Positions 1 through 64,000 of a stretch of DNA of 64,000 nt are shown here, in pieces. Each line of letters begins with the position of its first letter. The stretch's first letter is position 1. The notes below the pieces were generated by a model. The model had not been told where the DNA came from. It worked only from the letters and a program-made list of their open reading frames with translations, and did not search any database. The stretch is from Lepidurus packardi (lineage: Eukaryota; Arthropoda; Branchiopoda; Notostraca; Triopsidae), in NCBI GenBank assembly GCA_023053545.1, contig JAKZAN010000093.1, forward strand, positions 1-64,000, given 5' to 3'. Both the position numbers and the translations under genes were made by a program.

Positions 1-85
1 AATTAATTCAGTCCGTATGAAATTAATTCAGTCCGTAAGGAATTCATTCAGTCCGTAAGGAATTCATTCAGTCCGTAAGGAATTA

Positions 86-119
86 TTCAGTGAGAAAGGA
101 ATTCAATCAATCTTAAAGA
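86..119 (+). repeat. 19-bp unit pair (TGAG module), first of 18
   Basis: Two consecutive short, divergent units, AATTATTCAGTGAGAAAGG and AATTCAATCAATCTTAAAG. Each has lost one base. TTCAGTGAG starts at 86, 1,725, 4,301, 5,391, 6,481, 9,570, 11,226, 14,196, 15,234, 15,832, 16,970, 18,108, 19,904, 21,042, 22,260, 35,912, 39,653 and 40,990. It is normally followed by AAGGAACTAATTC and two AATTAATTAAG units, which implies one origin and later spread by block duplication. I saw no TGAG version in the reverse arm. Confidence 0.9.
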
Positions 120-258
120 ATTAATTCAGTCCGTAAGGAACTAATTCAGTCCGTAAGGGAATTAATTCAGTCCGTAAGGAATTAATTAAGTCCGTAAGGA
201 ATTAATTAAGTCCGTAAGGAATTAATTCAGTCCGTAAGGAATTATTTCAGTCCGTAAT

Positions 259-298
259 TAATTAATTCATTCCTTACGGAATTAATTAGGTCCATAAG
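259..298 (+). repeat. Inverted half-unit module, first of about 56 in the forward arm
   Basis: In this module TCCGTAAGGA is replaced by its reverse complement while the 20-bp register is kept: CCGTAATT, then AATTAATTCATTCCTTACGG, then a unit usually reading AAGTCCATAAGG. TCCGTAA and TTACGGA form 7-bp inverted arms around a 16-bp AT-rich loop. CCTTACGG starts at 272, 1,910, 4,686, 5,098, 5,776, 6,188, 6,866, 7,278, 9,755, 11,411, 12,150, 14,381, 14,721, 15,419, 16,017, 16,357, 17,495, 18,293, 18,633, 20,089, 20,429, 21,247, 21,587 and about 31 more sites listed with their blocks from 22,444 to 40,038 and at 41,135. Mutated versions lie near 12,560 and at 17,155. Confidence 0.9.
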
Positions 299-1160
299 GA
301 ATTAATTTAGTCTGTAAGGATTTAATTAAGTCCGTAATGAATTAATTCAGTCCGTAAGGAATAACTTCAGTACGTAAGGAAATAATTCAGTCCGTAATTT
401 ATTAATTCAGTACGTAAGGAATTAATTCAGTCCGTAAGGAATTAATTCAGTCCGTAAGGATTTAATTCAGTCCGTAAGGTATTAATTCAGTCCGTAAGGA
501 ATTAATTCAGTCCGTAAGGAATTAATTCAGCCTGTAAGGATTTGATTAAGTCCGTAATGAATTAATTCAGTCCGTAAGGAATTAATTCAGTCCGTAAGGT
601 ATTAATTCAGTCCGTAAGGAATTAATTCAGTCCGTAAGGAATTAATTCAGTCCGTAAGGAATTAATTCAGTCCGTAAGGAATTAATTCTGTCCGTGAGGA
701 TGTAATTAAGTCCGTAAGGTATTAATTCATTCCGTAAGGAATTAATTCAGTCCGTAAGGAATTAATTCAGTCCGTAAGGAATTAATTCAGTCCGTAAGAA
801 ATTAATTCAGTCCGTAAGGAATTCATTCAGTCCGTAAGGAATTCATTCAGTCCGTAAGGAATTCATTCAGTCCGTAAGGAATTAATTCAGTCCGTAAGGA
901 ATTAATTCAGTCCGTAAGGAATTAATTCAGTCCGTAAGGAATTAATTCTGTCCGTGAGGATGTAATTCATTCCGTAAGGAATTAATTCAGTCCGTAAGGA
1001 ATTAATTCAGTCCGTAAGGAATTAATTCAGTCCGTAAGGATTTAATTCATTCCGTAATGAATTAATTCAGTCCGTAAGGAATTAATTCAGTCCGTAAGGA
1101 ATTAATTCAGTCCGTCAGGAATTAATTCAGTCCGTAAGGAATTAATTCAGTCCGTAAGGA

Positions 1161-1400
1161 ATTAATTCAGTCCGTACTTAATTAATTCAGTCCGTAAGGA
1201 ATTAATTCAGTCCGTAAGAAATTAATTCAGTCCGTAAGGAATTCATTCAGTCCGTAAGGAATTCATTCAGTCCGTAAGGAATTAATTCAGTCCGTAAGGA
1301 ATTAATTCAGTCCGTAAGGAATTAATTCAGTCCGTAAGGAATTAATTCAGTCCGTCAGGAATTAATTCAGTCCGTAAGGAATTAATTCATTCCGTAAGGA
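1161..1400 (+). repeat. 240-bp tandem duplication, copy 1
   Basis: A 12-unit block opening with CCGTACTTAATT (1,172) and containing a CCGTAAGAAATT unit and two AATTCATTCAG units. The same block follows immediately at 1,401-1,640. Confidence 0.8.
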
Positions 1401-1640
1401 ATTAATTCAGTCCGTACTTAATTAATTCAGTCCGTAAGGAATTAATTCAGTCCGTAAGAAATTAATTCAGTCCGTAAGGAATTCATTCAGTCCGTAAGGA
1501 ATTCATTCAGTCCGTAAGGAATTAATTCAGTCCGTAAGGAATTAATTCAGTCCGTAAGGAATTAATTCAGTCCGTAAGGAATTAATTCAGTCCGTAAGGA
1601 ATTAATTCAGTCCGTAAGGATTTAATTCATTCCGTAAGGT
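1401..1640 (+). repeat. 240-bp tandem duplication, copy 2
   Basis: Repeats 1,161-1,400 in order, with CCGTACTTAATT at 1,412. A CCGTCAGG unit in copy 1 (near 1,354) has no counterpart at the expected place here, so the copies have begun to diverge. Confidence 0.75.
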
Positions 1641-1719
1641 ATTAATTCAGTCCGTAAGGAATTATTTCAGTCCGTAAGGAATTAATTCAGTCCGTAAGGA
1701 ATTTATTCAGTCCGTAAGG
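1641..1719 (+). repeat. Linker units between duplicated blocks
   Basis: Four ordinary 20-bp units, including AATTATTTCAG and ATTTATTCAG variants, leading into the second copy of the 1.64-kb block. Confidence 0.7.
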
Positions 1720-2868
1720 AATTATTCAGTGAGAAAGGAATTCAGTCAATCTTAAAGAATTAATTCAGTCCGTAAGGAACTAATTCAGTCCGTAAGGAAT
1801 TAATTCAGTCCGTAAGGAATTAATTAAGTCCGTAAGGAATTAATTAAGTCCGTAAGGAATTAATTTAGTCCGTAAGGAATTATTTCAGTCCGTAATTAAT
1901 TAATTCATTCCTTACGGAATTAATTAGGTCCATAAGGAATTAATTTAGTCTGTAAGGATTTAATTAAGTAGGTAATGAATTAATTCAGTCCGTAAGGAAT
2001 AACTTCAGTACGTAAGGAAATAATTCAGTCCGTAATTTATTAATTCAGTACGTAAGGAATTAATTCAGTCCGTAAGGAATTAATTCAGTCCGTAAGGATT
2101 TAATTCAGTCCGTAAGGTATTAATTCAGTCCGTAAGGAATTAATTCAGTCCGTAAGGAATTAATTCAGCCTGTAAGGATTTGATTAAGTCCGTAAGGTAT
2201 TAATTCAGTCCGTAAGGAATTAATTCAGTCCGTAAGGAATTAATTCAGCCTGTAAGGATTTGATTAAGTCCGTAATGAATTAATTCAGTCCGTAAGGAAT
2301 TAATTCAGTCCGTAAGGTATTAATTCAGTCCGTAAGGAATTAATTCAGTCCGTAAGGAATTAATTCAGTCCGTAAGGAATTAATTCAGTCCGTAAGGAAT
2401 TAATTCTGTCCGTGAGGATGTAATTAAGTCCGTAAGGTATTAATTCATTCCGTAAGGAATTAATTCAGTCCGTAAGGAATTAATTCAGTCCGTAAGGAAT
2501 TAATTCAGTCCGTAAGAAATTAATTCAGTCCGTAAGGAATTCATTCAGTCCGTAAGGAATTCATTCAGTCCGTAAGGAATTCATTCAGTCCGTAAGGAAT
2601 TAATTCAGTCCGTAAGGAATTAATTCAGTCCGTAAGGAATTAATTCAGTCCGTAAGGAATTAATTCTGTCCGTGAGGATGTAATTCATTCCGTAAGGAAT
2701 TAATTCAGTCCGTAAGGAATTAATTCAGTCCGTAAGGAATTAATTCAGTCCGTAAGGATTTAATTCATTCCGTAATGAATTAATTCAGTCCGTAAGGAAT
2801 TAATTCAGTCCGTAAGGAATTAATTCAGTCCGTCAGGAATTAATTCAGTCCGTAAGGAATTAATTCAC
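1720..2868 (+). repeat. Block duplication, copy 2 (pairs with 81-1,150)
   Basis: Follows copy 1 variant by variant: 19-bp pair at 1,725, inverted half-unit at 1,910, AATAACTTCAGTACG near 2,000, CTGTCCGTGAGGATG units near 2,406 and 2,666, three AATTCATTCAG units at about 2,540-2,590, and CCGTCAGG at 2,830. It carries an extra four-unit insertion (about 2,189-2,268) that repeats GCCTGTAAGGATTTGATTAAG. A private AAGTAGGTAATG variant near 1,966 replaces AAGTCCGTAATG. Confidence 0.85.
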
Positions 2869-4200
2869 TCCGTAAGGAATTATTTCAGTCCGTAAGGAAT
2901 TAATTCAGTAAGAAAGGAATTATTTCAGTCCGTAAGGAATTAATTCAGTAAGAAAGGAATTCAATCAATCCTAAAGAATTAATTCAGTCCGTTAGGAAAT
3001 ATTTCAGTCCGTAAGGAATTAATTCAGTCCGTAAGGAATTAATTCAGTCCGTAAGGAATATGTTCAGTCCGTAAGGTATTAATTCATTCCGTAAGGAATT
3101 AATTCAGTCCGTAAGGAATTAATTCAGTCCGTAAGGAATTAATTCAGTCCGTAAGAAATTAATTCAGTCCGTAAGGAATTAATTCAGTCCGTAAGAAATT
3201 AATTCAGTCCGTAAGGAATTCATTCAGTCCGTAAGGAATTCATTCAGTCCGTAAGGAATTAATTCAGTCCGTAAGGAATTAATTCAGTCCGTAAGGAATT
3301 AATTCAGTCCGTAAGGATTTAATTCATTCCGTAAGGTATTAATTCAGTCCGTAAGGAATTAATTCAGTCCGTAAGGAATTAATTCAGTCCGTAAGGAATT
3401 AATTCAGTCCGTAAGGAATTAATTCTGTCCGTGAGGATGTAATTCAGTCCGTAAGGAATTAATTCAGTCCGTAAGGAATTAATTCAGTCCGTGAGGAATT
3501 AATTCAGTCCGTAAGGATTTAATTCATTCCGTAATGAATTAGTTCAGTCCGTAAGGAATTAATTCAGTCCGTAAGGAATTAATTCAGTCCGTCAGGAATT
3601 AATTCAGTCCGTAAGGAATTAATTCACTCCGTAAGGAATTATTTCAGTCCGTAAGGAATTAATTCAGTAAGAAAGGAATTCAATCAATCCTAAAGAATTA
3701 ATTCAGTCCGTTAGGAAATATTTCAGTCCGTAAGGAATTAATTCAGTCCGTAAGGAATTAATTCAGTCCGTAAGGAATTAATTCAGTCCGTAATGAATTA
3801 ATTCAGTCCGTAATGGATTAATTAAGTCCGTAATGAATTAATTCAGTCCGTATGAAATTAATTCAGTCCGTAAGGAATTCATTCAGTCCGTAAGGAATTC
3901 ATTCAGTCCGTAAGGAATTAATTCAGTCCGTAAGGAATTAATTCAGTCCGTAAGGAATTAATTCAGTCCGTAAGGATTTAATTCATTCCGTAAGGTATTA
4001 ATTCAGTCCGTAAGGAATTAATTCAGTCCGTAAGGAATTAATTCAGTCCGTAAGGAATTAATTCAGTCCGTAAGGAATTAATTCTGTCCGTGAGGATGTA
4101 ATTCAGTCCGTAAGGTATTAATTCAGTCCGTAAGGAATTAATTCACTCCGTAAGGAATTAATTCAGTCCGTAAGGAATTAATTCAGTCCGTAAGAAATTA
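2869..4200 (+). repeat. Mixed satellite segment with a repeated CAATCCTAAAG module
   Basis: Contains two copies of a module made of CAGTAAGAAAGG, the 19-bp unit AATTCAATCAATCCTAAAG and CCGTTAGGAAATATTTCAG, anchored at 2,948 and 3,667 (719 bp apart, or 36 units minus one base). The first copy has an extra CAGTAAGAAAGG unit 40 bp upstream (about 2,908). CTGTCCGTGAGGATG units occur near 3,426 and 4,085. The end of this segment (CCGTATGAAATT and two AATTCATTCAG units) is the lead-in shared with the 1,090-bp repeats that follow. Confidence 0.75.
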
Positions 4201-5290
4201 ATTCAGTCAGTAAGGAATTAATTCAGTCCGTATGAAATTAATTCAGTCCGTAAGGAATTCATTCAGTCCGTAAGGAATTCATTCAGTCCGTAAGGAATTA
4301 TTCAGTGAGAAAGGAATTCAATCAATCTTAAAGAATTAATTCAGTCCGTAAGGAACTAATTCAGTCCGTAAGGAATTAATTCAGTCCGTAAGGAATTAAT
4401 TAAGTCCGTAAGGAATTAATTAAGTCCGTAAGGAATTAATTCAGTCCGTAAGGATTTAATTCATTCCGTAAGGTATTAATTCAGTCCGTAAGGAATTAAT
4501 TCAGTCCGTAAGGAATTAATTCAGTCCGTAAGGAATTAATTCAGTCCGTAAGGAATTAATTCTTTCCGTGAGGATGTAATTCAGTCCGTAAGGTATTAAT
4601 TCAGTCCGTAAGGAATTAATTCAGTCCGTAAGGAATTAATTCAGTCCGTAAGGAATTATTTCAGTCCGTAATTAATTAATTCATTCCTTACGGAATTAAA
4701 TAAGTCCATAAGGAATTAATTCAGTCTGTAAGGATTTAATTAAGTCCGTAAGGAATTAATTAAGTCCGTAAGGAATTAATTCCGTCCGTAAGGAATTAAT
4801 TCAGTCCGTAAGGAATTAATTCAGTCAGTAAGGAATTAATTTAGTCCGTAAGGAATTAATTCAGTCCGTAAGGATTTAATTCAGTCCGTAAGGATTTAAT
4901 TCAGTCCGTAAGGTATTAATTCAGTCCGTAAGGAATTAATTCAGTCCGTAAGGAATTAATTCAGTCCGTAAGGATATAATTCAGTCCGTAATGAATTAAT
5001 TCAGTCCGTATGAAATTAACTCAGTCCGTAAGGAATTAATTAAGGAATTAATTCAGTCCGTAAGGAATTAATTCAATCCCTAATTAATTAATTCATTCCT
5101 TACGGAATTAATTAAGTCCATAAGGAATTAATTCAGTCTGTAAGGATTTGATTAAGTCCGTAATGAATTAATTCAGTCCGTAAGGAATTAATTCAGTCCG
5201 TAAGGAATTAATTTAGTCCGTAAGGAATTAATTCAGTCCGTAAGGAATTAATTAAGTCCGTAATGAAATAATTCAGTCCGTATGAAATTA
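4201..5290 (+). repeat. 1,090-bp higher-order repeat, copy 1 of 3
   Basis: Opens with CAGTCAGTAAGG and CCGTATGAAATT units, then the 19-bp pair (TTCAGTGAG at 4,301). It has a CTTTCCGTGAGGATG unit near 4,563, two inverted half-units (CCTTACGG at 4,686 and 5,098), a CCGTCCGTAAGG unit near 4,782 and the 12-bp unit AATTAATTAAGG at 5,034-5,045. Its length equals 52 units of 20 bp, two of 19 and one of 12 (55 units). I saw no differences from copy 2 by eye, so the amplification is recent. Confidence 0.93.
5034..5045 (+). repeat. 12-bp short unit, first of 22 in the forward arm
   Basis: AATTAATTAAGG is the consensus unit without its central CAGTCCGT. Starts: 5,034, 6,124, 7,214, 12,498, 22,812, 23,964, 24,456, 24,648, 25,140, 25,672, 26,284, 27,236, 28,126, 29,065, 29,836, 30,388, 31,360, 32,612, 33,524, 34,776, 36,625 and 38,837. 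Nearly all follow CCGTATGAAATTAACTCAG and precede an inverted half-unit by about 50 bp, so they derive from one deletion event. The reverse arm has equivalents in TTCCTCAATTCCTTAATT and TTTCTTAATTAATTCC contexts. Confidence 0.9.
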
Positions 5291-6380
5291 ATTCAGTCAG
5301 TAAGGAATTAATTCAGTCCGTATGAAATTAATTCAGTCCGTAAGGAATTCATTCAGTCCGTAAGGAATTCATTCAGTCCGTAAGGAATTATTCAGTGAGA
5401 AAGGAATTCAATCAATCTTAAAGAATTAATTCAGTCCGTAAGGAACTAATTCAGTCCGTAAGGAATTAATTCAGTCCGTAAGGAATTAATTAAGTCCGTA
5501 AGGAATTAATTAAGTCCGTAAGGAATTAATTCAGTCCGTAAGGATTTAATTCATTCCGTAAGGTATTAATTCAGTCCGTAAGGAATTAATTCAGTCCGTA
5601 AGGAATTAATTCAGTCCGTAAGGAATTAATTCAGTCCGTAAGGAATTAATTCTTTCCGTGAGGATGTAATTCAGTCCGTAAGGTATTAATTCAGTCCGTA
5701 AGGAATTAATTCAGTCCGTAAGGAATTAATTCAGTCCGTAAGGAATTATTTCAGTCCGTAATTAATTAATTCATTCCTTACGGAATTAAATAAGTCCATA
5801 AGGAATTAATTCAGTCTGTAAGGATTTAATTAAGTCCGTAAGGAATTAATTAAGTCCGTAAGGAATTAATTCCGTCCGTAAGGAATTAATTCAGTCCGTA
5901 AGGAATTAATTCAGTCAGTAAGGAATTAATTTAGTCCGTAAGGAATTAATTCAGTCCGTAAGGATTTAATTCAGTCCGTAAGGATTTAATTCAGTCCGTA
6001 AGGTATTAATTCAGTCCGTAAGGAATTAATTCAGTCCGTAAGGAATTAATTCAGTCCGTAAGGATATAATTCAGTCCGTAATGAATTAATTCAGTCCGTA
6101 TGAAATTAACTCAGTCCGTAAGGAATTAATTAAGGAATTAATTCAGTCCGTAAGGAATTAATTCAATCCCTAATTAATTAATTCATTCCTTACGGAATTA
6201 ATTAAGTCCATAAGGAATTAATTCAGTCTGTAAGGATTTGATTAAGTCCGTAATGAATTAATTCAGTCCGTAAGGAATTAATTCAGTCCGTAAGGAATTA
6301 ATTTAGTCCGTAAGGAATTAATTCAGTCCGTAAGGAATTAATTAAGTCCGTAATGAAATAATTCAGTCCGTATGAAATTA
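5291..6380 (+). repeat. 1,090-bp higher-order repeat, copy 2 of 3
   Basis: Every landmark is displaced by exactly 1,090 bp from copy 1: 19-bp pair at 5,391, inverted half-units at 5,776 and 6,188, and the 12-bp unit at 6,124-6,135. Confidence 0.93.
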
Positions 6381-7470
6381 ATTCAGTCAGTAAGGAATTA
6401 ATTCAGTCCGTATGAAATTAATTCAGTCCGTAAGGAATTCATTCAGTCCGTAAGGAATTCATTCAGTCCGTAAGGAATTATTCAGTGAGAAAGGAATTCA
6501 ATCAATCTTAAAGAATTAATTCAGTCCGTAAGGAACTAATTCAGTCCGTAAGGAATTAATTCAGTCCGTAAGGAATTAATTAAGTCCGTAAGGAATTAAT
6601 TAAGTCCGTAAGGAATTAATTCAGTCCGTAAGGATTTAATTCATTCCGTAAGGTATTAATTCAGTCCGTAAGGAATTAATTCAGTCCGTAAGGAATTAAT
6701 TCAGTCCGTAAGGAATTAATTCAGTCCGTAAGGAATTAATTCTTTCCGTGAGGATGTAATTCAGTCCGTAAGGTATTAATTCAGTCCGTAAGGAATTAAT
6801 TCAGTCCGTAAGGAATTAATTCAGTCCGTAAGGAATTATTTCAGTCCGTAATTAATTAATTCATTCCTTACGGAATTAAATAAGTCCATAAGGAATTAAT
6901 TCAGTCTGTAAGGATTTAATTAAGTCCGTAAGGAATTAATTAAGTCCGTAAGGAATTAATTCCGTCCGTAAGGAATTAATTCAGTCCGTAAGGAATTAAT
7001 TCAGTCAGTAAGGAATTAATTTAGTCCGTAAGGAATTAATTCAGTCCGTAAGGATTTAATTCAGTCCGTAAGGATTTAATTCAGTCCGTAAGGTATTAAT
7101 TCAGTCCGTAAGGAATTAATTCAGTCCGTAAGGAATTAATTCAGTCCGTAAGGATATAATTCAGTCCGTAATGAATTAATTCAGTCCGTATGAAATTAAC
7201 TCAGTCCGTAAGGAATTAATTAAGGAATTAATTCAGTCCGTAAGGAATTAATTCAATCCCTAATTAATTAATTCATTCCTTACGGAATTAATTAAGTCCA
7301 TAAGGAATTAATTCAGTCTGTAAGGATTTGATTAAGTCCGTAATGAATTAATTCAGTCCGTAAGGAATTAATTCAGTCCGTAAGGAATTAATTTAGTCCG
7401 TAAGGAATTAATTCAGTCCGTAAGGAATTAATTAAGTCCGTAATGAAATAATTCAGTCCGTATGAAATTA
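6381..7470 (+). repeat. 1,090-bp higher-order repeat, copy 3 of 3
   Basis: Landmarks fall a further 1,090 bp on: 19-bp pair at 6,481, inverted half-units at 6,866 and 7,278, 12-bp unit at 7,214-7,225. Where a fourth copy would begin (7,471) the expected CAGTCAGTAAGG is replaced by CAGTCCGTAAGG and the pattern ends. Diverged relatives lie at 12,120-12,740 and about 36,050-36,900. Confidence 0.92.
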
Positions 7471-7800
7471 ATTCAGTCCGTAAGGAATTCATTCAGTCCG
7501 TAAGGAATTAATTCAGTCCGTAAAGAATTAATTCAGTCCGTAAGGAATTAATTCATTCCGTAAGGAATTAATTCAGTCCGTAAGGATTTTATTCATTCCG
7601 TAAGGTATTAATTCAGTCCGTAAGGAATTAATTCAGTCCGTATAGAATTAATTCAGTCCGTAAGGAATTAATTCAGTCCGTAAGGAATTAATTCTGTCCG
7701 TGAGGATGTAATTCAGTCCGTAAGGTATTAATTCATTCTTTAAGGAATTAATTCAGTCCGTAAGGAATTAATTCTGTCCGTGAGGATGTAATTCAGTCCG
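7471..7800 (+). repeat. Satellite linker with GATTTTATTC and CCGTATAG variants
   Basis: About 16 units carrying GGATTTTATTCATTCCG, CCGTATAGAATT, TTCTTTAAGG and two CTGTCCGTGAGGATG units. The same variant set recurs near 12,830-13,030, 30,770-30,900, 31,730-31,870, 33,890-34,030 and in the 260-bp repeats at 36,941-37,720, so this segment is a dispersed relative of those blocks. Confidence 0.75.
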
Positions 7801-8380
7801 TAAGGTATTAATTCATTCCGTAAGGAATTAATTCAGTCCGTAAGGAATTAATTCAGTCCATAAGGAATTAATTCAGTCCGTAAGAAATTAATTCAGTCCG
7901 TAAGGAATTCATTCAGTCCGTAAGGAATTCATTCAGTCCGTAAGGAATTAATTCAGTCCGTAAGGAATTAATTCAGTCCGTAAGGAATTAATTCAGTCCG
8001 TAAGGATTTAATTCATTCCGTAAGGTATTAATTCAGTCCGTAAGGAATTAATTCAGTCCGTAAGGAATTAATTCAGTCCGTAAGGAATTAATTCAGTCCG
8101 TAAGGAATTAATTCTGTCCGTGAGGATGTAATTCAGTCCGTAAAGAATTAATTCAGTCCGTAAGGAATTAATTCAGTCCGTAAGGAATAAGTTCAGTACG
8201 TAAGGAATTAATTCAGTCCGTAAGGAATTAATTCAGTCCGTAAGGATTTAATTCATTCCGTAATGAATTAATTCAGTCCGTAAGGAATTAATTCAGTCCG
8301 TAAGGAATTAATTCAGTCCGTAAGGAATTAATTCAGTCCGTAAGGAATTAATTCTTTCCGTGAGGATGTAATTCAGTCCG
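7801..8380 (+). repeat. 580-bp tandem duplication, copy 1
   Basis: A 29-unit block. Landmarks are CAGTCCATAAGG at 7,853, CCGTAAGAAATT, two AATTCATTCAG units, CTGTCCGTGAGGATG (8,113), CCGTAAAGAATT (8,149) and AATAAGTTCAGTACG (about 8,187). The match to copy 2 is clear as far as about 8,320. Confidence 0.87.
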
Positions 8381-8900
8381 TAAGGTATTAATTCATTCCG
8401 TAAGGAATTAATTCAGTCCGTAAGGAATTAATTCAGTCCATAAGGAATTAATTCAGTCCGTAAGAAATTAATTCAGTCCGTAAGGAATTCATTCAGTCCG
8501 TAAGGAATTCATTCAGTCCGTAAGGAATTAATTCAGTCCGTAAGGAATTAATTCAGTCCGTAAGGAATTAATTCAGTCCGTAAGGATTTAATTCATTCCG
8601 TAAGGTATTAATTCAGTCCGTAAGGAATTAATTCAGTCCGTAAGGAATTAATTCAGTCCGTAAGGAATTAATTCAGTCCGTAAGGAATTAATTCTGTCCG
8701 TGAGGATGTAATTCAGTCCGTAAAGAATTAATTCAGTCCGTAAGGAATTAATTCAGTCCGTAAGGAATAAGTTCAGTACGTAAGGAATTAATTCAGTCCG
8801 TAAGGAATTAATTCAGTCCGTAAGGATTTAATTCATTCCGTAATGAATTAATTCAGTCCGTAAGGAATTAATTCAGTCCGTAAGGAATTAATTCAGTCCG
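8381..8900 (+). repeat. 580-bp tandem duplication, copy 2
   Basis: All landmarks lie 580 bp downstream of copy 1 (CAGTCCATAAGG at 8,433, GAGGATG at 8,702). At 8,901 it switches to CCGTCAGGAATTCAATCAATCC instead of continuing the pattern. Confidence 0.87.
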
Positions 8901-10310
8901 TCAGGAATTCAATCAATCCTAAAGAATTAATTCAGTCCGTTAGGAAATATTTCAGTCCGTAAGGAATTAATTCAGTCCGTAAGAAATTAATTCAGTCCGT
9001 AAGGAATTAATTCAGTCCGTAAGGAATAAGTTCAGTACGTAAGGAATTAATTCAGTCCGTAATGAATTAATTCAGTCCGTAATGGATTAATTCAGTCCGT
9101 AATGAATTAATTCAGTCCGTATGAAATTAATTCAGTCCGTAAGGAATTCATTCAGTCCGTAAGGAATTCATTCAGTCCGTAAGGAATTAATTCAGTCCGT
9201 AAGGAATTCATTCAGTCCGTAAGGAATTAATTCAGTCCGTAAGGATTTAATTCATTCCGTAAGGTATTAATTCAGTCCGTAAGGAATTAATTCAGTCCGT
9301 AAGGAATTAATTCAGTCCGTAAGGAATTAATTCAGTCCGTAAGGAATTAATTCTGTCCGTGAGGATGTAATTTAGTCCGTAAGGTATTAATTCAGTCCGT
9401 AAGGAATTAATTCACTCCGTAAGGAATTAATTCAGTCCGTAAGGAATTAATTCAGTCCGTAAGAAATTAATTCAGTCAGTAAGGAATTAATTCAGTCCGT
9501 ATGAAATTAATTCAGTCCGTAAGGAATTCATTCAGTCCGTAAGGAATTCATTCAGTCCGTAAGGAATTATTCAGTGAGAAAGGAATTCAATCAATCTTAA
9601 AGAATTAATTCAGTCCGTAAGGAACTAATTCAGTCCGTAAGGAATTAATTCAGTCCGTAAGGAATTAATTAAGTCCGTAAGGAATTAATTAAGTCCGTAA
9701 GGAATTAATTCAGTCCGTAAGGAATTATTTCAGTCCGTAATTAATTAATTCATTCCTTACGGAATTAATTAAGTCCATAAGGAATTAATTCAGTCCGTAA
9801 GGATTTAATTCATTCCGTAAGGAATTAATTCAGTCCGTAAGGATTTAATTCAGTCCGTAAGGTATTAATTCAGTCCGTAAGGAATTAATTCAGTCCGTAA
9901 GGAATTAATTCAGTCCGTAAGGAATTAATTCTGTCCGTGAGGATGTAATTCAGTCCGTAAGGAATTAATTCAGTCCGTAAGGAATTAATTCAGTCCGTGA
10001 GGAATTAATTCAGTCCGTAAGGATTTAATTCATTCCGTAATGAATTAATTCAGTCCGTAAGGAATTAATTCAGTCCGTAAGGAATTAATTCAGTCCGTCA
10101 GGAATTAATTCAGTAAGAAAGGAATTCAATCAATCCTAAAGAATTAATTCAGTCCGTTAGGAAATATTTCAGTCCGTAAGGAATTAATTCAGTCCGTAAG
10201 GAATTAATTCAGTACGTAAGGAATTAATTCAGTCCGTAAGGAATAAGTTCAGTACGTAAGGAATTAATTCAGTCCGTAAGGAATTAATTCAGTCCGTAAG
10301 GAATTAATTC
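8591..10310 (+). repeat. About 1.72-kb duplication, copy 1 (pairs with about 10,327-12,026)
   Basis: Overlaps the end of the 580-bp duplication. Ordered landmarks: CCGTAAAGAATT (8,729), CCGTCAGG with AATTCAATCAATCCTAAAG (about 8,901-8,933), GAGGATGTAATTTAG (9,361), 19-bp pair (9,570), inverted half-unit (9,755), CAGTAAGAAAGG (10,111) and CATTCCGTGAGG (10,310). Offsets to copy 2 are 1,736, 1,656 and 1,716 in turn, each change being whole units gained or lost. Confidence 0.82.
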
Positions 10311-10326
10311 ATTCCGTGAGGATGTA

Positions 10327-12060
10327 ATTCAGTCCGTAAGGTATTAATTCAGTCCGTAAGGAATTAATTCAGTCCGTAAGGAATTAATTCAGTCCGTAAG
10401 GAATTAATTCAGTCCGTAAGGAATTAATTCTGTCCGTGAGGATGTAATTCAGTCCGTAAAGAATTAATTCAGTCCGTAAGGAATTAATTCAGTCCGTAAG
10501 GAATAAGTTCAGTACGTAAGGAATTAATTCAGTCCGTAAGGAATTAATTCAGTCCGTAAGGATTTAATTCATTCCGTAATGAATTAATTCAGTCCGTAAG
10601 GAATTAATTCAGTCCGTAAGGAATTAATTCAGTCCGTCAGGAATTCAATCAATCCTAAAGAATTAATTCAGTCCGTTAGGAAATATTTCAGTCCGTAAGG
10701 AATTAATTCAGTCCGTAAGAAATTAATTCAGTCCGTAAGGAATTAATTCAGTCCGTAAGGAATAAGTTCAGTACGTAATGGATTAATTCAGTCCGTAATG
10801 AATTAATTCAGTCCGTATGAAATTAATTCAGTCCGTAAGGAATTCATTCAGTCCGTAAGGAATTCATTCAGTCCGTAAGGAATTAATTCAGTCCGTAAGG
10901 ATTTAATTCATTCCGTAAGGTATTAATTCAGTCCGTAAGGAATTAATTCAGTCCGTAAGGAATTAATTCAGTCCGTAAGGAATTAATTCAGTCCGTAAGG
11001 AATTAATTCTGTCCGTGAGGATGTAATTTAGTCCGTAAGGTATTAATTCAGTCCGTAAGGAATTAATTCACTCCGTAAGGAATTAATTCAGTCCGTAAGG
11101 AATTAATTCAGTCCGTAAGAAATTAATTCAGTCAGTAAGGAATTAATTCAGTCCGTATGAAATTAATTCAGTCCGTAAGGAATTCATTCAGTCCGTAAGG
11201 AATTCATTCAGTCCGTAAGGAATTATTCAGTGAGAAAGGAATTCAATCAATCTTAAAGAATTAATTCAGTCCGTAAGGAAGTAATTCAGTCCGTAAGGAA
11301 TTAATTCAGTCCGTAAGGAATTAATTAAGTCCGTAAGGAATTAATTAAGTCCGTAAGGAATTAATTCAGTCCGTAAGGAATTATTTCAGTCCGTAATTAA
11401 TTAATTCATTCCTTACGGAATTAATTAAGTCCATAAGGAATTAATTCAGTCCGTAAGGATTTAATTCATTCCGTAAGGAATTAATTCAGTCCGTAAGGAT
11501 TTAATTCAGTCCGTAAGGTATTAATTCAGTCCGTAAGGAATTAATTCAGTCCGTAAGGAATTAATTCAGTCCGTAAGGAATTAATTCTGTCCGTGAGGAT
11601 GTAATTCAGTCCGTAAGGAATTAATTCAGTCCGTAAGGAATTAATTCAGTCCGTGAGGAATTAATTCAGTCCGTAAGGATTTAATTCATTCCGTAATGAA
11701 TTAATTCAGTCCGTAAGGAATTAATTCAGTCCGTAAGGAATTAATTCAGTCCGTCAGGAATTAATTCAGTCCGTAAGGAATTAAATCACTCCGTAAGGAA
11801 TTATTTCAGTCCGTAAGGAATTAATTCAGTAAGAAAGGAATTCAATCAATCCTAAAGAATTAATTCAGTCCGTTAGGAAATATTTCAGTCCGTAAGGAAT
11901 TAATTCAGTCCGTAAGGAATTAATTCAGTCCGTAAGGAATTAATTCAGTCCGTAAGGAATAAGTTCAGTACGTAAGGAATTAATTCAGTCCGTAAGGAAT
12001 TAATTCAGTCCGTAAGGAATTAATTCATTCCGTGAGGATGTAATTCAGTCCGTAAGGTAT
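10327..12060 (+). repeat. About 1.72-kb duplication, copy 2
   Basis: Same landmark order as copy 1: CCGTCAGG at about 10,635, GAGGATGTAATTTAG at 11,017, 19-bp pair at 11,226, inverted half-unit at 11,411, CAGTAAGAAAGG at 11,827 and CATTCCGTGAGG at 12,026. It has an 80-bp loss near 10,790 and a 60-bp gain near 11,760-11,820 relative to copy 1. The unit after the 19-bp pair reads AAGGAAGTAATTC, where other copies read AAGGAACTAATTC. Confidence 0.82.
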
Positions 12061-12740
12061 TAATTCAGTCCGTAAGGAATTAATTCAGTCCGTAAGGAAT
12101 TAATTCAGTCCGTAAGGAATTATTTCAATCCGTAATTAATTAATTCATTCCTTACGGAATTAAATAAGTCCATAAGGAATTAATTCAGTACGTAAGGATT
12201 TAATTAAGTCCGTAAGGAATTAATTAAGTCCGTAAGGAATTAATTCAGTCCGTAAGGAATTAATTCAGTCCGTAAGGAATTAATTCAGTCAGTAAGGAAT
12301 TAATTTAGTCCGTAAGGAATTAATTCAGTCCGTAAGGATTTAATTCAGTCCGTAAGGATTTAATTCAGTCCGTAAGGTATTAATTCAGTCCGTAAGGAAT
12401 TAATTCAGTCCGTAAGGAATTAATTCAGTCCGTAAGGATATAATTCAGTCCGTAATGAATTAATTCAGTCCGTATGAAATTAACTCAGTCCGTAAGGAAT
12501 TAATTAAGGAATTAATTCAGTCCGTAAGGAATTAATTCAATCCCTAATTAATTAATTCATTACTTACGGAATTAATTAAGTCCATAAGGAATTAATTCAG
12601 TCTGTAAGGATTTGATTCAGTCCGTAAGGAATTAATTTAGTCCGTAAGGAATTAATTCAGTCCGTAAGGAATTAATTAAGTCCGTAATGAAATAATTCAG
12701 TCCGTATGAAATTAATTCAGTCCGTAAGGAATTCATTCAG
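12061..12740 (+). repeat. Diverged partial copy of the 1,090-bp repeat
   Basis: Carries the inverted half-unit at 12,150, the AAATAAGTCCATAAGG and CAGTCAGTAAGG units, the 12-bp unit at 12,498-12,509 and a second inverted half-unit near 12,560 mutated to ACTTACGG. The TCAATCCCTAATT variant before that half-unit is otherwise seen only in the three 1,090-bp copies, which shows the relationship. Confidence 0.8.
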
Positions 12741-14195
12741 TCCGTAAGGAATTAATTCAGTCCGTAAGGAATTAATTCAGTCCGTAAGGAATTAATTCAG
12801 TCCGTAAGGAATTAATTCAGTCCGTAAGGATTTTATTCATTCCGTAAGGTATTAATTCAGTCCGTAAGGAATTAATTCAGTCCGTATAGAATTAATTCAG
12901 TCCGTAAAGAATTAATTCAGTCCGTAAGGAATTAATTCTGTCCGTGAGGATGTAATTCAGTCCGTAAGGTATTAATTCATTCTTTAAGGAATTAATTCAG
13001 TCCGTAAGGAATTAATTCTGTCCGTGAGGATGTAATTCAGTCCGTAAGGTATTAATTCATTCCGTAAGGAATTAATTCAGTCCGTAAGGAATTAATTCAG
13101 TCCGTAAGGAATTAATTCAGTCCGTAAGAAATTAATTCAGTCCGTAAGGAATTCATTCAGTCCGTAAGGAATTCATTCAGTCCGTAAGGAATTCATTCAG
13201 TCCGTAAGGAATTAATTCAGTCCGTAAGGAATAAATTCAGTCCGTAAGGATTTAATTCATTCCGTAAGGTATTAATTCAGTCCGTAAGGAATTAATTCAG
13301 TCCGTAAGGAATTAATTCAGTCCGTAAGGAATTAATTCAGTCCGTAAGGAATTAATTCTGTCCGTGAGGATGTAATTCAGTCCGTAAAGAATTAATTCAG
13401 TCCGTAAGGAATTAATTCAGTCCGTAAGGAATTAATTCAGTCCGTAAGGATTTAATTCATTCCGTAATGAATTAATTCAGTCCGTAAGGAATTAATTCAG
13501 TCCGTAAGGAATTAATTCAGTCCGTCAGGAATTCAATCAATCCTAAAGAATTAATTCAGTCCGTTAGGAAATATTTCAGTCCGTAAGGAATTAATTCAGT
13601 CCGTAAGTAAAATTAATTCAGTCCGTAAGGAATTAATTCAGTCCGTAAGGAATAAGTTCAGTACGTAAGGAATTAATTCAGTCCGTAATGAATTAATTCA
13701 GTCCGTAATGGATTAATTAAGTCCGTAATGAATTAATTCAGTCCGTATGAAATTAATTCAGTCCGTAAGGAATTCATTCAGTCCGTAAGGAATTCATTCA
13801 GTCCGTAAGGAATTAATTCAGTCCGTAAGGAATTAATTCAGTCCGTAAGGAATTAATTCAGTCCGTAAGGATTTAATTCATTCCGTAAGGTATTAATTCA
13901 GTCCGTAAGGAATTAATTCAGTCCGTAAGGAATTAATTCAGTCCGTAAGGAATTAATTCAGTCCGTAAGGAATTAATTCTGTCCGTGAGGATGTAATTTA
14001 GTCCGTAAGGTATTAATTCAGTCCGTAAGGAATTAATTCACTCCGTAAGGAATTAATTCAGTCCGTAAGGAATTAATTCAGTCCGTAAGAAATTAATTCA
14101 GTCAGTAAGGAATTAATTCAGTCCGTATGAAATTAATTCAGTCCGTAAGGAATTCATTCAGTCCGTAAGGAATTCATTCAGTCCGTAAGGAATTA
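12741..14195 (+). repeat. Third relative of the 8.6-12.0 kb block
   Basis: From about 13,240 it repeats the landmarks of the preceding block: CCGTAAAGAATT (13,383), CCGTCAGG with AATTCAATCAATCCTAAAG (about 13,525-13,550) and GAGGATGTAATTTAG (13,987, exactly 2,970 bp after the copy at 11,017). A private two-base insertion (CCGTAAGTAAAATTAATT, near 13,608) shifts the register. Before 13,240 it resembles 7,471-8,100. Confidence 0.78.
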
Positions 14196-15233
14196 TTCAG
14201 TGAGAAAGGAATTCAATCAATCTTAAAGAATTAATTCAGTCCGTAAGGAACTAATTCAGTCCGTAAGGAATTAATTCAGTCCGTAAGGAATTAATTAAGT
14301 CCGTAAGGAATTAATTAAGTCCGTAAGGAATTAATTCAGTCCGTAAGGAATTATTTCAGTCCGTAATTAATTAATTCATTCCTTACGGAATTAATTAAGT
14401 CCATAAGGAATTAATTCAGTCCGTAAGGATTTAATTCATTCCGTAAGGAATTAATTCAGTCCGTAAGGATTTAATTCAGTCCGTAAGGTATTAATTCAGT
14501 CCGTAAGGAATTAATTCAGTCCGTAAGGAATTAATTCAGTCCGTAACGAATAAGTTCAGTACGTAAGGAATTAATTCAGTCCGTAATCGATTAATTAAGT
14601 CCGTAATGAATTAATTCAGTCCGTATGAAATTAATTCAGTCCGTAAGGAATTAATTCAGTCCGTAAGGAATTAATTCAGTCCGTAAGGAATTATTTCAGT
14701 CCGTAATTAATTAATTCATTCCTTACGGTATTAAATAAGTCCATAAGGAATTAATTCAGTGTGTAAGGATTTAATTAAGTCCGTAATGAATTAATTCAGT
14801 CCGTAAGGAATTAATTAAGTCCGTAAGGAATTAATTCAGTCCGTAAGGAATTAATTCAGTCCGTAAGGAATTAATTCAGTCCGTAAGGAATTAATTCAGT
14901 CCGTAAGGAATTAATTCAGTCCGTAAGGAATAAGTTCAGTACGTAAGGAATTAATTCAGTCCGTAATGAATTAATTCAGTCCGTAATGGATTAATTAAGT
15001 CCGTAATGAATTAATTCTGTCCGTATGAAATTAATTCAGTCCGTAAGGAATTCATTCAGTCCGTAAGGAATTCATTCAGTCCGTAAGGAATTAATTCAGT
15101 CCGTAAGGAATTAATTCAGTCCGTAAGGAATTAATTCAGTCCGTAAGGATTTAATTCATTCCGTAAGGTATTAATTCAGTCCGTAAGGAATTAATTCAGT
15201 CCGTAAGGAATTAATTCAGTCCGTAAGGAATTA
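14196..15233 (+). repeat. Block between 19-bp anchors, 1,038 bp; founder-like member of the 1,138-bp family
   Basis: Begins at the 19-bp pair (TTCAGTGAG, 14,196). Diagnostic variants are CCGTAACGAATAAGTTC (about 14,542), CCGTAATCGATTAATTAAG (a ClaI site, about 14,580), inverted half-units at 14,381 and 14,721 and CAGTGTGTAAGG at 14,757. The length is 52 units minus two bases. The 1,138-bp blocks that follow have the same sequence with additional units. Confidence 0.83.
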
Positions 15234-15831
15234 TTCAGTGAGAAAGGAATTCAATCAATCTTAAAGAATTAATTCAGTCCGTAAGGAACTAATTCAGTCC
15301 GTAAGGAATTAATTCAGTCCGTAAGGAATTAATTAAGTCCGTAAGGAATTAATTAAGTCCGTAAGGAATTAATTCAGTCCGTAAGGAATTATTTCAGTCC
15401 GTAATTAATTAATTCATTCCTTACGGAATTAATTAAGTCCATAAGGAATTAATTCAGTCCGTAAGGATTTAATTCATTCCGTAAGGAATTAATTCAGTCC
15501 GTAAGGATTTAATTCAGTCCGTAAGGTATTAATTCAGTCCGTAAGGAATTAATTCAGTCCGTAAGGAATTAATTCAGTCCGTAAGGAATTAATTCAGTCC
15601 GTAAGGAATTAATTCTGTCCGTGAGGATGTAATTTAGTCCGTAAGGTATTAATTCAGTCCGTAAGGAATTAATTCACTCCGTAAGGAATTAATTCAGTCC
15701 GTAAGGAATTAATTCAGTCCGTAAGAAATTAATTCAGTCAGTAAGGAATTAATTCAGTCCGTATGAAATTAATTCAGTCCGTAAGGAATTCATTCAGTCC
15801 GTAAGGAATTCATTCAGTCCGTAAGGAATTA
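15234..15831 (+). repeat. Short 598-bp block between 19-bp anchors
   Basis: Starts with the 19-bp pair and one inverted half-unit (15,419), then goes straight to CTGTCCGTGAGGATGTAATTTAG (near 15,613) and CAGTCAGTAAGG. It has no second inverted half-unit and no CAGTGTG unit, so it is a fused or deleted version of a longer block (30 units minus two bases). Confidence 0.78.
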
Positions 15832-16969
15832 TTCAGTGAGAAAGGAATTCAATCAATCTTAAAGAATTAATTCAGTCCGTAAGGAACTAATTCAGTCCGT
15901 AAGGAATTAATTCAGTCCGTAAGGAATTAATTAAGTCCGTAAGGAATTAATTAAGTCCGTAAGGAATTAATTCAGTCCGTAAGGAATTATTTCAGTCCGT
16001 AATTAATTAATTCATTCCTTACGGAATTAATTAAGTCCATAAGGAATTAATTCAGTCCGTAAGGATTTAATTCATTCCGTAAGGAATTAATTCAGTCCGT
16101 AAGGATTTAATTCAGTCCGTAAGGTATTAATTCAGTCCGTAAGGAATTAATTCAGTCCGTAAGGAATTAATTCAGTCCGTAACGAATAAGTTCAGTACGT
16201 AAGGAATTAATTCAGTCCGTAATCGATTAATTAAGTCCGTAATGAATTAATTCAGTCCGTATGAAATTAATTCAGTCCGTAAGGAATTAATTCAGTCCGT
16301 AAGGAATTAATTCAGTCCGTAAGGAATTATTTCAGTCCGTAATTAATTAATTCATTCCTTACGGTATTAAATAAGTCCATAAGGAATTAATTCAGTGTGT
16401 AAGGATTTAATTAAGTCCGTAATGAATTAATTCAGTCCGTAAGGAATTAATTAAGTCCGTAAGGAATTAATTCAGTCCGTAAGGAATTAATTCAGTCCGT
16501 AAGGAATTAATTCAGTCCGTAAGGAATTAATTCAGTCCGTAAGGAATTAATTCAGTCCGTAAGGAATAAGTTCAGTACGTAAGGAATTAATTCAGTCCGT
16601 AATGAATTAATTCAGTCCGTAATGGATTAATTAAGTCCGTAATGAATTAATTCTGTCCGTATGAAATTAATTCAGTCCGTAAGGAATTCATTCAGTCCGT
16701 AAGGAATTCATTCAGTCCGTAAGGAATTAATTCAGTCCGTAAGGAATTAATTCAGTCCGTAAGGAATTAATTCAGTCCGTAAGGATTTAATTCATTCCGT
16801 AAGGTATTAATTCAGTCCGTAAGGAATTAATTTAGTCCGTAAGGAATTAATTCAGTCCGTAAGGAATTAATTCAGTCCGTAAGGAATTAATTCTGTCCGT
16901 GAGGATGTAATTCAGTCCGTAAAGAATTAATTCAGTCCGTAAGGAATTCATTCAGTCCGTAAGGAATTA
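15832..16969 (+). repeat. 1,138-bp higher-order repeat, copy 1
   Basis: 57 units minus two bases (both from the 19-bp pair). Landmarks: inverted half-units at 16,017 and 16,357, CCGTAATCGATTAATTAAG near 16,220, CAGTGTGTAAGG at 16,393 and GAGGATGTAATTCAGTCCGTAAAG near 16,900. Confidence 0.91.
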
Positions 16970-18107
16970 TTCAGTGAGAAAGGAATTCAATCAATCTTAA
17001 AGAATTAATTCAGTCCGTAAGGAACTAATTCAGTCCGTAAGGAATTAATTCAGTCCGTAAGGAATTAATTAAGTCCGTAAGGAATTAATTAAGTCCGTAA
17101 GGAATTAATTCAGTCCGTAAGGAATTATTTCAGTCCGTAATTAATTAATTCATTCCTTAGGGAATTAATTAAGTCCATAAGGAATTAATTCAGTCCGTAA
17201 GGATTTAATTCATTCCGTAAGGAATTAATTCAGTCCGTAAGGATTTAATTCAGTCCGTAAGGTATTAATTCAGTCCGTAAGGAATTAATTCAGTCCGTAA
17301 GGAATTAATTCAGTCCGTAACGAATAAGTTCAGTACGTAAGGAATTAATTCAGTCCGTAATCGATTAATTAAGTCCGTAATGAATTAATTCAGTCCGTAT
17401 GAAATTAATTCAGTCCGTAAGGAATTAATTCAGTCCGTAAGGAATTAATTCAGTCCGTAAGGAATTATTTCAGTCCGTAATTAATTAATTCATTCCTTAC
17501 GGTATTAAATAAGTCCATAAGGAATTAATTCAGTGTGTAAGGATTTAATTAAGTCCGTAATGAATTAATTCAGTCCGTAAGGAATTAATTAAGTCCGTAA
17601 GGAATTAATTCAGTCCGTAAGGAATTAATTCAGTCCGTAAGGAATTAATTCAGTCCGTAAGGAATTAATTCAGTCCGTAAGGAATTAATTCAGTCCGTAA
17701 GGAATAAGTTCAGTACGTAAGGAATTAATTCAGTCCGTAATGAATTAATTCAGTCCGTAACGGATTAATTAAGTCCGTAATGAATTAATTCTGTCCGTAT
17801 GAAATTAATTCAGTCCGTAAGGAATTCATTCAGTCCGTAAGGAATTCATTCAGTCCGTAAGGAATTAATTCAGTCCGTAAGGAATTAATTCAGTCCGTAA
17901 GGAATTAATTCAGTCCGTAAGGATTTAATTCATTCCGTAAGGTATTAATTCAGTCCGTAAGGAATTAATTCAGTCCGTAAGGAATTAATTCAGTCCGTAA
18001 GGAATTAATTCAGTCCGTAAGGAATTAATTCTGTCCGTGAGGATGTAATTCAGTCCGTAAAGAATTAATTCAGTCCGTAAGGAATTCATTCAGTCCGTAA
18101 GGAATTA
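16970..18107 (+). repeat. 1,138-bp higher-order repeat, copy 2
   Basis: Landmarks are displaced by exactly 1,138 bp (19-bp pair 16,970; half-unit 17,495; CAGTGTG 17,531). Private changes: the first inverted half-unit reads CCTTAGGG (17,155), and CCGTAACGGATTAATT near 17,757 replaces CCGTAATGGATT. Confidence 0.91.
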
Positions 18108-19100
18108 TTCAGTGAGAAAGGAATTCAATCAATCTTAAAGAATTAATTCAGTCCGTAAGGAACTAATTCAGTCCGTAAGGAATTAATTCAGTCCGTAAGG
18201 AATTAATTAAGTCCGTAAGGAATTAATTAAGTCCGTAAGGAATTAATTCAGTCCGTAAGGAATTATTTCAGTCCGTAATTAATTAATTCATTCCTTACGG
18301 AATTAATTAAGTCCATAAGGAATTAATTCAGTCCGTAAGGATTTAATTCATTCCGTAAGGAATTAATTCAGTCCGTAAGGATTTAATTCAGTCCGTAAGG
18401 TATTAATTCAGTCCGTAAGGAATTAATTCAGTCCGTAAGGAATTAATTCAGTCCGTAACGAATAAGTTCAGTACGTAAGGAATTAATTCAGTCCGTAATC
18501 GATTAATTAAGTCCGTAATGAATTAATTCAGTCCGTATGAAATTAATTCAGTCCGTAAGGAATTAATTCAGTCCGTAAGGAATTAATTCAGTCCGTAAGG
18601 AATTATTTCAGTCCGTAATTAATTAATTCATTCCTTACGGTATTAAATAAGTCCATAAGGAATTAATTCAGTGTGTAAGGATTTAATTAAGTCCGTAATG
18701 AATTAATTCAGTCCGTAAGGAATTAATTAAGTCCGTAAGGAATTAATTCAGTCCGTAAGGAATTAATTCAGTCCGTAAGGAATTAATTCAGTCCGTAAGG
18801 AATTAATTCAGTCCGTAAGGAATTAATTCAGTCCGTAAGGAATAAGTTCAGTACGTAAGGAATTAATTCAGTCCGTAATGAATTAATTCAGTCCGTAATG
18901 GATTAATTAAGTCCGTAATGAATTAATTCTGTCCGTATGAAATTAATTCAGTCCGTAAGGAATTCATTCAGTCCGTAAGGAATTCATTCAGTCCGTAAGG
19001 AATTAATTCAGTCCGTAAGGAATTAATTCAGTCCGTAAGGAATTAATTCAGTCCGTAAGGAATTAATTCAGTCCGTAAGGATTTAATTCATTCCGTAAGG
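18108..19100 (+). repeat. 1,138-bp higher-order repeat, copy 3 (incomplete)
   Basis: Follows copy 2 (half-units at 18,293 and 18,633, CAGTGTG at 18,669) to about 19,100, where an added unit appears before the GATTTAATTCATTCCG unit and the sequence changes to another block type. Confidence 0.87.
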
Positions 19101-19903
19101 TATTAATTCAGTCCGTAAGGAATTAATTCAGTCCGTAAGGAATTAATTCAGTCCGTAAGGATTTAATTCATTCCGTAATGAATTAATTCAGTCCGTAAGG
19201 AATTAATTCAGTCCGTAAGGAATTAATTCAGTCCGTCAGGAATTCAATCAATCCTAAAGAATTAATTCAGTCCGTTAGGAAATATTTCAGTCCGTAAGGA
19301 ATTAATTCAGTCCGTAAGAAATTAATTCAGTCCGTAAGGAATTAATTCAGTCCGTAAGGAATAAGTTCAGTACGTAAGGAATTAATTCAGTCCGTAATGA
19401 ATTAATTCAGTCCGTAATGGATTAATTAAGTCCGTAATGAATTAATTCAGTCCGTATGAAATTAATTCAGTCCGTAAGGAATTCATTCAGTCCGTAAGGA
19501 ATTCATTCAGTCCGTAAGGAATTAATTCAGTCCGTAAGGAATTAATTCAGTCCGTAAGGAATTAATTCAGTCCGTAAGGATTTAATTCATTCCGTAAGGT
19601 ATTAATTCAGTCCGTAAGGAATTAATTCAGTCCGTAAGGAATTAATTCAGTCCGTAAGGAATTAATTCAGTCCGTAAGGAATTAATTCTGTCCGTGAGGA
19701 TGTAATTTAGTCCGTAAGGTATTAATTCAGTCCGTAAGGAATTAATTCACTCCGTAAGGAATTAGTTCAGTCCGTAAGGAATTAATTCAGTCCGTAAGAA
19801 ATTAATTCAGTCAGTAAGGAATTGATTCAGTCCGTATGAAATTAATTCAGTCCGTAGGAATTCATTCAGTCCGTAAGGAATTCATTCAGTCCGTAAGGAA
19901 TTA
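19101..19903 (+). repeat. Segment related to 13,240-14,195
   Basis: Carries CCGTCAGG with the 19-bp unit AATTCAATCAATCCTAAAG (about 19,235-19,260), CCGTTAGGAAATATTTC, AATAAGTTCAGTACG and GAGGATGTAATTTAG (about 19,697), in the same order as in the 13.2-14.2 kb block. A one-base deletion (CCGTAGGAATTC, near 19,855) is private. Confidence 0.77.
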
Positions 19904-21041
19904 TTCAGTGAGAAAGGAATTCAATCAATCTTAAAGAATTAATTCAGTCCGTAAGGAACTAATTCAGTCCGTAAGGAATTAATTCAGTCCGTAAGGAATT
20001 AATTAAGTCCGTAAGGAATTAATTAAGTCCGTAAGGAATTAATTCAGTCCGTAAGGAATTATTTCAGTCCGTAATTAATTAATTCATTCCTTACGGAATT
20101 AATTAAGTCCATAAGGAATTAATTCAGTCCGTAAGGATTTAATTCATTCCGTAAGGAATTAATTCAGTCCGTAAGGATTTAATTCAGTCCGTAAGGTATT
20201 AATTCAGTCCGTAAGGAATTAATTCAGTCCGTAAGGAATTAATTCAGTCCGTAACGAATAAGTTCAGTACGTAAGGAATTAATTCAGTCCGTAATGGATT
20301 AATTAAGTCCGTAATGAATTAATTCAGTCCGTATGAAATTAATTCAGTCCGTAAGGAATTAATTCAGTCCGTAAGGAATTAATTCAGTCCGTAAGGAATT
20401 ATTTCAGTCCGTAATTAATTAATTCATTCCTTACGGTATTAAATAAGTCCATAAGGAATTAATTCAGTGTGTAAGGATTTAATTAAGTCCGTAATGAATT
20501 AATTCAGTCCGTAAGGAATTAATTCAGTCCGTAATGAATTAATTCAGTCCGTAATGGATTAATTAAGTCCGTAATGAATTAATTCAGTCCGTATGAAATT
20601 AATTCAGTCCGTAAGGAATTCATTCAGTCCGTAAGGAATTCATTCAGTCCGTAAGGAATTAATTCAGTCCGTAAGGAATTAATTCAGTCCGTAAGGAATT
20701 AATTCAGTCCGTAAGGATTTAATTCATTCCGTAAGGTATTAATTCAGTCCGTAAGGAATTAATTCAGTCCGTAAGGAATTAATTCAGTCCGTAAGGAATT
20801 AATTCAGTCCGTAAGGAATTAATTCTGTCCGTGAGGATGTAATTTAGTCCGTAAGGTATTAATTCAGTCCGTAAGGAATTAATTCACTCCGTAAGGAATT
20901 AGTTCAGTCCGTAAGGAATTAATTCAGTCCGTAAGAAATTAATTCAGTCAGTAAGGAATTAATTCAGTCCGTATGAAATTAATTCAGTCCGTAAGGAATT
21001 CATTCAGTCCGTAAGGAATTCATTCAGTCCGTAAGGAATTA
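19904..21041 (+). repeat. 1,138-bp block between 19-bp anchors, variant copy
   Basis: Spans the same distance (1,138 bp) as the copies at 15.8-19.1 kb. The first part matches them (half-units 20,089 and 20,429, CAGTGTG 20,465). The second part is replaced by the GAGGATGTAATTTAG-type tail of the 13-14 kb block, so this is a recombinant of two block types. Confidence 0.78.
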
Positions 21042-22259
21042 TTCAGTGAGAAAGGAATTCAATCAATCTTAAAGAATTAATTCAGTCCGTAAGGAACTAA
21101 TTCAGTCCGTAAGGAATTAATTCAGTCCGTAAGGAATTAATTCAGTCCGTAAGGAATTAATTAAGTCCGTAAGGAATTAATTAAGTCCGTAAGGAATTAA
21201 TTCAGTCCGTAAGGAATTATTTCAGTCCGTAATTAATTAATTCATTCCTTACGGAATTAATTAAGTCCATAAGGAATTAATTCAGTCCGTAAGGATTTAA
21301 TTCATTCCGTAAGGAATTAATTCAGTCCGTAAGGATTTAATTCAGTCCGTAAGGTATTAATTCAGTCCGTAAGGAATTAATTCAGTCCGTAAGGAATTAA
21401 TTCAGTCCGTAACGAATAAGTTCAGTACGTAAGGAATTAATTCAGTCCGTAATCGATTAATTAAGTCCGTAATGAATTAATTCAGTCCGTATGAAATTAA
21501 TTCAGTCCGTAAGGAATTAATTCAGTCCGTAAGGAATTAATTCAGTCCGTAAGGAATTATTTCAGTCCGTAATTAATTAATTCATTCCTTACGGTATTAA
21601 ATAAGTCCATAAGGAATTAATTCAGTGTGTAAGGATTTAATTAAGTCCGTAATGAATTAATTCAGTCCGTAAGGAATTAATTAAGTCCGTAAGGAATTAA
21701 TTCAGTCCGTAAGGAATTAATTCAGTCCGTAAGGAATTAATTCAGTCCGTAAGGAATTAATTCAGTCCGTAAGGAATAAGTTCAGTACGTAAGGAATTAA
21801 TTCAGTCCGTAATGAATTAATTCAGTCCGTAATGGATTAATTAAGTCCGTAATGAATTAATTCTGTCCGTATGAAATTAATTCAGTCCGTAAGGAATTCA
21901 TTCAGTCCGTAAGGAATTCATTCAGTCCGTAAGGAATTAATTCAGTCCGTAAGGAATTAATTCAGTCCGTAAGGATTTAATTCATTCCGTAAGGTATTAA
22001 TTCAGTCCGTAAGGAATTAATTCAGTCCGTAAGGAATTAATTCAGTCCGTAAGGAATTAATTCAGTCCGTAAGGAATTAATTCTGTCCGTGAGGATGTAA
22101 TTCAGTCCGTAAGGTATTAATTCAGTCCGTAAGGAATTAATTCACTCCGTAAGGAATTAATTCAGTCCGTAAGGAATTAATTCAGTCCGTAAGAAATTAA
22201 TTCAGTCAGTAAGGAATTCATTCAGTCCGTAAGGAATTCATTCAGTCCGTAAGGAATTA
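21042..22259 (+). repeat. 1,218-bp block between 19-bp anchors
   Basis: 61 units minus two bases. It has the 1,138-family landmarks (half-units 21,247 and 21,587, ClaI variant near 21,451, CAGTGTG 21,623) with one extra unit after the 19-bp pair and a different tail containing CACTCCGTAAGG and CAGTCAGTAAGG. Confidence 0.8.
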
Positions 22260-25200
22260 TTCAGTGAGAAAGGAATTCAATCAATCTTAAAGAATTAATT
22301 CAGTCCGTAAGGAACTAATTCAGTCCGTAAGGAATTAATTCAGTCCGTAAGGAATTAATTAAGTCCGTAAGGAATTAATTAAGTCCGTAAGGAATTAATC
22401 AGTCCGTAAGGAATTATTTCAGTCCGTAATTAATTAATTCATTCCTTACGGAATTAATTAAGTCCATAAGGAATTAATTTAGTCTGTAAGGATTTAATTA
22501 AGTCTGTAATGAATTAATTCAGTCCGTAAGGAATAACTTCAGTACGTAAGGAAATAATTCAGTCCGTAATTTATTAATTCAGTACGTAAGGAATTAATTC
22601 AGTCCGTAAGGAATTAATTCAGTCCGTAAGGATTTAATTCAGTCCGTAAGGTATTAATTCAGTCCGTAAGGAATTAATTCAGTCCGTAAGGAATTAATTC
22701 AGTCCGTAAGGAATAAGTTCAGTACGTAAGGAATTAATTCAGTCCGCAATCGATTAATTAAGTCCGTAATGAATTAATTAAGTCCGTATGAAATTAACTC
22801 AGTCCGTAAGGAATTAATTAAGGAATTAATTCAGTCCGTAAGGAATTAATTCAATCCGTAATTACTTAATTCATTCCTTACGGAATTAATTAAGTCCATA
22901 AGGAATTAATTTAGTCTGTAAGGATTTAATTAAGTCCGTAATGAATTAATTCAGTCCGTAAGGAATAACTTCAGTACGTAAGGAAATAATTCAGTCCGTA
23001 ATTTATTAATTCAGTACGTAAGGAATTAATTCAGTCAGTAAGGAATTAATTCAGTCCGTAAGGAACTAATTCAGTCCGTAAGGAATTAATTCAATCCGTA
23101 ATTAATTAATTCATTCCTTACGGAATTAATTAAGTCCATAAGGAATTAATTTAGTCTGTAAGGATTTAATTAAGTCCGTAATGAATTAATTCAGTCCGTA
23201 AGGAATAAGTTCAGTACGTAAGGAATTAATTCAGTCCGTAATCGATTAATTAAGTCCGTAATGAATTAATTCAGTCCGTATGAAATTAATTCAGTCCGTA
23301 AGGAATTAATTCAGTCCGTAAGGAATTAATTCAGTCCGTAAGGAATTATTTCAGTCCGTAATTAATTAATTCATTCCTTACGGAATTAAATAAGTCCATA
23401 AGGAATTAATTCAGTCTGTAAGGATTTAATTAAGTCCGTAATGAATTAATTCAGTCCGTAAGGAATTAATTAAGTCCGTAAGGAATTAATTCAGTCCGTA
23501 AGGAATTAATTCAGTCCGTAAGGAATTAATTCAGTCCGTAAGGAATTAATTCAGTCCGTAAGGAATTAATTAAGTCCGTAAGGAATTAATTAAGTCCGTA
23601 AGGAATTAATTCAGTCCGTAAGGAATTATTTCAGTCCGTAATTAATTAATTCATTCCTTACGGAATTAATTAAGTCCATAAGGAATTAATTTAGTCTGTA
23701 AGGATTTAATTAAGTCTGTAATGAATTAATTCAGTCCGTAAGGAATAACTTCAGTACGTAAGGAAATAATTCAGTCCGTAATTTATTAATTCAGTACGTA
23801 AGGAATTAATTCAGTCCGTAAGGAATTAATTCAGTCCGTAAGGATTTAATTCAGTCCGTAAGGTATTAATTCAGTCCGTAAGGAATTAATTCAGTCCGCA
23901 ATCGATTAATTAAGTCCGTAATGAATTAATTAAGTCCGTATGAAATTAACTCAGTCCGTAAGGAATTAATTAAGGAATTAATTCAGTCCGTAAGGAATTA
24001 TTTCAGTCCGTAATTAATTAATTCATTCCTTACGGAATTAAATAAGTCCATAAGGAATTAATTCAGTCTGTAAGGATTTAATTAAGTCCGTAATGAATTA
24101 ATTCAGTCCGTAAGGAATTAATTAAGTCCGTAAGGAATTAATTCAGTCCGTAAGGAATTAATTCAGTCCGTAAGGAATTAATTCAGTCAGTAAGGAATTA
24201 TTTCAGTCCGTAAGGAATTAATTCAGTCCGTAAGGAATTATTTCAGTCCGTAAGGATTTAATTCAGTCCGTAAGGTATTAATTCAGTCCGTAAGGAATTA
24301 ATTCAGTCCGTAAGGAATTAATTCAGTCCGTAAGGATATATTTCAGTCCGTAAGGAATAAGTTCAGTACGTAAGGAATTAATTCAGTCCGTAATCGATTA
24401 ATTAAGTCCGTAATGAATTAATTCAGTCCGTATGAAATTAACTCAGTCCGTAAGGAATTAATTAAGGAATTAATTCAGTCCGTAAGGTATTAATTCAGTC
24501 CGTAAGGAATTAATTCAGTCCGTAAGGAATTAATTCAGTCCGTAAGGAATAAGTTCAGTACGTAAGGAATTAATTCAGTCCGCAATCGATTAATTAAGTC
24601 CGTAATGAATTAATTAAGTCCGTATGAAATTAACTCAGTCCGTAAGGAATTAATTAAGGAATTAATTCAGTCCGTAAGGAATTATTTCAGTCCGTAATTA
24701 ATTAATTCATTCCTTACGGAATTAAATAAGTCCATAAGGAATTAATTCAGTCTGTAAGGATTTAATTAAGTCCGTAATGAATTAATTCAGTCCGTAAGGA
24801 ATTAATTAAGTCCGTAAGGAATTAATTCAGTCCGTAAGGAATTAATTCAGTCCGTAAGGAATTAATTCAGTCAGTAAGGAATTATTTCAGTCCGTAAGGA
24901 ATTAATTCAGTCCGTAAGGAATTATTTCAGTCCGTAAGGATTTAATTCAGCCCGTAAGGTATTAATTCAGTCCGTAAGGAATTAATTCAGTCCGTAAGGA
25001 ATTAATTCAGTCCGTAAGGATATATTTCAGTCCGTAAGGAATAAGTTCAGTACGTAAGGAATTAATTCAGTCCGTAATCGATTAATTAAGTCCGTAATGA
25101 ATTAATTCAGTCCGTATGAAATTAACTCAGTCCGTAAGGAATTAATTAAGGAATTAATTCAGTCCGTAAGGAATTAATTCAGTCCGTAATTAATTAATTC

Positions 25201-28140
25201 ATTCCTTACGGAATTAATTAAGTCCATAAGGAATTAATTCAGTCTGTAAGGATTTAATTAAGTCCGTAATGAATTAATTCAGACCGTAAGGAATTAATTC
25301 AGTCCGTAAGGAATTAATTCAGTCCGTAAGGAATTAATTCAGTCCGTAACGATTTAATTCAGTCCGTAAGGTATTAATTCAGCCCGTAAGGAATTAATTC
25401 AGTCCGTAAGGAACTAATTCAGTCCGTAAGGAATTAATTCAGTCCGTAAGGAATTAATTCTGTCCGTGAGGATGTAATTCAGTCCGTAAGGTATTAATTC
25501 AGTCCGTAAGGAATTAATTCAGTCCGTAAGGAATTAATTCAGTCCGTAAGGATATAATTCAGTCCGTAAGGAATAAGTTCAGTACGTAAGGAATTAATTC
25601 AGTCCGTAATCGATTAATTAAGTCCGTAATGAATTAATTCAGTCCGTATGAAATTAACTCAGTCCGTTAGGAATTAATTAAGGAATTAATTCAGTCCGTA
25701 AGGAATTAATTCAGTCCGTAATTAATTAATTCATTCCTTACGGAATTAATTAAGTCCATAAGGAATTAATTCAGTCTGTAAGGATTTAATTAAGTCCGTA
25801 ATGAATTAATTCAGTCCGTAATGAATTAATTCAGTCCGTAAGGATTTAATTCAGTCCGTAAGGTATTAATTCAGTCCGTAAGGAATTAATTCAGTCCGTA
25901 AGGAACTAATTCAGTCCGTAAGGAATTAATTCAGTCCGTAAGGAATTAATTCATTCCGTAAGGAATTAATTCTGTCCGTAAGGATGTAATTCAGTCCGTA
26001 AGGTATTAATTCAGTCCGTAAGGAATTAATTCAGTCCGTAAGGAATTAATTCAGCCCGTAAGGAATAAGTTCAGTCCGTAAGGATTTAATTCAGTCCGTA
26101 AGGTATTAATTCAGTCCGTAAGGAATTAATTCAGTCCGTAAGGAATTACTTCAGTCCGTAAGGATATAATTCAGTCCGTAAGGAATAAGTTCAGTACGTA
26201 AGGAATTAATTCAGTCCGTAATCGATTAATTAAGTCCGTAATGAATTAATTAAGTCCGTATGAAATTAACTCAGTCCGTAAGGAATTAATTAAGGAATTA
26301 ATTCAGTCCGTAAGGAATTAATTCAATCCGTAATTACTTAATTCATTCCTTACGGAATTAATTAAGTCCATAAGGAATTAATTTAGTCTGTAAGGATTTA
26401 ATTAAGTCCGTAATGAATTAATTCAGTCCGTAAGGAATAACTTCAGTACGTAAGGAATAACTTCAGTACGTAAGGAATAACTTCAGTACGTAAGGAAATA
26501 ATTCAGTCCAAAATTTATTAATTCAGTACGTAAGGAATTAATTCAGTCAGTAAGGAATTAATTCATTCCGTAAGGAACTAATTCAGTCCGTAAGGAATTA
26601 ATTCAGTCCGTAAGGATTTAATTCAGTCCGTAAGGTATTAATTCAGTCCGTAAGGAATTAATACAGTCCGTAAGGAATAAGTTCAGTACGTAAGGAATTA
26701 ATTCAGTCCGTATGAAATTAATTCAGTCCGTAAGGAATTAATTCAGTCCGTAAGGAATTAATTCAGTCCGTAAGGAATTATTTCAGTCCGTAATTAATTA
26801 ATTCATTCCTTACGGAATTAAATAAGTCCATAAGGAATTAATTCAGTCTGTAAGGATTTAATTAAGTCCGTAATGAATTAATTCAGTCCGTAAGGAATTA
26901 ATTAAGTCCGTAAGGAATTAATTCAATCCGTAAGGAATTAATTCAGTCCGTAAGGAATTAATTCAGTCAGTAAGGAATTATTTCAGTCCGTAAGGAATTA
27001 ATTCAGTCCGTAAGGAATTATTTCAGTCCGTAAGGATTTAATTCAGTCCGTAAGGTATTAATTCAGTCCGTAAGGAATTAATTCAGTCCGTAAGGAATTA
27101 ATTCAGTCCGTAAGGATATATTTCAGTCCGTAAGGAATAAGTTCAGTACGTAAGGAATTAATTCAGTCCGTAATCGATTAATTAAGTCCGTAATGAATTA
27201 ATTCAGTCCGTATGAAATTAACTCAGTCCGTAAGGAATTAATTAAGGAATTAATTCAGTCCGTAATTAATTAATTCAGTCCGTAATTAATTAATTCATTC
27301 CTTACGGAATTAATTAAGTCCATAAGGAATTAATTCTTTCTGTAAGGATTTAATTAAGTCCGTAATGAATTAATTCAGTCCGTAATGAATTAATTCAGTC
27401 CGTAAGGATTTAATTCAGTCCGTAAGGTATTAATTCAGTCCGTAAGGAATTAATTCAGTCCGTAATGAATTAATTCAGTCCGTAAGGAATTAATTCTGTC
27501 CGTAAGGATGTAATTCAGTCCGTGAGGTATTAATTCAGTCCGTAAGGAATTAATTCAGTCCGTAAGGAATTAATTCAGTCCGTAAGGAATTAATTCAGTC
27601 CGTAAGGAATAAGTTCAGTACGTAAGGAATTAATTCAGTCCGTAATGGATTAATTAAGTCCGTAATGAATTAATTCAGTCCGTATGAAATTAATTCAGTC
27701 CGTAAGGAATTCATTAGTCCGTAAGGAATTAATTCAGTAAGAAAGGAATTCAATCAATCCTAAAGAATTAATTCAGTCCGTAAGGAACTAATTCAGTCCG
27801 TAAGGAATTAATTCTGTCCGTAAGGATGTAATTCAGTCCGTAAGGTATTAATTCAGTCCGTAAGGAATTAATTCAGTCCGTAAGGAATTAATTCAGCCCG
27901 TAAGGAATAAGTTCAGTCCGTAAGGATTTAATTCAGTCCGTAAGGTATTAATTCAGTCCGTAAGGAATTAATTCAGTCCGTAAGGAATTACTTCAGTCCG
28001 TAAGGATATAATTCAGTCCGTTAGGAATAAGTTCAGTACGTAAGGAATTAATTCAGTCCGTAATCGATTAATTAAGTCCGTAATGAATTAATTCAGTCCG
28101 TATGAAATTAACTCAGTCCGTAAGGAATTAATTAAGGAAT
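22260..28140 (+). repeat. Irregular zone: many inverted half-units and 12-bp units
   Basis: After one last 19-bp pair (22,260) the long regular blocks stop. Short segments of 350-1,200 bp are shuffled, each typically ending in CCGTATGAAATTAACTCAG, the 12-bp unit AATTAATTAAGG, two ordinary units and an inverted half-unit. 12-bp units begin at 22,812, 23,964, 24,456, 24,648, 25,140, 25,672, 26,284, 27,236 and 28,126. Inverted half-units (CCTTACGG) begin at 22,444, 22,876, 23,116, 23,376, 23,656, 24,028, 24,712, 25,204, 25,736, 26,348, 26,808 and 27,300. AATAACTTCAGTACG is concentrated here (22.5, 23.0, 23.7 kb and three in a row near 26,440). Its complement is a hallmark of the reverse arm. Confidence 0.85.
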
Positions 28141-28680
28141 TAATTCAGTCCGTAATTAATTAATTCAGTCCGTAATTAATTCATTCATTCCTTACGGAAT
28201 TAATTCAGTCCGTAAGGAATTAATTCTGTCCGTAAGGAATTAATTCAGTCCGTAAGGAATTAATTCAGTCCGTAAGGAATTATTTCAGTCCGTAATTAAT
28301 TCATTCATTCCTTACGGAATTAATTAAGTCCATAAGGAATTAATTTAGTCTGTAAGGATTTAATTAAGTCCGTAATGAATTAATTCAGTCCGTAAGGAAT
28401 AACTTCAGTACGTAAGGAAATAATTCAGTAAGTAATGGATTAATAAAGTCCGTAATGAATTAATTCAGTCCGTAAGGAATTAATAAAATCCGTACGGAAT
28501 TAATAAAATCCGTACGGAATTAATTCAGTCCGAAAGGAATTAATTCAGTCCGTAATTAATAAGTTCAGTACGTAAGGAATTAATTCAGTCCGTATTGGAT
28601 TAATTAAGTCCGTAATTAATAAGTTCAGTACGTAAGGAATTAATTAAGTCCGTAATGGATTAATTAATTCCCTAAGTCCC
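28141..28680 (+). repeat. Most scrambled part of the forward arm
   Basis: Two inverted half-units (28,190 and 28,310) have the TTCATTCATTCC spelling, also found at the orientation switch. Units with AATAAAATCCGTACGG (about 28,482-28,518), CAGTAAGTAATGG, CCGAAAGG and CCGTATTGG follow, ending in TTCCCTAAGTCCCTAATG near 28,668. CCGTACGG is otherwise a reverse-arm variant (near 42,096, 42,886, 44,267 and others), so this is the forward-arm stretch most like the reverse arm. Confidence 0.8.
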
Positions 28681-29451
28681 TAATGAATTAATTCAGTCCG
28701 TATGAAATTAATTCAGTCCGTAAGGAATTCATTCAGTCCGTAAGGAATTCATTCAGTCCGTAAGGAATTCATTCAGTCCGTAAGGAATTAATTCAGCGAG
28801 AAAGGAATTCAATCAATCTTAAAGAATTAATTCAATCCGTAAGGAACTAATTCAGTCCGTAACGAATTAATTCAGTCCGTAAGGAAATAATTAAGTCCGT
28901 AAGGAATTAATTAAGTCCGTTAGGAATTAATTCAGTCCGTAAGGATATAATTCAGTCCGTAAGGAATAAGTTCAGTACGTAAGGAATTAATTCAGTCCGT
29001 AATCGATTAATTAAGTCCGTAATGAATTAATTCAGTCCGTATGAAATTAACTCAGTCCGTAAGGAATTAATTAAGGAATTAATTCAGTCCGTAAGGAATT
29101 AATTCAGTCCGTAAGGAATTAATTCAGTCCGTAATTAATTAATTCATTCCTTACGGAATTAATTAAGTCCATAAGGAATTAATTCAGTCTGTAAGGATTT
29201 AATTAAGTCCGTATTGAATTAATTCAGACCGTAAGGAATTAATTCAGTCCGTAAGGAATTAATTCAGTCCGTAAGGAATTAATTCAGGCCGAAAGGATTT
29301 AATTCAGTCCGTAAGGTATTAATTCAGTCCGTAAGGAATTAATTCAGTCCGTATGAAATTAATTCAGTCCGTAAGGAATTCATTCAGTCCGTAAGAAATT
29401 CATTCAGTCCGTAAGGATTTAATTCAGTCCGTAAGGTATTAATTCAGTCCG
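28681..29451 (+). repeat. 771-bp tandem duplication, copy 1
   Basis: 39 units minus nine bases: one 19-bp unit (CAATCAATCTTAAAG) and one 12-bp unit (29,065-29,076). It starts with a CAGCGAGAAAGG unit (28,794) that differs from the usual CAGTGAG. Inverted half-unit at 29,149. Private variants include CCGTTAGGAATT near 28,918 and CAGGCCGAAAGG near 29,285. Confidence 0.86.
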
Positions 29452-30125
29452 TAATGAATTAATTCAGTCCGTATGAAATTAATTCAGTCCGTAAGGAATT
29501 CATTCAGTCCGTAAGGAATTCATTCAGTCCGTAAGGAATTCATTCAGTCCGTAAGGAATTAATTCAGCGAGAAAGGAATTCAATCAATCTTAAAGAATTA
29601 ATTCAATCCGTAAGGAACTAATTCAGTCCGTAACGAATTAATTCAGTCCGTAAGGAAATAATTAAGTCCGTAAGGAATTAATTAAGTCCGTAAGGAATTA
29701 ATTCAGTCCGTAAGGATATAATTCAGTCCGGAAGGAATAAGTTCAGTACGTAATGAATTAATTCAGTCCGTAATCGATTAATTAAGTCCGTAATGAATTA
29801 ATTCAGTCCGTATGAAATTAACTCAGTCCGTAAGGAATTAATTAAGGAATTAATTCAGTCCGTAAGGAATTAATTCAGTCCGTAAGGAATTAATTCAGTC
29901 CGTAATTAATTAATTCATTCCTTACGGAATTAATTAAGTCCATAAGGAATTAATTCAGTCTGTAAGGATTTAATTAAGTCCGTAATGAATTAATTCAGAC
30001 CGTAAGGAATTAATTCAGTCCGTAAGGAATTAATTCAGTCCGTAAGGAATTAATTCAGTCCGTAAGGATTTAATTCAGTCCGTAAGGTATTAATTCAGTC
30101 CGTAAGGAATTAATTCAGTCCGTAA
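29452..30125 (+). repeat. 771-bp tandem duplication, copy 2
   Basis: Landmarks lie 771 bp after copy 1 (CAGCGAG at 29,565, 12-bp unit at 29,836, inverted half-unit at 29,920). The two copies diverge at about 30,112-30,125. A private CCGGAAGG unit lies near 29,728. Confidence 0.86.
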
Positions 30126-30960
30126 GGAACTAATTCAGTCCGTAAGGAATTAATTCAATCCGTAAGGAATTAATTCTGTCCGTGAGGATGTAATTCAGTC
30201 CGTAAGGTATTAATTCAGTCCGTAAGGAATTAATTCAGTCCGTAAGGAATTAATTCAGTCCGTAAGGATATAATTCAGTCCGTAAGGAATAAGTTCAGTA
30301 CGTAAGGAATTAATTCAGTCCGTAATCGATTAATTAAGTCCGTAATGAATTAATTCAGTCCGTATGAAATTAACTCAGTCCGTAAGGAATTAATTAAGGA
30401 ATTAATTCAGTCCGTAAGGAATTAATTCAGTCCGTAATTAATTAATTCATTCCTTACGGAATTAATTAAGTCCATAAGGAATTAATTCAGTCTGTAAGGA
30501 TTTAATTAAGTCCGTAATGAATTAATTCAGTCCGTAATGAATTAATTCAGTCCGTAAGGATTTAATTCAGTCCGTAAGGTATTAATTCAGTCCGTAAGGA
30601 ATTAATTAAGTCCGTAATGAAATAATTCAGTCCGTATGAAATTAATTCAGTCCGTAAGGAATTAATTCAGTCCGTAAGGAATTAATTCAGTCCGTAAGGA
30701 ATTAATTCAGTCCGTAAGGAATTAATTCAGTCCGTAAGGAATTAATTCAGTCCGTAAGGATTTTATTCATTCCGTAAGGTATTAATTCAGTCCGTAAGGA
30801 ATTCATTCAGTCCGTATAGAATTAATTCAGTCCGTAAGGAATTAATTCAGTCCGTAAGGAATTAATTCTGTCCGTGAGGATGTAATTCAGTCCGTAAGGT
30901 ATTAATTCATTCCGTAAGGAATTAATTCAGTCCGTAAGGAATTAATTCAGTCCGTAAGGA
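30126..30960 (+). repeat. Mixed satellite segment
   Basis: Contains a CTGTCCGTGAGGATG unit near 30,176, the 12-bp unit at 30,388-30,399, an inverted half-unit at 30,452, then GATTTTATTC and CCGTATAG units near 30,760-30,830. The junction of the two styles near 30,600 looks like a recombination point between the 25-kb type and the 7.5-kb type of sequence. Confidence 0.72.
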
Positions 30961-33124
30961 ATTAATTCAGTCCGTAAGAAATTAATTCAGTCCGTAAGGA
31001 ATTCATTCAGTCCGTAAGGAATTCATTCAGTCCGTAAGGAATTAATTCAGTCCGTAAGGAATTAATTCAGTCCGTAAGGAATTAATTCAGTCCGTAAGGA
31101 TTTAATTCATTCCGTAAGGAATTAATTCAGTCCGTAAGGAATTAATTCAGTCAGTAAGGAATTAATTTAGTCCGTAAGGAATTAATTCAGTCCGTAAGGA
31201 TTTAATTCAGTCCGTAAGGATTTAATTCAGTCCGTAAGGTATTAATTCAGTCCGTAAGGAATTAATTCAGTCCGTAAGGAATTAATTCAGTCCGTAAGGA
31301 TATAATTCAGTCCGTAATGAATTAATTCAGTCCGTATGAAATTAACTCAGTCCGTAAGGAATTAATTAAGGAATTAATTCAGTCCGTAATTAATTAATTC
31401 AATCCGTAATTAATTAATTCATTCCTTACGGAATTAATTAAGTCCATAAGGAATTAATTCAGTCTGTAAGGATTTGATTAAGTCCGTAATGAATTAATTC
31501 AGTCCGTAAGGAATTAATTCAGTCCGTAAGGAATTAATTTAGTCCGTAAGGAATTAATTCAGTCCGTAAGGAATTAATTAAGTCCGTAATGAAATAATTC
31601 AGTCCGTATGAAATTAATTCAGTCCGTAAGGAATTCATTCAGTCCGTAAGGAATTAATTCAGTCCGTAAGGAATTAATTCAGTCCGTAAGGAATTAATTC
31701 AGTCCGTAAGGAATTAGTTCAGTCCGTAAGGATTTTATTCATTCCGTAAGGTATTAATTCAGTCCGTAAGGAATTAATTCAGTCCGTATAGAATTAATTC
31801 AGTCCGTAAGGAATTAATTCAGTCCGTAAGGAATTAATTCTGTCCGTGAGGATGTAATTCAGTCCGTAAGGTATTAATTCATTCCGTAAGGAATTAATTC
31901 AGTCCGTAAGGAATTAATTCAGTCCGTAAGGAATTAATTCAGTCCGTAAGTAATTAATTCAGTCCGTAAGGAATTCATTCAGTCCGTAAGGAATTCATTC
32001 AGTCCGTAAGGAATTAATTCAGTCCGTAAGGAATTAATTCAGTCCGTAAGGAATTAATTCAGTCCGTAAGGATTTAATTCATTCCGTAAGGTATTAATTC
32101 AGTCCGTAAGGAATTAATTCAGTCCGTAAGGAATTAATTCAGTCCGTAAGGAATTAATTCAGTCCGTAAGGAATTAATTCTGTCCGTGAGGATGTAATTC
32201 AGTCCGTAAGGAATTAATTCAGTCCGTAAGGAATTATTTCAGTCCGTAATTAATTAATTCATTCCTTACGGAATTAAATAAGTCCATAAAGAATTAATTC
32301 AGTCTGTAAGGATTTAATTAAGTCCGTAAGGAATTAATTAAGTCCGTAAGGAATTAATTCAGTCCGTAAGGAATTAATTCAGTCCGTAAGGAATTAATTC
32401 AGTCAGTAAGGAATTAATTTAGTCCGTAAGGAATTAATTCAGTCCGTAAGGATTTAATTCAGTCCGTAAGGATTTAATTCAGTCCGTAAGGTATTAATTC
32501 AGTCCGTAAGGAATTAATTCAGTCCGTAAGGAATTAATTCAGTCCGTAAGGATATAATTCAGTCCGTAATGAATTAATTCAGTCCGTATGAAATTAACTC
32601 AGTCCGTAAGGAATTAATTAAGGAATTAATTCAGTCCGTAAGGAATTAATTCAATCCGTAATTAATTAATTAATTCCTTACGGAAGTAATTAAGTCCATA
32701 AGGAATTAATTCAGTCTGTAAGGAATTAATTCTGTCCGTGAGGATGTAATTCAGTCCGTAAGGAATTAATTCAGTCCGTAAGGAATTATTTCAGTCCGTA
32801 ATTAATTAATTCATTCCTTACGGAATTAAATAAGTCCATAAAGAATTAATTCAGTCTGTAAGGATTTAATTAAGTCCGTAATGAATTAATTCAGTCCGTA
32901 AGGCATTAATTCAGTCCGTAAGGAATTAATTTAGTCCGTAAGGAATTAATTCAGTCCGTAAGGAATTAATTAAGTCCGTAATGAATTAATTCAGTCCGTA
33001 TGAAATTAATTCAGTCCGTAAGGAATTCATTCAGTCCGTAAGGAATTAATTCAGTCCGTAAGGAATTAATTCAGTCCGTAAGGAATTAATTCAGTCCGTA
33101 AGGAATTAATTCAGTCCGTAAGGA
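30961..33124 (+). repeat. 2,164-bp higher-order repeat, copy 1 of 2
   Basis: 109 units minus sixteen bases, explained by two 12-bp units (31,360 and 32,612). Inverted half-units at 31,424, 32,264, 32,676 and 32,816. The one at 32,676 has the spelling TTAATTCCTTACGGAAGTAATT, shared only with its partner at 34,840. All landmarks recur exactly 2,164 bp later. Confidence 0.91.
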
Positions 33125-35288
33125 ATTAATTCAGTCCGTAAGAAATTAATTCAGTCCCTAAGGAATTAATTCAGTCCGTAAGGAATTCATTCAGTCCGTA
33201 AGGAATTAATTCAGTCCGTAAGGAATTAATTCAGTCCGTAAGGAATTAATTCAGTCCGTAAGGATTTAATTCATTCCGTAAGGAATTAATTCAGTCCGTA
33301 AGGAATTAATTCAGTCAGTAAGGAATTAATTTAGTCCGTAAGGAATTAATTCAGTCCGTAAGGATTTAATTCAGTCCGTAAGGATTTAATTCAGTCCGTA
33401 AGGTATTAATTCAGTCCGTAAGGAATTAATTCAGTCCGTAAGGAATTAATTCAGTCCGTAAGGATATAATTCAGTCCGTAATGAATTAATTCAGTCCGTA
33501 TGAAATTAACTCAGTCCGTAAGGAATTAATTAAGGAATTAATTCAGTCCGTAATTAATTAATTCAATCCGTAATTAATTAATTCATTCCTTACGGAATTA
33601 ATTAAGTCCATAAGGAATTAATTCAGTCTGTAAGGATTTGATTAAGTCCGTAATGAATTAATTCAGTCCGTAAGGAATTAATTCAGTCCGTAAGGAATTA
33701 ATTTAGTCCGTAAGGAATTAATTCAGTCCGTAAGGAATTAATTAAGTCCGTAATGAAATAATTCAGTCCGTATGAAATTAATTCAGTCCGTAAGGAATTC
33801 ATTCAGTCCGTAAGGAATTAATTCAGTCCGTAAGGAATTAATTCAGTCCGTAAGGAATTAATTCAGTCCGTAAGGAATTAGTTCAGTCCGTAAGGATTTT
33901 ATTCATTCCGTAAGGTATTAATTCAGTCCGTAAGGAATTAATTCAGTCCGTATAGAATTAATTCAGTCCGTAAGGAATTAATTCAGTCCGTAAGGAATTA
34001 ATTCTGTCCGTGAGGATGTAATTCAGTCCGTAAGGTATTAATTCATTCCGTAAGGAATTAATTCAGTCCGTAAGGAATTAATTCAGTCCGTAAGGAATTA
34101 ATTCAGTCCGTAAGAAATTAATTCAGTCCGTAAGGAATTCATTCAGTCCGTAAGGAATTCATTCAGTCCGTAAGGAATTAATTCAGTCCGTAAGGAATTA
34201 ATTCAGTCCGTAAGGAATTAATTCAGTCCGTAAGGATTTAATTCATTCCGTAAGGTATTAATTCAGTCCGTAAGGAATTAATTCAGTCCGTAAGGAATTA
34301 ATTCAGTCCGTAAGGAATTAATTCAGTCCGTAAGGAATTAATTCTGTCCGTGAGGATGTAATTCAGTCCGTAAGGAATTAATTCAGTCCGTAAGGAATTA
34401 TTTCAGTCCGTAATTAATTAATTCATTCCTTACGGAATTAAATAAGTCCATAAAGAATTAATTCAGTCTGTAAGGATTTAATTAAGTCCGTAAGGAATTA
34501 ATTAAGTCCGTAAGGAATTAATTCAGTCCGTAAGGAATTAATTCAGTCCGTAAGGAATTAATTCAGTCAGTAAGGAATTAATTTAGTCCGTAAGGAATTA
34601 ATTCAGTCCGTAAGGATTTAATTCAGTCCGTAAGGATTTAATTCAGTCCGTAAGGTATTAATTCAGTCCGTAAGGAATTAATTCAGTCCGTAAGGAATTA
34701 ATTCAGTCCGTAAGGATATAATTCAGTCCGTAATGAATTAATTCAGTCCGTATGAAATTAACTCAGTCCGTAAGGAATTAATTAAGGAATTAATTCAGTC
34801 CGTAAGGAATTAATTCAATCCGTAATTAATTAATTAATTCCTTACGGAAGTAATTAAGTCCATAAGGAATTAATTCAGTCTGTAAGGAATTAATTCTGTC
34901 CGTGAGGATGTAATTCAGTCCGTAAGGAATTAATTCAGTCCGTAAGGAATTATTTCAGTCCGTAATTAATTAATTCATTCCTTACGGAATTAAATAAGTC
35001 CATAAAGAATTAATTCAGTCTGTAAGGATTTAATTAAGTCCGTAATGAATTAATTCAGTCCGTAAGGCATTAATTCAGTCCGTAAGGAATTAATTTAGTC
35101 CGTAAGGAATTAATTCAGTCCGTAAGGAATTAATTAAGTCCGTAATGAATTAATTCAGTCCGTATGAAATTAATTCAGTCCGTAAGGAATTCATTCAGTC
35201 CGTAAGGAATTAATTCAGTCCGTAAGGAATTAATTCAGTCCGTAAGGAATTAATTCAGTCCGTAAGGAATTAATTCAGTCCGTAAGGA
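33125..35288 (+). repeat. 2,164-bp higher-order repeat, copy 2 of 2
   Basis: Half-units at 33,588, 34,428, 34,840 and 34,980 and 12-bp units at 33,524 and 34,776 match copy 1. Its first few units include CAGTCCCTAAGG near 33,155, which differs from copy 1. After 35,288 the sequence continues differently. Confidence 0.91.
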
Positions 35289-36940
35289 TTTTATTCATTC
35301 CGTAAGGTATTAATTCAGTCCCTAAGGAATTAATTCAGTCCGTAAGGAATTAATTCAGTCCGTAAGGAATTAATTCAGTCCGTAAGGAATTAATTCTGTC
35401 CGTGAGGATGTAATACAGTCCGTAAGGTATTAATTCATTCCGTAAGGAATTAATTCAGTCCGTAAGGAATTAATTCAGTCCGTAAGGAATTAATTCAGTC
35501 CGTAAGAAATTAATTCAGTCCGTAAGGAATTCATTCAGTCCGTAAGGAATTCATTCAGTCCGTAAGGAATTAATTCAGTAAGAAAGGAATTCAATCAATC
35601 CTAAAGAATTAATTCAGTCCGTTAGGAAATATTTCAGTCCGTAAGGAATTAATTCAGTCCGTAAGGAATTAATTCAGTCCGTAAGGAATAAGTTCAGTAC
35701 GTAAGGAATTAATTCAGTCCGTAATGAATTAATTCAGTCCGTAATGAATTAATTCAGTCCGTAAGGAATTAATTCAGTCCGTAAGAAATTAATTCAGTCA
35801 GTAAGGAATTAATTCAGTCCGTATGAAATTAATTCAGTCCGTAAGGAATTCATTCAGTCCGTAAGGAATTCATTCAGTCCGTAAGGAATTCATTCAGTCC
35901 GTAAGGAATTATTCAGTGAGAAAGGAATTCAATCAATCTTAAAGAATTAATTCAGTCCGTAAGGAACTAATTCAGTCCGTAAGGAATTAATTCAGTCCGT
36001 AAGGAATTAATTAAGTCCGTAAGGAATTAATTAAGTCCGTAAGGAATTAATTCAGTCCGTAAGGATTTAATTCATTCCGTAAGGTATTAATTCAGTCCGT
36101 AAGGAATTAATTCAGTCCGTAAGGAATTAATTCAGTCCGTAAGGAATTAATTCAGTCCGTAAGGAATTAATTCTTTCCGTGAGGATGTAATTCAGTCCGT
36201 AAGGTATTAATTCAGTCCGTAAGGAATTAATTCAGTCCGTAAGGAATTAATTCAGTCCGTAAGGAATTATTTCACTCCGTAATTAATTAATTCATTCCTT
36301 ACGGAATTAAATAAGTCTATAAGGAATTAATTCAGTCTGTAAGGATTTAATTAAGTCCGTAAGGAATTAATTAAGTCCGTAAGGAATTAATTCAGTCCGT
36401 AAGGAATTAATTCAGTCCGTAAGGAATTAATTCAGTCAGTAAGGAATTAATTTAGTCCGTAAGGAATTAATTCAGTCCGTAAGGATTTAATTCAGTCCGT
36501 AAGGTATTAATTCAGTCCGTAAGGAATTAATTCAGTCCGTAAGGAATTAATTCAGTCCGTAAGGATATAATTCAGTCCGTAATGAATTAATTCAGTCCGT
36601 ATGAAATTAACTCAGTCCGTAAGGAATTAATTAAGGAATTAATTCAGTCCGTAAGGAATTAATTCAATCCGTAATTAATTAATTCATTCCTTACGGAATT
36701 AATTAAGTCCATAAGGAATTAATTCAGTCTGTAAGGATTTGATTAAGTCCGTAATGAATTAATTCAGTCCGTAAGGAATTAATTCAGTCCGTAAGGAATT
36801 AATTTAGTCCGTAAGGAATTAATTCAGTCCGTAAGGAATTAATTAAGTCCGTAATGAAATAATTCAGTCCGTATGAAATTAATTCAGTCCGTAAGGAATT
36901 CATTCAGTCCGTAAAGAATTAATTCAGTCCGTAAGGAATT
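35289..36940 (+). repeat. Mixed satellite segment with a relative of the 1,090-bp repeat
   Basis: CAGTAAGAAAGG with AATTCAATCAATCCTAAAG at about 35,577-35,608, the 19-bp pair at 35,912, CTTTCCGTGAGGATG near 36,173, half-units at 36,297 and 36,689 and the 12-bp unit at 36,625-36,636. From about 35,800 to 36,900 it parallels the 1,090-bp repeat but lacks several of its variants, such as CCGTCCGTAAGG. AAATAAGTCTATAAGG (about 36,310) is a variant shared with 40,050. Confidence 0.77.
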
Positions 36941-37200
36941 AATTCTGTCCGTGAGGATGTAATTCAGTCCGTAAGGTATTAATTCATTCCGTAAGGAATT
37001 AATTCAGTCCGTAAGGAATTAATTCAGTCCGTAAGGAATTAATTCAGTCCGTAAGGAATTAATTCAGTCCGTAAGGAATTAATTCAGTCCGTAAGGATTT
37101 TATTCATTCCGTAAGGTATTAATTCAGTCCGTAAGGAATTAATTCAGTCCGTATAGAATTAATTCAGTCCGTAAGGAATTAATTCAGTCCGTAAGGAATT
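36941..37200 (+). repeat. 260-bp tandem repeat, copy 1 of 3
   Basis: Thirteen units starting at CTGTCCGTGAGGATG, with GATTTTATTCATTCCG and CCGTATAG (37,150) variants. No short units, so the period is an exact multiple of 20. Confidence 0.92.
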
Positions 37201-37460
37201 AATTCTGTCCGTGAGGATGTAATTCAGTCCGTAAGGTATTAATTCATTCCGTAAGGAATTAATTCAGTCCGTAAGGAATTAATTCAGTCCGTAAGGAATT
37301 AATTCAGTCCGTAAGGAATTAATTCAGTCCGTAAGGAATTAATTCAGTCCGTAAGGATTTTATTCATTCCGTAAGGTATTAATTCAGTCCGTAAGGAATT
37401 AATTCAGTCCGTATAGAATTAATTCAGTCCGTAAGGAATTAATTCAGTCCGTAAGGAATT
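37201..37460 (+). repeat. 260-bp tandem repeat, copy 2 of 3
   Basis: All landmarks move by 260 bp (CCGTATAG at 37,410). I saw no differences from copy 1. Confidence 0.92.
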
Positions 37461-37720
37461 AATTCTGTCCGTGAGGATGTAATTCAGTCCGTAAGGTATT
37501 AATTCATTCCGTAAGGAATTAATTCAGTCCGTAAGGAATTAATTCAGTCCGTAAGGAATTAATTCAGTCCGTAAGGAATTAATTCAGTCCGTAAGGAATT
37601 AATTCAGTCCGTAAGGATTTTATTCATTCCGTAAGGTATTAATTCAGTCCGTAAGGAATTAATTCAGTCCGTATAGAATTAATTCAGTCCGTAAGGAATT
37701 AATTCAGTCCGTAAGGAATT
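37461..37720 (+). repeat. 260-bp tandem repeat, copy 3 of 3
   Basis: All landmarks move by a further 260 bp (CCGTATAG at 37,670). Confidence 0.92.
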
Positions 37721-38060
37721 AATTCTGTCCGTGAGGATGTAATTCAGTCCGTAAGGTATTAATTCATTCCGTAAGGAATTAATTCAGTCCGTAAGGAATT
37801 AATTCAGTCCGTAAGGAATTACTTCAGTCCGTAAGAAATTAATTCAGTCCGTAAGGAATTCATTCAGTCCGTAAGGAATTAATTCAGTCCGTAAGGAATT
37901 AATTCAGTCCGTAAGGAATTAATTCAGTCCGTAAGGAATTAATTCAGTCCGTAAGGATTTTATTCATTCCGTAAGGTATTAATTCAGTCCGTAAGGAATT
38001 AATTCAGTCCGTATAGAATTAATTCAGTCCGTAAGGAATTAATTCAGTCCGTAAGGAATT
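37721..38060 (+). repeat. 340-bp extended version of the 260-bp repeat
   Basis: Same unit order as the 260-bp repeat plus four units, including CCGTAAGAAATT and AATTCATTCAG (about 37,820-37,870). CCGTATAG at 38,010. Confidence 0.85.
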
Positions 38061-38400
38061 AATTCTGTCCGTGAGGATGTAATTCAGTCCGTAAGGTATT
38101 AATTCATTCCGTAAGGAATTAATTCAGTCCGTAAGGAATTAATTCAGTCCGTAAGGAATTAATTCAGTCCGTAAGAAATTAATTCAGTCCGTAAGGAATT
38201 CATTCAGTCCGTAAGGAATTCATTCAGTCCGTAAGGAATTCATTCAGTCCGTAAGGAATTAATTCAGTCCGTAAGGAATTAATTCAGTCCGTAAGGATTT
38301 AATTCATTCCGTAAGGTATTAATTCAGTCCGTAAGGAATTAATTCAGTCCGTAAGGAATTAATTCAGTCCGTAAGGAATTAATTCAGTCCGTAAGGAATT
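38061..38400 (+). repeat. Second 340-bp interval, diverged
   Basis: Again 340 bp between CTGTCCGTGAGGATG units. It has three AATTCATTCAG units and GATTTAATTCATTCCG in place of GATTTTATTC, and no CCGTATAG. Confidence 0.75.
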
Positions 38401-41110
38401 AATTCTGTCCGTGAGGATGTAATTCAGTCCGTAAGGAATTAATTCAGTCCGTAAGGAATTATTTCAGTCCGTAATTAATTAATTCATTCCTTACGGAATT
38501 AAATAAGTCCATAAAGAATTATGTCAGTCTGTAAGGATTTAATTAAGTCCGTAAGGAATTAATTAAGTCCGTAAGGAATTAATTCAGTCCGTAAGGAATT
38601 AATTCAGTCCGTAAGGAATTAATTCAGTCAGTAAGGAATTAATTTAGTCCGTAAGGAATTAATTCAGTCCGTAAGGATTTAATTCAGTCCGTAAGGATTT
38701 AATTCAGTCCGTAAGGTATTAATTCAGTCCGTAAGGAATTAATTCAGTCCGTAAGGAATTAATTCAGTCCGTAAGGATATAATTCAGTCCGTAATGAATT
38801 AATTCAGTCCGTATGAAATTAACTCAGTCCGTAAGGAATTAATTAAGGAATTAATTCAGTCCGTAAGGAATTAATTCAATCCGTAATTAATTAATTCATT
38901 CCTTACGGAATTAATTAAGTCCATAAGGAATTAATTCAGTCTGTAAGGATTTGATTAAGTCCGTAATGAATTAATTCAGTCCGTAAGGAATTAGTTCAGT
39001 CCGTAAGGAATTAATTTAGTCCGTAAGTAATTAATTCAGTCCGTAAGGAATTAATTAAGTCCGTAATGAATTAATTCAGTCCGTATGAAATTAATTCAGT
39101 CCGTAAGGAATTCATTCAGTCCGTAAGGAATTAATTCAGTCCGTAAGGAATTAATTCAGTCCGTAAGGAATTAATTCAGTCCGTAAGGATTTTATTCATT
39201 CCGTAAGGTATTAATTCAGTCCCTAAGGAATTAATTCAGTCCGTAAGGAATTAATTCAGTCCGTAAGGAATTAATTCAGTCCGTAAGGAATTAATTCTGT
39301 CCGTGAGGATGTAATTCAGTCCGTAAGGTATTAATTCATTCCGTAAGGAATTAATTCAGTCCGTAAGGAATTAATTCAGTCCGTAAGAAATTAATTCAGT
39401 CCGTAAGGAATTCATTCAGTCCGTAAGGAATTCATTCAGTCCGTAAGGAATTAATTCAGTAAGAAAGGAATTCAATCAATCCTAAAGAATTAATTCAGTC
39501 CGTAATGAATTAATTCAGTCCGTAAGGAATTAATTCAGTCCGTAAGAAATTAATTCAGTCAGTAAGGAATTAATTCAGTCCGTATGAAATTAATTCAGTC
39601 CGTAAGGAATTCATTCAGTCCGTAAGGAATTCATTCAGTCCGTAAGGAATTATTCAGTGAGAAAGGAATTCAATCAATCTTAAAGAATTAATTCAGTCCG
39701 TAAGGAACTAATTCAGTCCGTAAGGAATTAATTCAGTCCGTAATTAATTAATTAAGTCCGTAAGGAATTAATTAAGTCCGTAAGGAATTAATTCAGTCCG
39801 TAAGGATTTAATTCATTCCGTAAGGTATTAATTCAGTCCGCAAGAAATTAATTCAGTCCGTAAGGAATTAATTCAGTCCGTAAGGAATTAATTCAGTCCG
39901 TAAGGAATTAATTCTTTCCGTGAGGATGTAATTCAGTCCGTAAGGTATTAATTCAGTCCGTAAGGAATTAATTCAGTCCGTAAGGAATTAATTCAGTCCG
40001 TAAGGAATTATTTCAGTCCGTAATTAATTAATTCATTCCTTACGGAATTAAATAAGTCTATAAGGAATTAATTCAGTCTGTAAGGATTTAATTAAGTCCG
40101 TAAGGAATTAATTAAGTCCGTAAGGAATTAATTCAGTCCGTAAGGAATTAATTCAGTCCGTAAGGAATTAATTCAGTCAGTAAGGAATTAATTTAGTCCG
40201 TAAGGAATTAATTCAGTCCGTAAGGATTTAATTCAGTCCGTAAGGATTTAATTCAGTCCGTAAGGTATTAATTCAGTCCGTAAGGAATTAATTCAGTCCG
40301 TAAGGAATTAATTCAGTCCGTATGAAATTAATTCAGTCCGTAAGGAATTCATTCAGTCCGTAAGGAATTAATTCAGTCCGTAAGGAATTAATTCAGTCCG
40401 TAAGGAATTAATTCAGTCCGTAAGGAATTAATTCAGTCCGTAAGGATTTTATTCATTCCGTAAGGTATTAATTCAGTCCCTAAGGAATTAATTCAGTCCG
40501 TAAGGAATTAATTCAGTCCGTAAGGAATTAATTCAGTCCGTAAGGAATTAATTCTGTCCGTGAGGATGTAATTCAGTCCGTAAGGTATTAATTCATTCCG
40601 TAAGGAATTAATTCAGTCCGTAAGGAATTAATTCAGTCCGTAAGGAATTAATTCAGTCCGTAAGAAATTGATTCAGTCCGTAAGGAATTCATTCAGTCCG
40701 TAAGGAATTCATTCAGTCCGTAAGGAATTAATTCAGTAAGAAAGGAATTCAATCAATCCTAAAGAATTAATTCAGTCCGTTAGGAAATATTTCAGTCCGT
40801 AAGGAATTAATTCAGTCCGTAAGGAATTAATTCAGTCCGTAAGGAATAAGTTCAGTCCGTAAAGAATTAATTCAGTCCGTAAGAAATTAATTCAGTCAGT
40901 AAGGAATTAATTCAGTCCGTATGAAATTAATTCAGTCCGTAAGGAATTCATTCAGTCCGTAAGGAATTCATTCAGTCCGTAAGGAATTATTCAGTGAGAA
41001 AGGAATTCAATCAATCTTAAAGAATTAATTCAGTCCGTAAGGAACTAATTCAGTCCGTAAGGAATTAATTCAGTCCGTAAGGAATTAATTAAGTCCGTAA
41101 GGAATTATTC
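38401..41110 (+). repeat. Last forward-arm segment before the switch
   Basis: Similar in order to 32,170-33,120 and 34,330-36,540: half-units at 38,489, 38,901 and 40,038, the 12-bp unit at 38,837-38,848, 19-bp pairs at 39,653 and 40,990, and CAGTCCCTAAGG variants near 39,219 and 40,477. Private variants include AATTATGTCAG (about 38,517), CCGTAATTAATTAATTAAG (about 39,738) and CCGCAAGAAATT (about 39,838). The 19-bp pair at 40,990 is only about 120 bp from the switch. Confidence 0.78.
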
Positions 41111-41166
41111 CAGTCCGTAATTAATTCATTCATTCCTTACGGACTTAATTAATAAATTACGGACTG
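41111..41166. other. Orientation switch (inversion junction) of the satellite
   Basis: The last forward unit is 41,103-41,122 (AATTATTCCAGTCCGTAATT). Next is the hybrid unit AATTCATTCATTCCTTACGG at 41,123-41,142, forward in its first half and reversed in its second. The first full reverse unit is CCTTACGGACTTAATTAATA at 41,135-41,154. CAGTCCGTAATT (41,111-41,122) and AATTACGGACTG (41,155-41,166) are perfect 12-bp inverted arms around a 32-bp spacer. The left flank matches hybrid units found elsewhere (28,190, 28,310 and, inverted, 42,965 and others). The right flank matches ordinary reverse-arm sequence near 43,322, 47,140 and 52,017. The two source sequences share ATTCCTTACGGA (41,132-41,143), which is the likely breakpoint homology. 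An assembly chimera is possible but would need to fall exactly on this homology. Confidence 0.9.
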
Positions 41167-43640
41167 AATTATTTCCTTACGTACTGAAGTTATTCCTTAC
41201 TGACTGAATTAATTCTTTACGGACTGAATTAATTCCTTACGGACTGAATTAATTCCTTACGGACTGAATTAATTCCTCAATTCCTTAATTAATTCCTTAC
41301 GGACTGAATTAATTTCATCCGGACTGAATTAAATTCATCCGGACTGAATTAATTCATTACGCACTTAATTAATCCATTACGGACTGAATTATTTCCTTAC
41401 GTATTGAAGTTATTCCTTACGGACTGAATTAATTCCTTACGGACTGAATTAATTCCTTACGGACTTAATTAATCCATTACGGACTGAATTATTTACTTAC
41501 GTACTGAAGTTATTCCTTACGGACTGAATTACTTCCTTACCGACTGAATTAATTAATTACAGACTTAAATAAATCCTTACAGACTGAATGAATTCCTTAT
41601 GGACTGAATTAATTCCTTACGGACTTAATTAATCGTTTACGGACTGAATTAATTCCTTACGGACTGAATTAATTCCTTACTGACTGAATTAATTCCTTAC
41701 GGACTGAATTAATTCCTTACGGACTGAATTAATTCCTTACGGACTGAATTAATTCCTCAATTCCTTAATTAATTCCTTACGGACTGAATTAATATCATCC
41801 GGACTGAATTAATTCATTACGCACTTAATTAATCCATTACGGACTGAATTAATACCTTACGGACTGAATTAAATCCTTTCGGACTGAATTAATTCCTTAC
41901 GGACTTAATTAATTCCTTACGGACTGAATTAATTCATTACGGACTGAATTAATTCCTTACGGACTGAATTAATTCCTTACGGAACTAATTAATTCCTTAC
42001 GGACGGAATTAATTCTTTACGGACTTAATTAATTCCTTACGAACTTAATTAATTCCTTACGTACTTAATTAATTCCTTACGGTCTGAATTAATTCCGTAC
42101 GGATTTAATTAATTCCTTACGGACTGAATTAATTCCTTACGGACTGAATTAATTCATTACGGACTGAATTTATTCCTTACGGACTGAACTATTTCCTTAC
42201 GGACTGAATTAATTCTTTAGGATTGATTGAATTCCTTTCTTACTGAAAAAATTCCTTACGGACTGAATTAATTTCTTAATTAATTCCTTACGGACTGAAT
42301 TAATTTCATACGGACTGAATTAATTCATTACGGACTGTATTAATCCATTACGGACTGAATTAATTCCTTACGGGATTAATTAATTCCTTACGTACTGAAT
42401 TAATTCCTTACGGACTGAATTAATTCCTTACGGACTGAATTAGTTCCTTACGGACGGAATTAATTCTTTAGGATTGATTGAATTCCTTTCTTACTGAATT
42501 AATTCCTTACGGATTGAATTAATTTCATACGGACTGAATTAATACCTTACGGACTGAATTAATTTCATCCGGACTGAATTAATTCATTAAGCACTTAATT
42601 AATCCATTACGGACTGAATTATTTCCTTACGTATTGAAGTTATTCTTTACGGACTGAATTAATACCTTACGGACTGAATTAAATCCTTACGGACTGAATT
42701 AATTCCTTACGGACTTAATTAATTCCTTACTGTCTGAATTAATTCATTACGGACTGAATTAATTCCCTACGGACTGAATTAATTCCTTACTGACCTAATT
42801 AATTACTTACGGACGGAATTAATTCCTTACGAACTTAATTAATTCCTTACGTACTTAATTAATTCCTTACGGTCTGAATTAATTCCGTACGGATTTAATT
42901 AATTCCTTACTGACTGAATTAATTCCTTACGGACTGAATTAATTCATTATGGACTTAATTAATTCCGTAAGGAATGAATGAATTAATTACGGACTGGAAT
43001 AATTCCTTACGGACTAAATTAATTCCTTACGAACTGAATTAATTCCTAACGGACTGAATTAATTCCTTACATACTGAATTAATTCCTTAATTAATTCCTT
43101 ACGGACTGAATTAATTCCTTACGGACTGAATTACTTCCTTACGGACTGAATTAATTCCTCAATTCCTTAATTAATTCCTTACGGACTGAATTAATTTCAT
43201 CCGGACTGAATTAATTCATTACGCACTTAATTAATCCATTACGGACTGAATTATTTCCTTACGTATTGAAGTTATTCCTTACGGACTGAATTAATTCCTT
43301 ACGGACTGAATTAATTCCTTACGGACTTAATTAATAAATTACGGACTGAATTATTTCCTTACGTACTGAAGTTATTCCTTACGTATTGAAGTTATTCCTT
43401 ACGGACTGAATTAATTCCTTACGGACTGAATTAATTCCTTACGGACTGAATTAATACCCTACGGACATAATTAATTCCTTACGGACTGATTTAAATCCAT
43501 ACGGACTTAGTTAATTCCTTCCGAATTTAATTAATTTCTTACGGACTGAATCAATTCATTACAGACTTAATTTATCCATTACGGACTTAATTAATTCATT
43601 ACGGACTTAATTAATTCCTTACGGACTGAACTAATTCCTT
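41143..43640 (-). repeat. First reverse-arm segment
   Basis: Contains CGTACTGAAGTTATT units (41,179 and 41,499), TTCCTCAATTCCTTAATT short-unit contexts (near 41,273, 41,753 and 43,156), CCGTACGG units (42,096 and 42,886), 19-bp units (TTCTTTAGGATTGATTG at 42,213 and 42,464) and the inverted half-unit module CCGTAAGGAATGAATG at 42,965. From about 41,750 its landmarks recur 8,693 bp downstream in the second long block. It is therefore a relative of the end of that block, not a unique boundary sequence. Confidence 0.83.
42965..42998 (-). repeat. Inverted half-unit module of the reverse arm, first of 7
   Basis: CCGTAAGGAATGAATG followed by AATTAATTACGGACTGG. It is the reverse complement of the module at the orientation switch, including the rare ATTCCAG spelling. 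Sites: CCGTAAGG at 42,965, 46,777, 51,658, 56,299, 57,269 and 61,220, and the mutated CCGTAACG at 62,702. All share one sequence, unlike the several spellings in the forward arm. Confidence 0.88.
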
Positions 43641-46600
43641 ACGGACTGATTTAATTCCTTACGGAATGAATTATTTTCTTACGGACTGAATTAATTCTTT
43701 AGGATTGATTGAATTCCTTTCTTACTGAATTAATTCATTACAGACTTAATTAATCCATTACGGACTGAATTAATTCCTTACGGACTGAATTAATTCCTTA
43801 CGGAAGGAATTATTTCCTTACGGACTGAATTAATTCTTTAGGATTGATTGAATTCCTTTCTAACTGAAAAAATTCCTTACGGACTGAATTAATTCCTTAA
43901 TTAATTCCTTACGGACTGAATTAATTTCATACGGACTGAATTAATTCATTACGGACTTAATTAATCGATTACAGACTGAATTAATTCCTTACGTACCTAA
44001 CTTATTCCTTACGGACTGAATTAATTCCTTACGGACTGAATTAACTCCTTACGGACTGAATTAATTCCTTACGGACTGAATTAATACCTTACGGACTGAA
44101 TTAATTCCTTACGGACTGAATTAATTCCTTACTGACTGAATTAATTCCTTACGGACTGAATTAATTCCTTTCGGACTGAATTAATTCCTTACGGACTGAA
44201 TTAATTCCTTACGGACTTAATTAATTCCTTACGTACTTAATTAATTCCTTACGGTCTGAATTAATTCCGTACGGATTTTATTAATTCCTTACGGACTGAA
44301 TTAATTCCTTACGAACTGAATTATTTCCTTACGGACTGAATTAATTCCTTATGGACTGAATTAATTCCTTACGGACTTAATTAATCGTTTACGGACTGAA
44401 TTAATTCCTTACGGACTGAATTAATTCCTTACTGACTGAATTAATTCCTTACGGACTGAATTAATTCCTTACGGACTGAATTAATTCCTTACGGACTGAA
44501 TTAATTCCTCAATTCCTTAATTAATTCCTTACGGACTGAATTAATTTCATCCGGACTGAATTAATTCATTACGCACTTAATTAATCCATTACGGACTGAA
44601 TTATTTCCTTACGTATTGAAGTTATTCCTTACGGACTGAATTAATTCCTTACGGACTGAATTAATTCCTTACGGACTGAATTAATACCTTACGGACATAA
44701 TTAATTCCTTACGGACTGATTTAAATCCACACGGACTTAGTTAATTCCTTACGAACTTAATTAATTTCTTACGGACTGAATCAATTCATTACAGACTTAA
44801 TTTATCCATTACGGACTTAATTAATTCATTACGGACTTAATTAATTCCTTACGGACTGAACTAATTCCTTACGGACTGAATTAATTCCTTACGGAATGAA
44901 TTATTTTCTTACGGACTGAATTAATTCTTTAGGATTGATTGAATTCCTTTCTTACTGAATTAATTCATTACAGACTTAATTAATACATTACGGACTGAAT
45001 TATTTCCTTACGTACTGAAGTTATTCCTTACGGACTGAATTAATTCCTTACGGACTGAATTAATTCCCTACGGACTGAATTAATTCCTTACGGACTGAAT
45101 TAATTCCTTAATTCCTTAATTAATTCCTTACGGACTGAATTAATTTCATCCGGACTGAATTATTTCCTTACGTTTTGAAGTTATTCCTTACGGACTGAAT
45201 TAATTCCTTACGGACTGAATTAATTCCTTATGGACTGAATTAATACCTTACGGACTGAATTAAATCCTTACGGACTGAATTAATTCCTTACGGACTTAAT
45301 TAATTCCTTACGGACTGAATTAATTCATTACGGACTGAATTAATACCTTATGGACTGAATTAAATCCATACGGACTTAGTTAATTCCTTACGAACTTAAT
45401 TAATTTCTTACGGACTGAATCAATTTATTACAGACTTAATTTATCCATTACGGACTTATTTAATTCTTTACGGACTTAATTAATTCCTTACGAACTTAAT
45501 TAATTCCTTACGTACTTAATTAATTCCTTACGGTGTGAATTAATTCCGTACGGATTTAATTAATTCCTTACGGACTGAATTAATTCCTTACGGACTAAAT
45601 TAATTCATTACGGACTGAATTTATTCCTTACGGACTGAATTAATTCCTTACGGACTGAATTAATTCCTTACGGACTGAATTAATTCCTTACGGACTGAAT
45701 TAATTCCTCAATTCCTTAATTAATTCCTTACGGACTGAATTAATATCATCCGGACTGAATTAATTCATTACGCACTTAATTAATCCATTACGGACTGAAT
45801 TAATACCTTACGGACTGAATTAAATCCTTTCGGACTGAATTAATTCCTTACGGACTTAATTAATTCCTTACGGACTGAATTAATTCATTACGGACTGAAT
45901 TAATTCCTTACGGACTGAATTAATTCCTTACGGAACTAATTAATTCCTTACGGACGGAATTAATTCTTTACGGACTTAATTAATTCCTTACGAACTTAAT
46001 TAATTCCTTACGTACTTAATTAATTCCTTACGGTCTGAATTAATTCCGTACGGATTTAATTAATTCCTTACGGACTGAATTAATTCCTTACGGATTGAAT
46101 TAATTCATTACGGACTGAATTTATTCCTTACGGACTGAACTATTTCCTTACGGACTGAATTAATTCTTTAGGATTGATTGAATTCCTTTCTTACTGAAAA
46201 AATTCCTTACGGACTGAATTAATTTCTTAATTAATTCCTTACGGACTGAATTAATTTCATACGGACTGAATTAATTCATTACGGACTGTATTAATCCATT
46301 ACGGACTGAATTAATTCCTTACGGGATTAATTAATTCCTTACGTACTGAATTAATTCCTTACGGACTGAATTAATTCCTTACGGACTGAATTAATTCATT
46401 AAGCACTTAATTAATCCATTACGGACTGAATTATTTCCTTACGTATTGAAGTTATTCCTTACGGACTGAATTAATACCTTACGGACTGAATTAAATCCTT
46501 ACGGACTGAATTAATTCCTTACGGACTTAATTAATTCCTTACTGTCTGAATTAATTCATTACGGACTGAATTAATTCCCTACGGACTGAATTAATTCCTT

Positions 46601-48382
46601 ACTGACCTAATTAATTACTTACGGACGGAATTAATTCCTTACGAACTTAATTAATTCCTTACGTACTTAATTAATTCCTTACGGTCTGAATTAATTCCGT
46701 ACGGATTTAATTAATTCCTTACTGACTGAATTAATTCCTTACGGACTGAATTAATTCATTATGGACTTAATTAATTCCGTAAGGAATGAATGAATTAATT
46801 ACGGACTGGAATAATTCCTTACGGACTAAATTAATTCCTTACGAACTGAATTAATTCCTAACGGACTGAATTAATTCCTTACGGACTGAATTAATTCCTT
46901 AATTAATTCCTTACGGACTGAATTAATTCCTTACGGACTGAATTACTTCCTTACGGACTGAATTAATTCCTCAATTCCTTAATTAATTCCTTACGGACTG
47001 AATTAATTTCATCCGGACTGAATTAATTCATTACGCACTTAATTAATCCATTACGGACTGAATTATTTCCTTACGTATTGAAGTTATTCCTTACGGACTG
47101 AATTAATTCCTTACGGACTGAATTAATTCCTTACGGACTTAATTAATAAATTACGGACTGAATTATTTCCTTACGTACTGAAGTTATTCCTTACGTATTG
47201 AAGTTATTCCTTACGGACTGAATTAATTCCTTACGGACTGAATTAATTCCTTACGGACTGAATTAATACCCTACGGACATAATTAATTCCTTACGGACTG
47301 ATTTAAATCCATACGGACTTAGTTAATTCCTTCCGAATTTAATTAATTTCTTACGGACTGAATCAATTCATTACAGACTTAATTTATCCATTACGGACTT
47401 AATTAATTCATTACGGACTTAATTAATTCCTTACGGACTGAACTAATTCCTTACGGACTGATTTAATTCCTTACGGAATGAATTATTTTCTTACGGACTG
47501 AATTAATTCTTTAGGATTGATTGAATTCCTTTCTTACTGAATTAATTCATTACAGACTTAATTAATCCATTACGGACTGAATTAATTCCTTACGGACTGA
47601 ATTAATTCCTTACGGAAGGAATTATTTCCTTACGGACTGAATTAATTCTTTAGGATTGATTGAATTCCTTTCTAACTGAAAAAAATCCTTACGGACTGAA
47701 TTAATTCCTTAATTAATTCCTTACGGACTGAATTAATTTCATACGGACTGAATTAATTCATTACGGACTTAATTAATCGATTACAGACTGAATTAATTCC
47801 TTACGTACCTAACTTATTCCTTACGGACTGAATTAATTCCTTACGGACTGAATTAACTCCTTACGGACTGAATTAATTCCTTACGGACTGAATTAATACC
47901 TTACGGACTGAATTAATTCCTTACGGACTGAATTAATTCCTTACTGACTGAATTAATTCCTTACGGACTGAATTAATTCCTTTCGGACTGAATTAATTCC
48001 TTACGGACTGAATTAATTCCTTACGGACTTAATTAATTCCTTACGTACTTAATTAATTCCTTACGGTCTGAATTAATTCCGTACGGATTTTATTAATTCC
48101 TTACGGACTGAATTAATTCCTTACGAACTGAATTATTTCCTTACGGACTGAATTAATTCCTTACGGACTGAATTATATCCTTACGGACTGAATTACTTCC
48201 TTACGGACTGAATTAATTAATTACAGACTTAATTAAATCCTTACAGACTGAATGAATTCCTTATGGACTGAATTAATTCCTTACGGACTTAATTAATCGT
48301 TTACGGACTGAATTAATTCCTTACGGACTGAATTAATTCCTTACTGACTGAATTAATTCCTTACGGACTGAATTAATTCCTT
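43641..48382 (-). repeat. About 4.74-kb higher-order repeat, copy A
   Basis: CTTTAGG anchors (19-bp unit) at 43,697, 43,836, 44,927, 46,166, 47,509 and 47,648. The first four recur exactly 4,742 bp later. From about 46,391 the offset becomes 4,881 because copy A lacks 139 bp (seven units, one of them 19 bp) present in copy B. It includes an inverted half-unit module at 46,777. AACTGAAAAAAATCC near 47,684 is a one-base variant of the usual AACTGAAAAAATTCC. Confidence 0.88.
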
Positions 48383-51300
48383 ACGGACTGATTTAATTCC
48401 TTACGGAATGAATTATTTTCTTACGGACTGAATTAATTCTTTAGGATTGATTGAATTCCTTTCTTACTGAATTAATTCATTACAGACTTAATTAATCCAT
48501 TACGGACTGAATTAATTCCTTACGGACTGAATTAATTCCTTACGGAAGGAATTATTTCCTTACGGACTGAATTAATTCTTTAGGATTGATTGAATTCCTT
48601 TCTAACTGAAAAAATTCCTTACGGACTGAATTAATTCCTTAATTAATTCCTTACGGACTGAATTAATTTCATACGGACTGAATTAATTCATTACGGACTT
48701 AATTAATCGATTACAGACTGAATTAATTCCTTACGTACCTAACTTATTCCTTACGGACTGAATTAATTCCTTACGGACTGAATTAACTCCTTACGGACTG
48801 AATTAATTCCTTACGGACTGAATTAATACCTTACGGACTGAATTAATTCCTTACGGACTGAATTAATTCCTTACTGACTGAATTAATTCCTTACGGACTG
48901 AATTAATTCCTTTCGGACTGAATTAATTCCTTACGGACTGAATTAATTCCTTACGGACTTAATTAATTCCTTACGTACTTAATTAATTCCTTACGGTCTG
49001 AATTAATTCCGTACGGATTTTATTAATTCCTTACGGACTGAATTAATTCCTTACGAACTGAATTATTTCCTTACGGACTGAATTAATTCCTTATGGACTG
49101 AATTAATTCCTTACGGACTTAATTAATCGTTTACGGACTGAATTAATTCCTTACGGACTGAATTAATTCCTTACTGACTGATTTAATTCCTTACGGACTG
49201 AATTAATTCCTTACGGACTGAATTAATTCCTTACGGACTGAATTAATTCCTCAATTCCTTAATTAATTCCTTACGGACTGAATTAATTTCATCCGGACTG
49301 AATTAATTCATTACGCACTTAATTAATCCATTACGGACTGAATTATTTCCTTACGTATTGAAGTTATTCCTTACGGACTGAATTAATTCCTTACGGACTG
49401 AATTAATTCCTTACGGACTGAATTAATACCTTACGGACATAATTAATTCCTTACGGACTGATTTAAATCCACACGGACTTAGTTAATTCCTTACGAACTT
49501 AATTAATTTCTTACGGACTGAATCAATTCATTACAGACTTAATTTATCCATTACGGACTTAATTAATTCATTACGGACTTAATTAATTCCTTACGGACTG
49601 AACTAATTCCTTACGGACTGAATTAATTCCTTACGGAATGAATTATTTTCTTACGGACTGAATTAATTCTTTAGGATTGATTGAATTCCTTTCTTACTGA
49701 ATTAATTCATTACAGACTTAATTAATACATTACGGACTGAATTATTTCCTTACGTACTGAAGTTATTCCTTACGGACTGAATTAATTCCTTACGGACTGA
49801 ATTAATTCCCTACGGACTGAATTAATTCCTTACGGACTGAATTAATTCCTTAATTCCTTAATTAATTCCTTACGGACTGAATTAATTTCATCCGGACTGA
49901 ATTATTTCCTTACGTTTTGAAGTTATTCCTTACGGACTGAATTAATTCCTTACGGACTGAATTAATTCCTTATGGACTGAATTAATACCTTACGGACTGA
50001 ATTAAATCCTTACGGACTGAATTAATTCCTTACGGACTTAATTAATTCCTTACGGACTGAATTAATTCATTACGGACTGAATTAATACCTTATGGACTGA
50101 ATTAAATCCATACGGACTTAGTTAATTCCTTACGAACTTAATTAATTTCTTACGGACTGAATCAATTTATTACAGACTTAATTTATCCATTACGGACTTA
50201 TTTAATTCTTTACGGACTTAATTAATTCCTTACGAACTTAATTAATTCCTTACGTACTTAATTAATTCCTTACGGTGTGAATTAATTCCGTACGGATTTA
50301 ATTAATTCCTTACGGACTGAATTAATTCCTTACGGACTAAATTAATTCATTACGGACTGAATTTATTCCTTACGGACTGAATTAATTCCTTACGGACTGA
50401 ATTAATTCCTTACGGACTGAATTAATTCCTTACGGACTGAATTAATTCCTCAATTCCTTAATTAATTCCTTACGGACTGAATTAATATCATCCGGACTGA
50501 ATTAATTCATTACGCACTTAATTAATCCATTACGGACTGAATTAATACCTTACGGACTGAATTAAATCCTTTCGGACTGAATTAATTCCTTACGGACTTA
50601 ATTAATTCCTTACGGACTGAATTAATTCATTACGGACTGAATTAATTCCTTACGGACTGAATTAATTCCTTACGGAACTAATTAATTCCTTACGGACGGA
50701 ATTAATTCTTTACGGACTTAATTAATTCCTTACTAACTTAATTAATTCCTTACGTACTTAATTAATTCCTTACGGTCTGAATTAATTCCGTACGGATTTA
50801 ATTAATTCCTTACGGACTGAATTAATTCCTTACGGATTGAATTAATTCATTACGGACTGAATTTATTCCTTACGGACTGAACTATTTCCTTACGGACTGA
50901 ATTAATTCTTTAGGATTGATTGAATTCCTTTCTTACTGAAAAAATTCCTTACGGACTGAATTAATTTCTTAATTAATTCCTTACGGACTGAATTAATTTC
51001 ATACGGACTGAATTAATTCATTACGGACTGTATTAATCCATTACGGACTGAATTAATTCCTTACGGGATTAATTAATTCCTTACGTACTGAATTAATTCC
51101 TTACGGACTGAATTAATTCCTTACGGACTGAATTAGTTCCTTACGGACGGAATTAATTCTTTAGGATTGATTGAATTCCTTTCTTACTGAATTAATTCCT
51201 TACGGATTGAATTAATTTCATACGGACTGAATTAATACCTTACGGACTGAATTAATTTCATCCGGACTGAATTAATTCATTAAGCACTTAATTAATCCAT

Positions 51301-53260
51301 TACGGACTGAATTATTTCCTTACGTATTGAAGTTATTCCTTACGGACTGAATTAATACCTTACGGACTGAATTAAATCCTTACGGACTGAATTAATTCCT
51401 TACGGACTTAATTAATTCCTTACTGTCTGAATTAATTCATTACGGACTGAATTAATTCCCTACGGACTGAATTAATTCCTTACTGACCTAATTAATTACT
51501 TACGGACGGAATTAATTCCTTACGAACTTAATTAATTCCTTACGTACTTAATTAATTCCTTACGGTCTGAATTAATTCCGTACGGATTTAATTAATTCCT
51601 TACTGACTGAATTAATTCCTTACGGACTGAATTAATTCATTATGGACTTAATTAATTCCGTAAGGAATGAATGAATTAATTACGGACTGGAATAATTCCT
51701 TACGGACTAAATTAATTCCTTACGAACTGAATTAATTCCTAACGGACTGAATTAATTCCTTACGGACTGAATTAATTCCTTAATTAATTCCTTACGGACT
51801 GAATTAATTCCTTACGGACTGAATTACTTCCTTACGGACTGAATTAATTCCTCAATTCCTTAATTAATTCCTTACGGACTGAATTAATTTCATCCGGACT
51901 GAATTAATTCATTACGCACTTAATTAATCCATTACGGACTGAATTATTTCCTTACGTATTGAAGTTATTCCTTACGGACTGAATTAATTCCTTACGGACT
52001 GAATTAATTCCTTACGGACTTAATTAATAAATTACGGACTGAATTATTTCCTTACGTACTGAAGTTATTCCTTACGTATTGAAGTTATTCCTTACGGACT
52101 GAATTAATTCCTTACGGACTGAATTAATTCCTTACGGACTGAATTAATACCCTACGGACATAATTAATTCCTTACGGACTGATTTAAATCCATACGGACT
52201 TAGTTAATTCCTTCCGAATTTAATTAATTTCTTACGGACTGAATCAATTCATTACAGACTTAATTTATCCATTACGGACTTAATTAATTCATTACGGACT
52301 TAATTAATTCCTTACGGACTGAACTAATTCCTTACGGACTGATTTAATTCCTTACGGAATGAATTATTTTCTTACGGACTGAATTAATTCTTTAGGATTG
52401 ATTGAATTCCTTTCTTACTGAATTAATTCATTACAGACTTAATTAATCCATTACGGACTGAATTAATTCCTTACGGACTGAATTAATTCCTTACGGAAGG
52501 AATTATTTCCTTACGGACTGAATTAATTCTTTAGGATTGATTGAATTCCTTTCTAACTGAAAAAAATCCTTACGGACTGAATTAATTCCTTAATTAATTC
52601 CTTACGGACTGAATTAATTTCATACGGACTGAATTAATTCATTACGGACTTAATTAATCGATTACAGACTGAATTAATTCCTTACGTACCTAACTTATTC
52701 CTTACGGACTGAATTAATTCCTTACGGACTGAATTAACTCCTTACGGACTGAATTAATTCCTTACGGACTGAATTAATACCTTACGGACTGAATTAATTC
52801 CTTACGGACTGAATTAATTCCTTACTGACTGAATTAATTCCTTACGGACTGAATTAATTCCTTTCGGACTGAATTAATTCCTTACGGACTGAATTAATTC
52901 CTTACGGACTTAATTAATTCCTTACGTACTTAATTAATTCCTTACGGTCTGAATTAATTCCGTACGGATTTTATTAATTCCTTACGGACTGAATTAATTC
53001 CTTACGAACTGAATTATTTCCTTACGGACTGAATTAATTCCTTACGGACTGAATTATATCCTTACGGACTGAATTACTTCCTTACGGACTGAATTAATTA
53101 ATTACAGACTTAATTAAATCCTTACAGACTGAATGAATTCCTTATGGACTGAATTAATTCCTTACGGACTTAATTAATCGTTTACGGACTGAATTAATTC
53201 CTTACGGACTGAATTAATTCCTTACTGACTGAATTAATTCCTTACGGACTGAATTAATTC
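48383..53260 (-). repeat. About 4.88-kb higher-order repeat, copy B
   Basis: Anchors at 48,439, 48,578, 49,669, 50,908, 51,159, 52,390 and 52,529. It keeps the 251-bp anchor interval lost from copy A. Inverted half-unit module at 51,658. The part from 50.4 to about 53.0 kb also matches 41.8-44.3 kb at a constant 8,693-bp offset. That offset grows to 8,793 after a 100-bp (five-unit) stretch with TTATATCC near 53,055 that is missing at about 44,344. Confidence 0.88.
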
Positions 53261-55380
53261 CTTACGGACTGAATTAATTCCTTACGGACTGAATTAATTC
53301 CTCAATTCCTTAATTAATTCCTTACGGACTGAATTAATTTCATCCGGACTGAATTAATTCATTACGCACTTAATTAATCCATTACGGACTGAATTATTTC
53401 CTTACGTATTGAAGTTATTCCTTACGGACTGAATTAATTCCTTACGGACTGAATTAATTCCTTACGGACTGAATTAATACCTTACGGACATAATTAATTC
53501 CTTACGGACTGATTTAAATCCACACGGACTTAGTTAATTCCTTACGAACTTAATTAATTTCTTACGGACTGAATCAATTCATTACAGACTTAATTTATCC
53601 ATTACGGACTTAATTAATTCATTACGGACTTAATTAATTCCTTACGGACTGAACTAATTCCTTACGGACTGAATTAATTCCTTACGGAATGAATTATTTT
53701 CTTACGGACTGAATTAATTCTTTAGGATTGATTGAATTCCTTTCTTACTGAATTAATTCATTACAGACTTAATTAATACATTACGGACTGAATTATTTCC
53801 TTACGTACTGAAGTTATTCCTTACGGACTGAATTAATTCCTTACGGACTGAATTAATTCCCTACGGACTGAATTAATTCCTTACGGACTGAATTAATTCC
53901 TTAATTCCTTAATTAATTCCTTACGGACTGAATTAATTTCATCCGGACTGAATTATTTCCTTACGTTTTGAAGTTATTCCTTACGGACTGAATTAATTCC
54001 TTACGGACTGAATTAATTCCTTATGGACTGAATTAATACCTTACGGACTGAATTAAATCCTTACGGACTGAATTAATTCCTTACGGACTTAATTAATTCT
54101 TTACGGACTGAATTAATTCATTACGGACTGAATTAATACCTTATGGACTGAATTAAATCCATACGGACTTAGTTAATTCCTTACGAACTTAATTAATTTC
54201 TTACGGACTGAATCAATTTATTACAGACTTAATTTATCCATTACGGACTTATTTAATTCTTTACGGACTTAATTAATTCCTTACGAACTTAATTAATTCC
54301 TTACGTACTTAATTAATTCCTTACGGTGTGAATTAATTCCGTACGGATTTAATTAATTCCTTACGGACTGAATTAATTCCTTACGGACTAAATTAATTCA
54401 TTACGGACTGAATTTATTCCTTACGGACTGAATTATTTCCTTACGGACTGAATTAATTCTTTAGGATTGATTGAATTCCTTTCTTACTGAAAAAATTCCT
54501 TACGGACTGAATTAATTTCTTAATTAATTCCTTACGGACTGAATTAATTTCATACGGACTGAATTAATTCATTACGGACATAATTAATTCCTTACGGACT
54601 GATTTAAATCCATACGGACTTAGTTAATTCCTTACGGACTTAATTAATTCTTTACGGACTGAATTAATTCATTATGGACTGAATTAATTCCTTACGAACT
54701 TAATTAATTCCTTACGAAATGAATTAATTAGTTACGGACTGAATTAATTTCTTACGGACTGAATCAATTCATTACAGACTTAATTTATCCATTACGGACT
54801 TAATTAATTCATTACGGACTTAATTAATTCCTTACGGACTGAACTAATTCCTTACGGACTGAATTAATTCCTTACGGAATGAATTATTTTCTTACGGACT
54901 GAATTAATTCTTTAGGATTGATTGAATTCCTTTCTTACTGAATTAATTCATTACAGACTTAATTAATCCATTACGGACTGAATTATTTCCTTACGTACTG
55001 AAGTTATTCCTTACGGACTGAATTAATTCCTTACGGACTGAATTAATTCCTTAATTCCTTAATTAATTCCTTACGGACTGAATTAATTTCATCCGGACTG
55101 AATTATTTCCTTACGTTTTGAAGTTATTCCTTACGGACTGAATTAATTCCTTACGGACTGAATTAATTCCTTATGGACTGAATTAATACCTTACGGACTG
55201 AATTAAATCCTTACGGACTGAATTAATTCCTTACGGACTTAATTAATTCCTTACGGACTGAATTAATTCATTACGGACTGAATTAATTCCTTACGGACTG
55301 AATTAATTCCTTACGGACCTAATTAATTCCTTACGGACGGAATTAATTCTTTACGGACTTAATTAATTCCTTACGAACTT
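53261..55380 (-). repeat. Partial third copy of the long reverse-arm block
   Basis: Follows 44.46-45.64 kb and 49.2-50.4 kb (anchor at 53,720 against 44,927 and 49,669; CGTTTTGAAGTTATT near 53,964). It then switches to a segment with anchors at 54,459 and 54,910 that recurs 4,821 bp downstream (59,280 and 59,731). TTAGTTACGGACTG (about 54,728) is diagnostic of that segment. Confidence 0.83.
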
Positions 55381-56350
55381 AATTAATTCCTTACGTACTT
55401 AATTAATTCCTTACGGTCTGAATTAATTCCGTACGGATTTAATTAATTCCTTACGGACTGAATTAATTCCTTACGGACTGAATTAATTCATTACGGACTG
55501 AATTTATTCCTTACGGACTGAACTATTTCCTTACGGACTGAATTAATTCTTTAGGATTGATTGAATTCCTTTCTTACTGAAAAAATTCCTTACGGACTGA
55601 ATTAATTTCTTAATTAATTCCTTACGGACTGAATTAATTTCATACGGACTGAATTAATTCATTACGGACTGTATTAATCCATTACGGACTGAATTAATTC
55701 CTTACGGGATTAATTAATTCCTTACGTACTGAATTAATTCCTTACGGACTGAATTAATTCCTTACGGACTGAATTAGTTCCTTACGGACGGAATTAATTC
55801 TTTAGGATTGATTGAATTCCTTTCTTACTGAATTAATTCCTTACGGATTGAATTAATTTCATACGGACTGAATTAATACCTTACGGACTGAATTAATTTC
55901 ATCCGGACTGAATTAATTCATTAAGCACTTAATTAATCCATTACGGACTGAATTATTTCCTTACGTATTGAAGTTATTCCTTACGGACTGAATTAATACC
56001 TTACGGACTGAATTAAATCCTTACGGACTGAATTAATTCCTTACGGACTTAATTAATTCCTTACGGTCTGAATTAATTCATTACGGACTGAATTAATTCC
56101 CTACGGACTGAATTAATTCCTTACTGACCTAATTAATTACTTACGGACGGAATTAATTCCTTACGAACTTAATTAATTCCTTACGTACTTAATTAATTCC
56201 TTACGGTCTGAATTAATTCCGTACGGATTTAATTAATTCCTTACTGACTGAATTAATTCCTTACGGACTGAATTAATTCATTATGGACTTAATTAATTCC
56301 GTAAGGAATGAATGAATTAATTACGGACTGGAATAATTCCTTACGGACTA
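55381..56350 (-). repeat. 970-bp tandem duplication, copy 1
   Basis: 49 units minus ten bases. 19-bp anchors at 55,549 and 55,800, inverted half-unit module at 56,299, CCGTACGG near 55,429. Every landmark recurs 970 bp later. Confidence 0.92.
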
Positions 56351-57320
56351 AATTAATTCCTTACGTACTTAATTAATTCCTTACGGTCTGAATTAATTCC
56401 GTACGGATTTAATTAATTCCTTACGGACTGAATTAATTCCTTACGGACTGAATTAATTCATTACGGACTGAATTTATTCCTTACGGACTGAACTATTTCC
56501 TTACGGACTGAATTAATTCTTTAGGATTGATTGAATTCCTTTCTTACTGAAAAAATTCCTTACGGACTGAATTAATTTCTTAATTAATTCCTTACGGACT
56601 GAATTAATTTCATACGGACTGAATTAATTCATTACGGACTGTATTAATCCATTACGGACTGAATTAATTCCTTACGGGATTAATTAATTCCTTACGTACT
56701 GAATTAATTCCTTACGGACTGAATTAATTCCTTACGGACTGAATTAGTTCCTTACGGACGGAATTAATTCTTTAGGATTGATTGAATTCCTTTCTTACTG
56801 AATTAATTCCTTACGGATTGAATTAATTTCATACGGACTGAATTAATACCTTACGGACTGAATTAATTTCATCCGGACTGAATTAATTCATTAAGCACTT
56901 AATTAATCCATTACGGACTGAATTATTTCCTTACGTATTGAAGTTATTCCTTACGGACTGAATTAATACCTTACGGACTGAATTAAATCCTTACGGACTG
57001 AATTAATTCCTTACGGACTTAATTAATTCCTTACGGTCTGAATTAATTCATTACGGACTGAATTAATTCCCTACGGACTGAATTAATTCCTTACTGACCT
57101 AATTAATTACTTACGGACGGAATTAATTCCTTACGAACTTAATTAATTCCTTACGTACTTAATTAATTCCTTACGGTCTGAATTAATTCCGTACGGATTT
57201 AATTAATTCCTTACTGACTGAATTAATTCCTTACGGACTGAATTAATTCATTATGGACTTAATTAATTCCGTAAGGAATGAATGAATTAATTACGGACTG
57301 GAATAATTCCTTACGGACTA
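56351..57320 (-). repeat. 970-bp tandem duplication, copy 2
   Basis: Anchors at 56,519 and 56,770 and half-unit module at 57,269. Copy 2 continues into CTTACGAACTG and CCTAACGG units, the normal continuation in the reverse arm, while copy 1 jumps back to CTTACGTACTT. The duplication point is therefore at about 56,350. Confidence 0.92.
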
Positions 57321-60300
57321 AATTAATTCCTTACGAACTGAATTAATTCCTAACGGACTGAATTAATTCCTTACGGACTGAATTAATTCCTTAATTAATT
57401 CCTTACGGACTGAATTAATTTCATACGGACTGAATTAATTCATTACGGACTTAATTAATCGATTACAGACTGAATTAATTCCTTACGTACCTAACTTATT
57501 CCTTACGGACTGAATTAATTCCTTACGGACTGAATTAACTCCTTACGGACTGAATTAATTCCTTACGGACTGAATTAATACCTTACGGACTGAATTAATT
57601 CCTTACGGACTGAATTAATTCCTTACTGACTGAATTAATTCCTTACGGACTGAATTAATTCCTTTCGGACTGAATTAATTCCTTACGGACTGAATTAATT
57701 CCTTACGGACTTAATTAATTCCTTACGTACTTAATTAATTCCTTACGGTCTGAATTAATTCCGTACGGATTTTATTAATTCCTTACGGACTGAATTAATT
57801 CCTTACGAACTGAATTATTTCCTTACGGACTGAATTAATTCCTTACGGACTGAATTATATCCTTACGGACTGAATTACTTCCTTACGGACTGAATTAATT
57901 AATTACAGACTTAATTAAATCCTTACAGACTGAATGAATTCCTTATGGACTGAATTAATTCCTTACGGACTTAATTAATCGTTTACGGACTGAATTAATT
58001 CCTTACGGACTGAATTAATTCCTTACTGACTGAATTAATTCCTTACGGACTGAATTAATTCCTTACGGACTGAATTAATTCCTTACGGACTGAATTAATT
58101 CCTCAATTCCTTAATTAATTCCTTACGGACTGAATTAATTTCATCCGGACTGAATTAATTCATTACGCACTTAATTAATCCATTACGGACTGAATTATTT
58201 CCTTACGTATTGAAGTTATTCCTTACGGACTGAATTAATTCCTTACGGACTGAATTAATTCCTTACGGACTGAATTAATACCTTACGGACATAATTTATT
58301 CCTTACGGACTGATTTAAATCCACACGGACTTAGTTAATTCCTTACGAACTTAATTAATTTCTTACGGACTGAATCAATTCATTACAGACTTAATTTATC
58401 CATTACGGACTTAATTAATTCATTACGGACTTAATTAATTCCTTACGGACTGAACTAATTCCTTACGGACTGAATTAATTCCTTACGGAATGAATTATTT
58501 TCTTACGGACTGAATTAATTCTTTAGGATTGATTGAATTCCTTTCTTACTGAATCAATTCATTACAGACTTAATTTATCCATTACGGACTTAATTAATAC
58601 ATTACGGACTGAATTATTTCCTTACGTACTGAAGTTATTCCTTACGGACTGAATTAATTCCTTACGGACTGAATTAATTCCCTACGGACTGAATTAATTC
58701 CTTACGGACTGAATTAATTCCTTAATTCCTTAATTAATTCCTTACGGACTGAATTAATTTCATCCGGACTGAATTATTTCCTTACGTTTTGAAGTTATTC
58801 CTTACGGACTGAATTAATTCCTTACGGACTGAATTAATTCCTTATGGACTGAATTAATACCTTACGGACTGAATTAAATCCTTACGGACTGAATTAATTC
58901 CTTACGGACTTAATTAATTCCTTACGGACTGAATTAATTCATTACGGACTGAATTAATACCTTATGGACTGAATTAAATCCATACGGACTTAGTTAATTC
59001 CTTACGAACTTAATTAATTTCTTACGGACTGAATCAATTTATTACAGACTTAATTTATCCATTACGGACTTATTTAATTCTTTACGGACTTAATTAATTC
59101 CTTACGAACTTAATTAATTCCTTACGTACTTAATTAATTCCTTACGGTGTGAATTAATTCCGTACGGATTTAATTAATTCCTTACGGACTGAATTAATTC
59201 CTTACGGACTAAATTAATTCATTACGGACTGAATTTATTCCTTACGGACTGAATTATTTCCTTACGGACTGAATTAATTCTTTAGGATTGATTGAATTCC
59301 TTTCTTACTGAAAAAATTCCTTACGGACTGAATTAATTTCTTAATTAATTCCTTACGGACTGAATTAATTTCATACGGACTGAATTAATTCATTACGGAC
59401 ATAATTAATTCCTTACGGACTGATTTAAATCCATACGGACTTAGTTAATTCCTTACGGACTTAATTAATTCTTTACGGACTGAATTAATTCATTATGGAC
59501 TGAATTAATTCCTTACGAACTTAATTAATTCCTTACGAAATGAATTAATTAGTTACGGACTGAATTAATTTCTTACGGACTGAATCAATTCATTACAGAC
59601 TTAATTTATCCATTACGGACTTAATTAATTCATTACGGACTTAATTAATTCCTTACGGACTGAACTAATTCCTTACGGACTGAATTAATTCCTTACGGAA
59701 TGAATTATTTTCTTACGGACTGAATTAATTCTTTAGGATTGATTGAATTCCTTTCTTACTGAATTAATTCATTACAGACTTAATTAATCCATTACGGACT
59801 GAATTATTTCCTTACGTACTGAAGTTATTCCTTACGGACTGAATTAATTCCTTACGGACTGAATTAATTCCTTAATTCCTTAATTAATTCCTTACGGACT
59901 GAATTAATTTCATCCGGACTGAATTATTTCCTTACGTTTTGAAGTTATTCCTTACGGACTGAATTAATTCCTTACGGACTGAATTAATTCCTTATGGACT
60001 GAATTAATACCTTACGGACTGAATTAAATCCTTACGGACTGAATTAATTCCTTACGGACTTAATTAATTCCTTACGGACTGAATTAATTCATTACGGACT
60101 GAATTAATACCTTACGGACTGAATTAAATCCTTTCGGACTGAATTAATTCCTTACGGACTTAATTAATTCCTTACGGACTGAATTAATTCATTACGGACT
60201 GAATTAATTCCTTACGGACTGAATTAATTCCTTACGGACCTAATTAATTCCTTACGGACGGAATTAATTCTTTACGGACTTAATTAATTCCTTACGAACT

Positions 60301-60469
60301 TAATTAATTCCTTACGTACTTAATTAATTCCTTACGGTCTGAATTAATTCCGTACGGATTTAATTAATTCCTTACGGACTGAATTAATTCCTTACGGACT
60401 GAATTAATTCATTACGGACTGAATTTATTCCTTACGGACTGAACTATTTCCTTACGGACTGAATTAATT
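57321..60469 (-). repeat. Further copy of the long reverse-arm block (4.80-4.82-kb offset)
   Basis: Landmarks match 52.6-55.5 kb displaced by 4,801 then 4,821 bp (anchors 58,521, 59,280 and 59,731 against 53,720, 54,459 and 54,910). A 100-bp gain near 60,100-60,200 brings the offset to 4,921. A private extra AATCAATTCATTACAG context follows the anchor at 58,521. Confidence 0.84.
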
Positions 60470-61951
60470 CTTTAGGATTGATTGAATTCCTTTCTTACTG
60501 AAAAAATTCCTTACGGACTGAATTAATTTCTTAATTAATTCCTTACGGACTGAATTAATTTCATACGGACTGAATTAATTCATTACGGACTGTATTAACC
60601 CATTACGGACTGAATTAATTCCTTACGGGATTAATTAATTCCTTACGTACTGAATTAATTCCTTACGGACTGAATTAATTCCTTACGGACTGAATTAGTT
60701 CCTTACGGACGGAATTAATTCTTTAGGATTGATTGAATTCCTTTCTTACTGAATTAATTCCTTACGGATTGAATTAATTTCATACGGACTGAATTAATAC
60801 CTTACGGACTGAATTAATTTCATCCGGACTGAATTAATTCATTAAGCACTTAATTAATCCATTACGGACTGAATTATTTCCTTACGTATTGAAGTTATTC
60901 CTTACGGACTGAATTAATACCTTACGGACTGAATTAAATCCTTACGGACTGAATTAATTCCTTACGGACTTAATTAATTCCTTACGGTCTGAATTAATTC
61001 ATTACGGACTGAATTAATTCCCTACGGACTGAATTAATTCCTTACTGACCTAATTAATTACTTACGGACGGAATTAATTCCTTACGAACTTAATTAATTC
61101 CTTACGTACTTAATTAATTCCTTACGGTCTGAATTAATTCCGTACGGATTTAATTAATTCCTTACTGACTGAATTAATTCCTTACGGACTGAATTAATTC
61201 ATTATGGACTTAATTAATTCCGTAAGGAATGAATGAATTAATTACGGACTGGAATAATTCCTTACGGACTAAATTAATTCCTTACGAACTGAATTAATTC
61301 CTAACGGACTGAATTAATTCCTTACGGACTGAATTAATTCCTTAATTAATTCCTTACGGACTGAATTAATTCCTTACGGACTGAATTACTTCCTTACGGA
61401 CTGAATTAATTCCTCAATTCCTTAATTAATTCCTTACGGACTGAATTAATTTCATCCGGACTGAATTAATTCATTACGCACTTAATTAATCCATTACGGA
61501 CTGAATTATTTCCTTACGTATTGAAGTTATTCCTTACGGACTGAATTAATTCCTTACGGACTGAATTAATTCCTTACGGACTTAATTAATAAATTACGGA
61601 CTGAATTATTTCCTTACGTACTGAAGTTATTCCTTACGTATTGAAGTTATTCCTTACGGACTGAATTAATTCCTTACGGACTGAATTAATTCCTTACGGA
61701 CTGAATTAATACCCTACGGACATAATTAATTCCTTACGGACTGATTTAAATCCATACGGACTTAGTTAATTCCTTCCGAATTTAATTAATTTCTTACGGA
61801 CTGAATCAATTCATTACAGACTTAATTTATCCATTACGGACTTAATTAATTCATTACGGACTTAATTAATTCCTTACGGACTGAACTAATTCCTTACGGA
61901 CTGATTTAATTCCTTACGGAATGAATTATTTTCTTACGGACTGAATTAATT
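60470..61951 (-). repeat. 1,482-bp higher-order repeat, copy 1 of 2
   Basis: 75 units minus eighteen bases. Anchors at 60,470 and 60,721 (251 bp apart), inverted half-unit module at 61,220, TTCCTCAATTCC near 61,410 and TTAATAAATTACGG near 61,584. The same interval pattern (251 + 1,231 bp) occurs at 50,908-52,390 and 42,215-43,697. Confidence 0.92.
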
Positions 61952-63433
61952 CTTTAGGATTGATTGAATTCCTTTCTTACTGAAAAAATTCCTTACGGAC
62001 TGAATTAATTTCTTAATTAATTCCTTACGGACTGAATTAATTTCATACGGACTGAATTAATTCATTACGGACTGTATTAATCCATTACGGACTGAATTAA
62101 TTCCTTACGGGATTAATTAATTCCTTACGTACTGAATTAATTCCTTACGGACTGAATTAATTCCTTACGGACTGAATTAGTTCCTTACGGACGGAATTAA
62201 TTCTTTAGGATTGATTGAATTCCTTTCTTACTGAATTAATTCCTTACGGATTGAATTAATTTCATACGGACTGAATTAATACCTTACGGACTGAATTAAT
62301 TTCATCCGGACTGAATTAATTCATTAAGCACTTAATTAATCCATTACGGACTGAATTATTTCCTTACGTATTGAAGTTATTCCTTACGGACTGAATTAAT
62401 ACCTTACGGACTGAATTAAATCCTTACGGACTGAATTAATTCCTTACGGACTTAATTAATTCCTTACGGTCTGAATTAATTCATTACGGACTGAATTAAT
62501 TCCCTACGGACTGAATTAATTCCTTACTGACCTAATTAATTACTTACGGACGGAATTAATTCCTTACGAACTTAATTAATTCCTTACGTACTTAATTAAT
62601 TCCTTACGGTCTGAATTAATTCCGTACGGATTTAATTAATTCCTTACTGACTGAATTAATTCCTTACGGACTGAATTAATTCATTATGGACTTAATTAAT
62701 TCCGTAACGAATGAATGAATTAATTACGGACTGGAATAATTCCTTACGGACTAAATTAATTCCTTACGAACTGAATTAATTCCTAACGGACTGAATTAAT
62801 TCCTTACGGACTGAATTAATTCCTTAATTAATTCCTTACGGACTGAATTAATTCCTTACGGACTGAATTACTTCCTTACGGACTGAATTAATTCCTCAAT
62901 TCCTTAATTAATTCCTTACGGACTGAATTAATTTCATCCGGACTGAATTAATTCATTACGCACTTAATTAATCCATTACGGACTGAATTATTTCCTTACG
63001 TATTGAAGTTATTCCTTACGGACTGAATTAATTAATTACGGACTGAATTAATTCCTTACGGACTTAATTAATAAATTACGGACTGAATTATTTCCTTACG
63101 TACTGAAGTTATTCCTTACGTATTGAAGTTATTCCTTACGGACTGAATTAATTCCTTACGGACTGAATTAATTCCTTACGGACTGAATTAATACCCTACG
63201 GACATAATTAATTCCTTACGGACTGATTTAAATCCATACGGACTTAGTTAATTCCTTCCGAATTTAATTAATTTCTTACGGACTGAATCAATTCATTACA
63301 GACTTAATTTATCCATTACGGACTTAATTAATTCATTACGGACTTAATTAATTCCTTACGGACTGAACTAATTCCTTACGGACTGATTTAATTCCTTACG
63401 GAATGAATTATTTTCTTACGGACTGAATTAATT
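61952..63433 (-). repeat. 1,482-bp higher-order repeat, copy 2 of 2
   Basis: Anchors at 61,952 and 62,203, each 1,482 bp after copy 1. The inverted half-unit at 62,702 has a private change to CCGTAACG, and AATTAATTAATTACGG near 63,030 replaces AATTAATTCCTTACGG. Confidence 0.92.
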
Positions 63434-64000
63434 CTTTAGGATTGATTGAATTCCTTTCTTACTGAATTAATTCATTACAGACTTAATTAATCCATTACGG
63501 ACTGAATTAATTCCTTACGGACTGAATTAATTCCTTACGGAAGGAATTATTTCCTTACGGACTGAATTAATTCTTTAGGATTGATTGAATTCCTTTCTAA
63601 CTGAAAAAATTCCTTACGGACTGAATTAATTCCTTAATTAATTCCTTACGGACTGAATTAATTTCATACGGACTGAATTAATTCATTACTTACTTAATTA
63701 ATCGATTACAGACTGAATTAATTCCTTACGTACCTAACTTATTCCTTACGGACTGAATTAATTCCTTACGGACTGAATTAACTCCTTACGGACTGAATTA
63801 ATTCCTTACGGACTGAATTAATACCTTACGGACTGAATTAATTCCTTACGGACTGAATTAATTCCTTACTGACTGAATTAATTCCTTACGGACTGAATTA
63901 ATTCCTTTCGGACTGAATTAATTCCTTACGGACTGAATTAATTCCTTACGGACTTAATTAATTCCTTACGTACTTAATTAATTCCTTACGGTCTGAATTA
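63434..64000 (-). repeat. Right-end partial block
   Basis: Anchors at 63,434 and 63,573 (139 bp apart) reproduce the pairs at 43,697/43,836, 48,439/48,578 and 52,390/52,529. Then come TTTCATACGG, AATCGATTACAG (ClaI) and CGTACCTAACTTATT, as at 43.97, 47.78 and 52.66 kb. A private CATTACTTACTTAATT lies near 63,684. The block is cut by the window edge, so the array continues. Confidence 0.86.

Follow-up and report, generated by a model that had tools for sequence, protein, structure and literature searches.

Template switching and macro-dyad satellites are both already known kinds of event. In the macro-dyad arrays described in Tribolium madens, long satellite arrays reverse their orientation, two satellites derive from one ancestral unit, inverted subunits lie inside repeats and inversion sites recur, the inversion-site units being strongly conserved, with 2,044 copies at 98.9% and 3,486 copies at 98.2% (PMC13081366); array symmetry is proposed there to matter for centromeric chromatin. 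The centromeric arrays of pea chromosome 6, as described, each keep to one orientation, except that one of them contains an inverted portion (PMC10027222). As to mechanism, the MMBIR model invokes multiple template switches, primed by homologies of 2 to 5 bp near repeats, that yield inverted segments (PMC2621351), and short-range template switching in great apes, recognized from hominid genome alignments, is reported to use a nearby template transiently and to leave a short patch (PMC7954356). In the open-licence literature we found no satellite turn-around whose donors had been mapped to the base and in which inverted monomers served as stepping stones; for the unit sequence itself, a single paper came up, on simple repeats in cabbage.

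In this report, we analyze such a turn-around in a satellite contig of Lepidurus packardi, designated C82. It shares with the T. madens arrays the long orientation-reversing arrays, the pair of related satellites, the inverted subunits and the recurrence of inversion sites, but differs from that description in its 20-bp unit, in switch sequences that vary from place to place, and in a C82 junction that is unique and resolves into donor tracts (PMC13081366). As in a macro-dyad, halves of the same satellite, here the 20-bp unit, are opposed in C82, though they belong to different subfamilies; no conserved, recurring inversion-site sequence was found, since the junction word is unique and only a few switches are shared, pairwise, between contigs. 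The event that we propose would resemble MMBIR, as modelled, in switching templates more than once, with short homologies near repeats as primers, and in its inverted segment, but the C82 homologies are of 12 and 16 bp, the setting is satellite DNA and there is no sequenced parent chromosome (PMC2621351). It would likewise share with the great-ape events a nearby template, used transiently, and a short patch, and another contig (C158) holds the copy-back-and-return form; the events described in apes are transient, however, whereas C82 never returns and its whole downstream array is reversed (PMC7954356). The pea arrays are alike in their uniform orientation and inverted portion; as far as that account goes, breakpoints are not analyzed there, as they are here (PMC10027222).

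The window, that is, the whole stretch of DNA that was analyzed, comprises the first 64,000 bases of C82 (121,894 bp), in an assembly of 108.6 Mb and 344 contigs. C82 is composed nearly entirely of a 20-bp satellite with the unit AATTAATTCAGTCCGTAAGG, as defined by TRF. An earlier note on this DNA had claimed that units are forward to the left of about 41.1 kb and reversed to the right, and this was borne out: a two-orientation Viterbi decoding gave forward for 1-41,132 and reverse for 41,133-64,000, and orientation anchors (12-mers with at most 3 mismatches) agree, with 2,002 forward against 57 reverse anchors left of 41,123, and 30 forward against 1,061 reverse anchors right of it. Inspected by eye, 55 of the 57 reverse anchors in the left arm resemble embedded inverted units, hereafter called hybrids, while the 30 forward anchors on the right comprise 7 hybrid-like ones, 22 of the near-palindromic variant CCGTACGG and the junction itself. 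By hand count, the unit agrees in register with its own reverse complement at 14 of 20 positions. The orientation switch in the C82 sequence is confirmed as real. The right arm stays reversed to the contig end at 121,894, except for seven AT-rich inserts of 75 to 83 bp. These lie at C82:94,518-115,685, are nearly identical and each follow an identical 30-bp flank; five of them reach 83 bp through one extra 8-bp unit.

Although the same unit builds both arms, they represent different subfamilies, the left family and the right family. Left-arm-only 30-mers stop by about 41,100, and right-arm-only 30-mers start at the switch, a few of them just before it; within the left arm, right-only 30-mers number 4 in 38,001-41,000 and 105 in 28,001-32,000. 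The boundary is therefore not the turn-around of one homogeneous array. The features of the window are as follows.

1-41,107, + strand: left-family satellite array, unit AATTAATTCAGTCCGTAAGG (TRF, Viterbi, left-only 30-mers)
28,167-28,198, + strand: left-arm hybrid, an exact match to 41,112-41,143 (32 bp)
28,287-28,318, + strand: second left-arm hybrid, an exact match to 41,112-41,143 (32 bp)
40,880-41,107, + strand: left parent tract, the same sequence as C105:98,873-99,100 (reverse complement) for 228 bp or more
41,092-41,107, + strand: first junction homology, 16 bp, AGTCCGTAAGGAATTA, common to the left parent and the hybrid patch
41,092-41,143, + strand: hybrid patch, a right-family unit with an embedded inverted monomer (52-bp exact word)
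41,108-41,131, + strand: 24-bp core, TTCCAGTCCGTAATTAATTCATTC, explained only by an inverted right-family hybrid
41,132-41,143, + strand: second junction homology, 12 bp, ATTCCTTACGGA, common to the hybrid patch and the right array
41,132-64,000, - strand: right-family satellite array, continuing to C82:121,894 (Viterbi)
42,964-43,015, - strand: closest of the exact 52-bp hybrid copies, 1.8 kb away from the switch and a candidate template for the patch
43,314-43,379, - strand: ordinary right-arm copy of the right flank, exact over at least 66 bp

Our main finding is that the junction consists of three parts, a left-family forward array, a 52-bp right-family hybrid and a right-family reverse array. 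The three tracts, their exact matches and the words that they share are plain in the sequence. Besides the match to C105, C82:40,942-41,107 is identical to C66, in a match ending at C66:152,766; the left bounds of both matches were set by the extent of sequence compared, so that their lengths are minima. After the equivalent of 41,107, both C105 and C66 carry ordinary forward units, without the hybrid. The hybrid patch itself is in forward orientation, that is, inverted relative to the right arm that it joins, and its core shrinks to 21 bp if one C4 source, matching from 41,129, is admitted. Both joins thus share short words, of 16 bp and 12 bp, as looked for in a template switch, and the core has the form of a templated insert: it is part of the 52 bp that match, without a difference, a copy on the opposite strand at a distance of 1.8 kb.

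The earlier note had seen two sources here, a left flank running to 41,143 and equal to a hybrid module found elsewhere, and a right flank starting at 41,132. Much of this stands. The 32 bp of 41,112-41,143 have exact copies, on the + strand of the window, at 28,167 and 28,287 only; the two sources do overlap in the 12 bp of ATTCCTTACGGA at 41,132-41,143; and the right flank is ordinary reverse-arm sequence, with further exact copies of at least 66 bp at 47,126, 52,007, 61,569 and 63,051, although the coordinates first listed lay 8 to 14 bp off and the fifth copy (63,051) had been missed. The inverted part of the hybrid is also, as claimed, homologous to the opposite-strand array in a way unlikely to arise by chance. 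The two-source reading, in contrast, gives way to three parts, because the C105 and C66 matches stop at 41,107 without a hybrid, and because the hybrid is right-family and forward. A copying-model parse, run without C66 and without the C105:98.9-kb stretch in the donor pool, was near-tied: at three switch costs, the right-family patch and the left-arm hybrid scored 13 v 14, 16 v 17 and 22 v 22, so that the patch is ahead by one mismatch at two costs and tied at the third. What decides for the three-part parse is that the exact left matches end at 41,107. A 42-bp word spanning the junction occurs exactly only once in the whole genome; the seven other matches listed carry 2 mismatches.

An exact whole-genome pattern search located the 52-bp hybrid word in 18 places, namely the junction and 17 other copies: six in the C82 right arm (- strand), six in C30, three in C35, and one each in C105 and C4. 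Sixteen of the 17 were classified, all of them right-family and all in array sense; around the ten classified copies outside C82, 93 to 161 of 290 flanking 30-mers are right-arm-only and 0 to 4 left-arm-only. The 17th, at C30:339,953, is unscored and runs off a stretch that is itself right-family. For comparison, 400-bp windows of left-family stretches in C147 and C57 hold mostly left-only words, with one of the 16 (in C57) showing the opposite, 0 v 61. No copy found in this exact search proved to be left-family. Likewise, ATTATTCCAGTCCGTAATTAATTCATTCATTCC occurs 0 times in the left arm of C82 and six times in its right arm, and the TTCC that precedes the hybrid is absent from the C82 left arm. 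Sequence comparison does not single out the donor of the patch among the 17 copies, and the identity of the template is not proved.

The inverted monomer is complete in seven copies in C77 (ATTCCTTACGGACTTAATTAA, then forward again). The 'inverted half' of the earlier note is thus, in C77, a whole inverted monomer, from which the C82 hybrids differ by one substitution, GGAATT for GGACTT. The word TTCATTCCTTACGGAATTAA occurs 45 times in the left and 46 times in the right arm of C82, the GGACTT form in neither, and a shorter word common to the hybrid forms 51 and 46 times, respectively. An overlap of 21 to 24 bp via C77-type hybrids was considered and dropped: C77 has a mismatch at 41,110, whereas the 52-bp right-family hybrid has none.

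A 12-bp overlap at C82 by chance is unlikely, though not negligible. Overlaps of at least 12 bp arose in 308 of 400,000 random forward/reverse joins of one source pair, in 0.5 to 1.9% of joins when the best donor was taken for each C82 arm (20,000 draws per setting), and in 21 of 3,000 with a wider donor pool. The frequency was 3.65% in 1,150 draws of forward-to-reverse joins filtered by the switch-search pattern, and 5.7% in 1,126 draws of the matched reverse-to-forward null. A fold-back palindrome at the C82 switch was rejected: the inverted arms are only 22 bp long, against a null median of 27 for the same arms, and 74% of 600 null joins of the C82 arms reached that length.

Other orientation switches were sought by exact-pattern searches and in sampled stretches (about 250 kb of satellite decoded), and most were found by patterns. 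Viterbi decoding gave 23 switches, 17 of which were scored after removal of three in C40 (the same as in C36), one in C242 (the same as in C30) and, in C36, both ends of a flip of 15 bp for which there is no 24-bp source; further switches, detected later in C48, C211 and C221 (two ends) and as second copies in C35 and C54, were left unscored. The parents overlap on the same strand by at least 12 bp at 8 of the 17 (3 of 10 forward-to-reverse, 5 of 7 reverse-to-forward), a count in which the paired ends of one inverted island are not independent and for which the donor pool includes fragments chosen for holding hybrids, as does that of the matched null. The eight are C82, both ends in C158, two in C45, C47, one end in C310, and C30/C242. 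At the remaining nine, among them C105, C50, C4 and C36, the overlap is 0 to 11 bp, and its value of zero at C4 and C36 may only reflect parent arrays outside the sample. As far as seen, the switches at C50, C105/C35, C4, C48, C211 and C221 are not at inverted units (C48, C211 and C221 judged by eye). From the 8/17, set against nulls of 3.65% and 5.7%, and from the switches without inverted units, it follows that hybrids favour switches but are not required. The expectation that other switches would coincide with inverted units was therefore right in part, failing, for instance, at C50, C105/C35, C4 and C48.

Switches are common to the contig pairs C105/C35, C30/C242 and C36/C40, and one island occurs twice in C54; recurring across contigs, they cannot all be assembly errors. 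Around the same switch, but in opposite orientation, C30:626 kb and C242:42.6 kb are 98.6% identical, and C36:363 kb and C40:173 kb are 97.8% identical; either pair may represent uncollapsed haplotypes or duplications. The 15-bp forward flip in the reverse array, at C36:363,615-363,629, for which the pool holds no 24-bp source, is also present in C40. Matches to the whole junction query at 82 to 85% identity yielded no switches: Viterbi decoding gave one orientation in 10-kb stretches of C69, C57, C147, C36, C90, C30, C238, C85 and C110, some early matches lying outside these stretches. In C47, an open frame of 961 aa (- strand, 1416-4301 of the sampled stretch) lies inside the satellite and adjoins a short inverted island; we take it to resemble a non-LTR retrotransposon ORF2. 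Elsewhere in the assembly, COX1 matches that are open in the standard code occur in C52, C214 and C43 (perhaps bacterial), and the many with internal TGA in the large contigs C1, C2, C4 and C6 are probably nuclear mitochondrial copies. Under the invertebrate mitochondrial code, one COX1 fragment is interrupted by stops and can be read only in part.

In C158, at 40,873-41,250, an array in reverse orientation leads into a hybrid; next, after a 10-bp spacer, comes the satellite just passed, inverted and without a difference over 184 bp, and the array then resumes in the hybrid, in the manner of ten other hybrid copies (10 kb examined). The process is displayed plainly at this second locus, the perfect inverted duplication being apparently a fresh copy-back template-switch event. 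Among eight short inverted islands, the best inverted match lies in the local flank (at most 1.5 kb searched on each side) for five (C158, one in C45, C221, C310 and C47), is tied with another contig for two (both C54 copies), and lies elsewhere for one, the second C45 island.

A second encounter of the two subfamilies is found in C105, where, at 69,722, a right-family array running forward gives way to a left-family one running in reverse. Viewed from the opposite strand, the subfamilies are arranged as in C82, head-to-head at another breakpoint. C35 carries the same switch: a 60-bp word shows one difference there, the subfamilies stand in the same relation, and the flanks are only 88.8% identical. 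Compared with the close similarity of C82 and C105, these flanks make the C105/C35 switch apparently older than that of C82, unless it was spread by conversion. From 764 bp beyond its switch, C105 is 98.9% identical to C82:41,133-43,153; from 2,726 bp beyond it, C105 is 99.0% identical to C82:41,192-43,455; and the first 188 bp of the right arm find their best C105 fit still further in, at about 4.85 kb from the switch (converted coordinate). On the opposite side of the C105 switch, at a distance of 29.2 kb, is the exact left tract, C105:98,873-99,100. Matches at 764 bp to about 4.85 kb on one side and 29.2 kb on the other point to a loss of about 30 kb from a C105-like parent, so that the C82 event probably replaced a C105/C35-like switch. 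The earlier note had the hybrid cause the array to turn; the switch is indeed within the hybrid but, since these two subfamilies also meet head-to-head at a different breakpoint in C105 and C35, it is more likely that the hybrid moved an existing boundary. The homology searches scored 11 of 2,363 candidates in one case and 18 of 2,051 in the other.

We consider that the C82 switch is the scar of microhomology-guided template switching, in a single event that relocated the turn-around, and put the probability of this reading at about 55%. In the left-family forward array, a strand that was growing or had been resected would have paused after the 16 bp of AGTCCGTAAGGAATTA and annealed to the same word in an opposite-strand right-family hybrid, the nearest copy being 1.8 kb away in the right arm. 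It would then have copied the next 24 bp of the hybrid, reached the embedded inverted monomer, annealed through the 12 bp of ATTCCTTACGGA to a normal right-arm monomer, and continued along the right arm. The product would be a forward array, a short inverted patch and a reverse array, and a C105/C35-like switch would have been replaced through the loss of about 30 kb, shifting the turn-around. Several observations tell against parts of this. The 16- and 12-bp homologies exceed the 2 to 5 bp given for the MMBIR model (PMC2621351), a longer forward segment of the right family could have left the patch as its remnant, and the copying model prefers a right-family patch by only one mismatch, with a tie at one cost. 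As to relocation, the link to C105 is not exclusive: left of the switch, the flank over 900 bp is 96% identical to C105 and 97% to C66, and windows at 36-39 kb of the left arm are closer to C57 (94.3 to 97.2%) than to C105:70-75 kb (92%); right of it, the first kb does favour C105, being only 90.3% identical within C82's own right arm, but the second kb is 99.6% identical there. The C105/C35 switch, moreover, could be shared by conversion and need not be older.

The remnant just mentioned leads to a history in two steps, which we hold to be rather unlikely. Here, the right family would have folded back at its own hybrid, as observed in C158, and a later unequal exchange between forward arrays would have replaced its forward side by the left-family array, sparing only the last few dozen bases. 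The patch is right-family and forward, as this requires, and the 16-bp homology at its left edge would be ordinary in-register homology between forward units; the exchange must, however, fall by chance within about 40 bp of the switch, and the final 3 kb of the left arm contain few right-only 30-mers (4), though 28,001-32,000 has 105. A single recombination event, through strand exchange, end joining or single-strand annealing, between a left-array unit with an inverted half and an opposite-strand right array sharing 12 to 21 bp of direct homology, in line with the earlier note, is favoured by the 12-bp overlap with the left-arm hybrids at 28,167 and 28,287, or of 21 bp with C77 hybrids. We nevertheless judge it quite improbable: no hybrid follows 41,107 in either C105 or C66, which match the left flank exactly, the TTCC before the hybrid is missing from the left arm, and the 52-bp hybrid is in right-family arrays in 16 of 16 classified copies.

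It is very unlikely, in our estimation, that the junction is an artefact of assembly or library, be it a chimeric read, a template switch during PCR amplification of the library or a mis-join in the assembly graph. The 42-bp junction word is unique to C82 and repeats are the usual site of mis-joins, but the arms belong to different subfamilies, which is not what a fold-back read artefact would give, and other switches recur (C105/C35, C30/C242, C36/C40, C54 twice), so that orientation switches do exist in the genome, although neither argument vouches for the junction of C82 itself.

Beyond C82, template switching suggests, tentatively and with somewhat less assurance than for the junction, that the single inverted monomers scattered through these arrays serve as stepping stones, and that orientation boundaries are repeatedly created, moved and erased. 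If this is true, large head-to-head satellite blocks would be a by-product of replication errors, and no selection for dyad symmetry would be needed. The base-level donor tracts of C82, together with C158 and with the enrichment of switches at places where inverted monomers supply homology on the same strand, make such a neutral, mechanistic origin testable in long-read assemblies.
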